From positions 5,659,001 through 5,723,000 of the forward strand of contig NZ_JARUBM010000002.1 in assembly GCF_029626175.1 (NCBI RefSeq): 64,000 bases of DNA. The letters are read 5' to 3'. The position numbers and the translations under genes are program-made. The stretch is from Micromonospora sp. WMMD1082 (GTDB lineage Bacteria > Actinomycetota > Actinomycetes > Mycobacteriales > Micromonosporaceae). The notes beneath the pieces were generated by a model, which saw only the letters and a list, made by a program, of their open reading frames with translations, did no database searches and was not told the origin of the DNA. Of this stretch, positions 1 to 64,000 are shown piece after piece. Positions within the stretch are counted from its first letter, which is position 1. Each line of letters starts with the position of its first letter.

Positions 1-1
1 G

Positions 2-253
2 CTGGCCGACGGCGCCGTCGAGCTGAGCGTCACCGACGACGGCCCCGGCGTGCCGCCCGAGCTGCGCCCCGAGGTCTTCGAACGGTTCGCCCGGGGCGAC
101 AGCTCCCGTTCCCGGGCGCACGGCAGCACCGGACTCGGCCTGGCCATCGTCGCCGCCGTGGTGGAGGCGCACCACGGCACCGTCTCGCTCGACACCCGCC
201 CCGGCCGTACCGTGTTCACCGTCCGGCTGCCGGATCCCACCCACCCGGTTTGA
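2..253 (+). CDS. Sensor histidine kinase, C-terminal fragment (cut by window edge)
   Basis: Only the last 83 codons of the ATPase (HATPase_c) domain are present. Visible are the G1 box (DDGPGVP), the F box (EVFERFARGD) and the G2 box (GSTGLGLAI), followed by the usual closing strand ending in FTVRLP. The order and spacing match the ATP-binding lid of a two-component sensor kinase, which phosphorylates a response regulator on aspartate. The sensor and dimerization parts lie upstream of the window, so its signal and partner cannot be named. The stop codon TGA (251-253) is the first three bases of a dispersed palindrome. Confidence 0.93.
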   Translation: MADGAVELSVTDDGPGVPPELRPEVFERFARGDSSRSRAHGSTGLGLAIVAAVVEAHHGTVSLDTRPGRTVFTVRLPDPTHPV

Positions 254-307
254 TCATGAGGTTAGCGGCGACTCTGATCTCCAAAACTGCCGCTAACCTC
301 ATGATCA
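251..307. repeat. Dispersed palindrome, family A copy 1 (likely terminator)
   Basis: Perfect inverted repeat with 19-bp arms at 251-269 (TGATCATGAGGTTAGCGGC) and 289-307, separated by 19 bases. It begins with the stop codon of the kinase gene, so it probably acts as a transcription terminator. Related copies with the same GATCATGA core lie at 1053-1111 and 26320-26374. No run of T follows, as is usual for actinobacterial terminators. Confidence 0.85.
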
Positions 308-351
308 ACGGCAGTGAGGGGTGGGTGAGAGGGAGGGTGGGTGGGGTGGGG

Positions 352-1056
352 GTGTGGGTGTATCGGGAACGACCGGCCGGGGTTGCGGGTGCGACGGTGT
401 GGACCAGCACCGCGCCGGACCGTCCCGCGCCCACCCGGGTGCTTCCCGACGGCTGTCTCGACCTGCTCTGGTCCAGCCGGGCCGGGCTGCTGGTCGCCGG
501 GCCGGACCGCACCGCGTTCCTGTCCACCAGCGCGCCGGGGGAGCGGTGGGTCGGGCTCCGGCTGCCGCCCGGGGTCGGCCCGGCGGTGCTCGGCGTTCCC
601 GCGGTGGAACTGCGCGACCAGCGCGTACCCCTGGGGGCGTTGTGGGGCGACCGGGCCGTCGCGGCGCTCGCCGACCGGGCCGGGTCGGACGCCGAGGCCG
701 TGCTGGTCGAGGTGGTGGCGGGCCGGCTGCGGGACGCCGGCGGCCCGGATCCGCTCGGTGCCCGGGTGGCCGCCGCGCTGGCCGCCGGCGCCACGGTGGG
801 CGCGACCGCCGCCGAGGTCGGCCTCGACCCGCGCGCGCTGCTGCGGCGCAGCCGGCACCTGTTCGGGTACGGCCCGAAGACCCTCGCCCGGATCCTGCGG
901 CTGCGCCGGGCGCTCGCCCTGGCCCGCAGCGGCGTGCCGCTGGCCGAGGTGGCCGCCCGTACCGGCTACGCCGACCAGGCCCACCTCACCCGCGACACGA
1001 GAGCCCTCACCGGCCTACCCCCCACCCCCCTCCTCCCACCTCCCTCACCCCCTTGA
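352..1056 (+). CDS. AraC-family transcriptional regulator with DUF6597-like N-terminus
   Basis: The N-terminal half (about residues 1-105, with LPDGCLDLLW and a GLRLPPG segment) resembles the DUF6597 sensing domain found on many actinobacterial AraC regulators. The C-terminal half carries two helix-turn-helix motifs: one around PRALLRRSRHLFGYGPKTLAR and one around LAEVAARTGYADQAHLTRD, the classical AraC DNA-binding signature. The frame is open back to 250, but that stretch is the palindrome. The first plausible starts are GTG at 352 or 358, after a G-rich purine tract. Its stop codon lies in the second palindrome. It should be a cytoplasmic DNA-binding regulator; its target is unknown, though the adjacent VOC gene is a candidate. 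Confidence 0.82.
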   Translation: MWVYRERPAGVAGATVWTSTAPDRPAPTRVLPDGCLDLLWSSRAGLLVAGPDRTAFLSTSAPGERWVGLRLPPGVGPAVLGVPAVELRDQRVPLGALWGDRAVAALADRAGSDAEAVLVEVVAGRLRDAGGPDPLGARVAAALAAGATVGATAAEVGLDPRALLRRSRHLFGYGPKTLARILRLRRALALARSGVPLAEVAARTGYADQAHLTRDTRALTGLPPTPLLPPPSPP

Positions 1057-1111
1057 TCATGAAGTTGTTGTCGTCCCGGCCGGCGTGTCGGGGCAACAAC
1101 TTCATGATCAA
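1053..1111. repeat. Dispersed palindrome, family A copy 2, shared by two converging genes
   Basis: Perfect inverted repeat with 18-bp arms: TTGATCATGAAGTTGTTG at 1053-1070 and its complement at 1094-1111, with a 23-base spacer. The left arm contains the TGA stop (1054-1056) of the AraC gene. The right arm contains, on the minus strand, the TGA stop (1108-1110) of the VOC gene. It therefore closes both reading frames and is well placed as a bidirectional terminator. The outer GATCATGA is shared with copies 1 and 3, while the inner arm sequence differs. Confidence 0.88.
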
Positions 1112-1536
1112 CCAGGTGACTGGGGGGAGGGCGAGGGGGACGGGAGGGGGGCGAAGAGGTCGACGGGGGTGTGGTCGGGGTCGTGCAGGACGGCGTAGCG
1201 CTGGCCCCAGGGCGCGTCCCAGGGCGGGAGGTGGCCGTGGTGGCCCTCGGCGGTCAGCTCGGCGTACCAGCGGTCGACCTCGGCCGGGCTGGCGCAGCGG
1301 AAGGCCAGCGCCGCCCGATGGCCGCCGACCGGCGGGGTCCATTCCGGGTCGAAGGAGCGCACGGTCGCGACGTCGTCCCAGGCAAGCCGGAGGCCGCCGG
1401 GCAGGGTCACCTCCACGTGCGGCTCCCGCTCCGCACCGGCCGGGATGTCGAGTCCCAGCCGGCGGTAGAAGTCCAGCGTGCGGGCCATGTCGGCGGCGAC
1501 CAGGCCGATCAGGTCGAGGTGTGGCGTCAGGGTCAT
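1108..1536 (-). CDS. VOC-family (glyoxalase/bleomycin-resistance fold) protein
   Basis: 142 residues, the usual length of a single-module vicinal-oxygen-chelate protein. The first beta-alpha-beta unit is HLDLIGLVAADMARTLDFYR followed by LGLDIP. The second unit has FRCASPAEVDRWYAELTAEG and ends in the typical DPDHTPVDLF metal-site strand. Members bind a divalent metal and act as small dioxygenases, isomerases or antibiotic-binding proteins; the exact substrate cannot be read from sequence. The start ATG at 1536 is the only sensible one. The last residues are a low-complexity Ser-Pro tail running into the palindrome that provides its stop. Confidence 0.85.
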   Translation of the reverse strand: MTLTPHLDLIGLVAADMARTLDFYRRLGLDIPAGAEREPHVEVTLPGGLRLAWDDVATVRSFDPEWTPPVGGHRAALAFRCASPAEVDRWYAELTAEGHHGHLPPWDAPWGQRYAVLHDPDHTPVDLFAPLPSPSPSPQSPG

Positions 1537-1725
1537 GACCGTGAGGCTAGGGCCGTCCGGAGTCGTCCGTCTTGAACGAAACGGACGCGGGGAAGTGGGC
1601 GTTTGTGCCCGACAGGCAGCAGTGAGCAGCGTACGGTGGCATAAGTCCGGCTACACCGCTTAAATCCGAAATGCGAGTAACGGTGGCTGATGCCGGTGTC
1701 GTGACGGCGAGGGAAGGAGCGGTCG

Positions 1726-1875
1726 GTGAACCACCTGGCCTACCTGGACGCGGGATCCGGCAGCCTGATCGTGCAGGCGGTGGTCGGCGGGATCGCCGGC
1801 GTCGCGGTGGCGGCCAAGCTCTACTGGCGCAGACTCGTCAGCCGGTTCCGCCGCCAGCCCACCGACCAGAGCTGA
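1726..1875 (+). CDS. 49-residue conserved membrane protein with LDAGSGS motif
   Basis: Short ORF beginning GTG at 1726, eight bases after a strong AAGGAG Shine-Dalgarno. It encodes a LAYLDAGSGSLIVQAVVGG motif followed by a single hydrophobic helix (AVVGGIAGVAVAAKLYW) and a basic tail (RRLVSRFRRQ). Small proteins with a YLDPGTGS-type motif and one membrane helix are a recurring actinobacterial family, often found beside methyltransferase and sulfatase-like genes as here. The function is not established. It ends 9 bases before the methyltransferase start and is almost certainly co-transcribed with it. I infer an inner-membrane partner of the next two gene products. Confidence 0.82.
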   Translation: MNHLAYLDAGSGSLIVQAVVGGIAGVAVAAKLYWRRLVSRFRRQPTDQS

Positions 1876-1884
1876 CCGCCCGCG

Positions 1885-3453
1885 ATGACGATCCCGGACC
1901 TGGGCCGGTCACCGCGACCTGCCTCGCCCGGCACCGACCCACGCCCAGAGCCCGGCGCCGATCCGCGCCCGAAGCCCGGCACCGACCCACGCGCAGAGCC
2001 GGGCGCCGATGCGCGCCCGGAGTCCGGCGCCGACCCGCGCCCGGAGCCGGGCTCGTTCCGTGACCCGGCGAACCGGGTGTTCCACGCTGGCGATGACGTG
2101 CTGCGCGCGCTCGACCAGACGGCCGCGGCACAGTGGCGCGCCCTGGCGGGAAGCAGCTTCTTCCCGCCGCTGCTCGCCGCCGGCAAGGTCTGCGGCACCG
2201 AGGAGCTGCCGGGACCGGCGCGGCACGAGCTGCCGGCGGGTCCGGCCCCGTCGGGCTGGGCGGCGGTGCTGCGCCACGAACGCGTCCCGTTCATCTCGCA
2301 CCCGTACGAGTGGTCCTTCGCCATGCTGCGCGACGCCGCGCTGCTGCACCTGGAGATCCTCCGGGCGGCCCTGCCGGCGGGCTTCACCACCAAGGACGGC
2401 TCGGCGTACAACCTCCAGTGGCGTGGCACCGAGCCGGTCTTCATCGACGTCGGGTCCTTCACCCCGCTGCGCGACGGTGAGCCGTGGGCCGGCTACCGGC
2501 AGTTCTGCCAGACGTTGCTCTACCCGCTGATGCTCGGCGCCCATCTGGGGCTGGCGTTCCAGCCCTGGCTGCGCGCACAGGTCGACGGCATCGAGCCGGA
2601 CCAGATGGGCCCGCTGTTCAAGGGCGTGCGCCGGCTGCTGCCCGGCGTGCTCACCCACGTCCATCTGCACGGCAGCGTGCAGCGACGCAACGCCGCGACC
2701 AGCACCGCCGACGTGCGCGCGCAGCTGCGGGCCGCCGGCTACACCCGCGAGCTGGCGCTGGCCACCGTACGCGGGATGGAGAAGCTGGTCCGGCGCCTGG
2801 AGCATCAGTCACCGCCCACCCACTGGGTCGACTACCAACAGACCTGCGGCTACTCCGGCGACGACCGGGCGGGCAAGGAGCGGTTCGTCACCGCCGCGCT
2901 GGCCGCCGCCGGCCGGCGGCGGCTGGTGCTCGACCTGGGCGCCAACGACGGACGGTACGCCCGCCTCGCCGCCCGGCACGCCGACTACGTGGTCGCCGTC
3001 GAGCAGGACCCGGCGGTGGTCGACCGGCTGTACCGCACCCTGCGGGGCGAGGCGGAACGGCGGGTGCTGCCGCTGGTGATGGACCTGGCCGACCCGTCCC
3101 CCGGCGGCGGCTGGCGCGGTGTCGAGCGGGCCTCGTTCGCCACCCGGGCCAGCGCGGACACGGTGCTCGCCCTGGCGCTGGTGCACCACCTGGCGATCGG
3201 CCGCAACGTGCCGCTGCCGGAGGTGGTGGCCTGCCTCGCCGGCTTCGTCGCGCCTGGCGGCCGGCTGGTGGTGGAGTTCGTCCACCCGGACGACCCGATG
3301 GCCGCCCGGCTGCTGGCCAACAAGCCCGACGGCATCTTCCCCGACTACCGGCGGGACGCCTTCGAGGCGCTGCTCGCCGCCACGGGCACCGTCCAGGACC
3401 GGCTGGAGCTGCCCTCGGGCACCCGGACCCTGTACCGGGTGGTCATTCCGTGA
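1885..3453 (+). CDS. Class I SAM-dependent methyltransferase with repetitive N-terminus
   Basis: 522 residues. Residues about 16-55 form five copies of a Pro/Asp-rich octapeptide (GxDPRPEP type), unlike the rest. A conserved region follows (RALDQTAAAQWRALAGSSFF and the segment up to residue 330), and then a Rossmann methyltransferase domain with motif I LDLGANDG at residues 349-356 and an acidic VVAVEQDP loop that binds the ribose of SAM. The acceptor is unknown. It belongs to a family annotated simply as class I SAM-dependent methyltransferase. The gene sits between a small membrane protein and a sulfatase-like membrane enzyme; its TGA overlaps the next GTG (GTGA), indicating translational coupling. 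ATG at 1885 is used, but a later start after the repeats is possible. Confidence 0.85.
   Translation: MTIPDLGRSPRPASPGTDPRPEPGADPRPKPGTDPRAEPGADARPESGADPRPEPGSFRDPANRVFHAGDDVLRALDQTAAAQWRALAGSSFFPPLLAAGKVCGTEELPGPARHELPAGPAPSGWAAVLRHERVPFISHPYEWSFAMLRDAALLHLEILRAALPAGFTTKDGSAYNLQWRGTEPVFIDVGSFTPLRDGEPWAGYRQFCQTLLYPLMLGAHLGLAFQPWLRAQVDGIEPDQMGPLFKGVRRLLPGVLTHVHLHGSVQRRNAATSTADVRAQLRAAGYTRELALATVRGMEKLVRRLEHQSPPTHWVDYQQTCGYSGDDRAGKERFVTAALAAAGRRRLVLDLGANDGRYARLAARHADYVVAVEQDPAVVDRLYRTLRGEAERRVLPLVMDLADPSPGGGWRGVERASFATRASADTVLALALVHHLAIGRNVPLPEVVACLAGFVAPGGRLVVEFVHPDDPMAARLLANKPDGIFPDYRRDAFEALLAATGTVQDRLELPSGTRTLYRVVIP
1930..2049 (+). repeat. Five in-frame 24-bp tandem repeats
   Basis: Within the methyltransferase gene, five consecutive 24-base units encode variants of G-(T/A)-D-P-R-P-E-P. 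The units are diverged at several positions but keep the period exactly, so the reading frame is preserved. Such runs vary in copy number by slippage or recombination and usually code for a flexible, unfolded linker. Confidence 0.9.
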
Positions 3454-5519
3454 CCGAGCTGCCCACCGCCGATCCCGGCGCGGCCGTCGACGAAACGGAC
3501 CGTCGAGGCCGGTGGCGGTGGCGGTGGGCGTGGGGGTGGGGCGGCTGGCGGACCGAGGCCGGCCGGCTGCTGGAGGTCACCGCGCTGGTCGGGCTGGTGA
3601 TCACCCAGCCGTTGCTGGACATCCTCGGTCGCAGCCCGGACTTCTTCCTGTTCCACCGAGCCGACCGGGGCGAGATCCTGCTGCTGGTGGCCCTGGTCGC
3701 GGTGCTGCCGACGGCGGCACTCGGCCTGGTCGGCCTGCTCGCCGGCCTCCCCGGGCGGGCGGTCCGGACGGTCACCCACAGCCTGACCCTGGGCCTGCTG
3801 GCGGCCGCGCTGGCGGTGCAGGTCGGCCGGCACACCACGCCGCTGCGGGGCGTACCGCTGCTGCTGGTGGCCGGGGTGGTCGGTGCCGCCGGGATCGCCG
3901 CGGACCGGCGGTGGCGGGCCCCGGGCCGGGTGCTGCGCCTGGCCGCCGCCGGACCGCTGGTCTTCGTCGGGCTGTTCCTGTTCGCCTCGCCGACCGGTCC
4001 CGTGGTGCTGCCGCGCGGCGACGGCGGCGTGGCCGGTACGGCCACCGGAAGCCTGCACCCGCCGGTGGTCATGCTGATCCTGGACGAGCTTCCGCTGGTC
4101 TCCCTGCTCGATCGGGCGGGTGCCGTCGACGCCGACCGGTTCCCGCACTTCGCCGAGCTGGCGGCCGCCTCGACCTGGTACCGCAACGCGACCGGCGTGA
4201 GCGGTTGGACGCCGTACGCGTTGCCGGCGATGCTGACCGGCCGCTACCCGGCGGAGCCGTTCGCCCCGCACTACTCGCACTACCCGGACAACCTCTTCAC
4301 CGCCCTCGGCGGGCTGTACGACATCCGCGCCGAGGAGAGCATCACCCGGCTCTGCCCGCCGAGCCGCTGCGAGCAGCCGGTCACCCCGGAGCAGGGCATG
4401 GGGGTGCTGGCCCGCGAGACGGGCCGGCTGCTGCGCCAGGTGACCGCGCCGCACGACAGCCGGATCGATCCGGAGGACTCCTACCGCGAGCAAACCGCCG
4501 AGGAGGCCGGCATTGACGCCGCCGAGCCGGTGCCGACCGATCCGAAGTTCCGCTGGGACAGCCTCAACGTCAACCAGCCGGCCCGGTTCACCAGCTTCCT
4601 CAACGGCCTGACCCCGTCGCAGCGGCCGACGCTGCACTTCCTGCACCTGCTGATGCCGCACTCGCCGTGGGCGTACCTGCCGTCGGGGGCGCGCTACGAG
4701 GCGCCGGAGGACTTCCCCAACGAGGGCGACGGCTGGGTGGACCTGGCCCGCGCCCGTCACCTCGCCCAGCTCGGCTACACCGACCGGCTGATCGGCGAGA
4801 CGATGCGTACGCTGCGGGCCACCGGCCTGTGGGACCAGGCGCTCGTGGTGGTCACCGCCGACCACGGGGTCAGCTTCACCAAGGGCGTGCAGGGGCGCGG
4901 CGAGGATGCCATCCGGGCCGCCGCCGACCAGGTCGCCTGGGTGCCGCTGTTCGTCAAGACGCCGGGTCAACGCAGCGGGCAGATCGACGACCGCAACTGG
5001 GAACACGTCGACCTGCTGCCGACCATCGCCGACGAGGCGGCCATCCGGCTGCCCTGGCGGGTCGACGGCAGCTCCGCCCGGCAGGCACCCCGTACCAACG
5101 CCGGCAAGGTCTTCTACGACCGTCCGTCGCAACCGATGCCGATCACCGGCGGCGTGCCCGCCGCGCCGCCACCGGCGGCCCCGCATCCGCTGGTCGGCAC
5201 CACCGTGGGCGACGCGCCGCCCGGTGGCGACGCCCGGGTCGGCGGGCTGGACGCCTTCCGCCACGTCGATCCCGACGAGGGCCTGCTGCCCGGCATGATC
5301 TGGGGCACCGTGCCCGACCAGGTCGCCGACGGCACCGAGCTGGCGGTGGCCGTCAACGGCACCGTCGCGGCGGTGGTGCCGGTGGTCGCCCCGGACCCGG
5401 GCGGCCGGCGCTTCGCCGCGCTGCTCGCCGACGACCGGCTCTTCCACGCCGGCGCCAACCGGCTCGACCTGTACCTGGTCGAGGCCGGCGGCGGCCTGCG
5501 CCACCTGACGATCTCCTGA
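3450..5519 (+). CDS. Membrane-anchored sulfatase-like (alkaline-phosphatase superfamily) enzyme
   Basis: 689 residues. After a Trp/Arg-rich leader, about five hydrophobic segments (residues ~40-205) precede a large exported alkaline-phosphatase-superfamily domain. Metal and nucleophile signatures are visible: D212 in VVMLILDELP, the candidate nucleophile T254 in SGWTPYALPAMLTGRYP, and D471-H472 in VVVTADHGVSF. A Thr in place of the Cys/Ser that matures to formylglycine argues for a phospho-group or phospho-alditol transferase-type reaction (compare LTA synthase and phosphoethanolamine transferases) rather than a classical sulfatase. GTG at 3450 overlaps the upstream stop, so it is coupled to the methyltransferase. 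I infer envelope glycopolymer or lipid modification; the substrate is unknown. Confidence 0.85.
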   Translation: MTELPTADPGAAVDETDRRGRWRWRWAWGWGGWRTEAGRLLEVTALVGLVITQPLLDILGRSPDFFLFHRADRGEILLLVALVAVLPTAALGLVGLLAGLPGRAVRTVTHSLTLGLLAAALAVQVGRHTTPLRGVPLLLVAGVVGAAGIAADRRWRAPGRVLRLAAAGPLVFVGLFLFASPTGPVVLPRGDGGVAGTATGSLHPPVVMLILDELPLVSLLDRAGAVDADRFPHFAELAAASTWYRNATGVSGWTPYALPAMLTGRYPAEPFAPHYSHYPDNLFTALGGLYDIRAEESITRLCPPSRCEQPVTPEQGMGVLARETGRLLRQVTAPHDSRIDPEDSYREQTAEEAGIDAAEPVPTDPKFRWDSLNVNQPARFTSFLNGLTPSQRPTLHFLHLLMPHSPWAYLPSGARYEAPEDFPNEGDGWVDLARARHLAQLGYTDRLIGETMRTLRATGLWDQALVVVTADHGVSFTKGVQGRGEDAIRAAADQVAWVPLFVKTPGQRSGQIDDRNWEHVDLLPTIADEAAIRLPWRVDGSSARQAPRTNAGKVFYDRPSQPMPITGGVPAAPPPAAPHPLVGTTVGDAPPGGDARVGGLDAFRHVDPDEGLLPGMIWGTVPDQVADGTELAVAVNGTVAAVVPVVAPDPGGRRFAALLADDRLFHAGANRLDLYLVEAGGGLRHLTIS

Positions 5520-5762
5520 CGCGTCTTTCCTGAGCCGGTGGACAGCGCCGCCGGCCAGTGCCGCGCGCCCCGGAGTGCTTGCACCCTCTGTGTGTTCTCC
5601 GTGCCCGTACGTCCCGCTCGTCGGGGTTTCCCAGCTCCCGGGTCGGGAATCGGGTGACGCAGACCTCACCGCTGAACCACGAGGGGCGGTGTCGCCGCAA
5701 CCGCAATTACGGTAGAAGCGAAGGCAATTCAACGTAGATCTGCCGGCGAAGCGAGGAACCAC

Positions 5763-7046
5763 ATGACGGAAGTCAAGCTCGATCACCCCGGCGGGCAGCT
5801 GTCGATGCCGGTACATTCCGCGGTCGAGGGCCCCGCCGGAGTCGGTGTGGGCAAGCTGCTGAAGGAAACCGGGATGACGACGTACGACCCCGGGTTCGTC
5901 AACACCGCCGCCTGTTCGTCCGCGATCACCTACATCGACGGCGACGCGGGCATCCTGCGTTACCGGGGCTACCCCATCGAGCAGCTGGCCGAGAAGAGCT
6001 CCTTCCTGGAGGTCTCCTACCTGCTGATCTACGGTGAGTTGCCGACCACGGACCAGCTGGCCGCGTTCACCGAGCGGATCCGCCGGCACTCGCTGCTGCA
6101 CGAGGAGATGCGCCGGTTCTTCGACGGCTTCCCCCGGGACGCGCACCCGATGGCCGTGCTCTCCTCGGCCGTCAGCGCCATCTCCACCTTCTACCAGGAC
6201 AGCCTCGATCCCTTCGACGCCGAGCACGTGGAGATGTCCACGGTCCGGCTGATGGCGAAGGTCCCGACCATCGCCTCGTACGCCTACAAGAAGTCCATCG
6301 GGCAGCCACTGCTGTACCCGGACAACTCGCTGGGCTACGTGGAGAACTTCCTGCGGATGACCTTCGGCGTGCCGGCGGAGCCGTACGAGGTCGACCCGGT
6401 GGTGGCCCGCGTGCTGGACATGCTCCTCGTGCTGCACGCCGACCACGAGCAGAACTGCTCCACCTCGACCGTCCGGCTGGTGGGCTCCAGCAACGCCAAC
6501 CTGTTCGCCTCGGTCTCGGCCGGGGTCAACGCGCTGTTCGGTCCGCTGCACGGCGGCGCCAACCAGGCGGTGCTGGAGATGCTGGAGCGGATCCAGGCCG
6601 ACGGCGACGACGTGCAGTCCTTCGTCCGCAAGGTGAAGGACAAGCAGGACGGCGTCAAGCTGATGGGCTTCGGCCACCGGGTCTACAAGAACTACGACCC
6701 GCGGGCCGCGATCGTGAAGAACGCGGCGCAGGACGTGCTCGGCCGGATGGCCAAGCCGGACCCGCTGCTGGACATCGCGATGCAGCTGGAGGAGATCGCG
6801 CTGGCCGACGACTTCTTCGTCTCCCGGCGGCTCTACCCGAACGTGGACTTCTACACCGGCCTGATCTACAAGGCCATGGGCTTCCCGACGAAGATGTTCA
6901 CGGTGCTGTTCGCCCTCGGGCGGTTGCCTGGCTGGATCGCCCAGTGGCGCGAGATGATCAACGACCCGGAGACCAAGATCGGCCGCCCGCGGCAGGTCTA
7001 CACCGGCGCCGCCGAGCGGGACTACCACCCCGCCGCACAGCGCTGA
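5763..7046 (+). CDS. gltA: Citrate synthase
   Basis: 427 residues, full length for the hexameric bacterial type. It condenses oxaloacetate and acetyl-CoA to citrate, the first step of the TCA cycle, in the cytoplasm. The active-site residues fall at the positions expected from E. coli numbering: H263 in GPLHGGAN, H305 in GFGHRVYKNYDPR and D362 in NVDFYTG. The conserved substrate region LHADHEQNCSTSTVR begins at L224. The start ATG at 5763 is preceded by GCGAGGAACCAC. It is monocistronic: the upstream gene ends at 5519 and a strong hairpin follows at 7066-7105. Confidence 0.98.
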   Translation: MTEVKLDHPGGQLSMPVHSAVEGPAGVGVGKLLKETGMTTYDPGFVNTAACSSAITYIDGDAGILRYRGYPIEQLAEKSSFLEVSYLLIYGELPTTDQLAAFTERIRRHSLLHEEMRRFFDGFPRDAHPMAVLSSAVSAISTFYQDSLDPFDAEHVEMSTVRLMAKVPTIASYAYKKSIGQPLLYPDNSLGYVENFLRMTFGVPAEPYEVDPVVARVLDMLLVLHADHEQNCSTSTVRLVGSSNANLFASVSAGVNALFGPLHGGANQAVLEMLERIQADGDDVQSFVRKVKDKQDGVKLMGFGHRVYKNYDPRAAIVKNAAQDVLGRMAKPDPLLDIAMQLEEIALADDFFVSRRLYPNVDFYTGLIYKAMGFPTKMFTVLFALGRLPGWIAQWREMINDPETKIGRPRQVYTGAAERDYHPAAQR

Positions 7047-7065
7047 CCGGTAACACCTCACCCGA

Positions 7066-7105
7066 CGACGGCCGTCGACCGGACACCTCCGGTCGACGGC
7101 CGTCG
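7066..7105. terminator. Bidirectional hairpin terminator between gltA and the fasciclin gene
   Basis: Perfect 17-bp arms (7066-7082 and 7089-7105, CGACGGCCGTCGACCGG and complement) with a six-base loop ACACCT. It lies 20 bases past the gltA stop and 20 bases past the end of the converging fasciclin gene, so it serves both directions. No T-run is present. Confidence 0.88.
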
Positions 7106-7125
7106 CTGTACGCGGGGATTGGCGG

Positions 7126-7818
7126 TCAGTGCGCCGGGTGCCCGTCGTCGTCCTCGCCCGCCGTGCTGGGCAGGTCGCCGAGCACCTGGTCGATGACGTG
7201 GATGCGGGCGTCGACCGCCTGGTAGTCGGCGCAGACCGTCTCGGCCTCGTCGACGCGGGCGGTCTGCCCCCGACCGGTGACAGTGCGGCCGGTGACGGTG
7301 AGAGTGGTGCCGGCGACGGTGGTCACCGTGCCGGCGGCGATCAGCTCGGACACCGGCAGCACTCCGGTGACGAGATGATCGCGCAGCAGGTCGCGCAGCA
7401 CGTCGGTGTCCCGCAGGAGCAGTTCGTCGAGGTTGGTCCGGGAGAACATGGCGACGAACGCGTCGTCGGTGGGGGCCAGGATGGTCACCCCCCGGGTCAG
7501 CTCGTCGGCCAGGCCGGTGGCGCGTACCGCAGCCTCGAAGGTGGTGAGCACGGGGATCCACTGTAGGGCCTGGTCGGCGGGTTGGCCGGCGAGCGAGCTG
7601 GGGTTGCCCGGTTCGCTGCCCGCCGGCAGCAGGTCGCACAGCGGCCCGGTCACGGTGACCGCGGCCGGCGCGGCGTCGACCGCCCCCGCGCCACCGTCAC
7701 CGCTGCCGCTGCCGCCGCTGCTGGCGAGCACCACGAGCAGCAGGGCGGCCAGGGCCGCGCCGGCAACCGGCAGGAGGCGCCGGGACGGACGCGTCGCGGC
7801 CGCAGGTGTGTTGGTCAC
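7126..7818 (-). CDS. Secreted or membrane-anchored fasciclin (FAS1) domain protein
   Basis: 230 residues. An N-terminal basic stretch and hydrophobic helix (LLPVAGAALAALLLVVLAS) act as a signal peptide or anchor, followed by a Gly/Ser linker. The FAS1 domain shows its hallmark blocks: TTFEAAVRATGLADEL, VTILAPTDDAFVAM, LRDLLRDHLVTGVL and the closing IHVIDQVL. FAS1 proteins are extracellular adhesion or polymer-binding modules. GTG at 7818 is chosen because GGAGAAG lies six bases upstream of it, whereas GTG at 7830 lacks a ribosome-binding site. The acidic tail EDDDGHPAH is unusual and could bind metal, but that is speculative. Confidence 0.88.
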   Translation of the reverse strand: MTNTPAAATRPSRRLLPVAGAALAALLLVVLASSGGSGSGDGGAGAVDAAPAAVTVTGPLCDLLPAGSEPGNPSSLAGQPADQALQWIPVLTTFEAAVRATGLADELTRGVTILAPTDDAFVAMFSRTNLDELLLRDTDVLRDLLRDHLVTGVLPVSELIAAGTVTTVAGTTLTVTGRTVTGRGQTARVDEAETVCADYQAVDARIHVIDQVLGDLPSTAGEDDDGHPAH

Positions 7819-7840
7819 GGTCTTCTCCACTCCGGGTGGG

Positions 7841-7880
7841 GGTGCCGGCGGGCCGGGCGCGGATCCGGCCCGCCGGCACC
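7841..7880. terminator. Hairpin between the M14 peptidase and fasciclin genes
   Basis: Perfect 16-bp arms (7841-7856 GGTGCCGGCGGGCCGG, and 7865-7880) with an eight-base loop. On the minus strand it follows the M14 peptidase stop (7902) by about 20 bases and precedes the fasciclin start, so it likely ends the peptidase transcript. Confidence 0.8.
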
Positions 7881-7901
7881 AGAGGGGCGGGGCTCAGCGG
7901 C

Positions 7902-10019
7902 TCACCGGCGTACGCACTGGCCGAACGTCGGACCGCTGACCGAGTTGGCGACCTCCAGGTCGACCGGCGCGGCGGCGTTGCCGGTGCAGCCCAGCGGGCC
8001 GTTGACGGTGTTGCCGGCCACCAGCGGGGCGGCGCCCGCGTTGTTGACCACGTTGACCGGGCCGCTGATCCGGTTGCCGACCAGCAGGACCGGACCGGTG
8101 GTGCCGGTGACGTTCACCGGACCGCTGACCGTGCCCGCGGTCAGCACGAACCCGGCCGCGCCGCTGGCGTCCACCGGGCCGTTGATCGTTCCGCCGTTGA
8201 CGATCAGCGTGGCGCCGGGCTGGACCCGGACCGGGCCCCGGACGGTGGCACCGGCGAGGCAGGCCACCCCGGAGACCGTCAGCGGGCCGTTGTGGGTGCC
8301 GGTCAGCGTCGGCGCGATCCGCTCGCCGGCGACCAGGCCCTCGGCGGCCTGCCCGTCGAGCAGCAGCGGCACCAGACCCCGCTCCGGCTGGGACAGCGGT
8401 ACGAGGTACCCGCCGGCAACCTTGATCACCTTCCAGCCGTGCGCCGCGAGTCGCTGCGCCACGGTGGTCTGCCGGCCGGTCGGGCCGTCGGTGCGGGCAC
8501 CGTGGTACTGCTCCTCGGTCAGCTTGTACGCGCACGGCGGCTGCGCCAGGATCTGGTCGGCCGCCGGGGCATCCAGCGGCGGCGGGGTGTCACCCGGGTG
8601 CGGCGCGGGATACGCCTCGATCGGGCGGGAGCCCCGGAAGACGATCCGGCCGGTGTTCGCGGACTGGAACCTGATCGCCTCGGCGCGGGCCGCGGTGATG
8701 TCGCCGACGCTCGCCCGGTGGTACGCGAGGAACTGGTGGAACGTCCACAGTGCCGAGTACGTCTTGCGCCGGCGGTTGTTGGCCGTGTTGCCCTCGTCCG
8801 GCCGGGTCGGTCCGCCGGAGCTGCGCAGCTCCAGCAGCGAGTTGACCACGTTCTTCAGGCCGAGGGTGTTGCGCAGGATGGTCTCCTCACCCAGGCCGAC
8901 GTTGGCACCGGTGCAGCCGTACGGGCAGGCCCACCAGCCGTCCCTGGCGCCCTGGGTGTACATGTGGCCCTCGATCATGTGCTGTGACTCATCGAAGATC
9001 CCCTGGGCCACGTTCTGGTGTCGCGGCGGCAGCATCGGCAGGTCACCGGTGTTGGCGTTGCCGTACTCGTGGCCGTCGTAGCTGGCCACCGGCCGGTAGT
9101 CGCGGACCATCTCCACGAAGGCCTGCGTCTCCGGCTGGCGGATCAGGGAGTAGTCCCGGTTGAGGTCCTGCCCGGTGGAGTTGCCCCGGGTGTTGGCCGC
9201 CCGGCCGTCCCCGTTGATCGTCGGCACGATCAGCATGGTGGTCGTCGACAGCCGGTCGAGCGTGGCGGCGTCGTCGGTGAACGCCAGCTGCCGGGCCATG
9301 ATGAGGCACGCCTCGCGGTCACCCGGCTCGTTGCCGTGCACGTTGCAGTTGACCACCAGCGGGTGCGTCGCGGCCACCGCCTCCGGGGTGGCCGGCGGGG
9401 TGGGGTAGCCGATGACGAACATGTTGATCGGCCGGTCGTTGACGGTGCGGCCGATCTCCACCACGCGTACCCGCTCGCTCAGCGCGTCGACCGCCGCGGT
9501 GTAGGCGTACTCGTTGACGTCGCTGGTGTACTGCGCGCCCAGCGTGGTCTCCCACTGGGTGCGCAGGCCCGCACCGGGCGCGTCCGGGTCGCCCCAGTGC
9601 CCCCGGGTGGTGCCGCTGACCGGGGCCGAGTACGGCTGCGCGGCGCCGTCGAAGCGGGCCCGGACCCGCCACTGGAACCGGTTGCCGGGGGCGAAGCCGG
9701 CGTCGGCGAAGGTCGGCGCGGAGGTGTTGATCTGACGGTTCGGCCGCCAGACACCGACGGTCACCGAATTCCCGGTGGCGGTGTCGTCGTCGGCGACGGG
9801 AGTGCGCTCGATCTCGTAGTCGGTGGCCCCGGCGACCGGGGTCCAGGCCAGGGTGGCGTACCCGTCGCCCTGCACGGCCGTGAGGCCCTGCACCTGGTTC
9901 GGCTCCACCTGCGCGATGGTGGCGAGCTGCCCGCTCGCCGGCACGGGTTGCGCGGTCGCCGCGAGGGTGACGGCGAGCAGGGCGGAGAAGACACCGGCCG
10001 TTGTCCGTCTGTATCTCAA
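7902..10019 (-). CDS. Secreted M14-family zinc carboxypeptidase with C-terminal repeat domain
   Basis: 705 residues from TTG at 10019, chosen because GGAG lies seven bases upstream and the signal peptide follows at once (GVFSALLAVTLAATA). After a fibronectin-like segment (about 40-130) comes the M14 catalytic domain. Zinc ligands H228 and E231 are seen in NVHGNEPGD and H317 in YDGHEYGN; E378 or E379 in GLGEETILRN is the likely catalytic acid. From about residue 575 the protein changes to short units carrying NGPV/SGPV turns every 20-24 residues, suggesting a small right-handed beta-helix. The enzyme should trim peptides or amide-linked substrates outside the cell. A hairpin follows the gene. 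Confidence 0.87.
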   Translation of the reverse strand: MRYRRTTAGVFSALLAVTLAATAQPVPASGQLATIAQVEPNQVQGLTAVQGDGYATLAWTPVAGATDYEIERTPVADDDTATGNSVTVGVWRPNRQINTSAPTFADAGFAPGNRFQWRVRARFDGAAQPYSAPVSGTTRGHWGDPDAPGAGLRTQWETTLGAQYTSDVNEYAYTAAVDALSERVRVVEIGRTVNDRPINMFVIGYPTPPATPEAVAATHPLVVNCNVHGNEPGDREACLIMARQLAFTDDAATLDRLSTTTMLIVPTINGDGRAANTRGNSTGQDLNRDYSLIRQPETQAFVEMVRDYRPVASYDGHEYGNANTGDLPMLPPRHQNVAQGIFDESQHMIEGHMYTQGARDGWWACPYGCTGANVGLGEETILRNTLGLKNVVNSLLELRSSGGPTRPDEGNTANNRRRKTYSALWTFHQFLAYHRASVGDITAARAEAIRFQSANTGRIVFRGSRPIEAYPAPHPGDTPPPLDAPAADQILAQPPCAYKLTEEQYHGARTDGPTGRQTTVAQRLAAHGWKVIKVAGGYLVPLSQPERGLVPLLLDGQAAEGLVAGERIAPTLTGTHNGPLTVSGVACLAGATVRGPVRVQPGATLIVNGGTINGPVDASGAAGFVLTAGTVSGPVNVTGTTGPVLLVGNRISGPVNVVNNAGAAPLVAGNTVNGPLGCTGNAAAPVDLEVANSVSGPTFGQCVRR

Positions 10020-10126
10020 GGGGATCTCCAAACAGGAGGGATGGCTGGGTACGCACAGCACACCCGCACCCGGCCGGCGACGGGGCCGCGAGCTGGGATT
10101 CTTGAGGATGATCTGAGGTTGGCGGC

Positions 10127-10783
10127 TCAGCCGGCCCGCAGCCGGTAGCCGACGCCGCGTACCGTCTCCACCAGGCCGGCGTCGTCCAGCTTGCCGCGCA
10201 GCGCCGCGACGTGCACGTCGAGATTGTGCCGGGTCGCCCAGGTGGTCTGCCAGACCTCCAGTTGCAGCCGGTCCCGGGCCACCACCGTGCCCGCCTGCCG
10301 GGCCAGCGCCACCAGCAGGTCGAACTCCTTGCGCGACAGGCCGACCTCGCGCTCGCCCAGCCAGACCCGCCGGGCGTCCACATCGATGCGCAGGGCGCCG
10401 ACCTGCAACGTCGACAGCGGTCGGGCGGTACGCGCGGTGCGGCGCATCACCGCCTCGATGCGCGCCTGTAGTTCGACCATCGAGAACGGCTTGACCACGT
10501 AGTCGTCCGCGCCCGCGCGCAGCCCGGCCACCCGGTCGTGCTCCTCGACGCGGGCTGTCACCGCGATGATCGCGACACCCTCGTCGTGCTGGCGGATCCG
10601 GCGGCACACCTCGAGACCGTCGCGGTCGGGCAGGTTCATGTCGAGCAGGATGAGGTCGACCGGGTCGGCCTCGACCGCCTCGGCGGCCGTCACCGCCTGG
10701 ACCACGTCGTGCCCCCGCCGCCGCAGCGCCGACGCGAGGCCCGCCGAGACGCGCAGGTCGTCTTCCACCAGGAGCACCCGCAC
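10127..10783 (-). CDS. OmpR/PhoB-type response regulator
   Basis: 218 residues with receiver plus winged-helix DNA-binding domain. The receiver has acidic pocket E7-D8-D9, phospho-acceptor D48 (LILLDMNLPD), T76 and K98 (DDYVVKPF). The output domain shows the transactivation and recognition helices (LSRKEFDLLVALA; RHNLDVHVAALRGKL) and ends with the hallmark VRGVGYRLR. GTG at 10783 follows a GAGGAGG ribosome-binding site. No histidine kinase lies beside it in this window, so it is an orphan here. It is transcribed toward the M14 peptidase gene 107 bases downstream, which might be a target or co-transcribed. Confidence 0.96.
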   Translation of the reverse strand: MRVLLVEDDLRVSAGLASALRRRGHDVVQAVTAAEAVEADPVDLILLDMNLPDRDGLEVCRRIRQHDEGVAIIAVTARVEEHDRVAGLRAGADDYVVKPFSMVELQARIEAVMRRTARTARPLSTLQVGALRIDVDARRVWLGEREVGLSRKEFDLLVALARQAGTVVARDRLQLEVWQTTWATRHNLDVHVAALRGKLDDAGLVETVRGVGYRLRAG

Positions 10784-10865
10784 CCGCGCCCTCCTCGCAC
10801 CTCACCGCCGCCGGATGCCTGCGAGTGTGTCGGATGTTAAGCGGCGGTCACCAGTGCGGATACAA

Positions 10866-10909
10866 GATCGTAACGACAGAATGACCTGCCCGAACGGGCC
10901 TGGCCGTGA
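10866..10909 (+). repeat. 44-bp direct repeat, left copy
   Basis: Starts GATCGTAACGACA and ends GGGCCTGGCCGTGA. It matches 11833-11876 at 38 of 44 positions in the same orientation. The two copies bracket the iron-box hairpin and methyltransferase gene. Confidence 0.8.
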
Positions 10910-10922
10910 GCGTGGCGGCGAT

Positions 10923-10966
10923 CGCCCTTGCATTAGGTTAGGTTTGCCTAACCTAATGCGAGGGCG
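10923..10966 (+). promoter_or_regulatory. Iron box (DtxR/IdeR/DmdR-type) embedded in a 20-bp hairpin over the ribosome-binding site
   Basis: Core palindrome GCATTAGGTTAGG (10930-10942), loop TTTG, and its perfect complement (10947-10959). The arms extend outward through CGCCCT (10923-10928) and AGGGCG (10961-10966) with a single T:G wobble, giving a 20-bp stem. The 19-mer at 10938-10956 matches the published iron-box consensus TTAGGTTAGGCTAACCTAA at 17 of 19 positions, and an overlapping 19-mer at 10933-10951 matches at 16. The site sits 8-50 bases before the methyltransferase ATG and includes its GAGGG Shine-Dalgarno, so both repressor binding and RNA folding could control expression. Confidence 0.85.
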
Positions 10967-10973
10967 GTGTGCG

Positions 10974-11840
10974 ATGTCGAAAGCACGAGTCAATGGCGAG
11001 GTGCTGGAGGGAGTCGCGGCGACGAGCCTGTGGACGCTGCGGAACCGGGCGGTCGAGGCGATGAACCCCCGGTCGGACTTCGAGGATCCGTGGTCGGTCC
11101 GGCTCTACGAGTCGATCGACTACGACTTCGACCGGTTCGGTCGCCCCAGCCAGTCCCATCCGTTGCGCGCGGGGGCGATCGACGCCGCGGTGCGTGGGTA
11201 CCTCGCGGCGCATCCGGCGGCGACGATCGTGGCGCTCGGCGAGGGCCTCCAGACGACCTACTGGCGGACCGGCCGCCCCGACGTGGACTGGCTCTCCGTG
11301 GACGCCGCCGCCGTGCTCGACGTACGGGCGCGCCTGCTGCCGCCCGAGCCGCGGATCATCCCGCTGGCGGTCTCGGCGCTGGACCGGTCCTGGCGGGACC
11401 GGGTCGACCCGGCCCGGGGCGTGCTCATCGTCGCGGAGGGGCTGTTCATGTACCTGCCGCCGGCCGAGGTGCTGGCCCTGATCGCCGACTGCGCCCAGCG
11501 GTTTCCCGGTGGGCAGCTCATCTTCGACTCGATCCCCGCCTGGTTCAGCCGCCGGACCCTGGCCGGGCTGAATCTCTCCGACCGCTACACCGCCCCGCCC
11601 ATGCCGTTCCACCTCTCCGTCACCGAGGCCGGGCGGCTCGCCACGGAGATCCCGCAGGTCGTGCGCGCGGTGGACGTGGCCCTGCCGCCCGGTCGAGGGC
11701 TCTGGCGGTCCCGGGTGCTGCGGCGGCTGTCGAACCTTCCGCCCCTGCGGGACCGGCGGCCGTCACTCACCCTGCTCACGTTCGCCGGCCACCCCGGCGA
11801 GGCCCGACGTGCCACCGGCCGGGACCTCGGCGGATCGTAA
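10974..11840 (+). CDS. LCM/TcmP-family SAM-dependent O-methyltransferase, iron-box controlled
   Basis: 288 residues. The family signature is clear: a motif-I variant in VALGEGLQTTYWR, DWLSVDAAAVLDVR, and the AEGLFMYLPPAEV block of the leucine-carboxyl-methyltransferase superfamily (PF04072). Actinobacterial members methylate carboxyls or phenols in secondary metabolism (TcmP is one), but the acceptor here is unknown. ATG at 10974 is preferred; an in-frame ATG at 10956 lies inside the hairpin. The iron box directly upstream predicts expression when iron is scarce, which suggests a role in siderophore or metallophore modification. The stop TAA lies inside the right copy of a flanking direct repeat. 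Confidence 0.87.
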   Translation: MSKARVNGEVLEGVAATSLWTLRNRAVEAMNPRSDFEDPWSVRLYESIDYDFDRFGRPSQSHPLRAGAIDAAVRGYLAAHPAATIVALGEGLQTTYWRTGRPDVDWLSVDAAAVLDVRARLLPPEPRIIPLAVSALDRSWRDRVDPARGVLIVAEGLFMYLPPAEVLALIADCAQRFPGGQLIFDSIPAWFSRRTLAGLNLSDRYTAPPMPFHLSVTEAGRLATEIPQVVRAVDVALPPGRGLWRSRVLRRLSNLPPLRDRRPSLTLLTFAGHPGEARRATGRDLGGS

Positions 11841-12129
11841 CGACACCACGAACTGGCCGACCGGGCCTGGCCGTGACCACGTTGAGCACGTCGCGCGGCG
11901 CGGCGTCGTCGCGGACCACGAGATCGAACGGCAGGTACGCGTCGTCCGGCCGGCCCGCGACCTGCCCGGCGTACGCCAGCAGGTCGTGGGCGACGTGGGC
12001 CGCCGTCGTCCGGCAACTCCACTCCAGTGTCCCGGCCCGGCCATCCCAGTCCCGTGCCTCGTGCGGCCTGAGCACCCGCATCATCTCGGCCACCGCCTGG
12101 TCGACGTCGCCACCATCCATCGCACGCAT
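11776..12129 (-). pseudogene. Maleylpyruvate-isomerase/DinB-like protein, C-terminally truncated
   Basis: Reading leftward from ATG at 12129, the protein MRAMDGGDVDQAVAEMMRVL, then DWDGRAGTLEWSCRTTAAHVAHDLLAYAGQ and FDLVVRDDAAPRDVLNVV matches the first third of mycothiol-dependent maleylpyruvate isomerase-like (four-helix DinB-fold) proteins. After that, at about 11877, the frame enters the direct repeat and the methyltransferase gene, and the remaining helices are missing; the frame only stops at 11776. Intact relatives are normally about 200-260 residues, so this is a remnant of roughly 85 real codons. The break coincides with the right repeat, suggesting that arrival of the methyltransferase cassette destroyed the gene. 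Confidence 0.7.
11833..11876 (+). repeat. 44-bp direct repeat, right copy
   Basis: Second copy of the repeat at 10866-10909 (6 mismatches in 44). It contains the TAA stop of the methyltransferase (11838-11840), and its far edge is where the maleylpyruvate-isomerase-like gene loses homology to its family. Confidence 0.8.
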
Positions 12130-12287
12130 GCCGACCAGGGTGCCAGCCGCCGTCCGGTCGGGATCGGCCACGGTGGCCACCCGCCGGCCCGATCGATCCG
12201 TCTGTGCCATCAGCTCGACAGGCGTGACGGACGTTCCCACCGCCCGTCCCGACCCGCCCACCGCGGAGTCCGGTGCTGCCGGGCGGA

Positions 12288-12349
12288 CCGTTTCCGCTCC
12301 GCCCGGCGGCCGACCGAAGGGCCGTCTCCGCTCCGCCGGCAGCCGACCG
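12288..12349. repeat. Diverged 34-bp tandem duplication
   Basis: CCGTTTCCGCTCCGCCC at 12288 recurs as CCGTCTCCGCTCCGCC at 12322, each followed by GGC-G/A-GCCGACCG. Two units lie between the truncated isomerase-like gene and the end of the GT4 gene. No function is evident; it may be a slippage scar. Confidence 0.55.
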
Positions 12350-12357
12350 GAGCCGGG

Positions 12358-13761
12358 TCAGCGCAGGCCGGCGGCGGCGAGCAGGTTGCCCTCCGGCACG
12401 CTCGGCAGCGCCCGGCCGTGCGCCATCTGCCGCGCCGCGCGCTCGGCCGTGACGGCCGGGGCGTGGGCGATCGCCGAGGCGTACGTCGACGCGGTGCGGC
12501 TGGCGATCGCCGCCCAGCCGTACTGTTCGTGCACCATCGCGCGGGCCCGGCGGGCCAGCACGCGGGCGCGCTCGGCGTCGGAGAGCAGCGCGTGCACCGC
12601 GTCGGTCAGTGCGTCCGGGTCGTGCGGGCGGAAGGTCATCCCGGTGACACCCGGCTCGACGATCTCGGCGAGCCCGCCGGTCTCGGCGACCGCGAGCGGC
12701 GCACCGGCGGCGGCGCCCTCCAGCGCGACCATGCCGAACGGCTCGTAGATGCTGGGCACCGCGAAGCAGTCCGAGGCGGCCATCACCGCCGGCAGGTCGG
12801 TGCCGCCGAGGAAACCGGGCAGGCTGACCGTGCCGGCCAGGCCGTGCCGGTGCACGTCGGCCTCCAACTCGGCCCGGTACGGGCCGTCGCCGACGATCAC
12901 CGCGCGCAGACCCGGGTGCCGCTCGCGCAGCCGGGGCAGCCCGGCGAGCAGGTGCTGCACGCCCTTCTCGTAGACCAGGCGGCCGGCGAAGGTGACCAGC
13001 GGGCCGTCCCCGGCGAACCGGGCCCGCGCCCGGGCCACCGCGGAGGCCGGCACCCGCCAGCGGTGCGGCTCCACCCCGTTGGGCACCACGTCGACCCGGT
13101 CGGCCGGCACGCCGAACAGGCCGGTCACCTCGTCGCGCATGTAGCGGGAGCAGACGATGACCCGGGTGGACTCGCCGCCCAGCCAGTGCTCCACGCCGTG
13201 GATGGTGCGGTTCATCTCCTCGGGCAGCCAGCCCTGGTGCCGGCCCGCCTCGGTGGCGTGGATGGTGGTGACCAGCGGCAGATCGAGGTGATCGCGCAGG
13301 GTCATCGCGGTGTGCGCGACGAGCCAGTCGTGGGCGTGGATGACGTCGTACCCGCCGGAGGCGGCGGCGCGCAGCGCGGCCCGGGTCAGGGTGTGGTTGA
13401 ACGCCATCGTCCAGGCCAGCAGCGAGCCGGTGGCCAGCGGAAAGGTGACCGGATCCTCGGCGGCGCGTACGACGCGCACCCCGTCGACGTACTCCTCTAG
13501 CGGCGCGCCCTCGGCGTGCCGGGTGACGACGGTGACCTCGTGCCCGGCGGCGGCCAGCGCCACCGACAGGGCGTGCACGTGCCGGCCCAGGCCGCCCACG
13601 AGCACCGGCGGGTACTCCCACGACAGCATGAGGATGCGGCGGGTCGGCGACCCGGCGAGCGGGCCGGGCTGCGCCGGAACCTGGGGTCGCGAGGTGAGCG
13701 TGGGGCGGTGAACGCGGTCCGAGGCGGTGGCGGGGCGCCCGCCGACCCGCAGGGTCGTCAC
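12358..13761 (-). CDS. GT4-family glycosyltransferase, actinobacterial glycogen (maltose-1-phosphate) synthase type
   Basis: 467 residues with the two Rossmann lobes of GT-B enzymes. The N-lobe donor loop is MLSWEYPPVLVGGLGRHV; the middle has IHAHDWLVAH and ATEAGRHQGWLPEE; the C-lobe has VTFAGRLVYEKGVQHLL and the EX7E region PSIYEPFGMVALE. This pattern is that of actinobacterial GlgA/GlgM-type enzymes, which use ADP-glucose to extend glucan or form maltose-1-phosphate. It is divergently placed next to glgX, treY and treZ, consistent with glycogen-trehalose metabolism. GTG at 13761 gives about 40 poorly conserved residues before the first strand, so the true start may be internal. Confidence 0.85.
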   Translation of the reverse strand: MTTLRVGGRPATASDRVHRPTLTSRPQVPAQPGPLAGSPTRRILMLSWEYPPVLVGGLGRHVHALSVALAAAGHEVTVVTRHAEGAPLEEYVDGVRVVRAAEDPVTFPLATGSLLAWTMAFNHTLTRAALRAAASGGYDVIHAHDWLVAHTAMTLRDHLDLPLVTTIHATEAGRHQGWLPEEMNRTIHGVEHWLGGESTRVIVCSRYMRDEVTGLFGVPADRVDVVPNGVEPHRWRVPASAVARARARFAGDGPLVTFAGRLVYEKGVQHLLAGLPRLRERHPGLRAVIVGDGPYRAELEADVHRHGLAGTVSLPGFLGGTDLPAVMAASDCFAVPSIYEPFGMVALEGAAAGAPLAVAETGGLAEIVEPGVTGMTFRPHDPDALTDAVHALLSDAERARVLARRARAMVHEQYGWAAIASRTASTYASAIAHAPAVTAERAARQMAHGRALPSVPEGNLLAAAGLR

Positions 13762-14074
13762 ATCAATCTCCGTCCGTGCAGGGAGGAACGCGCCGGCGTC
13801 GGTGACGGCGAGGGGCAGCGTTGGGTTTCGGACACGCGGAGACGCGTCCGGCGGTGCGAGGATCGGTAGGCGCGCGGAGACGCGCCCGCAGACAAGGAAA
13901 CGTCATGACGGCCGATCCCGCACCTCGAAGGCGGCCACAGTGACTGATGACACCGCAAGGGTTCACGCCGGGTCAGTCGGGCGGATACCGGGCATTCACC
14001 CGATCGGATGGATTGGCGGTGGACCGTGCGGGGCATTACCTCGCGCGCTCACGACACTGGGCCGAAGGAGCGAC
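13762..14074. other. Divergent intergenic region between the GT4 synthase and glgX
   Basis: 313 bases that must carry promoters for both directions. A 12-codon ORF (13905-13943) with an AAGGAAA ribosome-binding site ends in a GTGA overlap with a GTG (13940) that is in frame with glgX, so an alternative glgX start with 45 extra residues exists. The added residues do not look conserved. No clear operator or hairpin was found. Confidence 0.4.
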
Positions 14075-16192
<2,118 letters not shown>

Positions 16193-16193
16193 C

Positions 16194-18485
16194 ATGCCCG
16201 CGAACCCGCGCCCCGTCGCCGCCACCTACCGGGTGCAGGTGCGCCCCGGCTTCGACCTGGATGCCACCGCCGGCCTCGCCGGCTACCTCGCCGACCTCGG
16301 CGTCACCCACCTCTACAGCGCGCCGCTGCTGGCCGCCGCGCCGGGCAGCGCGCACGGCTACGACGTGGTCGACCACCGCCGGGTCAACCCGGAACTCGGC
16401 GGCGAGGCCGGCCGGCAGCGGCTGCTGCGCGCCCTGCGCGACACCGGGCTCGGCCTGGTCGTGGACATCGTGCCCAACCACGCCGGGGTGGCCGTGCCGG
16501 TGGCCAACCCGGCCTGGTGGGACGTGCTGCGCCGGGGACGCGACTCGGCGTACGCCCGCTGGTTCGACATCGACTGGGACGCCGGGCGGCTGCGGTTGCC
16601 GGTGCTCGCCGACACCCCCGACGCGCTGGACGACGTCAAGCTCGCCGACGGGGAACTGCGCTACCACGAGCACCGTTTCCCGATCGCCGACGGCACCGGC
16701 GACGGCAACCCCCGCGAGGTGCACGACCGGCAGCACTACGAGCTGATCTCCTGGCGGCGCGGCGACGCCGAGCTGACGTACCGCCGGTTCTTCGCGGTCT
16801 CCGGCCTGGCCGGGCTGCGGGTGGAGGACCCGGAGGTCTTCGCCGCCACCCACGAACTGATTCTGGCGTGGGCGGCGGCCGGCGAGGTCGACGGCATCCG
16901 GGTCGACCACCCCGACGGGCTGCGCGACCCGGCCGGCTACCTGGCCCAGCTGCGCGACGCCGCGCCCGACGCGTGGCTGATCGTGGAGAAGATCCTGGAG
17001 TACGGCGAGGAGCTGCCCTCCTGGCCGGTGGACGGCACCACCGGCTACGACGCCCTCGCCGCGGTCGGCGGCCTCTTCGTCGACGGCGACGCGGAGGCCG
17101 ACCTCACCGCCCTGGACACCCGGCTCACCGGCCGGGCCACCTCCTGGGCCGACCTGACCCACGACACGAAGCTCGCCGCCGCCACCCGGCTGTTGTCGGC
17201 GGAACTGACCCGGCTGGCCGCGCTCGCCCCCGACGTCGACCGGGACGCCGCCCGCGCCGCCCTGGCCGAACTGGCCGCCGCCTTCGCCGTCTACCGGGGC
17301 TACCCGCCCGAAGGCGCCCGGCACCTGGCCAACGCCCGCGCCGAGGCGGGCCGCCGTCGCACCGACGTGACCGGCGCGCTGGACGCGATCACCCGGCGGC
17401 TGCGCGACCCCGACGACGAGCTGGCCCGCCGCTTCCCGCAGTTCACCGGCGCGGTGATGGCCAAGGGCGTCGAGGACACCGCCTACTACCGGTGGAGCCG
17501 GTTCGTGGCGCTCAACGAGGTCGGCGGCAGCCCCACCCACTTCGGCACCCGGCCCGGCCGGTTCCACCGCTTCGCCGCCGGTCGGCACGAGCGCTGGCCG
17601 GCCAGCATGACCACCCTGTCGACCCACGACACCAAACGGGGCGAGGACGTCCGGGCCCGGCTCGCCGTCCTCGCCGAGCTGCCGCGCCGCTGGGCCGACC
17701 AGGTCACCCGGTGGATGGCGGCGGTCCCGCTGCCCGATGCCGCCCTGGCCCACCTGCTCTGGCAGACCGCCGTCGGCGCCTGGCCGCTGCCACGGGAGCG
17801 GCTGCACGCGTACGCGGAGAAGGCGGCCCGGGAGGCGGCGGCCTCGACCAGCTGGACGGACCCCGACCCGGCCTTCGAACGGGCCCTGCACGCCCTGGTC
17901 GACGCGATGTACGACGACCCGACCGTCCATGCCGAGCTGGCCGCGTTCGCCGCCGAGATCACCCCGCCGGGCTGGTCGAACTCGCTCGGGCAGAAGCTGG
18001 TGCAGCTGGCCATGCCCGGGGTGCCCGACACCTACCAGGGCACCGAGCTGTGGGACAACTCCCTGGTCGATCCGGACAATCGCCGCCCGGTCGACTTCGG
18101 CGTACGCCGGGAACTGCTGGCCCGGCTCGACGCCGGCTGGCGGCCGGCGGTGGACGACACCGGCGCGGCGAAGCTGCTCGTGGTCTCCCGGACCCTGCGG
18201 CTGCGTCGTGACCGCCCGGACCTGTTCGGCGACTACCTGCCGGTGACCGCCCACGGGCCGGCCGCCCGGCACGTCGTCGCCTTCGACCGGGGCGGCGCGG
18301 TCGCCGTGGCCACCCGGCTGCCGGTGCGCCTGGCCGCGGCCGGCGGCTGGCGGGACACCACCCTGTCATTGCCCGTTAAAGAGATGTCGTGCCTGTTCAC
18401 CGGGCAGGTCTACAGTGGCGGTCAGGTCCGTCTCGCCGACCTGTTCGCCACCTATCCCGTCGCGCTGCTGGTGCCCACCACCTGA
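16194..18485 (+). CDS. treY: Malto-oligosyltrehalose synthase
   Basis: 763 residues, GH13 subfamily 26. It converts the reducing-end alpha-1,4 bond of a maltodextrin to the alpha,alpha-1,1 bond of a trehalosyl cap. Seen are YRVQVRPGFDLDATAGLAGY at the start, VDIVPNHAGVA, GIRVDHPDGLRDP (nucleophile), LIVEKILEYGEELP (acid/base), TLSTHDTKRGEDVRAR and MPGVPDTYQGTELWD. It follows the glgX stop by one base and precedes treZ by 16 bases, completing the TreX-TreY-TreZ route from glycogen to trehalose. Confidence 0.97.
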   Translation: MPANPRPVAATYRVQVRPGFDLDATAGLAGYLADLGVTHLYSAPLLAAAPGSAHGYDVVDHRRVNPELGGEAGRQRLLRALRDTGLGLVVDIVPNHAGVAVPVANPAWWDVLRRGRDSAYARWFDIDWDAGRLRLPVLADTPDALDDVKLADGELRYHEHRFPIADGTGDGNPREVHDRQHYELISWRRGDAELTYRRFFAVSGLAGLRVEDPEVFAATHELILAWAAAGEVDGIRVDHPDGLRDPAGYLAQLRDAAPDAWLIVEKILEYGEELPSWPVDGTTGYDALAAVGGLFVDGDAEADLTALDTRLTGRATSWADLTHDTKLAAATRLLSAELTRLAALAPDVDRDAARAALAELAAAFAVYRGYPPEGARHLANARAEAGRRRTDVTGALDAITRRLRDPDDELARRFPQFTGAVMAKGVEDTAYYRWSRFVALNEVGGSPTHFGTRPGRFHRFAAGRHERWPASMTTLSTHDTKRGEDVRARLAVLAELPRRWADQVTRWMAAVPLPDAALAHLLWQTAVGAWPLPRERLHAYAEKAAREAAASTSWTDPDPAFERALHALVDAMYDDPTVHAELAAFAAEITPPGWSNSLGQKLVQLAMPGVPDTYQGTELWDNSLVDPDNRRPVDFGVRRELLARLDAGWRPAVDDTGAAKLLVVSRTLRLRRDRPDLFGDYLPVTAHGPAARHVVAFDRGGAVAVATRLPVRLAAAGGWRDTTLSLPVKEMSCLFTGQVYSGGQVRLADLFATYPVALLVPTT

Positions 18486-18501
18486 CCCGGGAGGCCGCAT
18501 C

Positions 18502-20226
<1,725 letters not shown>

Positions 20227-20227
20227 C

Positions 20228-20252
20228 AGCCGGTGGCCGTTAGCCGTTGGCT
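20228..20252. terminator. Hairpin between converging treZ and membrane-protein genes
   Basis: AGCCGGTGGC (20228-20237) and GCCGTTGGCT (20243-20252) pair over all ten positions, using three G:U wobbles, around loop CGTTA. It starts just past the treZ stop and overlaps the stop codon of the converging gene. It is weaker than the other terminators here. Confidence 0.6.
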
Positions 20253-21345
20253 ACCAGAAGCGCCACTGGGCGGGATCCTCGTGGCCCTCCACCAGCCGAA
20301 TCGAGGCGGCCAGCTTCAGTGCGTCGTCCCGGTCACCCACCGCGGCAGTAGCGCTTCGAGCGATGAACAGCTCCGCGACGCACTCGGCGCACCCACCGGG
20401 AAGCTGCGCCACCCGGTAGACTCCTGAGGTGCCGATGCCTCGCGATTCGAAAGCGGTGGCGGACCGGCCCGACACGGTGACACGGTCGTTGTCTCTGGTA
20501 CGGAACAGGCTCTTGGTGCTGACACCGACCTGGATGACAGGTCGCGGATACTCGTGAATGTCCTTGACCGGCGCCACCAGGTAATCGGCGGAGGCCGTTA
20601 CAGGTCCGTCCGCTTCCCAACGTCGGTACGTACTCTCCAGCACGGCACCGTCGGGCAGGCCCACCACCTGGAACGGCAGGGTCCGTGGCGTGGTATTCCA
20701 GCGAACGCCCTCGGCCACCTGACGCGTCATCTCATCGCGACGCTCGGCAGTGCTCACCGTGCCTAGCCTCATTCGCATCCACGCGTCCGGCGCGTACTCC
20801 CAGGCCAGCACCCGATTCTGGTCCGACATGGACTGGAAGGCGGGACGACCGTGTACCGGCTTGACCCGCTCACGAGGAATGCCCTCCTTGCCTGAGTCTT
20901 CGTCCACTGGAACGAAGCTGTGGACGTCGGCGCCCCGCGCTGCCATCCAGATCTCGACGTGCCAGGCGGTCTCGTCTGAGGAGGTGTCGTCCTCCTCAGT
21001 GGTCGAAGCGCCATCGAACGATCCGTAGACCTCGAGTCGGTGAACGCCGGGCTCGGTGGTGTAGGTGGCGTCGAGGACGGGGCCAGGCAGATAGCCGAGG
21101 TGGAGCAACTGGTGGCCGAGGTCGAATCTGACGGGTACTGACGTGGTTAGGCCGCTGGAAATGTCGTCCGTCTTCGATGCCCGTCGGGTGGCCCGAACGG
21201 TCAGGCCCGCCACCACCGCGACCACCGCGACCACGACCGTCACGACCCCCAGGATCAGGCGACTGCGACTGGGGCCGGCGGTCGATGGCACCTCGGTGCC
21301 GGAGGCAGCTGACATCTTGCCCGGTTCGTGTGCGTCACTCGCCAC
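20251..21345 (-). CDS. Hypothetical single-pass membrane protein with large outer domain
   Basis: 364 residues from GTG at 21345, chosen because GGGAGGA sits five bases upstream. A cytoplasmic Ser/Pro-rich leader is followed by one transmembrane helix (SRLILGVVTVVVAVVAVVAG) and a roughly 310-residue predicted extracytoplasmic domain. That domain has an acidic loop (STTEEDDTSSDE) and a CAEC pair near the end (GGCAECVAELFIA). No family is recognised. Base composition is slightly less GC-rich than its neighbours. Topology suggests a secreted-side sensor, inhibitor or structural protein; no enzymatic motif is visible. Confidence 0.7.
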   Translation of the reverse strand: MASDAHEPGKMSAASGTEVPSTAGPSRSRLILGVVTVVVAVVAVVAGLTVRATRRASKTDDISSGLTTSVPVRFDLGHQLLHLGYLPGPVLDATYTTEPGVHRLEVYGSFDGASTTEEDDTSSDETAWHVEIWMAARGADVHSFVPVDEDSGKEGIPRERVKPVHGRPAFQSMSDQNRVLAWEYAPDAWMRMRLGTVSTAERRDEMTRQVAEGVRWNTTPRTLPFQVVGLPDGAVLESTYRRWEADGPVTASADYLVAPVKDIHEYPRPVIQVGVSTKSLFRTRDNDRVTVSGRSATAFESRGIGTSGVYRVAQLPGGCAECVAELFIARSATAAVGDRDDALKLAASIRLVEGHEDPAQWRFW

Positions 21346-21600
21346 GGACGTCCTCCCGGATCGGTGCGCCGTGCTGCGGCGGGGCCCAGGGAGTCTACGA
21401 CCGGTTCCGTCCCCGCCGCTGCCCTTGGCCTGACCACGAGACCCTGGTGGTGCCGCGTCCTGACGCGTCGCTGAGCGAGCGCCCACCATTTTCGTGGCAG
21501 TGCAGCTGGTCCCAGCCCGGCGTGTCGAACAGCTACGCCGCCACGATCACGGCCGCCGAATCAGGTCCGCGCAATCGGGCAACTGAGGCGTGGACTTACC

Positions 21601-21960
21601 GCCCCTGTTCGGACTGGGTTCGGGCTGGCCACCGTCGAGCTGGCGCAGGTGGTGGCGGCGATCGAGCTGGGGGAGGCCGGGGCGGCGGTGCACGGGCACG
21701 CGGCGGTGCTGCGGCGGGACGGGTGGCGGCGGCTGCCGGCCGAGCACCGGGGCGCCTACCTGGTGGACGTGGCGCGGGCGTACCTCCAGGTCGGTGACCT
21801 GCGGGGTGCGGCGCGGGCGCTGGTCGACGCCGACGTTGTCGCGCCGGCCGGGGTCCGGTGCCGGCCGTTGGCGCGTACGGTGATCGGCGAGATCGCCCAG
21901 CGGCACCCAGCACCGGCCGGCGTCGCTCGCCTGGCCGCCCTCGTCGGCCTCACCCGGTGA
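21601..21960 (+). pseudogene. C-terminal remnant of an XRE-type regulator with helical repeats
   Basis: The segment FGLATVELAQVVAAIELGEA, then HRGAYLVDVARAYLQVGDLR and VRCRPLARTVIGEIAQRHP matches the C-terminal end of actinobacterial helix-turn-helix regulators whose C-terminal half is TPR-like. The helix-turn-helix domain and about 250 residues are missing upstream: the frame runs back without homology and there is no ribosome-binding site. It is therefore best called a 5'-truncated pseudogene. The full-length protein at 62738-63982 has a similar overall architecture but a different C-terminus. Confidence 0.6.
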
Positions 21961-21993
21961 TCGGCCGCGGCGTCCGTGGGCCTGGGAATGCCG

Positions 21994-22539
21994 TCAACGG
22001 AGTTCCAGCGTCCCGCGAGCGGCGGCGACGAAGGCGTCGCGTCGCGCGGTCCGGTGCCGCAGCGCAGCAAGGTGCTCGGTGCGATGCCGGACCGCCAGCG
22101 GGCCGCTGCTCGTGGCCTCCTGATGGAGCAGGCGCTGCTGGGCGTACTCCTCGTTGATGCTGCGGACGGTGCGCCCGGCGGCCTCGGCGACCGGGTCCGG
22201 GCCCGCCAGCAGCACCAGGTTGTATGCCTCGTCGAGGGCGCGCAGCGCCGGGTACGGCGCCTCCCCGCCCGGTGCGGTCTCCGCTCCGACCCACCCGGTG
22301 TCCAACGCCCGGTAGGCCCGGTCGCAGGCGGCCAGAAAACCGACGTACGTGTCCCGCCGCGCCTGGCCCCGGCGGAGCGTGCGCTGCTCGGCGCGCTCCT
22401 CCCGGGCGGCGGCGAGTTGACCTGCGACCTGTCGGCGCACGGTGAGCGCGGTGATCAGCCCGGTGAGCCCGGCGGCGGTCAGTGTGGACAGCGCCGTGAT
22501 CAGCGCGATGGCGACCGTTTCCCGCATGTCGACCATCAT
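21994..22539 (-). CDS. Hypothetical membrane-anchored coiled-coil protein
   Basis: About 181 residues from ATG at 22539 (alternatives at 22536 and 22527). One N-terminal transmembrane helix (VAIALITALSTLTAAGLTG) is followed by an Arg/Glu-rich helical region (VAGQLAAAREERAEQRTLRR) and further amphipathic helices. The pattern TM + basic coiled coil + four-helix cytoplasmic domain is common in small actinobacterial proteins of unknown role. No enzymatic motif is seen. It lies between a gene remnant and the ABC exporter. Confidence 0.65.
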   Translation of the reverse strand: MMVDMRETVAIALITALSTLTAAGLTGLITALTVRRQVAGQLAAAREERAEQRTLRRGQARRDTYVGFLAACDRAYRALDTGWVGAETAPGGEAPYPALRALDEAYNLVLLAGPDPVAEAAGRTVRSINEEYAQQRLLHQEATSSGPLAVRHRTEHLAALRHRTARRDAFVAAARGTLELR

Positions 22540-22670
22540 CGTCGGCCTGCCCGTCACGTAGTGACCCGCCTCGGGCACTTGTCCGCGCGGGATCGGGGCC
22601 TCTACTGCCACGGATCCACTCCCAAAGCACTGTGGGGCTCGACGTACCGGGCCATTCGGAGGCGCCGAGC

Positions 22671-24596
22671 TCAGCCGCGGTCGGCGCGGCGGCCGGCGTT
22701 GTCGGCGGTGCGTTGGGCAACGACACCACGAACATCAGCCGGTACGCGCGGCTGCGTCCCGTGCTGGTCGACGGTCGTGCCGAGGAATCCACCGGACTGC
22801 CGCGACCACAGGTCCGCGTAGATCCCGCCGCGTTCCAGCAACTCGGCGTGGGTGCCCTGCTCCGCGATCCGGCCGGCGTCGAGGACGACGATCCGGTCCA
22901 TCCGGGCAATGGTGGACAGGCGGTGCGCGATCGCGATCACGGTACGGCCGGTCATCACCTCGTCGAGCGTGTCGTGGATGGCGGCCTCCGCCTCGGAGTC
23001 GAGCGCGGAGGTGGCCTCGTCCAGGACCAGGATCGGCGCCTCGCGGTAGAACGCGCGGGCCAGCGCGATCCGCTGCCGCTGGCCACCGGAGAGGCGTACG
23101 CCGCGCTCGCCGACATGCGCGTCCAGGCCGGTCCGGCCGTCCGCGTCCCGCAGCGTGGCGACGAAACTGTCGGCGGAGGCCCGGCGCACGGCCTCCTCGA
23201 TGCGTACGTCGTCGATCCCGCCGGGGCCGGCGATGTTCTCCCGGACCGAGCGGTGCAGCAACGTGGCCACCTGGGCGACCATGGCGATCTGGCCGCGCAG
23301 GCTCTCCTGCGTCACGTCCCTGATGTCGGTGCCGTCGATCATGATGGTGCCGGACTCCGCGTCGTGGAACCGCAGCAGCAGGCCGACCAGCGTGGACTTG
23401 CCGGCGCCGGAGCGGCCGACGATGCCGACACGTTCCCCGGCGGCGACGTCGAGGCTCAGCCGGTCGAGCCCACCCGTGCCGCGGCCGTAGTGGTGGCTGA
23501 CCTGGGAGAAGCTGATGGCTCCGCCGCGTACCCGCAAAGGGGTTGCCTCTGGTGTGTCGGCGACGGCGAGCGGTTGCGCGATGGTCCGCAGGGCACGCCG
23601 GAGCGCGCCGACGGACCCGAACAGCGACGACACGGCGTCCAGCAGCCACTCCGCCATCGCGGTGATCCGGAAGCTGAGCGCCAGCGCGGCCGCGACCAGA
23701 CCCAGGGGCGCGGCATCGGTACGCCAGAGGACGATCCCGTATCCGACGAGCCCCACGAGCAGCGCGCTGCCGAACGCCATCATGATGCTGTTGATCGTCA
23801 CCTCGACCCGCTGCAGGTCCAGGTGTGCGCGTCTGGCCCGCGCGAACACCCGGACGTCGTGTTCGGTGCGGGTGTCCTGGCCACCGAGCAGCGCGAGCGT
23901 GTCGATGTTCGCGTACGAGTCGACGAGCAGGCCGGTCAGCGCGGACTCCGCGTCCTGCAGACGTTCCGACGCGCGCCGGTAGCGGGGCACCGCCCACCGC
24001 ATGAGCAGCGCGTACGCCAGGATCCAGGCGCCCAGCGGCAGCAGCAGGCGCACGTCGATCGTGGACATCAGCCACACCGAGCCGGCGATGTAGGCGATCA
24101 CGAACACCAGCGTGTGGATGACCGAGTACGCGGCGGTGCTGGCGGCATCGCCACCGTCGCGGACCCAGGTGGCGATGCGCCCGGCGAGGTCGTCGCGGAA
24201 CCAGCCGACGGACTGCCGGGACACGTGCCGGTGTGCCCGCCAGCGGGCGAGCGGGCGGGCGTTGGCCCGGAACGCGATGTCGTCCAGGGCCTCGCCGACC
24301 AGGTTGATCAGCGGCCGGACCAGCAGCACGAACACGGCCACCGTGAGCAGCTCGGTGCCGTGGCTGGCCCAGAGCGTGTCCGGGCTCGCGGCGGCGAGCG
24401 TGTCGACCAGGCGGCCGGCGTACCCGATGAGCCACACCTCGATCGCGGCGCCCAGAATCGTGGTGGCGACGGCGGCCGCGGCGACCGGTCGTAGCGGCCG
24501 GAGTTCCCGCAGGAGAAACCGCCGGACGCTGGCGGCCGGGGTGGGGTGATTGCCGGTGGGGAAGGGGTCAACCGGATTCTCGAACAGACCTAACAC
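22671..24596 (-). CDS. ABC exporter, fused permease-ATPase (half-transporter)
   Basis: 641 residues: six transmembrane helices (about 40-330) followed by a nucleotide-binding domain. Walker A is GRSGAGKST with K400, the Q-loop lies near AQVATLLHRSV, the signature is LSGGQRQRIALARAF, Walker B is ILVLDEATSALD, and the switch His is in AHRLSTI. It works as a homodimer or with a partner to export lipid, peptide or drug. GTG at 24596 has GGAAAGG six bases upstream. The start lies inside a 29-codon ORF in another frame that has its own strong ribosome-binding site. The substrate is unknown. Confidence 0.93.
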   Translation of the reverse strand: MLGLFENPVDPFPTGNHPTPAASVRRFLLRELRPLRPVAAAAVATTILGAAIEVWLIGYAGRLVDTLAAASPDTLWASHGTELLTVAVFVLLVRPLINLVGEALDDIAFRANARPLARWRAHRHVSRQSVGWFRDDLAGRIATWVRDGGDAASTAAYSVIHTLVFVIAYIAGSVWLMSTIDVRLLLPLGAWILAYALLMRWAVPRYRRASERLQDAESALTGLLVDSYANIDTLALLGGQDTRTEHDVRVFARARRAHLDLQRVEVTINSIMMAFGSALLVGLVGYGIVLWRTDAAPLGLVAAALALSFRITAMAEWLLDAVSSLFGSVGALRRALRTIAQPLAVADTPEATPLRVRGGAISFSQVSHHYGRGTGGLDRLSLDVAAGERVGIVGRSGAGKSTLVGLLLRFHDAESGTIMIDGTDIRDVTQESLRGQIAMVAQVATLLHRSVRENIAGPGGIDDVRIEEAVRRASADSFVATLRDADGRTGLDAHVGERGVRLSGGQRQRIALARAFYREAPILVLDEATSALDSEAEAAIHDTLDEVMTGRTVIAIAHRLSTIARMDRIVVLDAGRIAEQGTHAELLERGGIYADLWSRQSGGFLGTTVDQHGTQPRVPADVRGVVAQRTADNAGRRADRG

Positions 24597-24657
24597 GAAG
24601 TGCCTTTCCGGCGGTGGAGACAGACAAGGGACCGGGAAAACCGCCGGACGTCCTCAT
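24568..24657 (-). CDS. 29-codon ORF overlapping the ABC exporter start
   Basis: ATG at 24657 follows GAAGAGGAG by seven bases, one of the strongest ribosome-binding sites in the window. The peptide begins MRTSGGFPGPLSVSTAGKAL and ends in RESG. Its last 29 bases overlap the exporter start in another frame, so its translation would open or block initiation at the exporter GTG. It has no Cys. It could be a leader peptide for coupling, a small exported peptide, or non-functional. Confidence 0.4.
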   Translation of the reverse strand: MRTSGGFPGPLSVSTAGKALRVRSVRESG

Positions 24658-24871
24658 GGTCGATCTCCTCTTCGTGTCGGGTTGGGCGTGGATTCTCCTC
24701 GCGAGGCTAGGGGATACCGTGCGGCGCCGCTTCCATTTCTTCGATCGCGGGCTGGCGGAAAGGTGAACTCTTGTCGAACGCATCGCCGGGTGGCGGGGTT
24801 CCCGGTTTGCGGTCGGCGGCGCCCGGAGATGGAGGGCGCTAACGGGCAGCAGGTTGGAGCCAGGAGGAGCT

Positions 24872-25261
24872 ATGACTGACGATCCGAAGGTGCCGGACGA
24901 GTCGCGGCCGGCGTCGGCCGCGAGCCGCGAAACGTCGGAACTGGGTGCGCTGGACGATCCGGAGCGGGCCGTCGAACGCGAGATCGAGGTGGTCGCCGAG
25001 CGTTTCCCGGACACCGATGTCACCGCGGTCGAGGCGGCCGTCCGCCAGGTGGTGGCGGAACTGCGTGCCGAGGCGGAGGTGGAGACCCACGTGCTGGCCC
25101 TGGCCCGGCACCGGGTGTACGACCGGCTGATCGAGCAGGGGTACGACTTCCAGCCGGGGACCGACTCGTCCGCCGAGTCGCCGGCCGGGCCCGGACCCGG
25201 CGACATCGGCCGAGCGCCGGAGCAGGTCATGCCCAGGGGGCGGTCGGATACCAGGGGATGA
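24872..25261 (+). CDS. Three-helix-bundle dimerization-domain protein (DUF3562-like)
   Basis: 129 residues with a strong AGGAGGAG ribosome-binding site. A disordered acidic N-terminus leads into ERFPDTDVTAVEAAVRQVVA and ELRAEAEVETHVLALARHRV, matching the small actinobacterial three-helix dimerization domain annotated as DUF3562. Such proteins are thought to be dimeric and regulatory; no biochemical role is known. The 3' end overlaps the end of the converging membrane-protein gene by 35 bases. Confidence 0.75.
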   Translation: MTDDPKVPDESRPASAASRETSELGALDDPERAVEREIEVVAERFPDTDVTAVEAAVRQVVAELRAEAEVETHVLALARHRVYDRLIEQGYDFQPGTDSSAESPAGPGPGDIGRAPEQVMPRGRSDTRG

Positions 25262-26225
25262 TCTCCCTGCGGGCGAGCAGGCGGATGTCCCAGTAGAGGA
25301 ACGTGAAGACGCCCGCGACGAGGAACGCCACCGCGATGGTCGCCGCCAGTCGGGTCGGGCGGGCGGCGAACCAGTTCTGGAGCTGGCTGCCGGCGAACCA
25401 GGCCAACAGCAGGAACAGCACCGCCATGATGATGATGTTGCCGAGCGACTGGAGGGTGAACGCCGCAGCGCCGTACAGCGGGTTGCCGCTCTCCGCGGCG
25501 TCGCGGAACATCTGACGGAACAGCGGGAACGGCCGTCCGATCAGGAAGCCGGCGACGAGCGCGCCCATGAAGACCAGCGGGGCGTTGGGGTACCGGCGGG
25601 AGATGCGGGCGAACGGGTCCGGCACCACCTTGAGCGCGGCCAACCCCAGGTAGATCATGATCAGGCCGATGAGGCCGAAGACCACCATGGACTGGATGCT
25701 GCGCGGCGACAGTGATCCGGGCGTGTTCGGTGCGGTGGAGAACTGTGGCATCGACGTCCCGACCAGGCCGACGATCGCGCCGTACACCGCGGAGACCGCG
25801 ATCATGCCGACCGCCATCCAGCCCAGCGGACGCAGCGGTGCCAGGAAGCGGCTCAGCCGGCCGTCGGACGTGCCGGCCAAGGGGGCGAGGGCGCCGAAGG
25901 CGGCGATGTTGCAGGCGGTGAAGGTGCCGGCGACGCCGGAGACGAAGGCGAAGAGCACGCCGGCCACGGCCCCGCTCAGCGGCGTCTCCTTGGCGTCGTG
26001 GCCCAGCATCGTGTTGGCGATGTTGTCGCCGATGGTCGAGTCGACGAACTCCGCCGACCAGACGACGGTGAGCAGGAAGCCGCCCAGCACGCTGAGCAGG
26101 ATGATCAGCCCGCGCCGGCGGGGGACGTGCCCGACGACGAATACGGAGGTCGCGCGGGGCTCGGACGGCAGCCGGATCTCACGGTCTGCGGGTGGACGGC
26201 GGGTGCGTCTGTCGGCCTGGGTCAC
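25227..26225 (-). CDS. Polytopic membrane protein, possibly CcdA/DsbD-like
   Basis: 332 residues from GTG at 26225, which has GAGGAG seven bases upstream; the ATGs at 26246 and 26243 have none. About seven transmembrane helices are visible: GLIILLSVLGGFLLTVVW, AVAGVLFAFVSGVAGTFTAC, the block near WMAVGMIAVSAVYGAIVGLV, MVVFGLIGLIMIYLGLAAL, LVFMGALVAGFLIG, IIIMAVLFLLLAWFAG and a last one near the end. The internally repeated layout and a Cys in the first large helix pair (FTACNIAAFG) recall CcdA/DsbD electron carriers, but the usual paired prolines and second Cys are absent. Function is uncertain. Confidence 0.6.
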   Translation of the reverse strand: MTQADRRTRRPPADREIRLPSEPRATSVFVVGHVPRRRGLIILLSVLGGFLLTVVWSAEFVDSTIGDNIANTMLGHDAKETPLSGAVAGVLFAFVSGVAGTFTACNIAAFGALAPLAGTSDGRLSRFLAPLRPLGWMAVGMIAVSAVYGAIVGLVGTSMPQFSTAPNTPGSLSPRSIQSMVVFGLIGLIMIYLGLAALKVVPDPFARISRRYPNAPLVFMGALVAGFLIGRPFPLFRQMFRDAAESGNPLYGAAAFTLQSLGNIIIMAVLFLLLAWFAGSQLQNWFAARPTRLAATIAVAFLVAGVFTFLYWDIRLLARREIIPWYPTAPWA

Positions 26226-26319
26226 GGAAACGCTCCTCGACATCACGGAGGGTGAAAATCCATGATGGTGGATCCGCCAAGAGCGCCTCTTCTTCTCGAT
26301 TGCTCAATATGCCCGCGTC

Positions 26320-26374
26320 GATCATGAGGTTAGCGGGCGTTCTAGAGATCAAAGCCCCCGCCAACTTCATGATC
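26320..26374. repeat. Dispersed palindrome, family A copy 3 (imperfect)
   Basis: Arms GATCATGAGGTTAGCGGG (26320-26337) and CCCGCCAACTTCATGATC (26357-26374) pair at 16 of 18 positions plus one wobble. The left arm matches copy 1 and part of the right arm (AACTTCATGATCAA) matches copy 2, so this copy looks like a hybrid. It abuts the broken end of a sigma-factor relic. Confidence 0.82.
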
Positions 26375-26489
26375 AACAAGGTCGAAGGGGGTCTCCTGCA
26401 CGACGTCCTCGGCGTCGACGGCGGAACCGAGCATCTCGTACGCGGCGGTGAAGAGCAGGCCGCGGTGCGACGAACGGATCGTCGGTCAT
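26375..26489 (-). pseudogene. ECF41-type sigma factor relic, truncated and frameshifted
   Basis: From ATG at 26489 (ATGA overlap with the preceding gene's stop) the sequence reads MTDDPFV. After a two-base deletion it continues in another frame as HRGLLFTAAYEMLGSA and DAEDVVQET. This is the N-terminal region-2 helix of ECF sigma factors of the SigJ/ECF41 type. Homology ends at about 26400, beside palindrome copy 3, so roughly 90% of the gene is gone. ECF41 genes are typically coupled to carboxymuconolactone-decarboxylase genes, which is exactly what lies upstream here. Confidence 0.78.
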
Positions 26490-27067
26490 GCCTGCGACGG
26501 TACGTGGCCCGGCCGCGCCAGGGGCGGCAGGCCGCACGCCGCCGCGAACCCCTGCGCCTCGATGCCGAGCGCGAAGTTGGTCCGCGCGGCCTGGTTCGCG
26601 AACGCGATCCACGAGGTGAGCTCGATCAGCGCCGGGGCGCCGAGCTGCGTGAGGAGTCGGGCGGAGAGTTCGTCGGTGACCGTCGGCGGGGTCTGTGACA
26701 TAGCCTCGGCGTACTCCAGGACGTCCCGCTCCAGCGGCGTGAAGACCTCCGACTCGCGCCACCGGGGCACCTCGCGGGCCTTGGTCATGTCCAGCCCCTC
26801 GTTGCGGGCCTGGAAGTAGCCCAGGTCGAGGCAGAACGAGCAGCCGATCAGGGACGCCGCCGCCATGTGGGCGTACGACTTGAGGTCCTTGTCGCACCTG
26901 TTCCACTTGGCGGCCCTGCGGCCGAGGGTGAGGCTGGCGTTGAGCGCCGGCCGGTGGTGCCACATCACGGCGAGGGGCTCGGGCACCTCGCCGAACATCT
27001 TCCGGGTGAACCTCTTCAGCACGGCGCCGTAGACGCCGGTGATCTCGGTCTTGGGGATCCTGGTCAT
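26486..27067 (-). CDS. Carboxymuconolactone-decarboxylase/AhpD-family protein
   Basis: 193 residues from ATG at 27067, preceded by GAGGAGGAG. The AhpD-like helical core carries the redox pair C76-x-x-C79 in SYAHMAAASLIGCSFCLDLG, with a nearby His proton relay. Family members are peroxidase-reductase or decarboxylase-like proteins; in ECF41 loci they are the sigma factor's target and partner. Here the partner is reduced to a remnant immediately downstream in a four-base ATGA overlap, so the gene has probably lost its regulator. It may now be constitutive or decaying. Confidence 0.88.
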   Translation of the reverse strand: MTRIPKTEITGVYGAVLKRFTRKMFGEVPEPLAVMWHHRPALNASLTLGRRAAKWNRCDKDLKSYAHMAAASLIGCSFCLDLGYFQARNEGLDMTKAREVPRWRESEVFTPLERDVLEYAEAMSQTPPTVTDELSARLLTQLGAPALIELTSWIAFANQAARTNFALGIEAQGFAAACGLPPLARPGHVPSQA

Positions 27068-27154
27068 GTCTCCTCCTCGCGTGCCGGTCTCGCCCATCCA
27101 GACACCGGCGGGGGAGGCCCTGTGACATCGCGCCGAAAATCCCCCGGTTCCCGT

Positions 27155-28638
<1,484 letters not shown>

Positions 28639-28752
28639 CGTCCGGTCCACTAGCATCGGGCAGATGGGGCCAGCAGCGCACGACCACCCGGTGACCCGGG
28701 GTGACGTGCGTCGGCGTGCCGCCGTCGCCCGGCCCGCGCGGCTCGCGGCACG

Positions 28753-31503
28753 GTGAACCGCCGCTCCGGCCCGGGGGCCGCGCCGTCGCAGCGGCGGGGC
28801 CGGCCCGCTGACCGGGCGGCCGGGCACCCGGACGACAACCCGTGGCATGCGCTGCCCGTCGACGAGGTCGAGCGGGTCCTGACCACCGGCGACCGGGGGC
28901 TGGCGGCGGCCGAGGCGACGCGGCGCCGACAGCGGTACGGGCCCAACCGCCTCGCCGAGGAGCGGCCCACCCCGGCGGTGATCGTGCTGCTGCGCCAGTT
29001 CCGCAGCCCGCTGATCGTGATCATGCTGGTCGCCTTCGTCATCGTGCTGCTGCTGCGGGAGTACCTGGACTCGATCGTGGTCGCGGCGGCGCTGGCCCTC
29101 AACGCCGTCGTCGGCTTCACCCAGGAGCGCAAGGCGGAGCGGACGGTACGGGCGCTGGCCCAGCTGGTGGTGCCGCACGCCCGGGTCGTCCGGGACGGCG
29201 GGGAACGCGAGATCGACAGCGTCGACCTGGTGCCCGGCGACGTCGTCCTGCTGGAGTCCGGCGTCCGGGTCCCGGCCGATCTGCGGCTCACCGTGGCCAA
29301 CACGCTGCGCGTCGACGAGTCGATGCTCACCGGCGAGTCGGAGCCGGTGGGCAAGGACACCGCACCGGTCGACGCCGAGGCGCCGGTCGCCGACCGCCGC
29401 TCGATGGCGTACAGCGGCAGCGCGGTCAGCAGTGGCCGGGGTACCGGGGTCGTCGTGGCGACCGGAACCGACACCGAACTCGGCGCGATCGCCGGCCTGA
29501 TCCGGAACGAGGGCGTACCGACCACGCCGTTGCAGCACGCCATAGCCGGCTTCGCGAAGCTCGTCGGGATCGCCGTGCTGGCCGTCTCGGCGGTGGCGTT
29601 CGTCAGCGGCCTGCTGATGGGCGAGTCGGTCCGGGACATGTTCATGGTGGCGGTGGCGCTGGCCGTGGCCACCGTGCCGGAAGGGTTGCCGGTGGCGGTC
29701 ACGATCACCCTGGCCATCGGGGTGCGACGGATGGCCCGGCGCAACGCGATCGTCCGGCACCTGCCGGCCGTGGAGACGCTGGGCTCCACCACCGTGATCG
29801 GCTCGGACAAGACCGGGACGCTCACCGAGAACCGGATGACCGTGCGGGCGGCCTGGGCCGGGGGCCGGACCTTCCGGTTCGACCGCGTCGGGCTCGACGG
29901 GCAGCCGGACCCGGCGACCGTGGCGGCGGCCGGTGACTGCGAGGCACTGCGGCTGACCCTGCTGGCCGGCGTCCTCAGCAACGAGGCGGACGTGGCCCGC
30001 CGGGACGGCCGGCTGGCCACGGTCGGCGACCCCACCGAGGTGGCGATGCTGACGGTGGCGCTGGGGGCCGGGTTGGACCCCACCGTCGTACGGCGGGAGC
30101 ACCGGGTGGTCGCCGAACAGCCGTTCGAGCCGGCCCGGCGCTACTCGGCCAGCGTCCGCACCGAGGCCGGCCGCCACACGCTGTACGTCAAGGGCGCACC
30201 GGAACGGGTCGCGGGCATGTGCACGGCAATGCTGACCGCCGAGGGGACGGTGCCCTTCGATCCGGACGCGGTCGCCGAGGCGGCCCGGGACTTCGCGGCC
30301 GGCGGCCTGCGGGTGCTGGCGTTCGCGTACCGGGTGGTGGACTCCGGCGACCTCGACGTGCTCGACCGGGAACCCGGCGAGCTGGTCTTCTGCGGCCTAC
30401 AGGCGATGGCCGACCCGCCCCGCGCGGGGGTGCGCGAGGCGATCGGCCAGTGCCGGGAGGCCGGCATCCGGGTGCTCATGATCACGGGGGACCACGCGAC
30501 CACGGCCGGGGCGATCGCCGGGCAACTGGGCATCACCGACGGTCCCGCCCGGGTGCTGGAGGGCACGCAGCTGCGGCGGTTGTCGGACGGGGAGCTGCGT
30601 GACGTGGTCGCCGACACCTCGGTCTTCGCCCGGGTCTCGCCCGAGCAGAAGCTGCGCGTCGTCACCGCGTTGCGCGACTCGGGGCAGGTGGTGGCGGTGA
30701 CCGGCGACGGCGTCAACGACGCGCCGGCGCTGCGGGCCGCCCAGATCGGTGTGGCGATGGGCCGCGACGGCACCGACGTGGCCCGGGAGGCCGCCGACAT
30801 GGTCCTGGCCGACGACAACTTCACCACCATCGTCAGCGCGGTCCGGGTCGGCCGGGTGACCTTCGACAACATCCGCAAGGTCACGTTCTTCCTCGTCTCC
30901 ACCGCCGCCGGGCTGGCCCTGGCGATCCTCAGCGGGTTGTGGCTGGGCTGGCCGCTGCTGATGGTGCCGGCCCAACTGGTCTGGCTGAACATCGTGACCA
31001 GCGGCCTGCAGGATCTCGCCCTGGCCTTCGAACCCGGCGCCGAGGGCGTGCTGCGCCGCCGACCACGCCGGCTCCGGGAGGGCATCATGTCCCGGCTGCT
31101 CTGGGAACGGACGGTCATCTCCGGCGTGGTGATGGCCGCCGGCACGCTGTGGATGTTCCACCGGGAGCTGACCGCCACGGGTTCGCTGATGTACGCCCAG
31201 ACGGTGGCCCTGAGCACGATGGTGGTGTTCCAGGCGTTCCAGGCGGGCAACGCGCGGTCCCACTCCCGGTCCCTGCTGCGGATGAGCCCGTTCTCCAACC
31301 GCTTCCTGTTCCTGGCGACGGCGGGGGCGCTGACCCTGCACGTGGTGGCCCTGTACCTGCCGCCCACCCGGTACATGCTCCGGGTGGAGCCGCTGCGGCC
31401 GGGAACCTGGGCCGTGATCGTCGCGGTGGCGCTGTCGATCGTGGTCGCCGTGGAGGCGCACAAGGCGCTGCGCCGCCGGTGGCCGATCGCGCCACCCCGA
31501 TGA
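28753..31503 (+). CDS. P-type cation-transporting ATPase (P2A, calcium-type)
   Basis: 916 residues with all P-type hallmarks: actuator MLTGESEPVGK, ion-binding VATVPEGLPVAV in TM4, phosphorylation site SDKTGTLTENRMT with D352, nucleotide-binding YVKGAPERV, hinge VTGDGVNDAPALRAAQIGVA, and TM6 QLVWLNIVTSGLQDLALAFE. The N-terminal DNPWHALPVDEVERVL and overall layout fit the P2A group (Ca2+/Mn2+ pumps). It exports divalent cations across the plasma membrane using ATP. The start is GTG at 28753 with a weak ribosome-binding site. Confidence 0.93.
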   Translation: MNRRSGPGAAPSQRRGRPADRAAGHPDDNPWHALPVDEVERVLTTGDRGLAAAEATRRRQRYGPNRLAEERPTPAVIVLLRQFRSPLIVIMLVAFVIVLLLREYLDSIVVAAALALNAVVGFTQERKAERTVRALAQLVVPHARVVRDGGEREIDSVDLVPGDVVLLESGVRVPADLRLTVANTLRVDESMLTGESEPVGKDTAPVDAEAPVADRRSMAYSGSAVSSGRGTGVVVATGTDTELGAIAGLIRNEGVPTTPLQHAIAGFAKLVGIAVLAVSAVAFVSGLLMGESVRDMFMVAVALAVATVPEGLPVAVTITLAIGVRRMARRNAIVRHLPAVETLGSTTVIGSDKTGTLTENRMTVRAAWAGGRTFRFDRVGLDGQPDPATVAAAGDCEALRLTLLAGVLSNEADVARRDGRLATVGDPTEVAMLTVALGAGLDPTVVRREHRVVAEQPFEPARRYSASVRTEAGRHTLYVKGAPERVAGMCTAMLTAEGTVPFDPDAVAEAARDFAAGGLRVLAFAYRVVDSGDLDVLDREPGELVFCGLQAMADPPRAGVREAIGQCREAGIRVLMITGDHATTAGAIAGQLGITDGPARVLEGTQLRRLSDGELRDVVADTSVFARVSPEQKLRVVTALRDSGQVVAVTGDGVNDAPALRAAQIGVAMGRDGTDVAREAADMVLADDNFTTIVSAVRVGRVTFDNIRKVTFFLVSTAAGLALAILSGLWLGWPLLMVPAQLVWLNIVTSGLQDLALAFEPGAEGVLRRRPRRLREGIMSRLLWERTVISGVVMAAGTLWMFHRELTATGSLMYAQTVALSTMVVFQAFQAGNARSHSRSLLRMSPFSNRFLFLATAGALTLHVVALYLPPTRYMLRVEPLRPGTWAVIVAVALSIVVAVEAHKALRRRWPIAPPR

Positions 31504-31537
31504 CCGCCTGATCAGGCCGGCCGGTGTCCCGCGGTCC

Positions 31538-32515
31538 TCAGATCGTGACGACGACCTTGCCCGCCGGGCGCCCCGTCGCGAGGTGCCGGAGCGCGTCCGG
31601 CGCCGCGGCCAGCGGGTAGGTGCGGTCGACCGGCGGGACAAGCGCGCCGGCCTCGACGAGTTCCCGCAGCTCGTCGAGGTCCCCGGGGCGCTCCACCGCA
31701 CTCACGCTGCGCAGCCGTTGGCCGACGACCATCGTCAGCAGCGGTGCGCGGAACATCTGCCGGCCGTAGCCGCCGAGCAGCGGACCCCGGGTGTACGCGC
31801 CGCCGACCAGCGCCAGCGTCCCGCGCGGGGTGAGCGCGCGCCGCAGCAGCGACAGGGGACGGTCGCCACCGGTGTCGATGACGACGTCGTGGACCGGTCC
31901 GTCGCGGTCGATCTCCTCGCGGGTGTAGTCGAGGACGTCATCGGCGCCGAGGGAGCGGACGAAGTCGGCCCGGGCGGTGGCGCAGGCTCCGGTGACGGTG
32001 GCACCGTACGCCTTGGCGATCTGCACGGCGTGGGAGCCGACGCCGCCGGACGCGCCGATCACCAGGACCCGCTGACCCGGACCCACCTGGCCGCTGTCGC
32101 GCACCGCGCGCAGGGCCGTCATCCCGGAGACGGGCACCGCGGCGGCCTGCGCGAACGACAGGTTGGCCGGCTTGCGGGCCAGCCGCCGCTCGTCGGTGCC
32201 GACGAACTCGGCGTACGACCCCCGCAGGCAGGTGCCGAACACCTCGTCGCCCGGCCGGAACCGGGTCACCCGGGCACCGACCTCGGTCACCACCCCGGCC
32301 AGGTCGCGGCCGCGCACGGGCATCCGGGGTCGGCGCAGCCCGGCCGCGAGCCGGACCAGGTAGGGGCGCCCGGCCATGAGGATCCACACGCCGGGGTCGA
32401 CCGCGGCGGCGCGTACCTCGACGAGCACCTCGCGGTCGCCGACGGCCGGCCGCGCGATGTCCCGCAGTTCGAGCACGTCCGCCGGGCCGTAGCTGTCCTG
32501 CACGATGGCTTTCAC
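31538..32515 (-). CDS. Zinc-independent MDR-family quinone oxidoreductase
   Basis: 325 residues. The N-terminal GroES-like domain has VQDSYGPADVLELRDI and GRDLAGVVTEVGARV. The Rossmann domain has the NADPH loop VIGASGGVGSHAVQIAKAYG. Structural-zinc and catalytic-zinc cysteines of classical alcohol dehydrogenases are absent, so this is a QOR-type NADPH-dependent enone or quinone reductase. Its GTG start at 32515 overlaps the upstream regulator's stop (GTGA), making it the last gene of a coupled three-gene operon. Confidence 0.9.
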   Translation of the reverse strand: MKAIVQDSYGPADVLELRDIARPAVGDREVLVEVRAAAVDPGVWILMAGRPYLVRLAAGLRRPRMPVRGRDLAGVVTEVGARVTRFRPGDEVFGTCLRGSYAEFVGTDERRLARKPANLSFAQAAAVPVSGMTALRAVRDSGQVGPGQRVLVIGASGGVGSHAVQIAKAYGATVTGACATARADFVRSLGADDVLDYTREEIDRDGPVHDVVIDTGGDRPLSLLRRALTPRGTLALVGGAYTRGPLLGGYGRQMFRAPLLTMVVGQRLRSVSAVERPGDLDELRELVEAGALVPPVDRTYPLAAAPDALRHLATGRPAGKVVVTI

Positions 32516-32736
32516 GGTGCCGCCTCCTCGGGATACTGGAACACGTCGTCGAGCGGTACGCCGAACACGTGGGCGATCCGGAACGCCATCTCCAGCGAGG
32601 GCGAGTAGCGGCCCTGCTCGATGGCGATGACGGTCTGCCGGGTCACGCCGATCCGCTCGGCGAGTTCGGCCTGGGTCATCTCGTCGCGCGCGAAGCGCAA
32701 CGCGCGGATGTTGTTGGTGACGCGGGTCGGCTTCAC
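32512..32736 (-). CDS. Small XRE-family helix-turn-helix regulator
   Basis: 74 residues, consisting almost only of an XRE/Cro-type domain: RALRFARDEMTQAELAERIG, then VTRQTVIAIEQGRYSPSLEM and AFRIAHVFGVPLDDVF. This compact type is usually paired with a membrane protein gene, as here. GTG at 32736 overlaps the stop of the upstream membrane-protein gene (GTGA), and its stop overlaps the start of the oxidoreductase gene. It probably autoregulates the operon. Confidence 0.92.
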   Translation of the reverse strand: MKPTRVTNNIRALRFARDEMTQAELAERIGVTRQTVIAIEQGRYSPSLEMAFRIAHVFGVPLDDVFQYPEEAAP

Positions 32737-33158
32737 CACTGCGGCACGCCCCTGCGGTAGACGATCACCTTCGCCAGGGAACCGACCACCGCCGACAGCA
32801 CGAAGCACAGGTAGATGACGTTGGCGATCCAGAACCAGTGCCACTCGGCCAGCGCCATGAGCATCGCCGACACGGCGCCGATGACCACGAACGCCTGCCC
32901 GACGTGGTCACCGAGCCGCCCGATCTCCCGGTCGCGCACGTCCCTGGTCCGGGGCGCGCGGGGGTTGACCACGCCGATGCCGATCTCGGCCACGATGTTC
33001 GCCACGATCGCACCGCCGACCGTCCACAGCAGAGTGCCGGCGTAGGGCGTCGCGGTCAGCGCCCCGCCGGCCCGGCTCAGGACGACGGCCGCGTACACGG
33101 CGTAGGCGACCACGCTGACCACCAGCATGATCCAGGCCCGCTTCTCCTCGTGCGTCAC
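32733..33158 (-). CDS. Four-helix membrane protein paired with XRE regulator
   Basis: 141 residues from GTG at 33158, which follows GGGGAGG. Four transmembrane segments: WIMLVVSVVAYAVYAAVVLS, LLWTVGGAIVANIVAEIGIG, QAFVVIGAVSAMLMALAEW and WIANVIYLCFVLSAVVGSLA. This type is routinely encoded directly upstream of a small XRE regulator in actinobacteria and may sense membrane state and control it. The biochemical role is unknown. First gene of the coupled operon. Confidence 0.8.
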   Translation of the reverse strand: MTHEEKRAWIMLVVSVVAYAVYAAVVLSRAGGALTATPYAGTLLWTVGGAIVANIVAEIGIGVVNPRAPRTRDVRDREIGRLGDHVGQAFVVIGAVSAMLMALAEWHWFWIANVIYLCFVLSAVVGSLAKVIVYRRGVPQW

Positions 33159-33259
33159 GGCCGCCTCCCCGAGGTAAAGAATCTTTGACACACTCAGAGT
33201 AAGGAGTCTTTGACGTGATGTCTAGAAACTTTTACATCGGAGCTGCGCGGTGTGGCGGC

Positions 33260-33670
33260 TCAGTCCTGTCCGGGTTGGTCCTCGTCGAGGAGCAGTTGGC
33301 GGAGCACCGCCTCGTCCTGTTCGTTCAGGCCGTTGACGAACCGGCGGAGCACCGAGGCGTGGTCGGTCTCGGCGCCGAGCAACTGGCTCATCCGGCGGGC
33401 CACCAGGGCGGGTGAGTCGGTGAGGGCGGCGTAGCGGTAGGCCCGCCCGTCGCGCTGCCGGGTGACCGCGTGCTTCTCGTACAGCCGGGTGAGGGTCGTG
33501 ACGACGGTGCTGTACGACAGCGGGGGCGACCAGGTCAACCGCTCGCGCACCTCGCCCGGGGTGAGGGGCGTCGTCGCGGCGACCAACACGTCGAGGATGC
33601 CCGCCTCCAGCTCACCGGGACGGCGTCGGCCGCCGGGTTCCTCGACGTCGGCGGAGTCGCGTGGTGTCAC
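33260..33670 (-). CDS. BlaI/MecI/CopY-family repressor
   Basis: 136 residues. The winged-helix domain contains LEAGILDVLVAATTPLTPGE, VRERLTWSPPLSYSTVVTTL and TRLYEKHAVTRQRDGRAYRY, the standard BlaI/MecI fold, followed by a C-terminal dimerization helix region (FVNGLNEQDEAVLRQLL). Such repressors bind palindromes upstream of their operon and are inactivated by proteolysis. It is divergent from the M56 peptidase gene 97 bases away, so the shared region probably holds the operator. GTG start at 33670. Confidence 0.92.
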   Translation of the reverse strand: MTPRDSADVEEPGGRRRPGELEAGILDVLVAATTPLTPGEVRERLTWSPPLSYSTVVTTLTRLYEKHAVTRQRDGRAYRYAALTDSPALVARRMSQLLGAETDHASVLRRFVNGLNEQDEAVLRQLLLDEDQPGQD

Positions 33671-33767
33671 GGTGGGGACTCTATCGACACCATGGCCGTC
33701 ACGCGGTCTTCGGCGTACCGGTCGCCTGGTGGCACACTGGGAGCCGACTCGTGATCAGGGAGCGGGC

Positions 33768-34706
33768 GTGTTTGATCATTTCGTCTGGTCTGTGTTGGTG
33801 GCGCCGGTGGCGGTGGTGGTGGCGGCCCGGCTGCTGGCACGTCGGTTCCGTCCCGACATCGCGGCGATCGCCCTCGCCTGGTCGGCCGTGGTCGCCGCGG
33901 CCGCCAGCGCCGTCAACCTGGCCACCTTCGCGCTGAAGGCGTTCGCCGAGCTTCCGGCGGTGGCGCGCCGCTTCGACTGGTCGGATCACGTCGTCCGCGC
34001 CGACACCGCGCATGTCCCGTGGGTGTCCTGGTTCTCGCTGGTCTGGCTCCTGGTGGCCGGGGTGGCGGTCACCCGGGCGTGGGTCGTGCACCGGCGGGCC
34101 ATGGTGTCCGCCCGGCGGTACGACCGGCTGCTTCCGGGCACCTACGTCGTGGTCCTGGACGACGATTCGGTGGATGCCTTCGCGGTGCCGGGCGATCCGG
34201 GGCACATCATCGTCACCAGGGGCATGCGCGACGCCCTCGACGAGCAGCAGTACGAGGCCCTGCTGGCGCACGAACGCGCGCATCTGGTGGGCCGGCACCA
34301 CCGGCTGGTCCTGCTCGTCGCGCTGGCGGCGGCCGTACATCCGGTGTTCCGGTGGCTGCTGCGCGAGGTCGAGTACCTGGTCGAACGCGCGGCGGACGAG
34401 TACGCCGCGGTGGCGGTGGGCAGCCGACGTACGGTCGCCCGGGCGGTCGGTGCGGCGGCGCTCGCCGCGACGGGACGACGCCGGCACGCCGCCGCACTGG
34501 GCCTGGCTCCGTCGCGGCCGGAACTCGGCGGTGCGGGGGTGGTGCCCCGCCGGGTCGCCTCGCTGCTCGCCGCGCCGCCCGTGCTCCGTTCGCCGGTCAT
34601 CGTCGGCGTGACCGCGCTGATGGCCGCCGGCACCGTGGTCTGGACCGGCGAGTGTGTCTACGACCTGTTCGAGCTGCTGGCCCACGCCCGCGACCGCAAG
34701 GACTGA
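33768..34706 (+). CDS. M56/BlaR1-family membrane metallopeptidase
   Basis: 312 residues. N-terminal transmembrane helices are followed by a cytoplasmic gluzincin-type domain: H168-E169-R-A-H172 (ALLAHERAHLVGRHH), with candidate third ligands E206 and E211 in VEYLVERAADEYA. A further helix lies near the C-terminus (VIVGVTALMAAGTVV). It lacks the extracellular penicillin-binding sensor of true BlaR1, like many actinobacterial M56 proteins. With the divergent BlaI repressor it forms a signal-proteolysis switch. GTG at 33768 follows GGGAG. Its stop codon directly abuts the stop of the converging ABC ATPase gene. Confidence 0.88.
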   Translation: MFDHFVWSVLVAPVAVVVAARLLARRFRPDIAAIALAWSAVVAAAASAVNLATFALKAFAELPAVARRFDWSDHVVRADTAHVPWVSWFSLVWLLVAGVAVTRAWVVHRRAMVSARRYDRLLPGTYVVVLDDDSVDAFAVPGDPGHIIVTRGMRDALDEQQYEALLAHERAHLVGRHHRLVLLVALAAAVHPVFRWLLREVEYLVERAADEYAAVAVGSRRTVARAVGAAALAATGRRRHAAALGLAPSRPELGGAGVVPRRVASLLAAPPVLRSPVIVGVTALMAAGTVVWTGECVYDLFELLAHARDRKD

Positions 34707-35783
34707 CTACGACCGGATCGCGGCGCGCGGTGCGGTCGGCGCGACGGAGGTCTCGTGTGTCCAGCCCAGCGCCGTGCCCTGGACCCGGAGCCGGACCTCG
34801 TCGCCGACCAGCGGCAGGGCCGCGCCGGCGAGCACCCGGGCGGTGACCGGAAGGCCGCCGTCGAGCCGGAGGTTGAGCAACGCGTCGTGCCCGTGGAAGT
34901 CGACCCGGTCGACGACGGCGGCGGTGCCGTCGTCGTCCCGGCTGAGGGTGATCTGCTCCGGGCGCACCATGACCCGCACCGGGCCCCGGTCCTCCGGCAG
35001 CTGACGCGCCAGCGGCAGCACACCCAGCGGCGTCGCCACCCCCCCGGCCGACAGCGTGCCGGTCAGCAGGACCGCCTCACCGACGAAGCCGGCGGTCCAG
35101 GCGTCGGCCGGGGCACGGTAGACCTCGACCGGGGTGGCCGTCTGGACGATGGCGCCGGACCGCATCACCGCCACCTGGTCCGCCATGGACAGCGCCTCGG
35201 CCTGGTCGTGCGTGACCAGCACGGCGGTGGCCCGGTCGGCGTGCAGCGCGGTCCGTACGTCGTCGCGCACCGCGCTGCGCAGGGTGGCGTCGAGCGCGCT
35301 GAACGGCTCGTCGAGCAGGATCAGCGAGGGTCGCGGTGCGAGCGCGCGGGCGACGGCCACGCGCTGCTGCTGGCCGCCGGAGAGCTGGTGCGGCATCCGA
35401 TCCTCGTAGCCGGTGAGCCCGACCAGGGCGAGCACCTCCCGGACCCGATCGCCGTGGCGGGCCGCCCGGCGCAGCCCGTAGGCGACGTTCCGCGCGACCG
35501 ACAGGTGCGGAAAGAGGGCCCCCTCCTGCGGCACGATCGCCACCTGCCGGCGGTGCGGCGGGACGTGCCGGCCGGCGCCGGCCACCACCCGTCCACCGAT
35601 CTCCACCGTGCCCGCGTCGACCCGTTCGAACCCGGCGACACACCGCAGCAGCGTGGTCTTGCCGCATCCGGACGGGCCCAGCACCGCGGTGAGGGTGCCC
35701 GTCGGCACGGTCAGGTCGGCTCCGCCGACCGCCGGCACCGTCCCGAACCGCTTCACCAGAGCGCGGATTTCCAGCTGGCTCAC
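34707..35783 (-). CDS. Ferric-iron ABC importer, ATP-binding protein (FbpC type)
   Basis: 358 residues. Walker [10 protein letters not shown] is at 36-44, the Q-loop near [10 protein letters not shown], signature LSGGQ at 134-138, Walker B LILLDEP with D158-E159, and switch [11 protein letters not shown]-terminal TOBE-like regulatory domain ([16 protein letters not shown]) follows. It powers import of Fe(III) delivered by the lipoprotein encoded two genes upstream. Its GTG overlaps the permease stop (GTGA). Last gene of the iron operon; its stop abuts the M56 peptidase stop with no gap. Confidence 0.93.
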
Positions 35784-37363
35784 GGGGCACTCTCCTTCGT
35801 CAGGATTCCGGTACGGGCGGTGAGCAGCCAGGTCGGCACCGACGAGAGCAGCACCAGCAACGCCGCGTACGGGGCCGCGCCGGCGTAGGCCGCGACCGAC
35901 GTGTTCGTCCACAACTCGGTGGCGAGGGTGTCCATGCCGGTCGGCCGCAACAGCAGCGTCGCCGGCAACTCCTTCATGCAGGTGAGGAAGACCAGGGCGG
36001 CGCCGGCGCCGATGCCCGGCAGGAGCAGCGGCAGGGTGACCCGGCGCAACACCGCGGGCCCACCGCTGCCCAGTGATCGGGCCACCTCCTCCAGCACCGG
36101 CGGCGCGTGCATCGCCGCGCTGGTGACGGAGGCGGCGGCCAGCGGCAGGAACAGCGCGGCGTACGCCAGGGCCAGCAGCGCGGTGGTCTGGTAGAGCGGG
36201 TACACCACGTTGATCCCGAAGAACACCAGGGAGAGGCCGATGACCAGGCCGGGCAGCGCATGGCTGAGGTAGCTCGCGCGTTCCAGGATCGCGCTGAACC
36301 GCCCGGGCACCCGGGCGGCGAGCAGTCCGAGCGGGAGGGCGAGCAGGGTGGTCAGTGCGGCGCCGGTGAAGGACAGCCACAGCGAGTTGCCGGCCGCGGT
36401 CACCACCTCGGACAGGGTGCCGGGCCGGGACGAACCCTGCGCCAGCCGGTGTCCCAGGCTGGCGGTGGTGACGCCGAGCGCGAGCACCAGGAGGATGACC
36501 AGCCCGGTCACGGCGGGCCAGCGCAGCCGACCGAGCCGGAGCCGGGCCGGGGACCGTCGGACGGTGCCGAGCGGTGCCAGCCGGGCGTCCCGGCGGTGAC
36601 CGGCGGTCACGCCGGTGAGGATCAGCACGGTGAGCGCGACCAGGACACTCGACAGCACCAGGGCGCCGGTGCGGTCGAAGCCGAGGTCGAACGCGATGAA
36701 GATGGCCCGGGTGAAGGTGTCGGCCCGCAGGATCGAGACGGCGCCGAAATCGGAGAGCACGTAGAGGGCGACCAGCAATCCGCCACCGACGACGGCCGGC
36801 CGGACCTGGCGCAGGGTGACCAGGAACACCTGCCAGGCGTTCCGCCCGAACGAGCGGGCCACCTCCTCCAGGGCCGGGTCGGCACCGGCGAGCGCGCCGA
36901 TGACCGGCAGGTAGACGTACGGGTACGAGCACATGGTGAGGACCAGCGCGGCCGGCCAGAATCCGGCGAAGCCGTCCACGGTGGAGACCCAGGCGAACGC
37001 GGCGATGTAGGTGGGCACCGCCAGGGGCAGCGCCGCCAGCACCGCGAAGGCCCGCCGGAACGGCAGGTCGGTGCGGGTGACCAGGAACGCGGCGCCGACG
37101 CCGAGGAACACGCTCGCGGCGGTGACCACCGTGGCGAGTCCCAACGTGTACACCGACAGCCGGAGAACCCGCCGGGTGAACAACTCCTCGGTGATCCGTG
37201 CCCAGCCGGCCTCGCCGGTGCGGACCGCGAGGTAGGCCAGCGGGATCAGGGCCACCGCGACGGCGACGACGGCGCACGCCAGCAGCACCGGTCGGGGCGC
37301 CCATCGACGCAGCGTCCCGGCGAGGGCGGGCCCGCCGGAACGGACCCGCCCTCGCACGGACAA
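35780..37363 (-). CDS. Ferric-iron ABC importer, fused permease (FbpB type)
   Basis: 527 residues with about twelve transmembrane helices. Two halves each carry a binding-protein-dependent permease domain. Each half has an EAA-type cytoplasmic loop: EVARSFGRNAWQVFLVTLRQ in the first and EVARSLGSGGPAVLRRVTLP in the second, both contacting the ATPase. This duplicated architecture is typical of FbpB/SfuB iron permeases. The start is TTG at 37363 or GTG at 37357, eight to fourteen bases after the binding-protein stop. Co-transcribed with neighbours on both sides. Confidence 0.93.
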   Translation of the reverse strand: MSVRGRVRSGGPALAGTLRRWAPRPVLLACAVVAVAVALIPLAYLAVRTGEAGWARITEELFTRRVLRLSVYTLGLATVVTAASVFLGVGAAFLVTRTDLPFRRAFAVLAALPLAVPTYIAAFAWVSTVDGFAGFWPAALVLTMCSYPYVYLPVIGALAGADPALEEVARSFGRNAWQVFLVTLRQVRPAVVGGGLLVALYVLSDFGAVSILRADTFTRAIFIAFDLGFDRTGALVLSSVLVALTVLILTGVTAGHRRDARLAPLGTVRRSPARLRLGRLRWPAVTGLVILLVLALGVTTASLGHRLAQGSSRPGTLSEVVTAAGNSLWLSFTGAALTTLLALPLGLLAARVPGRFSAILERASYLSHALPGLVIGLSLVFFGINVVYPLYQTTALLALAYAALFLPLAAASVTSAAMHAPPVLEEVARSLGSGGPAVLRRVTLPLLLPGIGAGAALVFLTCMKELPATLLLRPTGMDTLATELWTNTSVAAYAGAAPYAALLVLLSSVPTWLLTARTGILTKESAP

Positions 37364-37371
37364 CGAGCTGC

Positions 37372-38436
37372 TCAGGGCACGAGCCCCGAGTTCTTGATCA
37401 GCTCGATGGTCGCTTCGAGCTGGTCAAGGTCGTTCAGGTCGATCGCCGGGACCGCCAGCTCGGCGAGCGGCGGCACGTACGCCGGCGCCGCGGCACCGGC
37501 GAGCACCGGGTACTCGTAGGTCTGCTCCGCGAAGTACGTCTGGGCGTCGGCGCTGAGCAGGTAGTCGACGAAGGCGCGGGCGTCCGCGTCGTCGGCGGCC
37601 TTCTTCAACACGCCGACTCCGGCGACGTTGACCAGCGCGCCGGTGTCCCCGTTCGGGAAGAAGTGCAGCTTGGCCGTCATCGTCTCCGGGGTCTTGCCCT
37701 GCTCCTTGGCGATCTCACCGAGGTAGTAGTGGTTGATCAGGCCGGCCGCGAGCTTGCCCGACTCGACCTCCTCCAGGATCTGGCCGTTGCCGTCCCGGAC
37801 CTGCGGGTCGTTGGCCTGCAACGCGGCGAGGAACTCGGTGGCCCGGGCATCGCCGTGCTGCACCCGGATCGCGGTGACGAACGCCTGGAACGACGCGTTG
37901 GTGGGTGCCACCCCGACCTTGCCCTTCCAGGCCGGCCCGGTGAGGTCGAAGACGGAGGCGGGCAGCTGCGCGGCCGGTACCAGGTCCGGGTGGTAGGCGA
38001 GTACGCGGGAGCGTGCCGTCACGCCGACCCATTCGCCACCGCGCGCCCGGTACGACTCCGGCACCTGCTGGGTGACCTCGGTCGGCAGCGGCGCGAACAG
38101 TCCCTTCTTCGCCACCGCGCCGAGCGCTCCGGCGTCCTGCGCGAAGAAGACGTCGGCTGGTGACCTGTCACCTTCTTCGAGCAGTTGGGTCGCCATGGCC
38201 GCGGTGCCGGCGTACCGCGCCTCGACCGTGATCCCGGTCTGCTGCGTGAACTTGTCCAACAGCGGCTGCACCAGCGACTCGCTCCGGCCGCTGTAGACGG
38301 TGATCTTCTTGTCGGAGGACGCGCTCGTGGGGCTGGCATCGGCGCCGGTGTCCTCGCCGCCGCAGGCGGCGAGACCGGCGGTGAGGAGTCCCGCGCAGGC
38401 CAGGGCCAGCACGGACCTTCGGGTGGATACGGGCAC
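37372..38436 (-). CDS. Ferric-iron-binding lipoprotein (FbpA/FutA type)
   Basis: 354 residues. Signal peptide with lipobox LAAC, lipidated C25. Class-II periplasmic-binding fold: KKITVYSGRSESLVQPLLDK at the start of lobe 1, DVFFAQDAGALGA, and the iron-ligating tyrosine pair Y237-Y238 in GLINHYYLG, as in FbpA/FutA proteins. It binds ferric iron at the cell surface and passes it to the permease encoded next. GTG at 38436 follows AAGGAG. An iron box lies 61-79 bases upstream, so the operon should be repressed in iron-rich cells. Confidence 0.95.
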   Translation of the reverse strand: MPVSTRRSVLALACAGLLTAGLAACGGEDTGADASPTSASSDKKITVYSGRSESLVQPLLDKFTQQTGITVEARYAGTAAMATQLLEEGDRSPADVFFAQDAGALGAVAKKGLFAPLPTEVTQQVPESYRARGGEWVGVTARSRVLAYHPDLVPAAQLPASVFDLTGPAWKGKVGVAPTNASFQAFVTAIRVQHGDARATEFLAALQANDPQVRDGNGQILEEVESGKLAAGLINHYYLGEIAKEQGKTPETMTAKLHFFPNGDTGALVNVAGVGVLKKAADDADARAFVDYLLSADAQTYFAEQTYEYPVLAGAAAPAYVPPLAELAVPAIDLNDLDQLEATIELIKNSGLVP

Positions 38437-38496
38437 GGTGAGGCTCCTTCGATGGCGGGGGAATCAAGCCCTCGGCTCTTCTACTGACTGTAGAAG

Positions 38497-38515
38497 TTAG
38501 CACAGCCTAACCTCA
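38497..38515 (-). promoter_or_regulatory. Iron box upstream of the ferric importer operon
   Basis: TTAGCACAGCCTAACCTCA matches the IdeR/DmdR consensus TTAGGTTAGGCTAACCTAA at 14 of 19 positions, with a strong half-site CCTAACCT. A separate inverted repeat CTTCTAC-N5-GTAGAAG (38478-38496) abuts it and could be part of the promoter or a second operator. Position before an iron transport operon supports function. Confidence 0.75.
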
Positions 38516-38568
38516 CTTTGAATGCCCGGGATGGGGCACCGGACCGGTGCACCCACGTCGTGACCTCA

Positions 38569-38597
38569 GGTCAGGGACCGGTCAGGGACCGGTCAGG
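38569..38597. repeat. 11-bp tandem repeat at a gene end
   Basis: GGTCAGGGACC occurs at 38569-38579 and 38580-38590, followed by a partial GGTCAGG. The stop codon (38582-38584, minus strand) of the next gene lies inside it, so slippage would move the stop and the downstream spacing. Confidence 0.7.
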
Positions 38598-39616
38598 TCG
38601 AAGTCGGCGGTGATCGGCGTACGGCCCACCCGCAGCGGCGTCGCGCCGCCGATCCCGTCGGCGTCGGGATACCAGCGGCTCGGCGCGTACCGGCAGTCGC
38701 AGCGCAGCACCACCCGCTGCCCCGGTAGCAGCCGCAGGGTGTAGTCGGACCCGACCTCCGCCACGCCCACCACGTCACCGGTTCTCTCGTGGAACGCGAC
38801 GACCTGGGAGTAGGACGGCAACTCGGGTACGCTGACCGTCCCGCTGACCACGGTGCCCGCGACGAGCGCCTGGTCGGCGGTGACCGTCGCGCCGGCCCGA
38901 ACCCGCACCGGCCGCGCCCGTGCCCGGTCCGCCGTCCCGCCCGACCACTGGTTGGCCAGCCGGGCGCCGGTGAAGTACAGCGGCCAGTGGTACGGCCCGA
39001 GACCGGTCAGCGTGTAGCGGCCGTCGTCGTCGGTGATCGCGCCCTCGCTGTACTTCGGGTGCGGGATCCTCGGTAGCGCGAAGACCAGCCCGCCGGACAC
39101 CGGCTTGCCGTCCGCCGCCCGGGTCAGCCGGCCGGTGACCGTGCCGGGCGGGTCGAGCCGTACCTGCGGTGCCACCACCGTCCGGCCGGGTCGCACCCGC
39201 AGGATCGCCGCCCGCTCCCGCTGTCCCGTGCCGCCGTGCCCGCCGACCCACTGCCAGCCGTGCCGCGCGGTGTCGTACGGCCGGGCCAGCAGGTGGTAGC
39301 GGCCCGGTGGCACGTCGGTCGCGACCAGGTCGCTGCCGTCGAGGCCGGTGCAGCCGCCGTGCCGCCCGGCCTGCTCCTCGCCGAGCCCCACCACGGTGAG
39401 CTGGTCGCGGTCGGCGGGGACCAGGGACAGGCAGGCACGCGCCGGGGTGCCGGTGGTCGCGTCACGGACCGTGGCGCGCACCGAACCGACCTGCGTCGCC
39501 GGACCGACCTGCGATGCCGGGGTGGGCGGCGCCGCCGGGGCGGGCGGCGGAAGGGCGAGGGCGGCGACGAGCGCGGCGACGGTGAGTGGGACGGCGTGGC
39601 GGAGCGGTGGTGGCAT
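38582..39616 (-). CDS. Secreted protein with carboxypeptidase-regulatory-like domains
   Basis: 344 residues. An N-terminal signal peptide (AVPLTVAALVAALALPPPAP, cleaved near APAAPP) precedes two or three beta-sandwich modules of the transthyretin-like carboxypeptidase-regulatory type. Hallmarks are VRATVRDATTGTPARACLSL, DLVATDVPPGRYHLLARPYD, TVTGRLTRAADGKPVSGGLV and AITDDDGRYTLTGLGPYHWP. No catalytic residues are visible, so it is probably a structural or binding protein outside the cell. It is transcribed toward the iron importer genes but ends upstream of the iron box. Confidence 0.78.
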   Translation of the reverse strand: MPPPLRHAVPLTVAALVAALALPPPAPAAPPTPASQVGPATQVGSVRATVRDATTGTPARACLSLVPADRDQLTVVGLGEEQAGRHGGCTGLDGSDLVATDVPPGRYHLLARPYDTARHGWQWVGGHGGTGQRERAAILRVRPGRTVVAPQVRLDPPGTVTGRLTRAADGKPVSGGLVFALPRIPHPKYSEGAITDDDGRYTLTGLGPYHWPLYFTGARLANQWSGGTADRARARPVRVRAGATVTADQALVAGTVVSGTVSVPELPSYSQVVAFHERTGDVVGVAEVGSDYTLRLLPGQRVVLRCDCRYAPSRWYPDADGIGGATPLRVGRTPITADFDLTGP

Positions 39617-39702
39617 CGGCGGGATCCTCTCGACCCGTCGGGCGGAAACGCACTCACCGTAACCGTCGTGATCGGATCGTCACTCCCTGTGTCGGGAGTC
39701 GG

Positions 39703-41181
39703 TCAGGGGATCGGCCACTCGTGGACCGGCCGGTTGCTGTGCATCAGCTCCACGTAGTGCCGCACCACCGCGCGCAGGGCATCCGGGCGGTCGAGCTGGT
39801 CGGTCGACTCCAGCCGGTGCAGCGTCGCCACCTGCCAGCTGGCGCCGTTGCGGCCGGTCAGGCAGCGCTGCTCGATGATGCCGAGCAGCCGGTCCCGCTC
39901 GTCCGGGTCGACGCCCCAGCGGTCCAGGCCGTGGTGGGCCAGCGGCAGCAGGCGCCGCAGCACCAGCTCCGTCACCGGCAGGTAGCCCAGGCCCGGCCAG
40001 AAGACGTGGGCGTCGATGCCGTGCCGGGCGCAGGTGGTGAAGTTCTCCTCGGCGGCACTGAACGACATCTGCGACCACAGCGGCCGGTCGGCCTCGGCGA
40101 GTGCCCGGACCAGTCCGAAGTAGAACGCCCCGTTGGCGACGGTGTCCAGCACGGTCGGCCCGGCCGGCAGCACCCGGTTCTCCACCCGCAGGTGCGGCCG
40201 ACCCCTCAGCACGTCGTAGACGGGCCGGTTCCACCGGTAGATGGTGCCGTTGTGCAGCCGCAGCTCGGCCAGGGTGGGTACGCCGCCGGCGGCGAGCGTC
40301 TCGGACGGGTCCTCGGGGTCGCAGACCGGCAGCAGCGCCGGAAAGAAGCGCACATTCTCCTCGAAGAGGTCGAACACGGAGGTGATCCACCGCTCGCCGA
40401 ACCACACCCGGGGGCGTACGCCCTGGGTCTTGATCTCCTCGGGGCGGGTGTCGGTGGCCTGCTGGAACAGCGGGATCCGGGTCTCGCGCCAGAGTTCCCG
40501 GCCGAAGAACAGCGGCGAGTTGGCGCCGAGCGCCACCTGGATCCCGGCGATGGCCTGGGCCGCGTTCCAGTAGTCGGCGAACTGGTTCGGGCCGACCTGG
40601 AGGTGGAACTGGGTGCTGGTGCACGCCGCCTCCGGGGTGATGGTGTCGGCGGTGACCGCGAGCCGTTCGACGCCGTTGATGGCGATCCGCAGATCCTCGC
40701 CCCGGGCGGCGAAGATCTGCTCGTTGAGCAGCGCGTAACGGGGGTTCGCCGACAGCGTGGCAGCGGTCAGGTGCTCGGGCAGCACCGTGGGCAGGATGCC
40801 GATCATCACCAGCTGCGTGCCGACCGTGCGGGCCCGCTGGTCGGCCGCGTTCAGGCTGGCGCGTACGTGTTCCTCGAACTCGGCGGTGCCGGTGCCGGCC
40901 AGCCGCCGGGGCGCGACGTTGATCTCGACGTTGAACTGGCCCAGCTCGGTCTGGAAGCTCGGGTCGGCCACCGCCTGCAACACGTCGGCGTTGCGCATCG
41001 CCGGCATCGACCCGGCGTCGACCAGGTTCAGCTCGATCTCCAGCCCGGTCATCGGCCGGTCGACGTCGAACCGGGACTCGCGCAGCATCTCGGCGAAGAC
41101 GTCGAGGCAGCGGCGTACCTTGTCCCGGTAGCGAGCCCGGTCCTGGCGGCTGAAGGTCTGCACGCCGACTTCCTCGCCCAT
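39703..41181 (-). CDS. Glutamate-cysteine-ligase-family (GCS2/YbdK-like) enzyme
   Basis: 492 residues from ATG at 41181 (MGEEVGVQTFSRQDRARYRD), the family's usual start. The GCS2 fold is seen in MTGLEIELNLVD (metal and ATP ligands), LGQFNVEINVAPRRL, STQFHLQVGPNQFADYWNAA, TLAELRLHNGTIYRWNRPVY and LRVENRVLPAGPTVLDTVAN. Family members form a peptide-like bond to glutamate's gamma-carboxyl using ATP. Since mycothiol replaces glutathione in actinobacteria, its true product is uncertain. Monocistronic. Confidence 0.88.
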   Translation of the reverse strand: MGEEVGVQTFSRQDRARYRDKVRRCLDVFAEMLRESRFDVDRPMTGLEIELNLVDAGSMPAMRNADVLQAVADPSFQTELGQFNVEINVAPRRLAGTGTAEFEEHVRASLNAADQRARTVGTQLVMIGILPTVLPEHLTAATLSANPRYALLNEQIFAARGEDLRIAINGVERLAVTADTITPEAACTSTQFHLQVGPNQFADYWNAAQAIAGIQVALGANSPLFFGRELWRETRIPLFQQATDTRPEEIKTQGVRPRVWFGERWITSVFDLFEENVRFFPALLPVCDPEDPSETLAAGGVPTLAELRLHNGTIYRWNRPVYDVLRGRPHLRVENRVLPAGPTVLDTVANGAFYFGLVRALAEADRPLWSQMSFSAAEENFTTCARHGIDAHVFWPGLGYLPVTELVLRRLLPLAHHGLDRWGVDPDERDRLLGIIEQRCLTGRNGASWQVATLHRLESTDQLDRPDALRAVVRHYVELMHSNRPVHEWPIP

Positions 41182-41278
41182 GGTCACCACCTTGTCACCG
41201 CTGGTACCCCAAACGTCGCACGTCCATGCCATCGGGGGAAGCCCGGATCGCCGGCGAAGTGGCGGCTAGCATGGCTGC

Positions 41279-41614
41279 GTGCGTGAGAAGGTGACCCGGC
41301 TGTTCGTGATGGCGGCGATCGCAGAGGCGATCTCCTGGGCCGGCCTGCTGGCCGGGATGGCGGTCAAGTACGGTCCGCCCGGCAACGAGCTGGGGGTGCA
41401 GATCTTCGGCCCGATCCACGGCGCGCTCTTCGTGGCGTACGGCGTGCTGGTGCTGGCCGTGGCCCGAGTGCACCGGTGGAGCCTGCTGGCCACCGGTGTG
41501 GCGCTGGCCTGCGCGGTGCCACCCTTCGCCACCCTCGCCTTCGAGCGGTGGGCCCGCCGGCGCGGCATGCTCGACGTCGACGAACCGGCCCGCGAGCCCG
41601 CCCCGGTCGGCTGA
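41279..41614 (+). CDS. DUF3817-family membrane protein
   Basis: 111 residues with three transmembrane helices: LFVMAAIAEAISWAGLLAGM, IFGPIHGALFVAYGVLVLAV and WSLLATGVALACAVPPFATL. The pattern AEAISWAGLL...GPIHGALF is that of the DUF3817 integral membrane family, whose role is unknown. GTG at 41279 is used; no strong ribosome-binding site is seen. It is divergent from the GCS2-family gene and ends just before a tandem repeat. Confidence 0.85.
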   Translation: MREKVTRLFVMAAIAEAISWAGLLAGMAVKYGPPGNELGVQIFGPIHGALFVAYGVLVLAVARVHRWSLLATGVALACAVPPFATLAFERWARRRGMLDVDEPAREPAPVG

Positions 41615-41641
41615 TCGCCGGGCCGGCACCCCGGGCAAGGT

Positions 41642-41724
41642 GACCTCGGCCCGACCGTTGACCTCGGCCCGACCGTGACCTCGGCCCGACGACCTCGGCC
41701 CGACCGCGATCTCAGTCCGGCCGG
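41642..41724. repeat. GACCTCGGCCCGAC tandem repeat between converging genes
   Basis: Units beginning GACCTCGGCCCGAC start at 41642, 41660, 41677 and 41691 (lengths 18, 17, 14, 17), followed by a diverged unit GATCTCAGTCCGGCC at 41708. The unequal lengths suggest slippage. The last unit includes the stop codon (41712-41714) of the converging alpha/beta hydrolase gene. Confidence 0.85.
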
Positions 41725-42584
41725 CGTTCGGCGAGGAACGCGCGCAGCGCCTCGGCCAGCTGTCCGGGGGCCTCCTCGGCCATGTGGTGACCCGACTCGA
41801 TCGGCACCGCCCGCACGTCGTCGGCCCAGTCCCGCCAGATCGCCGCCGGGTCGCCGTAGAGGTCGACCAGGTCGTCGCGGGTGGACCAGGCGAACAGCAC
41901 CGGGCAGCCGATGCGGCGCCCGGCGGCCCGGTCGGCGTCGTCGGCCGCCCGGTCCGGCCCCAGCCCGGCCCGGTAGTCCTCGCACATCGCGTGGACGGTG
42001 GCCGGGTCGTGGATGGCCCGGCGGTAGTCGTCGTACGCCTCCCGGCCCATCTGCTCGGGGGAGCCGCCGTACCAGGCGTCCGGGTCCGCGTTGATCACCC
42101 GCTCGGCGGGCTTGGCGAGCTGGCCGAGGAAGAACCAGTGCCACCAGCGGGCGGCGAACCGGGCGTCGCAGCGGGCCAGGGCCTCACCGATCGGCACCCC
42201 GTCGAGCACCGCGAGGTGGGTGACCCGGTCCGGGTGGTCCAGGGCGGTCCGCATCGCGGCGTACGACCCGCGGTCGTGCCCGACGACGGCCGCGCGGGGA
42301 TGGCCGAGCGCGTCGAGCAGCCGCACCACGTCGCCGGCCATCGCCCGCTTGGCGTACGTGGCGTGGTCGGGGGTGCTCGGTGGCTTCGACGAACCACCGT
42401 AGCCGCGCAGGTCGGGGCAGATCACCGTGTGCCGGTCGGCGAGCAGTGGCGCCACCCGGTGCCAGGTGGCGTGGGTGCGCGGATGCCCGTGCAACAGCAC
42501 CACCGGCGACCCGGAGCCGCCGTGGCGTACCCGCAGCCGCACCGGGCCGACGTCGATCTCCTCCAGCGTGAACCCGGCGAACAT
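41712..42584 (-). CDS. Alpha/beta-fold hydrolase, haloacetate-dehalogenase-like
   Basis: 290 residues. Oxyanion block LLHGHPRTHATWHRVAPLL, nucleophile elbow VVGHDRGSYAAMRTALDHPD with Asp (not Ser) as nucleophile, acid near STRDDLVDLYGDP, and the catalytic His in ESGHHMAEEAP. An Asp nucleophile followed by Arg (HDRG) is the signature of fluoroacetate/haloacetate dehalogenases and related epoxide hydrolases. The cap region has several Trp residues (WWHWFFLGQ). The substrate is not determinable, but a C-halogen bond or epoxide is likely. Start ATG at 42584. Confidence 0.87.
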   Translation of the reverse strand: MFAGFTLEEIDVGPVRLRVRHGGSGSPVVLLHGHPRTHATWHRVAPLLADRHTVICPDLRGYGGSSKPPSTPDHATYAKRAMAGDVVRLLDALGHPRAAVVGHDRGSYAAMRTALDHPDRVTHLAVLDGVPIGEALARCDARFAARWWHWFFLGQLAKPAERVINADPDAWYGGSPEQMGREAYDDYRRAIHDPATVHAMCEDYRAGLGPDRAADDADRAAGRRIGCPVLFAWSTRDDLVDLYGDPAAIWRDWADDVRAVPIESGHHMAEEAPGQLAEALRAFLAERRPD

Positions 42585-42627
42585 GCCGGCAGCAGTGCCC
42601 CCGCCGCCCGGGCCGGAAACGCGCGCC

Positions 42628-43167
42628 TCAGGTCAGTGCCGTACAGGCGGCCACCGCGACGAGCACCAGCACCCCCAGCACCGCCTGCAGCAGCAGGGGC
42701 GGGCCCAGGTGCGACCACATGGTGGCCGTACGCGGCCGGAGCAGCTGCCCGGTGGTGAGGTTGACGATCCGTTCGATCTTCGGGGCGAGGTCGGGATCGC
42801 CCTGGTCGCGCAGGGTCAGCTGGACGTGGTCCGCCGGATGCAGGGCGCTCTGCGGCAGGTGCCCGTGCAGCTCCACCTCGTAGAGCCGGCCGTCGGCATC
42901 GCGCAGGCGGACCGGCGTGACCAGATATTCCGGGCCCTTCTTCAGCTCCTTGAAGCTGCGGCGGCCCGTCCCGGAGCCGGCGGAGAGCAGGGCCCGCACC
43001 AGCCTGGCGAGCAGGCCGGCCACCCCGGCGGCGGCGAGCACCACCACCAGCACCGGCTGCCCCACCCGTATCTCCCGGGGATAGCCGTCCATCAGGCGCA
43101 CGATCTGCGCGGTGAGGATCCGACCGGTGGGGTGCAGGCTGCGCCGGGAATACGATGTCGTGTCCAT
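42628..43167 (-). CDS. Hypothetical two-helix membrane protein
   Basis: 179 residues from ATG at 43167. One hydrophobic helix lies near residue 40 (PVLVVVLAAAGVAGLLARLV) and another at the very C-terminus (LLLQAVLGVLVLVAVAACTA). The 80-residue middle domain (VRLRDADGRLYEVELHGHLP, LTLRDQGDPDLAPKIERIVN) looks like a small beta-rich cytoplasmic or exported module. No family is recognised. Its layout suggests an anchored adaptor. Upstream is a divergent gene for a Vms1-like protein. Confidence 0.65.
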   Translation of the reverse strand: MDTTSYSRRSLHPTGRILTAQIVRLMDGYPREIRVGQPVLVVVLAAAGVAGLLARLVRALLSAGSGTGRRSFKELKKGPEYLVTPVRLRDADGRLYEVELHGHLPQSALHPADHVQLTLRDQGDPDLAPKIERIVNLTTGQLLRPRTATMWSHLGPPLLLQAVLGVLVLVAVAACTALT

Positions 43168-43315
43168 GGCCACCACCCAGAGTCCGCTTACGCCTACAGA
43201 TCGTATCGATCCTCGGGGTTGAACGACGTGAATGAAAACCGGTCACGCGAGTGTGGGCAGGTGACAAGCCGGGTGGCGCGGGTAAGCGGTGGGTCGAGCT
43301 GGAAAGGGGTCGAGC

Positions 43316-44434
43316 ATGCAGCTGTCCTTCCTGCGTCCGCTCTACCAGCGTCCGGGCCCGTGGTGCTCGGTCTACCTGGACGCCTCGCTGGACACCGAGG
43401 ATGCGCACCCGGCACTCGATCTGCGGTGGCGTGCCCTGCAACGGCAGTTGGCCGAGCAGGGGGCCGACGAGCCGACCGTCGCCGCCATCGACGGGGTGGT
43501 CCGTGGGCACGACCCGATGCCCGGTGACTACGGTCTGGCGGTGTTCGGCGCCGGTGGCCGGGTGGTGCTCTCCGAGTACCTGTCCGCCCCACCGCGCCGG
43601 GACCTGGCCGCGTACGCCCCGTTGCCGCACGTGATGCCCCTGCTGGCCCAGCGGGGCGAGCAGGTGGCGTGGGTGCGGGTGCTGGCCGACCGGACCGGTG
43701 CCGACGCGATGTCGGTCAGCGCCGGCGGCGTGCCGCGCCGGGCGCACGTCGTCGGGCGGGAGAGCTATCAGCTGCGCCGGGTCAAGCCCGGCGGCTGGTC
43801 CCAGTCGCGTTACCAGCGGGCCGCCATGGAGGCCTGGCACCACAACGCCGGTGACGTCACCGCCGCCACGGTCGAACTGGCCGAGCGGGTCGGCGCCGAG
43901 GTGGTCGTGGTGGCCGGCGACGTCCGCGCCACCGGCATGATCGCCGCACAGATGCCGGAACGGTGGCAGGACATGGTGGTCCGCACCGACGCCGGCTCGC
44001 GGGCCGGCGGTGCCGACCAGGCGTTGCTGGACGACCTCACCGTGCAGACCATCGCCGAGGTGGCCGACCAGCGGGTGACCGCGGCACTGGACCGCTTCGG
44101 CATGCAGGAGGACGTCGGCGCCGGGCTGGACGCGGTGGTGGCCGCGCTGCAGCGCAACCAGGTCGACACCATGCTGATCGTGGACGATCCGTCCGCCGAC
44201 GGCGAACTCTGGATCGGTCCGGCGGCCACCGACATCGCCACCGCACCGGGGCAGCTCGCCACGGTGGCCGAACCGGCGCGGGTCCGTGCCGACGCGGCGC
44301 TGGTGCGTGCCCTGGTGGGCACCGACGCCGAGCTGACCGTGCTCGGCGCGGAGGAGGCGCCGGAACTGGTGGACGGGGTGGGCGCGGTGCTGCGCTACGT
44401 CGACCCGGTCACCCCGGGACGGGGTGGCGCCTGA
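43316..44434 (+). CDS. Rv2629-like, Vms1/eRF1-family protein
   Basis: 372 residues. The arrangement MQLSFLRPLYQRPGPWCSVY, YQLRRVKPGGWSQSRYQRAA and a C-terminal half with AALDRFGMQEDVGAGLDAVV and AALQRNQVDTMLIVDD matches actinobacterial proteins related to M. tuberculosis Rv2629, now grouped with bacterial eRF1-like/Vms1 peptidyl-tRNA hydrolases. Members are proposed to act on ribosome-stalled peptidyl-tRNA and are often dormancy- or stress-induced. ATG at 43316 follows GGAAAGGGG. The catalytic Gln of Vms1 is not obvious, so activity is uncertain. Confidence 0.75.
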   Translation: MQLSFLRPLYQRPGPWCSVYLDASLDTEDAHPALDLRWRALQRQLAEQGADEPTVAAIDGVVRGHDPMPGDYGLAVFGAGGRVVLSEYLSAPPRRDLAAYAPLPHVMPLLAQRGEQVAWVRVLADRTGADAMSVSAGGVPRRAHVVGRESYQLRRVKPGGWSQSRYQRAAMEAWHHNAGDVTAATVELAERVGAEVVVVAGDVRATGMIAAQMPERWQDMVVRTDAGSRAGGADQALLDDLTVQTIAEVADQRVTAALDRFGMQEDVGAGLDAVVAALQRNQVDTMLIVDDPSADGELWIGPAATDIATAPGQLATVAEPARVRADAALVRALVGTDAELTVLGAEEAPELVDGVGAVLRYVDPVTPGRGGA

Positions 44435-44539
44435 CCCGTCTCGGCCGCTGTCGCCGGGAACGGTCAAGATCCGCTGATTGATGCCGCTCGGTGGGGGGAT
44501 GCCCTGTTTAACCCGCATCGTGGCGGGAAGCCGGGCCGC

Positions 44540-45982
44540 GTGGTGAGCGATCGAGGCAAGGTGGGGCCGGTGCGCAAGGTGCGCCCGGGACTCACGGCGG
44601 CCGGCGCCGGGATGGCCGGTGACCGCGTCGTGGCGGCCGGCAGCAGCGCCCGGATACTCGTCGCGGCCACCGCTCGCGCGTTGCGCGGCAGCGACTGCGC
44701 CGACCTCGGCCACGCCGGACCGGTGTCCCGTTTCGCCGGTACCCCCGACCCGGTGCGCCGGGCCGCCGCCATCCGCTCGGTCGGCCGGGTCGCCCTCACC
44801 GCCGGGCAGGCGGCCGAGGTCGACGCGGCCCGCGTCGCCCGGTGGTTCGTCGACCAGTACCCACCCCGCCGCTACCCGGGTGTGCTGCTGGGTTCCCCGC
44901 ACGGCGCTGCCGTGCACCTGGCGGTGGCGCTCGGCATGCCCTGGCTGCCCGCCGGGTTCGAGATGACCGCACACTGGCCGCAGGGCGCGGTGGACCGCCC
45001 CCGGGCTGCCCTGGATCACGGCGCGGCGCTGGCCGGGCGGGTGCTCGCCGGCAACCCCGACCTGCACCTGCGCCAGGTGCACTGCCCCGCCAGCCGGGGC
45101 GCGCTGGCCGGGGCGACCGTGGCGCTGGCCGGCCGCTGGCGGGCGCTGCCGGCCGCGTACCGGAGCTTCCTGGCCGATCGGCTGGCGCCGGGAGCGCCGG
45201 TGCTGGTGCTGGGCGACACCCGGACCTGGCCGGTGATCGACGCGGCCGACGGGCACAGCTTCCAGCTCGGCTGCCCGGCCAGCGGGCTGAACCCGGTGGA
45301 CTTCCACCCGGACAGCCACGCCCTGCGCCAGGTGCTGCGCTCGGCCGGCGGGGACAGCACGCGCTGGGATCCGCCGGAGATCTCCGCACCGCCCGGCGCT
45401 GCCGAGCACGCGGTGGATTCCGGTTTCGACCGCGCCGTACGGGACTGGACCACCCGTCACGATCATCCGCTGCACCGGGTCCTCGTCCCCGCCCCGGAGG
45501 CGCTCAGCGCCGCCACCGCCGACCTGTACCGCCGGTGGCTGCGCGCCGCCGGCAAGACCGGTGACCGGCTGGTGGTCGAGTGCGGCCGGCTCCTCGACCC
45601 CTGGCAGGTGATCCGGGCCGGGCTGGTGCCGTACTGGTGCGAGAACGCCACCCGGCGCAGCGTCGAGCAGGTGGAGTGGTGGCTGGCCGGCAGCGAGTCG
45701 TACACCTCGGTCGACGTGCTGCCGGAACCGCCGGGCGTACGCTCGCCGGCGCTGGCCGGGCTGCCGCAGTGGCTGGCGATCGCCGGCTTCGGCCGGCGGC
45801 GCCGGGCCCTGGACCGCACCTCGGCCCGGGGCTACCCGGTAACCACCGTGCCCACCCGCCGGGCCACCGAGGTGCTCCGCGCCCAGCCGTACGACCTGCC
45901 CAGCCCGGCGCCGCTCGCGGTGCCCGACGCCCTGGCCGCGCTGCGCGACGGCGGCAGCCACCATGGCCTGCTGATCTGTTGA
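44540..45982 (+). CDS. Conserved hypothetical protein, no recognised family
   Basis: 480 residues from GTG at 44540. It appears soluble, without a signal peptide or transmembrane helix, and has scattered features: GVLLGSPHGAAVHLAVALGM near residue 115, LRQVHCPASRGALAG, a strand-like APVLVLGDTRTWPVIDAADG, and a Trp-rich VEQVEWWLAGSE near the end. It reads as a genuine gene by codon bias and length, but I do not recognise a domain. It may be alpha/beta. It lies between a Vms1-like gene and a sigma factor gene. Confidence 0.65.
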   Translation: MVSDRGKVGPVRKVRPGLTAAGAGMAGDRVVAAGSSARILVAATARALRGSDCADLGHAGPVSRFAGTPDPVRRAAAIRSVGRVALTAGQAAEVDAARVARWFVDQYPPRRYPGVLLGSPHGAAVHLAVALGMPWLPAGFEMTAHWPQGAVDRPRAALDHGAALAGRVLAGNPDLHLRQVHCPASRGALAGATVALAGRWRALPAAYRSFLADRLAPGAPVLVLGDTRTWPVIDAADGHSFQLGCPASGLNPVDFHPDSHALRQVLRSAGGDSTRWDPPEISAPPGAAEHAVDSGFDRAVRDWTTRHDHPLHRVLVPAPEALSAATADLYRRWLRAAGKTGDRLVVECGRLLDPWQVIRAGLVPYWCENATRRSVEQVEWWLAGSESYTSVDVLPEPPGVRSPALAGLPQWLAIAGFGRRRRALDRTSARGYPVTTVPTRRATEVLRAQPYDLPSPAPLAVPDALAALRDGGSHHGLLIC

Positions 45983-46201
45983 GACCGGGCTGACGAAACA
46001 TCCTCGCGAACCCGCGATCCCGTGATTGAGTACCTACGGAGCGGGAACACCGCCGGCTGCGACGGGCTGATCACCCTGCGCGAGGCGGCGCCGTCACCCG
46101 CTGGCATCCCAGTCACGTAACCCACTCACAGGCCCGTGCGTGCCTACGCGCGTGCCCGGTGTCGGCGAATCCGGGCGGGGTCCTTCCCGAGGGAGGCGCG
46201 G

Positions 46202-47074
46202 ATGTTCGGACAGACCATCACAACCACACCACCACCCACCGATCGGGGCCTGGAGGACCTCGACGCGGCGGCGCTGGCGTACGCGGCGCGGATCGAGGGA
46301 CTGCCGCCGGAGCGTCGCCAGGAGGCGCGCGACGACCTGGTCCGGTTCGCGCTGCCGTTCGCGGGCCGGCTGGCCCGCCGCTACCGGGGTCGCGGGGAAC
46401 CGCTGGAGGATCTGGAGCAGGTGGCCCGTCTGGGGCTGGTCAACGCCGTCGACCGGTACGACCCGGAACGGGGTTCGTTCACCGCGTACGCGGCGATCAC
46501 CATCGTGGGTGAGATCAAGCGGCACTTCCGGGACCGCACCTGGGGCGTGCACGTGCCCCGCCGGCTGCGCGACCTGATCCTGGAGGTGGGGCAGGCGACC
46601 GCGGCGCTGACCAGCGAGTTGTCCCGGGCACCGACGGTCGCGGAGCTGTCGAAGCGGCTGGAGACGCCGGAGGAGGAGATCCTCGCCGCGCTGGAGTCGG
46701 CGGCCGGCTACAGCCCGGCCTCGCTCAACGCGCCGGTCGGCGGCGAGAGTTCGGCGGAGTTCGGCGACCTGGTCGGCGAGTCGGACATCGCGCTGGAGTC
46801 GGTCGACGACCGGGTGACGGTCAGCGGGCTGCTGCACCGCCTGCCCTGGCGGGAGCGGCGGATCCTGGCCATGCGGTTCTACGGCAACCAGACCCAGGCC
46901 GAGATCGCGGCCCGGTTCGGCATCTCCCAGATGCACGTGTCGCGGCTGCTGTCGCGGGCACTGACCTGGTTGCGCCAGGCGATGCTGGCCGACGCGCCGC
47001 CGCCCTGGCAGAACGGTCCCGCCGAGTCCGAGGCCGCCAACCAGTCGCGTACCGCCTCGGTCCGGGCCCGGTAG
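46202..47074 (+). CDS. SigB/SigF/SigG-family RNA polymerase sigma factor
   Basis: 290 residues from ATG at 46202, after GGGAGG. Region 2 has EPLEDLEQVARLGLVNAVDR and SFTAYAAITIVGEIKRHFRD; region 3 has PTVAELSKRLETPEEEIL; region 4 has LPWRERRILAMRFYGNQTQA and FGISQMHVSRLLSRALTWL. The W-x-V-H-V-P-R-R-L linker is typical of stress-response SigB/F sigma factors, which are held by a kinase-type anti-sigma factor. A STAS-plus-kinase fusion lies 2.1 kb downstream on the other strand and could regulate it, though this is inference. Confidence 0.95.
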   Translation: MFGQTITTTPPPTDRGLEDLDAAALAYAARIEGLPPERRQEARDDLVRFALPFAGRLARRYRGRGEPLEDLEQVARLGLVNAVDRYDPERGSFTAYAAITIVGEIKRHFRDRTWGVHVPRRLRDLILEVGQATAALTSELSRAPTVAELSKRLETPEEEILAALESAAGYSPASLNAPVGGESSAEFGDLVGESDIALESVDDRVTVSGLLHRLPWRERRILAMRFYGNQTQAEIAARFGISQMHVSRLLSRALTWLRQAMLADAPPPWQNGPAESEAANQSRTASVRAR

Positions 47075-47088
47075 CGGAGCACAACGTC

Positions 47089-47118
47089 GTGGGGCGGCAC
47101 CGGCCGGTGCCGCCCCAC
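47089..47118. terminator. Perfect 30-bp palindrome between the sigma factor gene and ctaD
   Basis: GTGGGGCGGCACCGG (47089-47103) is directly followed by its complement (47104-47118) with no spacer, so in RNA it folds with a minimal loop. It lies 15 bases past each converging stop codon and should terminate both transcripts. Confidence 0.88.
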
Positions 47119-47132
47119 CGCCGCGTCGCGGG

Positions 47133-49136
47133 TCAGTTCTCCCGGCTGTCGCCGTGCCCGCGCGGATGCTGCCACCGCTCGTCGGTCTCCGGCCGGCTCT
47201 CCGCTGCCAGCGGGTTGCCCTCCGGCTCGTCGGTCTCCTCGAAGCTCGGCCGGCGCACCTCCTCCGGCTCCGGCACCTCGACCGGGCGGGCGCCGGACTG
47301 TGGCGCGGGCTGGTACGCGACGGCTTCCCGCGCCCCGCGCGCACCCTCGGCACTGGGCGACTCCGGCACGTGCTCCTCGCGGTGCAGTTCGTCGGTGAAC
47401 TCCTGCGGCGGCTTGGTGGTCCGCTGTGGCAGGTCACGGCCCAGGTCGGAGACGAGTTCGCCGTACTTCGCGTCGAAGGCGGGGCGCTCGGAGCGGATCC
47501 GGGGCATCCGGTCGAAGTTGCGCAGCGGCGGCGGGCAGGTGGTGGCCCACTCCAGGGAGTTGCCGAAGCCCCAGGGGTCGTCGACGGTGACCTCCGCGCC
47601 GTAGCGCCAGGACTTCCAGGCGTTCCAGATGAAGAAGAGGGTGGAGGCGCCGAGCACGAAGGAGAAGATGCTGGAGATCGTGTTCAGGGTGGTGAACCCG
47701 TCGGTGGGCAGGTAGTCGGCGTACCGGCGCGGCATGCCCTCGTCACCCAGCCAGTGGTGCACGAGAAAGGTGCCGTGGAAGCCGATGAACATGGTCCAGA
47801 AGTGCAGCTTGCCGAGCCGTTCGTCGAGCAGCCGCCCGGTCATCTTCGGGAACCAGAAGTAGATGCCGCCGAAGAGCGCGAAGACGACGGTGCCGAAGAC
47901 CACGTAGTGGAAGTGCGCGACGACGAAGTAGCTGTCATGCGTGTGGAAGTCGGCCGGCGGGCTGGCCAGCAGTACGCCGGTGAGCCCGCCGAGCAGGAAG
48001 GTGACCAGGAAGCCGATGGCGAACAGCATCGGTGTCTCGAAGGTGAGCTGCCCCTTCCACATGCTGCCGATCCAGTTGAAGAACTTCACCCCGGTGGGCA
48101 CCGCGATCAGGTAACTGAGGAGGCTGAAGAAGGGCAATAGCACCTGGCCGGTGGAGAACATGTGGTGCGCCCAGACCGTCATCGACAGTACGGTGATCGC
48201 GATGGTGGCCAGGACCAGCCCGGTGTAGCCGAAGATCGGCTTGCGGGAGAAGACCGGGATGATCTCGGTGATGATGCCGAAGAACGGCAGCGCGATGATG
48301 TAGACCTCGGGATGGCCGAAGAACCAGAACAGGTGCTGCCAGAGCAACGGCCCACCCGTGTCGGGGTTGAAGACCTGCGCGTCGAGCAGCCGATCGGCGC
48401 TCAGCGCGAGCAGCGCGGCGGCCAGCAGCGGGAACACCAGGATCACCAGCACGCTGGTGAAGAGCATGTTCCAGGTGAAGATCGGCATCCGGAACATGGT
48501 CATGCCCGGTGCGCGCAGGGTCAGGATCGTGGTGATCAGGTTGACCGCGCCGAGGATGGTGCCCAGACCCGACACCACCAGGCCGACCACCCACATGTTC
48601 GCCCCGACGCCGGGGGAGTGCTCGACGGTGCTCAGCGGCGCGTACGCGGTCCACCCGAAGTCGGCCGAGCCCTGCGGGGTGAGGAAGCCGCCGACGACCA
48701 TCAGGCCGCCGAACAGGTAGAGCCAGTACGCCAGGGCGTTCAGCCGGGGGAACGAGACGTCCGGCGCGCCGATCTGGATCGGCACGATGTAGTTGGCGAA
48801 CCCGAACGCCGCGGGGGTGGCGAACAGCAGCAGCATCACCGCGCCGTGCGAGGTGAATAGCTGGTTGTACTGCTCCGGAGTGAGGAACTGCATGCCCGGA
48901 CGGGCCAGTTCGGCCCGGATCAGCATCGCCTCGATGCCACCCACCAGGAAGAAGGCGAACGAGGTCAGCAGGTAGAGCAGGCCGATCTGCTTGTGGTCGG
49001 TGGTGGCCAGGAACCTGACCAGCGATGCGCCGGGGATCGGCCGGCGCAGCGGCCCGGGATAGCCGCCGAACCGGGCCGGGGCGAGGATGGCCGGCCCCCG
49101 GTCCTGTCCGGGTTCGGTGGTTACCCGCTTGGGCAT
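47133..49136 (-). CDS. ctaD: Cytochrome c oxidase subunit I (aa3 type)
   Basis: 667 residues, about 12 transmembrane helices. Heme a ligand His lies in [19 protein letters not shown]; CuB and the Tyr cross-link lie in [20 protein letters not shown]; CuB ligand HH is in [10 protein letters not shown]; heme a3 and a ligands are in [15 protein letters not shown]. It reduces oxygen to water and pumps protons in the plasma membrane. The last 100 residues or so form a hydrophilic Glu/Pro-rich tail (after [17 protein letters not shown]) not usual at this length. Monocistronic, with a terminator just beyond. Confidence 0.97.
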
Positions 49137-49222
49137 CAGTTCTCACCCCGCTGACGACAGAAAGGACGGGCATGGCTACCCACCCCGTCGACCATGTAAC
49201 CAGGCGAGAGGGGTAATTTCGG

Positions 49223-49951
49223 TCAATTCGCCGGCAGTGTGGCCCAGACGGCCTTTCCGTCGCCGGCCGGCGCGCTGCCCCACCGCTCGGCCAGCTCGCG
49301 GACCAGCAGCAACCCCCGGCCGCCCTCGTCCCGCTGCCCGGCCTCGCCGGGCCGGACCCCGGCGTGGCTGCCGTCGACCACGGCCAGATGCAGCCACGGC
49401 CGCCGCAGGGTCACCGTCACCTGCATCGGCGTGCCGGCGTGCCGGACCACGTTGCCGACCAGCTCGCTGAGCACGACCGAGGCCGGGCCGACCGCCTCGG
49501 GCAGGTTCCACCGCGCACAGGCGTCGGCGACCAGCTCCCGGGCCCGCCGGCAGGCCGCCGACACCGGCTCCAGGCGGACCCGCAGCCGGGGCACGGCGGA
49601 CGCGCCGGCGACCCGGGTCGCCTCGTCGCAGGTGTCCCGCACCGGCACCACCCGGCAGGCGGTCGACCCGGCCAGCGGGGCAGCGGCCTCCGGGCGCGGC
49701 GCGCAGAGCACCAACGGCACGACCGGCCAGCCCGCCGCGCGGCGCGCCACGGCGGCGAAGACCGACACCGCCAGGTGGTCCCGGACGGTCAGCTCGGCCA
49801 GATCGACCACCAGCGCGTCGGGCTGCCGGGCCAGACACCCCGCCAGCACGTCGTACGCGCGACGCATGGTGATCATGTCGAGGGTGCCGACGAGGCGTAC
49901 GACGGTGACCGGTGCCCCGTCGTGTACCTCGCAGATGATCCGGCTGCCCAT
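49223..49951 (-). CDS. STAS domain fused to anti-sigma-type kinase domain
   Basis: 242 residues. The N-terminal STAS fold (CEVHDGAPVTVVRLVGTLDM, VDLAELTVRDHLAVSVFAAV) lacks the usual Asp-Ser phosphorylation dipeptide. The C-terminal half is an HATPase_c_2 (RsbW/SpoIIAB) domain: N box VVLSELVGNVVRHAG, G1 VVDGSHAGVRP, G2 EGGRGLLLVRELAERWG. A protein with both an antagonist-like module and a kinase module can switch SigB/F-type sigma factors on or off. A sigma factor of that class is encoded 2.1 kb away. ATG at 49951 is chosen; GTG at 49957 is possible. Confidence 0.85.
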   Translation of the reverse strand: MGSRIICEVHDGAPVTVVRLVGTLDMITMRRAYDVLAGCLARQPDALVVDLAELTVRDHLAVSVFAAVARRAAGWPVVPLVLCAPRPEAAAPLAGSTACRVVPVRDTCDEATRVAGASAVPRLRVRLEPVSAACRRARELVADACARWNLPEAVGPASVVLSELVGNVVRHAGTPMQVTVTLRRPWLHLAVVDGSHAGVRPGEAGQRDEGGRGLLLVRELAERWGSAPAGDGKAVWATLPAN

Positions 49952-50038
49952 CTCCACCCTCGTCTCGCCTGCTTCGCGGAGCCTGCCAGGTACCCGGCCC
50001 CTCACCGGGTGAAACCGGACCGTGGCCGGGCCGACACC

Positions 50039-51196
50039 TCAGGCGGCCTGGAGCCTCGGCGCGGTGCCGAGACGCCGCAGCTGCTCGTAGAGGGCGAGGT
50101 AGCGGCGGGCCATCACGGCCGGGGTGAACCGGGCCGACGCCTCCCGGCGGCACTCGTCGGGCTCCAGCAGATCGGCGGCGAGCACCAGCTCGCCCAGCTC
50201 CTCGGCGTCGCCGGTGAGCAGGCCGGTGCGCCCGTGCTCGACCAGCTCGGGCAGGCAGCCCCGGGCGATCGCCACCACCGGTGTGCCCAGGGCCAGCGAC
50301 TCGACCACCGCCGTGCCGCCCGGTTCCTCCCAGCGCAGCGGAAACAGCGTGGCCCGGGCGCCGGCGAGCAGGGTGTCGCGGTCCCGGCCGGCCACCGTGC
50401 CGAGCCACCGCACCCGGTCGCCGTCCAGGTGCGGGGCCACCTCGTCGTGGAAATACCGCACGTCGGGGTTCTGCCGGGCCTCGTCACCGGCCGCGGCGAG
50501 CTCGGCCGGCCGGTGGTACGGGCCGACCGGCCCGGCCAGCACCAGCGGGAAACCGACCCGCCGGGCCAGGCGGACCGCCACGTCCTGCCCCTTGCCCGGA
50601 TTGATCCGGCCCAGCACCAGCACGTACCCGCCCTTGGTCGGCCGGGGCCGGCGGAGCGCCTCCTCGGCCAGCGGGGTGGCCAGGTGCACGTGCCCGACCG
50701 CGTGCTCCCGCAACGCCCGCGGCGCCCGGGCCAGCTGCGCGGCCGAGACCCCGTTGACCCGGATCCGGTCGCCGCCGTCGAAGTCGCCGTACAGCTCCGG
50801 ATGCTTGGCCAGGTCCCAGTGCAGGGTGTGCAGCACCGGCGGGGCGTCCGGCCCCATCGCGGCGAGCGTGGCCAGGCCGACCGCCTCCACGTGGTCGTGC
50901 ACCAGGTCGATGTCGTCGCGGGCGTGCAACTGGCGCACCACCCCGGCCAGGTGCGCCTGGGCCACGCCGCAGACCTGGTTGTACGGCCGTTGCAGGGCGT
51001 CGAACCGGCCCTCGGCGAAGACCGAGATCCGCTCGTCCACCGGCAGGGTGCTGCTGTCCACCGAGGCGAGCACCACCCGTACGCCGAGCCGCCGCAGCTG
51101 CGGCACCAGCGTGGCGACCACGTTCTCGATCCCGCCGTAGCCGGGCGGCGGTACGGGCAGCCACGGACCGGCGTTCATCAGGACGGTGAGAGTCAT
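50039..51196 (-). CDS. GT4-family glycosyltransferase
   Basis: 385 residues from ATG at 51196. N-lobe: PPPGYGGIENVVATLVPQLR and LVHDHVEAVGLATLA. C-lobe: KGGYVLVLGRINPGKGQDVA and RWEEPGGTAVVESLALGTPV (EX7E-like), with a terminal ALYEQLRRLGTA helix. A retaining GT-B enzyme using a nucleotide sugar; the acceptor is unknown. It lies 76 bases downstream of gpgS on the same strand, so it may act on glucosylglycerate or another small polar acceptor. Confidence 0.88.
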   Translation of the reverse strand: MTLTVLMNAGPWLPVPPPGYGGIENVVATLVPQLRRLGVRVVLASVDSSTLPVDERISVFAEGRFDALQRPYNQVCGVAQAHLAGVVRQLHARDDIDLVHDHVEAVGLATLAAMGPDAPPVLHTLHWDLAKHPELYGDFDGGDRIRVNGVSAAQLARAPRALREHAVGHVHLATPLAEEALRRPRPTKGGYVLVLGRINPGKGQDVAVRLARRVGFPLVLAGPVGPYHRPAELAAAGDEARQNPDVRYFHDEVAPHLDGDRVRWLGTVAGRDRDTLLAGARATLFPLRWEEPGGTAVVESLALGTPVVAIARGCLPELVEHGRTGLLTGDAEELGELVLAADLLEPDECRREASARFTPAVMARRYLALYEQLRRLGTAPRLQAA

Positions 51197-51272
51197 CGCG
51201 TCGCGCCCCTCCCTCGGCGGGCCGGCGGCCGGCCCGTGCCCCGGCCGCCGGACGCCCCCGGTGACCCGCCGG

Positions 51273-52289
51273 TCACGCCGCCGCGACCCGCCGGCGCGGT
51301 ACCCGGTGTCGCAGCTCGACCAGCGGTGGCCGTTCCTCCACGGCGACATCGGTGACCATAATCTCCCGGTCCAGGTTCGGCAGCGCGTCGGAGCCGCCCC
51401 GGCGGAACTGGGTCAGCAGGGCGGTGGGCAGGATGTCCGGGTTCGCCCAGCCGCGTCGCTGCAACCGGGACCAGGCGGTGAGCATGATCTGGGCGGACAT
51501 CCGGCCCAGCGCGGCGGTGTCCTGGTGCCGGTGCTTGCGCTCGCCGAGGTCCACCTGGGCCAGCGCGTCCAACCCGACGAGGCCGAGCAGGTCGATCAGC
51601 ATGGCGGTCTCGACGCCGTAGCCGGAGACGAACGGCACCTGCGCCAGCACCTCCCGGCGGCCGGCGTACTCACCGGCGAGCGGCTGCACGAAACCGGCCA
51701 GTTCCGGCCAGAACAGGTTCAGCATCGGGCGGGCCATCAGCTCCGTCACCCGGCCGCCCCCGTCGGCCTCGACACCGCTGGTGCTGACCAGCGGCCGGTG
51801 GTAGAAGCCCTTGACGAAGTCGACCGACGGGTCGGTCAGCAGCGGACCGAGCAGCCCGGTGACGAAGTGCGGCCGGAACTCCCGCAGGTCGGCGTCGACG
51901 AAGGCCACCACGTCGCCCTCGGCCGCGGCCAGCCCGGCCCAGAGCGCGTCGCCCTTGCCGGTCAACCGGGGCAGGCCGCTGGTCATCGCGTCCTGGCTGA
52001 CCACCTCGGCACCGGCCGCCCGGGCCACCGAGGCGGTGCGGTCGGTGGAGCGCGAGTCGACCACGATCAGCTCGTCGACCAGCGACACCCGGTCCATCAG
52101 GTGCTCGCGGATGGTCGACACGATCGCGCCGACCGTGGCTTCCTCGTTGCGGGCCGGCAGCACCACGCTGACCCGGCTGTCCCCCTTGGCGCGCAGCAAC
52201 CGCCGCGTCGGCCAGTCGGCCGCCGACGTGGTCCGATAGGTGGCCCACGCCTCCACCACCGGCGAGACCAGAGAATCAGTGTTCCGCAC
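51273..52289 (-). CDS. gpgS: Glucosyl-3-phosphoglycerate synthase
   Basis: 338 residues from GTG at 52289, after GAGGGGG. GT-A fold of family GT81: SVVLPARNEEATVGAIVSTI, LVDELIVVDSRSTDRTASVA, the metal-binding DxD in GDVVAFVDADLREF, GLLGPLLTDPSVDFVKGFYH, FVSGYGVETAMLIDLLGLVG and GERKHRHQDTAAL. It transfers glucose from NDP-glucose to 3-phosphoglycerate, making the precursor of glucosylglycerate and, in mycobacteria, of methylglucose lipopolysaccharide. Probably first gene of an operon with the GT4 gene and the STAS-kinase gene. Confidence 0.95.
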   Translation of the reverse strand: MRNTDSLVSPVVEAWATYRTTSAADWPTRRLLRAKGDSRVSVVLPARNEEATVGAIVSTIREHLMDRVSLVDELIVVDSRSTDRTASVARAAGAEVVSQDAMTSGLPRLTGKGDALWAGLAAAEGDVVAFVDADLREFRPHFVTGLLGPLLTDPSVDFVKGFYHRPLVSTSGVEADGGGRVTELMARPMLNLFWPELAGFVQPLAGEYAGRREVLAQVPFVSGYGVETAMLIDLLGLVGLDALAQVDLGERKHRHQDTAALGRMSAQIMLTAWSRLQRRGWANPDILPTALLTQFRRGGSDALPNLDREIMVTDVAVEERPPLVELRHRVPRRRVAAA

Positions 52290-52605
52290 AGGCACCCCCT
52301 CGTCGGCGGGAAGAGCGGGAGAATGAGTTCCCAGCACCCCGCACGCTAACCGGATCTGTCCCCCTCAGCTTGATCACCACCGTGCTCCGGGCACGTTCCC
52401 GGGTGATGAACGTTTGATTGCGCCCGCCCCGGGCACGAGTTCTGACCTCTATCGGCACCCGTCGATCTTGCGGTTTTGGTCCCTGTTGTGCGGCAATTGC
52501 GGCACTTCGTCCGGGCGGAAAGTGCAAGATCGCGGAGATTCGGCGGGGTGGGATGGGGACAGGCGGGGCGACCAAGATCGGCCCCGTCGCGTACCGTTGC
52601 GGCTC
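52290..52605. other. Divergent gpgS-secA2 intergenic region
   Basis: 316 bases, visibly less GC-rich than the coding parts between 52400 and 52540. It carries a 70-base inverted-repeat element (52463-52532) and must hold both promoters. No clear -10/-35 pair could be assigned. Confidence 0.5.
52463..52532. repeat. Inverted-repeat element with CGATCTTGC ends (family B)
   Basis: CGATCTTGC (52463-52471) and GCAAGATCG (52524-52532) are perfect complements 52 bases apart. The interior is TTTT-containing and holds the palindrome GCAATTGC. Its composition differs from the flanks. I recall similar sequences scattered in Micromonospora genomes, but cannot verify this here. It lies between the two divergent promoters. 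Confidence 0.6.
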
Positions 52606-54900
52606 ATGGGTGTGTCGCAACGGTTGAAGACCAGATTCCGCCGGTTCCTCCAGCGCCCGGGGACCACGGTGGAGCTGGCCCCGCTGGAGAAGCTGCTGCC
52701 GGCCATCGAGGCCCGCGAGGAGGAGATCTCGGCGTTCGACGACGCCGAACTCACCGAGGCGGCGGCCGCGGCGTCGAGCTACGAGGAGATCTGTGCGCTC
52801 GGCCGCGAGGCCGCCCGCCGCGGCATCGACCAGCGGCCATACGATGTCCAGCTGCTCGGCGCCATGTCGCTGCTCTCCGGCAAGATCGCCGAGATGGCCA
52901 CCGGTGAGGGCAAGACCCTCACCGCGGCGATCGCCGCCTACGGGCACGTCCGGCTCGGCAACGGGCCGGTGCACGTGCTGACCGTCAACGACTACCTGGC
53001 CCGCCGCGACGCCCAGTGGATGGAGCCGATCTACCAGCTGCTCGGGCTCACCGTCGGCTGGGTCAACGAGGCGTCCACACCGATCGAGCGGCGCGCCGCG
53101 TACGCCTGTGACGTCACCTACGTCTCGGTCAGCGAGGCCGGCTTCGACTTCCTGCGCGACCAGCTCGTCACCGACGTCGAGGACCGCGTGCAGCGCCCGC
53201 TGAACACCGCCATCGTCGACGAGGCCGACTCGATCCTGATCGACGAGGCCCGGGTGCCGATGGTCCTCGCCGGCTCGGTGCCCGGCGAGCAGGACCCGGT
53301 GCACGCCGCCGCCGCGCTGGTGCGCGGCCTGCGCAAGGGCCGGCACTACACCGTCGCCGAGGACGGCCGCAGCGTGGCGTTCACCTCCGCCGGCCTGGCC
53401 GCCGTCGAGGCGAAGGTCGGCATCGACCTGTACGACGAGGAGCACGTCGAGCAGCTCTCGGCGGTCAACGTGGCGCTGCACGCGCACGCCCTGCTGCACC
53501 GGGACGTGGACTACATCGTCCGGGACGGCACGGTCGAGCTGATCGACGAGATGCGCGGCCGGGTCGCCCAGCGCCGCCGCTGGCCCGACGGGCTCCAGGC
53601 GGCGGTCGAGGCCAAGGAGGGCCTGGACGCCACCGCCGAGGGCGAGGTGCTCGGCACCATCGCCGTGCAGGCGTACATCGGGCTCTACCCGAAGCTGTGT
53701 GGGATGACCGCGACCGCGGTGCTCGTCGGCGACCAGCTGCGCGAGTTCTTCGGCCTGGAGGTCGCGGTGATCCCGCCGAACACCCCGTGCGTGCGGGTGG
53801 ACGAGCCGGACCGCATCTACGCCACCCGGGCCGAGAAGGACGAGGCGCTGATCGACGAGATCCAGCGCTGCCACGCCGAGGGGCGGCCGGTGCTGGTCGG
53901 CACGCTGGACGTCAAGGAGTCCGAGCAGCTGGCGGCCGGGCTCAACGCCGCCGGGGTGCCGTGCGTGGTGCTCAACGCCAAGAACGACGACGAGGAGGCG
54001 GCGATCATCGCCGAGGCCGGCGCGTACGGCGCGGTGACCGTCTCCACCCAGATGGCCGGCCGGGGCGTGGACATCCGCCTCGGCGGCAGCGACCAGGCCG
54101 ACCGGGATCGGGTCGCCGAGCTGGGCGGCCTCTACGTGATGGGCAGCGGCCGGCACGACAGCCGCCGCGTCGACGACCAGTTGCGCGGCCGGGCCGGCCG
54201 GCAGGGCGACCCGGGCGGGTCCGTCTTCTTCGTCAGCCTGGAGGACGACCTCGTCGTCCGGCACGCCGGCGACGCCGTGCCGCCGTCGCCCCGGATGAAC
54301 GCCGACGGCCTGGTCACCGACGGGCAGGTGGACTACGCGGTCGAGCACGCCCAGCGGGTCGCGGAGGGGGTCAACCACGAGATCCACCGCAACACCTGGC
54401 GGTACAGCGTGGTGATCGAGCAGCAGCGCAAGGCCCTCGCCGAGCGCCGGGAACGGCTGCTGACCAGCGACGTCGCGGCACTGATGCTGCTGGACAAGAT
54501 GCCGGAGAAGGCCGGCGAGATGGACGAGGACCTGCTGGCCCGGGTGGCCCGGTCGATCGCCCTCTACCACCTCGACCGGCTGTGGGCCTCGCACCTGGCC
54601 GAGCTGTCGGAGGTCCGCGAGGGCGTGCACCTGCGAGCGCTGGGGCGCCTCGACCCGCTCGACGAGTTCCACCGCTCCGCGGTGCCGGCGTTCACCAACC
54701 TGGTTCCGGAGATCGAGGCGCGGACCCTGGCCACCTTCACCGAGACCGAGTTCGACGAGGACTGGGAGCCGGACGAGGCGGAGCTGGTCCGCCCGAACGC
54801 CACCTGGACGTACCTCGTGCACGACAACCCGTTCGGCTCCGAGCTGGACCGTCTGATCGCCTCGATCGGGCGGCGACTCAGCGGCGCCGGCTCCCGCTGA
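52606..54900 (+). CDS. secA2: Accessory preprotein translocase ATPase SecA2
   Basis: 764 residues, shorter than housekeeping SecA (about 900) because it lacks the C-terminal zinc and linker region, as SecA2 does. NBD1 Walker A ATGEGKT with K103; DEAD-like VDEAD at 204-208 in AIVDEADSILIDEAR; preprotein crosslinking region; NBD2 with TVSTQMAGRGVDIRLGG and RDSRRVDDQLRGRAGRQGDP-type arginine-finger motif. It drives export of a subset of proteins, often lacking signal peptides, across the membrane. ATG at 52606 gives the standard N-terminus; the ribosome-binding site is weak. Confidence 0.95.
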   Translation: MGVSQRLKTRFRRFLQRPGTTVELAPLEKLLPAIEAREEEISAFDDAELTEAAAAASSYEEICALGREAARRGIDQRPYDVQLLGAMSLLSGKIAEMATGEGKTLTAAIAAYGHVRLGNGPVHVLTVNDYLARRDAQWMEPIYQLLGLTVGWVNEASTPIERRAAYACDVTYVSVSEAGFDFLRDQLVTDVEDRVQRPLNTAIVDEADSILIDEARVPMVLAGSVPGEQDPVHAAAALVRGLRKGRHYTVAEDGRSVAFTSAGLAAVEAKVGIDLYDEEHVEQLSAVNVALHAHALLHRDVDYIVRDGTVELIDEMRGRVAQRRRWPDGLQAAVEAKEGLDATAEGEVLGTIAVQAYIGLYPKLCGMTATAVLVGDQLREFFGLEVAVIPPNTPCVRVDEPDRIYATRAEKDEALIDEIQRCHAEGRPVLVGTLDVKESEQLAAGLNAAGVPCVVLNAKNDDEEAAIIAEAGAYGAVTVSTQMAGRGVDIRLGGSDQADRDRVAELGGLYVMGSGRHDSRRVDDQLRGRAGRQGDPGGSVFFVSLEDDLVVRHAGDAVPPSPRMNADGLVTDGQVDYAVEHAQRVAEGVNHEIHRNTWRYSVVIEQQRKALAERRERLLTSDVAALMLLDKMPEKAGEMDEDLLARVARSIALYHLDRLWASHLAELSEVREGVHLRALGRLDPLDEFHRSAVPAFTNLVPEIEARTLATFTETEFDEDWEPDEAELVRPNATWTYLVHDNPFGSELDRLIASIGRRLSGAGSR

Positions 54901-54910
54901 GTGGCCGTTC

Positions 54911-54956
54911 GGCCGCACCCCTCCCGGTGGACATCCGTACCCTGGGAGGGGCGGCC
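54911..54956 (+). terminator. Hairpin downstream of secA2
   Basis: GGCCG plus CCCCTCCC (54911-54925, with a CA bulge) pairs with GGGAGGGG plus CGGCC (54944-54956), giving 13 pairs around an 18-base loop. It begins 11 bases past the secA2 stop. Confidence 0.75.
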
Positions 54957-54989
54957 GGGTGGCCGCGGCCGCAGCCGAGGAGGAGACAG

Positions 54990-55031
54990 GTGACGACGCT
55001 GGCCGGGCGTACGGGGGCCGGGGGCCGGTGA
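54990..55031 (+). CDS. 13-codon upstream ORF overlapping the ANTAR gene start
   Basis: GTG at 54990 has the strong ribosome-binding site GAGGAGGAG seven bases upstream and encodes MTTLAGRTGAGGR before TGA. That TGA overlaps the GTG of the GAF-ANTAR gene (GTGA at 55028-55031). The main gene itself has only a weak ribosome-binding site, so ribosomes finishing this mini-ORF could start it. Confidence 0.35.
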   Translation: MTTLAGRTGAGGR

Positions 55032-55768
55032 ACCTGGAGACACGGGCGCCGCTGGCGGACACCCTCGGCGTGCTGGAGACGGCGGCCCTGCTGCGCGAGC
55101 TGACCGCCGGCCTGATCGCCGTCGACGACTTCGACGAGGCGCTGTCCGCGCTGGTGCGGATCACCCGGGACGCGCTGGCCGGGGTCACCTGGTGCGGCTT
55201 CACCGCGCTGCGGGCCGGCGAGCCCGCCGGGGTGGCCGCCTCCGACCCCCGGTTGAGCGGGCTGGACGACCTGCGGTACGCCCTGGACACTCCGGCGCTG
55301 TCCGCGATCCGGCGTCGGGAGATGGTCGGCGCGGGGGACCTCGGCGCCGAAGCGCGCTGGCCGGCATGGACGCCCCGCGCCCGCGAGTGGGGCGTACGCG
55401 GGGTGATCTCGGCGCCCGTCGACATCGACGACCAGGTGATCGGTGCGATCAACCTCTACGCCGGTGAGTCCGACACGCTGACCGCCGGCCACCAGCTGAC
55501 CGCGATGCTGCTGGCCGAGCACGCCGGCCTGCTGCTGGCGGCGGTGCGCGACCGGGCCAGGCGCGCCGCGTTGACCGTGGAGCAGGACGCCGCGTTGCTC
55601 GGTGACGGCGTGATCGGCCAGGCCGTCGGTGTCGTCATGACCCAGCGCGGCTGCCCGGCCGAGGACGCCCTCGACGTGCTGCGCGGCGCGGCGGCGTCGC
55701 TGTCGATCCCGCTGCGGGAGGTGGCGGAGCGGCTGGTCCGCACGGTCTCCCGACCCCGGGACAACTAA
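55028..55768 (+). CDS. GAF-ANTAR RNA-binding antiterminator-type regulator
   Basis: 246 residues. The GAF domain spans residues about 15-170 (LIAVDDFDEALSALVRITRD, GVISAPVDIDDQVIGAINLY). The ANTAR domain follows: ALLGDGVIGQAVGVVMTQRG, CPAEDALDVLRGAAASLSIP, LREVAERLVRTV. ANTAR domains bind paired hairpins in nascent mRNA to prevent termination; the GAF domain would sense a small ligand. GTG at 55028 overlaps the stop of a 13-codon ORF. An upstream in-frame GTG/ATG has no better site. Confidence 0.9.
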   Translation: MNLETRAPLADTLGVLETAALLRELTAGLIAVDDFDEALSALVRITRDALAGVTWCGFTALRAGEPAGVAASDPRLSGLDDLRYALDTPALSAIRRREMVGAGDLGAEARWPAWTPRAREWGVRGVISAPVDIDDQVIGAINLYAGESDTLTAGHQLTAMLLAEHAGLLLAAVRDRARRAALTVEQDAALLGDGVIGQAVGVVMTQRGCPAEDALDVLRGAAASLSIPLREVAERLVRTVSRPRDN

Positions 55769-55845
55769 CGCGTGTCGTTTCGCCCGGGTGGCCCCCGGGT
55801 AGCACCCTGGACTCATGGGCTGAACCGATGACCAGGGGGACCACG

Positions 55846-56331
55846 ATGCAGAGCCGGCTGCGGGTGCAGGGACACCCCATCCAACCGATGCTGGTGACCT
55901 TCCCGTACGGGCTCTTCGTCTGCGCCGCCCTCTTCGACCTCGCCGACGTGGCCGGCGGCCCGGTCTTCCTGGGTGAGGTCGGCTACTGGACGGCGGTGGC
56001 CGCCCTGGTGGCGGCGGCGTTGACGACCCTCGCCGGGATGGTGGACCTGTGGGACGTGCCCCCGGACCGGACCCGCCGCACCGCGATCACCTTCAACCTG
56101 GTGAACGCCGGCATGGCCGGGCTGTTCCTGCTCTCCTGCCTGATCCGGGCCGACGCGTCGCACCGTGGGGCGTCGCCGGTGCTGCTGGTCGTCGAGCTGC
56201 TCGCCCTCGTCGTGGGCGGGCTGGGCGTACGGCTCGGCGCGCGGCTGATGCGCCACTTCGAGGCGGGCCATGGCGAGGCCGCCAGCTTCGACGCGCTGCG
56301 CGCGGTCGAGGCCCCCCGCCCCTGGCGTTAG
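55846..56331 (+). CDS. DUF2231-family membrane protein
   Basis: 161 residues from ATG at 55846 after AGGGGGACC; ATG at 55828 is also in frame. Four transmembrane segments, beginning with the family signature GHPIQPMLVTFPYGLFVCAA. The others are YWTAVAALVAAALTTLAGMV, ITFNLVNAGMAGLFLLSCLI and VLLVVELLALVVGGLGVRLG. DUF2231 proteins carry a conserved H-P-x-x-P-M-L/V motif and may bind heme or quinone, but the role is unproven. It is followed by a methyltransferase gene 63 bases downstream on the same strand. Confidence 0.88.
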   Translation: MQSRLRVQGHPIQPMLVTFPYGLFVCAALFDLADVAGGPVFLGEVGYWTAVAALVAAALTTLAGMVDLWDVPPDRTRRTAITFNLVNAGMAGLFLLSCLIRADASHRGASPVLLVVELLALVVGGLGVRLGARLMRHFEAGHGEAASFDALRAVEAPRPWR

Positions 56332-56394
56332 GGCCTGGCGCCTGCCGTCGGGAAAGGCGTTGCCGATGGGTTCCCGGGCGGGCACGCTGGGCCG

Positions 56395-57150
56395 GTGACG
56401 ACGGGGGCGCGCTTCGAGGAACTGATCGCCGAGGGCGCCGCCGCACCCGTGACGGGCTGGGGTTTCGACTGGCTCGCCGGCCGGGCCACCGAGGAGCGTC
56501 CGCCCTGGGGCTACGCCCGCCTGATGGCGGCGCGGATGTCGACCGTCGACGTGGCGTTGGACATCGACACCGGCGGGGGAGAGGTCCTCGCCGAGGTGCC
56601 GCACCCGCCCCGCCTGCTGACCGCGACCGAGGCGTGGCCGCCGAACGTGCCGGTGGCGCGGGCCAACCTGCGGCCGATCGGCGCGCGCGTGGTGGCGGTG
56701 GCCGCCGGCGCCCCGTTGCCGTTCCGCGACGCCGCGTTCGACCTGGTGGTCAGCCGGCATCCGGTACGCACCGACTGGCCGGAGGTGGCCCGGGTGCTGC
56801 GGACGGGTGGCACGTTCCTGTCCCAGCAGATCGGCCCCGGTACCGTGCGCGAACTCAGCGAGGCGATCATGGGCCCGTTGCCGCCGCCGGCACAGCGGCA
56901 CCCCGCGCAGGCGGTGGCCGCGGCCCGGGCCGCCGGTCTGACCGTGGTGGACCTGCGCGAGGCGACGCTGCGGACGGCCTTCCACGACATCGGCGCGGTG
57001 GTCTGGTTCCTGCGCAAGGTGGTCTGGACGGTGCCCGGTTTCACCGTGGCGGCGCACCGGCCGGCCCTGGCCCGGCTGCACGAGCGCATCCGCACCGGGG
57101 GCCCGTTCGTCGCCCACGCCCGACGGTTCCTCATCGAGGCCGTGCGGTAG
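56395..57150 (+). CDS. Class I SAM-dependent methyltransferase
   Basis: 251 residues from GTG at 56395. The SAM-binding motif is a degenerate VDVALDIDTGGGEVLAEV (motif I), with a second strand PNVPVARANLRPIGARVVAV, post-I AGAPLPFRDAAFDLVVSRHP and the motif near EVARVLRTGGTFLSQQIG. Typical of small ubiquinone-/small-molecule methyltransferases (Methyltransf_11). The acceptor is unknown. Codon use and length argue that it is real. It lies between DUF2231 and a converging ankyrin gene. Confidence 0.85.
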   Translation: MTTGARFEELIAEGAAAPVTGWGFDWLAGRATEERPPWGYARLMAARMSTVDVALDIDTGGGEVLAEVPHPPRLLTATEAWPPNVPVARANLRPIGARVVAVAAGAPLPFRDAAFDLVVSRHPVRTDWPEVARVLRTGGTFLSQQIGPGTVRELSEAIMGPLPPPAQRHPAQAVAAARAAGLTVVDLREATLRTAFHDIGAVVWFLRKVVWTVPGFTVAAHRPALARLHERIRTGGPFVAHARRFLIEAVR

Positions 57151-57171
57151 GGGCCGTGCGGTGGGCGGTGC

Positions 57172-57564
57172 TCAGGCGGGGCGCAGCAACGCGAGCATCT
57201 CGGGCAGGTCGAAGAACTGAGCGGTCTCCACGGCGGAGGGGTTGCCGCCGTCCGGATCGGCGCCGGCGTCGAGCAGCGCGCGTACCGCCTCGGTGTTCTT
57301 GCGGAACACGGCCGCGGCCAGCGCCGTCTGCCCCCGGTCGTTGGCGCGCGAGTGGTCGGCGCCGCGGGCCAGCAGCGCGGCGACGGTCTCCGGATGGGCG
57401 TGGTACGCCGCCAGGATCAGCAGGCTGTCGCCCTTCTCGTTGGTCAGGTCGACCGGCAGCCCCGCGTCGACGTACCCGGTCAGTTCCTCGGTCGCGCCGT
57501 CGCGCGCCAGGTCGAACATCCGGTGCGCGAACTCCAGGGTCTCGGCGTCGAGTTCATCGCTCAC
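57172..57564 (-). CDS. Ankyrin-repeat protein
   Basis: 130 residues, GTG start at 57564. Three to four ankyrin units are visible: GLPVDLTNEKGDSLLILAAY, HPETVAALLARGADHSRAND, RGQTALAAAVFRKNTEAVRA and LLDAGADPDGGNPSAVETAQ. The TPLHLA-like consensus is preserved (SLLILAAY, TALAAAVF). Such small cytoplasmic proteins mediate protein binding, sometimes protecting catalase as in AnkB. The partner here is unknown. Confidence 0.92.
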   Translation of the reverse strand: MSDELDAETLEFAHRMFDLARDGATEELTGYVDAGLPVDLTNEKGDSLLILAAYHAHPETVAALLARGADHSRANDRGQTALAAAVFRKNTEAVRALLDAGADPDGGNPSAVETAQFFDLPEMLALLRPA

Positions 57565-57655
57565 CGGTACAGGCTAGTCGTCGCCGCACCGCTGCTGGCG
57601 ACGGGTGGTTGACCTCGTTGGAGGGAACGGCGTCCCAACATTCAGGATTACCCAC

Positions 57656-57672
57656 TAAACCTATAGGGTTTA
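57656..57672 (+). promoter_or_regulatory. Palindromic operator upstream of the cysteine dioxygenase operon
   Basis: TAAACC (57656-57661), spacer TATAG, GGTTTA (57667-57672): a perfect 6-bp inverted repeat in an AT-rich patch 52 bases before the dioxygenase ATG. It is embedded in CACTAAACCTATAGGGTTTA, which resembles sites for Rrf2-family sulfur regulators. Identification of the factor is a guess. Confidence 0.55.
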
Positions 57673-57723
57673 CCGCCTAGACTGGCCGCGACACCAGTCG
57701 TCGACCCGTTCGTGAGGGAACCC

Positions 57724-58185
57724 ATGTCTGCCCTGCTCACTGCCGAGCCGGACCTGCTCGCCATCGCGCGGCGGTGGGCCGCCGATCCCGACCGCTGGCC
57801 GGTGCCGTTGCGCTTCGACCCGAGCAGCCGCTGGTACGCGCGGCTCGACGCGGACGGCCGGCACGAGGTGTGGGCGCTGAGCTGGTTGCCCGGGCAGGGC
57901 ACCGACCTGCACGACCACGGTGGCTCCTCCGGCGCCTTCCTGGTCGCCTCGGGCACCCTCACCGAGGAGACGGTCAGCGGCGGCCGGTTGCGTCCACACC
58001 TGCTGACCCCCGGCTCCGGTCGGCGGTTCGGTCCCCGGCATGTGCACGTGGTGACCAACCGGCACGCCGATCCGGCGGTCAGCGTCCACGTCTACCGCCC
58101 GGCCCTGCGCCGGATGACCCGCTATCACCTCGCGGAGGGCCGGCTGCGGGTGGCCGAGGTGGCCGAGGCAGGCGTGGCATGGTGA
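57724..58185 (+). CDS. Cysteine dioxygenase
   Basis: 153 residues, cupin fold. It oxidises L-cysteine to cysteine sulfinate with O2 and Fe(II). Metal ligands H63 and H65 are in GTDLHDHGGSSGAFLV; the third is H108 (or H106) in GPRHVHVVTN. As in thiol dioxygenases, the usual cupin Glu is replaced, consistent with the family. ATG at 57724 after GAGGGAA. The rhodanese gene follows 68 bases later, so both likely serve cysteine and sulfane-sulfur breakdown under one palindromic operator. Confidence 0.93.
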   Translation: MSALLTAEPDLLAIARRWAADPDRWPVPLRFDPSSRWYARLDADGRHEVWALSWLPGQGTDLHDHGGSSGAFLVASGTLTEETVSGGRLRPHLLTPGSGRRFGPRHVHVVTNRHADPAVSVHVYRPALRRMTRYHLAEGRLRVAEVAEAGVAW

Positions 58186-58253
58186 TCTCCGAGCGTCCCG
58201 TCGCCCCGCCGTCCGGGCGCCGCGCAGCCGCACTTCCTGGAAGGAACCCGATA

Positions 58254-58739
58254 ATGTCCCAGACCGACCCCGCTCACTGTCCGGTGCCGCCCCCGGGCTC
58301 CCGGGGAATCGACGAGATCCTGGCCGCCGCCCGGGCCCGACTCGACCGACTCGATCCGGAGCAGGCGCACCTGGCGTACCGGGGCGGCGCCCTACTGGTC
58401 GACATCCGCCCCGCCGCGCAGCAGGGCGCGCACGGCACCGTGCCCGGCGCGCTCGCCATCGAGCGCAACGTGCTGGAGTGGCGCCTCGACCCGCGCTGCC
58501 CGGCCCGGCTGCCCGAGGCGGTCGGCTACGACCTGCCCGTGGTGGTCCTCTGCCAGGAGGGTTACACCTCGTCGCTGGCCGCCGCCGCGTTGCAGGATCT
58601 CGGGCTGCACCGGGCCACCGACGTGGTCGGCGGCTTCGCCGCCTGGCGGATCGCCGGCCTGCCCGTGCTCGGTCCCACCCCGCCGTCCCGCCCGTCCACC
58701 CTCGCGCCCCCGGCGATCGCCGGCCGGGCGTCCCGCTGA
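58254..58739 (+). CDS. Rhodanese-domain sulfurtransferase
   Basis: 161 residues from ATG at 58254, which has GGAAGGAA upstream; an earlier in-frame ATG at 58179 overlaps the dioxygenase gene and lacks a site. A single rhodanese domain: AYRGGALLVDIRPAAQQGAH, GTVPGALAIERNVLEWRLDP, and catalytic C100 in VVVLCQEGYTSSLAAAALQD. It moves sulfane sulfur to an acceptor such as cyanide or thiol. A Pro/Ser-rich tail ends the protein. Operon with cysteine dioxygenase. Confidence 0.92.
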   Translation: MSQTDPAHCPVPPPGSRGIDEILAAARARLDRLDPEQAHLAYRGGALLVDIRPAAQQGAHGTVPGALAIERNVLEWRLDPRCPARLPEAVGYDLPVVVLCQEGYTSSLAAAALQDLGLHRATDVVGGFAAWRIAGLPVLGPTPPSRPSTLAPPAIAGRASR

Positions 58740-58785
58740 CCGCCACGCCCCACCCGGGCGTGGCGGTAGTCCCCAGGAGGCCATC

Positions 58786-59313
58786 ATGTCCGTCGTCACC
58801 ATCGGGCCGCGCCAGCACCCGCCGCGCCGCACCAACCGGGCCCGGCTGGTGCGGCCGCGCACCGGGCCGACCCTGACCATCACCGTCGACCTCACCTCGG
58901 GGTCGGTGAGCCCGCGCCTGAACCGCCTGCTCGAACTGCTGAGCGAGATCGCCGAGTCGGGCGAGGGGCGGCTGTCGCAGGGCGAGGTCGTGGATCGGGC
59001 CCCCGGTGAGGATCCGCACGCCGTGCGGATCCTCACCGGGCCGCGCACCGTGCGCCAGGGGGACCGGGAGATCCCGCTGACCAGGATCGAGTACGACCTG
59101 CTGCTCTTCCTGGCCGAGCGGCCCCGACGGGTCTTCACCCGGCTGCAACTGCTCAACTCGGTCTGGGGCTACGACCACGCGGTGGCCCGCACCGTCGACG
59201 TGCACGTCCGCCGGCTACGGGCCAAGCTGGGCGTCGACGCGCCGCTGCTGACCACCGTGCACGGCATCGGCTACCGCCTCGCCGACGACGCTCGGGTGAC
59301 CATCGAATCCTGA
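58786..59313 (+). CDS. Receiver-less OmpR-type winged-helix regulator (paralog 1)
   Basis: 175 residues, start ATG 58786 after AGGAGG. An N-terminal basic and beta-rich segment of about 85 residues replaces the receiver domain. The C-terminal half is a full OmpR/PhoB effector domain: [60 protein letters not shown] and HGIGYRLADD. No phosphorylation Asp exists, so control must be by expression, ligand or partner. A 39-bp palindrome (59002-59040) lies in its coding sequence. Its paralog follows at 59680. Confidence 0.9.
   Translation: MSVVTIGPRQHPPRRTNRARLVRPRTGPTLTITVDLTSGSVSPRLNRLLELLSEIAESGEGRLSQGEVVDRAPGEDPHAVRILTGPRTVRQGDREIPLTRIEYDLLLFLAERPRRVFTRLQLLNSVWGYDHAVARTVDVHVRRLRAKLGVDAPLLTTVHGIGYRLADDARVTIES
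59002..59040. repeat. 39-bp near-perfect palindrome inside a coding region
   Basis: CCCGGTGAGGATCCGCACG (59002-59020), one central base, then its exact complement (59022-59040). It encodes PGEDPHAVRILTG in the middle of paralog 1. A chance 19-bp match is very unlikely. On RNA it would make a hairpin whose last pairs include the GGTGAGGAT region; on DNA it is an ideal dimer binding site. Confidence 0.9.
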
Positions 59314-59679
59314 GCCGTAGCCGAGCCGAGCCGCGTGGCGGCGCGACGCGGCGCAGCCCGATCCGGGCGGCGTCGCGCTGTCCCGTACGCGTGACAGTCG
59401 GGCGCCTGGGAGCGTGATCAGCCGACGTCGTGCCCGGTGCGGGTCACCCGGCCGAGGGAACGCGAGGCGCCGCGACGACCCCCCGTATCAGGTCAACTTC
59501 CCGACTCTGCTGTAATCATCTGGCCTCGTACGCAGAGCGAGTGGTCGGCTCCGATGTGTCGGTCAATTGTCACATTCATGCAACGCGGCCGCCCCTTGAC
59601 CCTTGCACGAGCGCCGGGAAGCATCGATAAGGCGGCGTCCCGGGGCCGTGGGGAAAACCCGGACCAGCCAAGGAGGACC
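59314..59679 (+). other. Intergenic region between the two winged-helix paralogs
   Basis: 366 bases. The first part has a terminator-like hairpin (59341-59378). From about 59470 the sequence becomes less GC-rich (TGTAATCATC, TCAATTGTCACATTCATGCA) and probably holds the promoter of the second paralog. No other gene is apparent. Confidence 0.45.
59341..59378 (+). terminator. Nested hairpin after winged-helix paralog 1
   Basis: GCGCGACGC (59341-59349) pairs with GCGTCGCGC (59370-59378), and inside it GCCC (59356-59359) pairs with GGGC (59365-59368). It begins 28 bases after the stop codon. Confidence 0.6.
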
Positions 59680-60288
59680 ATGTCGGTCAGCCCCGCATCG
59701 TCGCGCGCCGGATGGCATACGTCCCAACCCGCGCTGCCCGGTCGACCTCCCGGCGGTCAACGCCGTCCCACCAACACCGCCACGGCGGTGCTCACGGTCA
59801 CCCTGTCCATCCCGCTCGCCTGCGAAGAGTCGCTGACCCCGGCGGCGCGGCGCCTGCTGGACGCGGCCCGGGAGATGCTGGAGCGGGGCGAGGGCACCAT
59901 CACCGCCGTCCCGGTGGTCCCGGAGCGGCGCACCGAGGCGGTGCCGGCGGGGCGTACGCCGTCGCGGCAGTTCGCCGGGACCATCCCCACCCTGCACATC
60001 CTGGCCTCGTCCCGGTCGGTGCTGCGCGACGGCGAGCCGCTGCCGTTGACCCGGCTGGAGTTCGACCTGCTGCTGCACCTGGTCGCGCATCCCCGGCGGG
60101 TCTTCACCCGGCTCCAGCTGCTCAACGCGGTCTGGGGCTACGAGCACGCCGGCGTCCGCACGGTCGACGTGCACGTCCGCCGGCTGCGGGGCAAGGTCGG
60201 CGTGGACGTCCCCCTGGTCACCACCGTCTACGGCGTCGGCTACCGGCTGGCCGACGACGCCCGGGTCACCCTCGACCGCGCCGGCTGA
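59680..60288 (+). CDS. Receiver-less OmpR-type winged-helix regulator (paralog 2)
   Basis: 202 residues from ATG at 59680, preceded by AAGGAGG. The N-terminus is longer and low-complexity (Ser/Pro/Arg), then a segment [20 protein letters not shown] similar in layout to paralog 1. The effector domain is nearly the same: [60 protein letters not shown] and [10 protein letters not shown]. The DNA-recognition helix region is almost identical, so both may bind the same sites, and either could repress or compete with the other. Confidence 0.9.
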
Positions 60289-60415
60289 CCGGGCTCCATC
60301 CTCGACCGCACCGGCCCCCCGGTCCACGCGCGACCGCGCCGGCCGAGCGCCCGTGGGCCGGACCGGCTGCGAGGTCCCCGGTGACCGCCCGCCGGTGACC
60401 GGGCACGATGGTCGG

Positions 60416-61084
60416 ATGCGCGTGCGTCCCATCTCACCGCAGCTCCTGGTCGCCGAGCTGGCCGAACGGCTGGCCGGCACCGAGCCGGCCGGACCGCTCG
60501 CCGGCACCGGCCCGGCCGGACGGCTTCGGGTCGCCGTGGACGGTGCTCCCGCCGCCGGCCCCGACCAGCTGGCCGCCGCGCTGATCGACCCGCTGCGCGC
60601 CCTCGGCCGCCCGGTGCTGCACGTACGGGCGGACGACTTCCTGCGACCCGCCTCGGTACGCCTGGAACGGGGCCGGCACAACCCGGACGCGTACTACGAG
60701 GGCTGGGTCGACGACGCCGGCCTGCGCCGCGAGGTGCTGGATCCGGCCGGACCGGGCGGGACGGGGCGACTGCTGCCCTCGCTCTGGGACGCTCAAGCCG
60801 ATCGGGCCAGCCGGGCCGCGTACGTCGCACTGCCACCCGGCGGGGTGGTGCTGGTCAGCGGCACCTTCCTGCTCGGCGGCGGGCTGCCGTTCGAGGTGGT
60901 CGTACACCTGGAGATGTCACCGGCCGCGCTGGACCGGCGCACCGATCCCGAGCTGGCGTGGACGCTGCCCGCGTTCGACCGGTACGCCGCCGAGGTGGCC
61001 CCGGCGAGCTTCGCCGACGTGGTGGTCCGGGTCGACGACCCCCGCCGCCCGGCGCTGGTGGAATCCACCGACGGGGCGGTTTGA
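60416..61084 (+). CDS. Uridine-kinase-like P-loop protein with degenerate Walker A
   Basis: 222 residues from ATG at 60416. The fold order follows uridine kinase-type NMP kinases (DDFLRPASVRLERGRHNPDA, YYEGWVDDAGLRREVLD, VVLVSGTFLLGGGLPFEVVV, SFADVVVRVDDP). The phosphate-binding loop, normally GxxGxGKS, is VAVDGAPAAGPDQLAA and lacks the Lys and second Gly. An inactive or altered kinase, or a nucleotide-binding regulator, is possible. The N-terminus contains two copies of AGTxPAG. Neighbours give no clear pathway. Confidence 0.7.
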   Translation: MRVRPISPQLLVAELAERLAGTEPAGPLAGTGPAGRLRVAVDGAPAAGPDQLAAALIDPLRALGRPVLHVRADDFLRPASVRLERGRHNPDAYYEGWVDDAGLRREVLDPAGPGGTGRLLPSLWDAQADRASRAAYVALPPGGVVLVSGTFLLGGGLPFEVVVHLEMSPAALDRRTDPELAWTLPAFDRYAAEVAPASFADVVVRVDDPRRPALVESTDGAV

Positions 61085-61206
61085 GCCACGGGCGCGGGGG
61101 GTATTCGCGGGGCTCACAGCGCCTGGGTGTGATCACTTGGGCGGTATGACCGGGTGGGGACAGCCCCGCCCGCGATGATGACGAGGCCCAGGAAAGGCAG
61201 GCAGCG

Positions 61207-61605
61207 ATGCTCGTCCACGACACGGTCGGCACGGGCCGATCCCAGGCGGAGATCGACCAGATCCGGCTCTCTCTGCAGGCCCGCCACGACGAGCTGTCCG
61301 CGGAGTACGAGCAGGCGGTGCAGCAGAGCCAGGTGCTGCGGCTGGTCGAGGTCGGCGACACCGCCGGCGACGACCAGGCCGACAGCGGCACCAAGACGGC
61401 CGAGCGGGACACCGCGCAGTCGTTGCTGCGGACCATCCTCGACCGTCGCGCCCAGTACGAGCACGCGCTGACCCGCCTCGACGAGGGCACCTACGGCTTC
61501 TGCGAGGGCTGCACCGCGCCCATTCCGGTCGAGCGGCTGGAGATCTTCCCGTCGGCCACCACCTGTGTGACCTGCAAGCAGACCCGCGAGCGCCGGGCAG
61601 CCTGA
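61207..61605 (+). CDS. TraR/DksA-type zinc-finger protein
   Basis: 132 residues. A long coiled-coil region (RSQAEIDQIRLSLQARHDEL to RTILDRRAQYEHALTRLDE) leads to the C4 zinc finger with C99-x-x-C102 and C120-x-x-C123 (GFCEGC, TTCVTCKQ). DksA/TraR proteins enter the RNA polymerase secondary channel; actinobacterial members may act in stress and ppGpp-linked control, though CarD often replaces them. ATG at 61207. Confidence 0.9.
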   Translation: MLVHDTVGTGRSQAEIDQIRLSLQARHDELSAEYEQAVQQSQVLRLVEVGDTAGDDQADSGTKTAERDTAQSLLRTILDRRAQYEHALTRLDEGTYGFCEGCTAPIPVERLEIFPSATTCVTCKQTRERRAA

Positions 61606-61650
61606 GCGGCAGCGGTTGCCGGGCGGTCCGGAGCGCGGTGAACTTCACCC

Positions 61651-62520
61651 ATGGGCGAGATCAGGGTGGGCACGGCGTCTTGGACCGACCGGACGCTACT
61701 GGACTCCGGCTGGTACCCGCAGACGGCCGACACGCCCGAGAAGCGGCTGGCGTACTACGCGCGCCAGTTCCCGCTGGTCGAGGTCGACGCCACCTACTAC
61801 TCGCCGCCCGCCGAACGCACGGCGCGGCTGTGGGCCGAGCGCACCCCGGCCGGCTTCACCTTCAACGTCAAGGCGTTCAGCCTGCTCACCGGCCACCCCA
61901 CCAAGGTCAGTGCCCTCTACAAGGACCTGCGGCCGGAGACCGACAAGCGCAACCTCTACCCGGACGACCTGCCGCCGCAGGCGTACGAGGAGGTCTGGAC
62001 GCGGTTCCTCAGCGCCCTCGACCCGCTGGTCGAGGCGGGCAAGCTCGGCGCGCTGCTGTTCCAGTTCCCGCCCTGGTTCACCATCCGGCGGGACAACAAG
62101 CAGTACCTGCTGGAGGTGACCGCACGCTGCGCGCCGCTGCGACCGGTCTTCGAGTTCCGGCACGCCTCCTGGTTCGACGGGGACAACGCCGAGGAGACCC
62201 TCTGCTTCCTGCGCGAACACCGGCTGGCGTACGTCAGCGTGGACATGCCGCAGGGCCACCGCTCGTCGATCCCGCCGGTGCTGGCCGCCACCTCGGATCT
62301 CGCGGTGGTCCGTTTCCACGGCCACAGTGACCGGTGGACCAGCAAGGACATCCACGAGAAGTTCGGCTACCACTACTCCGAACGGGAGCTACGCGACTGG
62401 GCCCCCAAACTCCGCGAACTGGCCGACGAGACACGGCAGACCCACGTCCTCATGAACAACTGCTACCGCGACTACGCCCAGACCAACGCCAGCACGCTGA
62501 AAGGGCTACTGACCAGCTGA
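61651..62520 (+). CDS. DUF72-family TIM-barrel protein
   Basis: 289 residues, full length for the family. Characteristic blocks: GEIRVGTASWTDRTLLDSGW, FPLVEVDATYYSPPAERTAR, GFTFNVKAFSLLTGHPTK, GALLFQFPPWFTIRRDN, VFEFRHASWFD and VLMNNCYRDYAQTNASTLKG. The barrel resembles YecE proteins; no enzymatic activity is established, although a sugar- or nucleotide-type substrate is suspected. Start ATG 61651. A conserved genomic hairpin element follows. Confidence 0.92.
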   Translation: MGEIRVGTASWTDRTLLDSGWYPQTADTPEKRLAYYARQFPLVEVDATYYSPPAERTARLWAERTPAGFTFNVKAFSLLTGHPTKVSALYKDLRPETDKRNLYPDDLPPQAYEEVWTRFLSALDPLVEAGKLGALLFQFPPWFTIRRDNKQYLLEVTARCAPLRPVFEFRHASWFDGDNAEETLCFLREHRLAYVSVDMPQGHRSSIPPVLAATSDLAVVRFHGHSDRWTSKDIHEKFGYHYSERELRDWAPKLRELADETRQTHVLMNNCYRDYAQTNASTLKGLLTS

Positions 62521-62558
62521 GACGCTGATCGGCGAGTCGCTTCAACATGTCGGCCCGC

Positions 62559-62611
62559 GAGATCTTGGTACGAAGTCGCCCCCTCCAGGGGCTGTTCGGC
62601 ACCAAGATCTC
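62559..62611. repeat. Dispersed hairpin element with GAGATCTTGGT ends (family C)
   Basis: GAGATCTTGGT (62559-62569) pairs with ACCAAGATCTC (62601-62611). Inside, CGAA (62571-62574) pairs with TTCG (62595-62598), and GCCCC (62578-62582) pairs with GGGGC (62588-62592). The result is a 53-base, three-step hairpin with small internal loops. It lies 39 bases past the DUF72 stop and probably ends that transcript. I recall like elements in other Micromonospora genomes but cannot check. Confidence 0.8.
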
Positions 62612-62737
62612 TCAGCACGCCCAGACTCCTGCTGGCGCGGACGGTGACGTGATGCGTCCGAGGCGAGTACCGTCCGATACGGCAGCCCGCCGGGTAGCGG
62701 CCGGCCGTCGCCCAGCCCTCTACCTGGGAGTCCTGCC

Positions 62738-63982
62738 ATGACCCGACCCACCCGGCCGACCGGTCAGATCCTCGCTGAGCACCGCCAGCGCGCCAGCCTG
62801 ACGCAGGAGCAACTCGCCGAGCGTGCCGGAGTCAGCGTCGAAACCATCCGCAAGCTGGAGCAAGGTGTGCGGCGGAGCGCCCGCATGGACACGCTGCACG
62901 CCCTCGCCCGGGCACTCGGGTTGCCCACGAGCGCGCTGGTGGGTGACCAGGCTGAGGGAGCCGCCCGGGCCGAGCCCGACCATCGTCCGCTGTCGCTGGC
63001 GGAGATCCGCCGCGCCGTCGCCCCGATCCGCGGACTCGGCGGCACCACCCTCGCCGCCCCGCCTGGCGAGCCACCCGCGCACGACGTGCTTCGCGCCCGC
63101 TTGCACGCCGCCGATCGGGCGTACCAAGCCAACGACTACGCCACCGCGCTCAGCGCGCTACCGCCGCTGTTGCTCGACGTCCGGGCGGCGTCCGGCCTGG
63201 CCGCCGATACCGCCAGACCGGCCGCGTACGTATTGCTCGCCCGTACCCTCCACCTCACCGGCAACCTGCTTATCCAGCTGCGGGCCGGGGATCTGGCTCA
63301 GACGGCACTCTCCGACGCGCTCGCCGCCGCCGAAGCTGCCGGGGACCAGGTCGTGGCCGCCACCGTTGTCCAGGGCATGACCTGGTTGTTGATGCGGCAG
63401 GGTCGGCTCGCCGAGGCGGCCGAACTGGCGGTGGCCACCGCCGACCAGGTCGAGCCCCGATTCTCCCGGGCGGCGCCAGCCGAGTTGGCTGCCTGGGGCT
63501 GGCTGGCAATGGGCGCCGCCGCCGCGTACGCCCGCGACAACCAGCCAGACATGGCGGCCGAACTGGTCGACGCGGCCGGTGCGGCAGCGGTCCGGATCGG
63601 CGAGCGGGCGCCTGCGGCCGACCATCTGATGATGGTTGGCGGGTTCGATGCCGCCAGGGTGCAGATGCAGCGGGTCGAGAATGCAGCGGTGGCCGGCGAC
63701 CCGGGCCGCGCCCTTGACCTGGCCCGGGCGGTGCCGCCGGGGCCGACGCCGGTCCGGTCGAGCTGGCAGCGACACCGCCTCGACGTGGCGTGGGCGCACG
63801 CGGAGCAGCACCAGTATGCCGACGCGACGGGTGTGCTGTTGGAGTTGCAGGATCGGGCGCCGGCATGGTTGCGGCACCAGCGGTACGCCCGGGACATTGT
63901 CCGGCAGATCGCTGAAGGCCGCCGCCGGGCGATGTCATCGGAGCTGGCGGAGCTGGCCGCGCTGGTGGGCTGTACGCCGTAG
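62738..63982 (+). CDS. XRE-family regulator with C-terminal TPR-like domain
   Basis: 414 residues. N-terminal helix-turn-helix (TGQILAEHRQRASLTQEQLA, ERAGVSVETIRKLEQGVRRS, residues about 10-65) followed by a roughly 330-residue alpha-helical region rich in Ala/Leu (LLARTLHLTGNLLIQLRAGD, ALAAAEAAGDQVVAATVVQG, AELAVATADQVEPRFSR), which fits TPR-like repeats found in Streptomyces/Micromonospora regulators. ATG at 62738. The protein ends 18 bases before the window edge, so it is complete. Confidence 0.88.
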   Translation: MTRPTRPTGQILAEHRQRASLTQEQLAERAGVSVETIRKLEQGVRRSARMDTLHALARALGLPTSALVGDQAEGAARAEPDHRPLSLAEIRRAVAPIRGLGGTTLAAPPGEPPAHDVLRARLHAADRAYQANDYATALSALPPLLLDVRAASGLAADTARPAAYVLLARTLHLTGNLLIQLRAGDLAQTALSDALAAAEAAGDQVVAATVVQGMTWLLMRQGRLAEAAELAVATADQVEPRFSRAAPAELAAWGWLAMGAAAAYARDNQPDMAAELVDAAGAAAVRIGERAPAADHLMMVGGFDAARVQMQRVENAAVAGDPGRALDLARAVPPGPTPVRSSWQRHRLDVAWAHAEQHQYADATGVLLELQDRAPAWLRHQRYARDIVRQIAEGRRRAMSSELAELAALVGCTP

Positions 63983-64000
63983 CTGGTACGCCACGCACCA

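Follow-up and report, generated by a model that had tools for sequence, protein, structure and literature searches.

A NoeA/NoeB-type gene trio in Micromonospora sp. WMMD1082 as a candidate module for modification of cell-surface molecules

What the products of closely packed genes do jointly is the question raised by a locus of the soil bacterium Micromonospora sp. WMMD1082, where a very small membrane protein, a methyltransferase and a sulfatase-like membrane enzyme are encoded one after the other. An initial annotation had read the trio as a candidate envelope-modification system. We analysed it within a stretch of 64,000 nucleotides, here called the window, and established by computation the families of the three proteins, their candidate catalytic residues, gene order, co-occurrence and predicted topology. 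The features of the locus are as follows.

1726..1875, + strand: small membrane protein of 49 aa, with a YLDAGSGS motif, one hydrophobic segment and a basic tail (family profile A3)
1885..3453, + strand: gene 2 (whole gene), NoeA-type kinase-methyltransferase of 522 aa, homologous to Sinorhizobium NoeA
1926..2052, + strand: 24/48-bp tandem repeat, encoding the P/G/D/R-rich leader of gene 2
2044..2850, + strand: kinase-like N-terminal domain of gene 2, residues 54-322 as aligned (A2), with a RIO kinase profile match
2392..2460, + strand: catalytic-loop and DFG-like residues D171, N176 and D188 of gene 2 (KDGSAYN ... FIDVGSF, residues 170-192)
2854..3450, + strand: class I SAM-dependent methyltransferase domain of gene 2, motif I DLGANDG at residues 350-356
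3450..5519, + strand: gene 3, NoeB-type membrane enzyme of 689 aa with an alkaline-phosphatase (AP)/sulfatase fold (PF00884, E 1e-18; A4)
4209..4211, + strand: Thr254 of gene 3, nucleophile predicted from alignment columns, within SGWTPYA
4353..4370, + strand: CPPSRC of gene 3, residues 302-307, a formylglycine-like string in a Cys pair, judged a look-alike

The small ORF has a GTG start with AAGGAG upstream and lies 9 bp ahead of gene 2, which overlaps gene 3 by GTGA at 3450-3453; the coordinates, gap, overlap and position of Thr254 given in the initial annotation were all confirmed on the sequence. The genes adjoining the trio in the window encode a glyoxalase and a citrate synthase, which are non-glycan genes, thereby ruling out a glycan gene cluster around it.

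The pSymA order of nodL, a 71-aa YLDPGTGS protein, noeA and noeB repeats the trio. As in the window, a protein of the same small family precedes noeA of Sinorhizobium meliloti and the AP-fold NoeB follows it. Gene 2, the single match within its genome, showed 33.8% identity with NoeA over 99% of residues 54-522 (E 1e-54); NoeB has Thr at the same nucleophile column as gene 3, although the two are only 18% identical in A4. The window differs in belonging to another lineage, with no nodL alongside and no symbiosis context. The nodL-noeA-noeB genes are said to form a host-range nodulation operon, and the genetic phenotype of noeA/noeB was reportedly described by Ardourel in 1995; the portions of the literature covered here state no reaction or chemical product for NoeA/NoeB. 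A 2022 survey, in the part covered, describes a Lani_1194 kinase-methyltransferase family with the NoeB-type neighbour Lani_1195, most numerous in Micromonosporales, and its authors frame Lani_1194 as a putative effector (PMC9758233). The kinase-methyltransferase reading was reached independently in that part of the survey (PMC9758233). Like the window, Lani_1194/1195 combine a NoeA homologue having kinase and methyltransferase domains with an AP-fold NoeB-like neighbour, but section 8 of that account does not describe the small protein that completes the window trio (PMC9758233). The trio belongs to a family already known computationally, and the earlier view that its composition was without characterised precedent had to be given up, since NoeA/NoeB and, from the part of the survey covered, Lani_1194/1195 (PMC9758233) represent the same families.

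Gene 2 had been described as a methyltransferase, which holds for its second half but missed a kinase-like domain at residues ~57-320. D171, N176 and D188 of this domain were invariant in alignments A1 (16 sequences) and A2 (31 sequences), both taken from part of the available sequences, and aligned with the D-N-D of RIO kinases in profile-profile comparison. The match to RIO kinases extended over 43 columns round the catalytic loop with a probability of 70.4-75.5% (p 3.9e-5 and 2.4e-5), which is below that of three true kinase pairs (82.5, 91.7 and 94.3%). The best p over 40 column shuffles was 0.086, the reversed profile gave 0.36, and the methyltransferase-domain control gave 0.015 with its match at the domain edge; APH and ABC1 kinases gave p values of 0.071 and 0.029, respectively. 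The comparison drew on 45 N-domain sequences out of 105 (reduced to 42 by filtering), 7 RIO, 14 of 23 APH and 14 ABC1 proteins, with control clusters of at most 25 each. In Pfam, RIO1 alone was hit by two or more of the 31 N-domain members (three members, best E 0.056, sub-threshold), and the sole NCBIfam match of the window member was a phosphotransferase, also sub-threshold (E 0.071). Searched against the PDB up to E 10, A2 returned no kinase and one irrelevant match, and the top matches of gene 2 alone were look-alikes of the leader repeat. This leader is absent from most relatives; among 120 homologues listed, most cover only ~90% of the query. The methyltransferase half matched Methyltransf_23 (E 2.3e-5) and Methyltransf_12 (E 2.9e-5) of Pfam, both below cut-off. 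PADLOC gave only a match of the methyltransferase region to mads_2 (E 1.9e-7), and an anti-phage defence reading was dropped on that ground. From its sequence, gene 2 joins a kinase-like domain to a methyltransferase, with putative kinase and methyl-transfer activities. Its cytosolic place is presumed, because 22 of 119 kinase-methyltransferase proteins have one hydrophobic 19-mer.

Kinase and methyltransferase are also joined in one protein in WbdD, described in the part covered as the O-antigen chain terminator of E. coli O9a (PMC3482155), and, according to the portion covered, in ORF6 of Klebsiella O7 (PMC11231755). WbdD chains were 2 of the 6 weak matches in the PDB profile search (E 0.041 and 0.07). 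The domain order is, however, reversed, as the part of the WbdD account covered gives methyltransferase, kinase and then a coiled coil with polymerase docking (PMC3482155). Gene 2 starts with its kinase-like half and ends with the methyltransferase, leaving no sequence to house a WbdD-type coiled coil and polymerase-docking region, and is not a WbdD member. WbdD is a works-like analogue of gene 2, not the same family.

In gene 3, five N-terminal hydrophobic segments precede the catalytic domain, and 37 of 44 relatives have four or five. The Thr254 column was T in 19/19 sequences of A4, which is part of the available set, where D212, T254, H399, H404 and D471 were invariant and H472 nearly so. 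Among 74 neighbouring AP-fold proteins, Asp occupied the D212 column in 71 and His the H472 column in 57, while the nucleophile column held Thr in 63, Ser in 11 and Cys in none. Thr254, earlier taken as the apparent nucleophile, indeed lies in this column, where all 74 have Thr or Ser. A formylglycine motif elsewhere, in a protein acting alone, had been named as evidence against the initial proposal. A CxPSR string is present, which agrees with this objection in part, but CPPSR at 302-306 lies off the nucleophile column and is not conserved: CxPxR occurs in 2 of the 74 neighbours, that of the window and that of a genome from its genus, and 20 family loci kept the Cys pair in 20 and the exact CPPSR in 10. 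Where a formylglycine (type I) sulfatase has the Cys/Ser of CxPxR, gene 3 has Thr254.

LtaS (lipoteichoic acid synthase) and EptA (phosphoethanolamine transferase) are lipid-using enzymes with an AP fold, a Thr nucleophile and N-terminal hydrophobic segments. Gene 3 resembles them in its fold, predicted Thr nucleophile and hydrophobic segments, and carries the AP-fold metal ligands of an LtaS/EptA-type phosphotransferase, but the sequence match is weak (21.6 bits against the curated LtaS cut-off of 970 in NCBIfam). Its best profile and NCBIfam matches are sulfatases, not transferases. The hydrolase matches were choline-sulfatase in NCBIfam, far below cut-off, phosphonate monoester hydrolase and choline sulfatase in the PDB search with gene 3 alone, and sulfatases in 14 of 15 PDB matches of the family profile. 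Such matches favour gene 3 as a hydrolase (phosphodiesterase or phosphatase) that would trim the group added by gene 2, the trio then being an on/off switch rather than a two-stage build. The hydrophobic segments, which recall lipid-using LtaS/EptA and are kept in the relatives, argue otherwise, as do the weak PDB matches, which included LtaS and LTA primase chains for gene 3 alone and one YhbX/YhjW/YijP/YjdB-family chain for the family profile. We regard a trimming hydrolase as unlikely, but as an alternative to be taken seriously.

The small protein is predicted to have its N-terminus outside and its C-terminus inside. In 91 family members, found with a pattern that accepted Y, F or H at position 1 and D or E at position 3 and required G5, Y1 and D3 were present in 91/91 and S8 and Q12 each in 90/91; A3 comprised 35 sequences, part of the available set. 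A literature search for the literal string YLDPGSGS gave no match. Since Ala stands at -1 of the motif in 67/91 members and a hydrophobic stretch precedes it in 59/91, a processed, exposed N-terminus is suggested for many relatives. Within the actinobacterial sample, the YLDxG[ST]GS protein was seen solely in genomes having the kinase-methyltransferase. Could this protein itself be the substrate of the kinase-methyltransferase or the AP-fold enzyme, making the trio a protein-tagging system? Its conservation goes beyond the need of membrane anchoring, and its co-occurrence with the kinase-methyltransferase and suggested exposed N-terminus would agree with such a role. The motif, however, is predicted outside and the kinase-methyltransferase is presumably cytosolic, and five genomes have unlinked copies of the small protein. 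We know of no precedent for a small-protein-tagging system, and consider this role improbable.

Whether the three genes belong together was judged from their distribution. Among 296 actinobacterial genomes, with a limited number of first-look candidates scored per genome, 30 had the small protein, every one of them within the 33 having a strong kinase-methyltransferase match (p 5e-38). A strong match meant E below 1e-50; eight that were weaker or partial were set aside, one of which may be a distant relative. Adjacency, counted from coordinates, was seen in 29/33 genomes. This co-occurrence, which the initial annotation had put forward as a check, adds to the published family description. All three genes stood together in 20/20 Micromonosporaceae loci, chosen out of 46 genomes with strong matches among 150, and the gene 3 start overlapped the gene 2 stop in 13/14 scoreable loci, window included (21 loci given, 7 left unscored by the motif filter). 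Across phyla, 94 loci had both flanks available; in at least 46 of them, including the window and two pSymA records, the trio kept the same order and strand, and 48/94 did not keep all three in order. An AP-fold gene lay downstream of the kinase-methyltransferase at 65/101 loci, was not found within 3 kb downstream at 36/101, and lay upstream instead at 12/119. The small-protein counts in these loci are lower bounds, because the search pattern missed copies that the profile found, and the sample leans to the Singulisphaera clade because it took the best 80 of at least 564 confirmed relatives (at least 591 stretches), ordered by similarity to a sequence from Singulisphaera. A search of plasmids for the AP fold gave 13 records, with short matches only. 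Recurring neighbours, in raw counts with no background control, were glycosyltransferase 2 (13 loci), sugar epimerase (10) and hexapeptide transferase (5), and FHA-ABC transporters, at 12 loci, matched the glycan genes in frequency; for ten clusters one representative was identified, and cluster 5 (antisense frames of gene 2) was an artefact.

Co-transcription of neighbours having no joint function would agree with the 48 loci lacking a full ordered trio, but identical order in distant phyla and pSymA, the overlap of genes 2 and 3 within the family and the presence of the kinase-methyltransferase in all 30 small-protein genomes make it very improbable. A chance neighbourhood was rejected on the order across loci, the co-occurrence and the 20 Micromonosporaceae trios, which support the earlier view that the three genes belong together. 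A formylglycine sulfatase with unrelated neighbours, for which the PF00884 match, the sulfatases among the best matches and CPPSR would speak, is scarcely credible and was ruled out by the Thr/Ser nucleophile column, the unconserved string, the conserved gene order and the co-occurrence.

An envelope or secreted-glycan role, as first proposed, stays the most likely reading. We propose, with a probability of about 0.5, that the NoeA/NoeB-type module couples cytosolic phosphorylation and methylation to a Thr-nucleophile enzyme that works at the outer face on a glycan or lipid of the membrane; here we infer every chemical step, the order of steps, the substrate and a physical complex of the proteins. 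Phosphorylation by the kinase-like half of gene 2 would take place in the cytosol, on a hydroxyl group of a glycan or lipid carried by the membrane, and the methyltransferase half would then methylate the product, most likely the new phosphate, in WbdD-like manner. The small protein would cross the membrane with its YLDxG[ST]GS end outside and basic tail inside, holding or recruiting the kinase-methyltransferase at the work site. On the outer face, the AP-fold domain of gene 3 would rely on Thr254 in transferring a phosphate-containing group between a lipid and a glycan. Formylglycine sulfatase chemistry found no support. The phosphate group first envisaged may come from gene 2, given the kinase-like domain that precedes its methyltransferase. 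A fuller relay, in which a methyl-phosphate ester on a carrier is presented across the membrane by the small protein and transferred by gene 3 to surface glycans, is speculative and rather unlikely. If true, it would account for the host range of noeA/noeB through a methyl-phosphate tag at the surface, and the small protein would serve the kinase-methyltransferase as a dedicated partner.

The module could thus put a phosphate-containing tag on cell-surface molecules, and the genus of the window offers a non-symbiotic model for it: at least 16 same-genus genomes have the kinase-methyltransferase among the matches listed, and none of this genus was among the no-match genomes listed. The question raised is which envelope molecule would lose phosphate and methyl groups without the module. 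noeA and noeB have been on record as genes for host range since 1995, and the question of their reaction is an old one; it becomes testable through the links made here with a kinase-methyltransferase present across many phyla, with a membrane enzyme of the Thr type and with a tiny membrane protein that is nearly invariant.

The window sequence bore out the three open reading frames, the 9 bp gap and the GTGA overlap reported in the initial annotation. The features are as follows:

1726-1875, forward strand, small YLDPG-family protein (49 aa)
1885-3453, forward strand, gene 2, predicted NoeA-type kinase-methyltransferase (522 aa)
3450-5519, forward strand, gene 3, predicted NoeB-type membrane enzyme of alkaline phosphatase (AP)/sulfatase fold (689 aa)
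1926-2052, 24/48-bp tandem repeat that encodes a leader, within the 5' end of gene 2
250-308 and 1053-1111, palindrome of 58-61 bp present twice, TTGATCATGARGTT ... AACYTCATGATCAA

The leader encoded by the tandem repeat is absent from most of the gene 2 relatives listed, and the true start codon may lie farther downstream than annotated. The palindrome looks like a dispersed hairpin repeat, with 49 copies of two core subtypes in this genome, where its reversed control pattern had 0 copies.

Gene 2 had been described as a methyltransferase, which holds for its C-terminal part (sub-cut-off class I matches in Pfam and NCBIfam, best Pfam stretch 333-501) but not for the preceding ~270 residues, which are kinase-like and gave no above-cut-off match in Pfam or NCBIfam. 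D171, N176 and D188, located in KDGSAYN...FIDVGSF, were invariant in alignments of 16 whole proteins and 31 N-domains, and they are spaced as the catalytic loop and DFG aspartate are in kinases. Comparison of the N-domain with the RIO kinase profile gave a probability of 70.4% one way and 75.5% the other (p 3.9e-5 and 2.4e-5, across 43 and 32 columns), and aligned the three residues with D-N-D in the RIO loop (H-A-DLSPYN...VID in the RIO kinase L152). True kinase pairs, used as a yardstick, scored higher (RIO-APH 82.5%, APH-ABC1 91.7%, RIO-ABC1 94.3%). Among the controls, the best p was 0.086 for 40 column-shuffled copies of the profile, 0.36 for a reversed copy and 0.16 or worse for nine neighbour clusters (listed values 0.21 to 0.71); the methyltransferase domain gave 0.015, with the match at the domain edge. 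Counted against the kinase reading were p values of 0.071 and 0.029 with the APH and ABC1 profiles, the retrieval of no kinase from a PDB search with the 31-sequence alignment, and Pfam RIO1 in just 3/31 members (best E 0.056). As judged from sequence, gene 2 is a two-domain protein with a kinase-like and a methyltransferase half. The homologue Lani_1194 is called a kinase-methyltransferase in the excerpted text of a 2022 survey, from sequence and an AlphaFold model (PMC9758233).

Seven hydrophobic segments were flagged in gene 3. Five (40-56 to 160-182) are read as membrane helices; of the other two, 204-221 covers the catalytic domain's D212 strand and 630-648 is close to where that domain ends. 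The first 200 residues of 44 relatives held five segments in 20, four in 17 and fewer in 7. D212, T254, H399, H404 and D471 were invariant in 19 sequences. The proposed nucleophile Thr254 indeed falls at the nucleophile column, which was occupied by Thr in 63/74 neighbouring AP-fold proteins and by Ser in the other 11; the D212 column was Asp in 71/74 and the H472 column His in 57/74 or Glu in 13/74. A formylglycine motif elsewhere, with the sulfatase-like protein acting alone, had been named as evidence against the proposal. By that wording CPPSR (302-306) would count, but CxPxR occurred in just 2/74 AP-fold neighbours. The Cys pair enclosing CPPSR was kept in 20/20 family loci and the exact CPPSR in 10/20. 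The sequences nearest to gene 3 are hydrolases, mostly sulfatases; a formylglycine sulfatase was rejected on the Thr/Ser at the nucleophile column (74/74) and the lack of CPPSR conservation. A predicted Thr-type phosphate enzyme is favoured, whose reaction may be transfer or hydrolysis. Five loci (L037, L051, L114, L125, L127) have a kinase-methyltransferase followed by two AP-fold frames.

Across 91 members of the small family, including that of the window, Y1 and D3 were present in 91, S8 and Q12 in 90, G7 in 88, W29 in 78 and P4 in 77, the window having Ala at position 4. The search pattern demanded G5 (with Y/F/H at 1 and D/E at 3), and its conservation is therefore uninformative. Ala stood at -1 in 67 members and at -3 in 40, and a hydrophobic stretch preceded the motif in 59/91; the Micromonospora form has no signal-peptide-like part. 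The protein probably crosses the membrane as a single helix, with the motif on the outside and the basic tail on the inside.

The suggested co-occurrence was upheld in 296 actinobacterial genomes. The small-family profile matched in 30, all among the 33 with a strong kinase-methyltransferase match (E below 1e-50), as compared to 0/263 others (Fisher p 4.8e-38). By listed coordinates the two genes adjoin in 29/33 genomes; of the exceptions, G183 lacks the upstream DNA, G218 has its small-protein copy on a different contig, and the profile matched nothing in G016 or G208. Unlinked copies were seen in five genomes, in addition to a linked one in G013, G025, G028 and G177 and alone in G218.

The best homologues of gene 2 were Verrucosispora and Micromonospora proteins, and its own genome gave one match only. 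That genome holds two PF00884 matches, so background does not account for an AP-fold gene next to gene 2. Strong kinase-methyltransferase matches were found in 46/150 Micromonosporaceae genomes; at least 16 same-genus genomes had a match and none of that genus was among the no-match genomes listed (76 further ones lie beyond). All 20 Micromonosporaceae loci fetched had the full trio, and genes 2 and 3 overlap by 8 bp in 12/13 scored relatives and by 4 bp in the window. The set spanning several phyla (118 loci plus the window) drew in part on the best 80 of 564 confirmed relatives, ranked against a Singulisphaera sequence, and these loci are biased towards that clade. The small protein lay upstream in at least 89/112 loci with 400 bp upstream, an AP-fold gene followed within 3 kb in 65/101 with 1500 bp downstream, and the ordered trio in 46/94 with both flanks (actinobacterial 13/28, named-genome scan 28/60, plasmid 4/5, and the window). 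With gene 2, the AP-fold clusters and one artefact set aside, no neighbour cluster exceeded 13 loci; those identified included glycosyltransferase 2, sugar epimerase and hexapeptide transferase, and also FHA-ABC transporter, topoisomerase and GreA.

A tblastn search of plasmids with gene 2 returned 65 records, 57 named Sinorhizobium, with NoeA at 33.8% identity, 99% coverage and 1e-54; by this similarity gene 2 is a predicted NoeA. In pSymA of strain ml46, nodL is followed by the gene for a 71-aa hypothetical protein, then by noeA and noeB. The 71-aa protein reads PAHA-YLDPGTGS, a hydrophobic stretch and YWNKIR, and its sequence marks it as a member of the small YLDPG family. From this order, the same trio lies inside a genetically studied operon, and the composition, for which the initial annotation knew of no characterised system, is not unknown. 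The published accounts have noeA/noeB as needed for, or taking part in, the nodulation of certain Medicago species, and they treat Nod factor modification as a hypothesis (PMC9048898, PMC10945364, PMC4053727). The 71-aa 'hypothetical protein' is encoded at 5748-5963 of the pSymA record (L068), between nodL and noeA, and its gene may also belong to the nodL-noeA-noeB nodulation operon.

By analogy with WbdD and Klebsiella O7 ORF6, the most likely product of gene 2 would be a membrane-borne glycan or lipid that carries phosphate and methyl; gene 3 would handle a phosphate-containing group on the outside. Both are biochemically studied kinase-methyltransferases with glycan substrates: WbdD phosphorylates the terminal mannose and methylates the phosphate (PMC3482155), and ORF6, whose kinase domain is unrecognisable by sequence, puts a phosphate and a methyl group on a repeat-unit mimic (PMC11231755). 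Gene 2 as a WbdD was rejected, as domain order and accessory regions differ.

The trio had been thought possibly catalogued already, and the 2022 survey does describe the kinase-methyltransferase family together with its NoeB-type neighbour, records it as abundant in Micromonosporales, and places Lani_1193 in 65% of 816 neighbourhoods (PMC9758233). Lani_1193 may be the small protein; its identity is not stated in the main text. Since the literature was searched for the small protein by a literal motif string only, that protein is not claimed as undescribed. What is added here is its co-occurrence with the kinase-methyltransferase and the order nodL-small protein-noeA-noeB.
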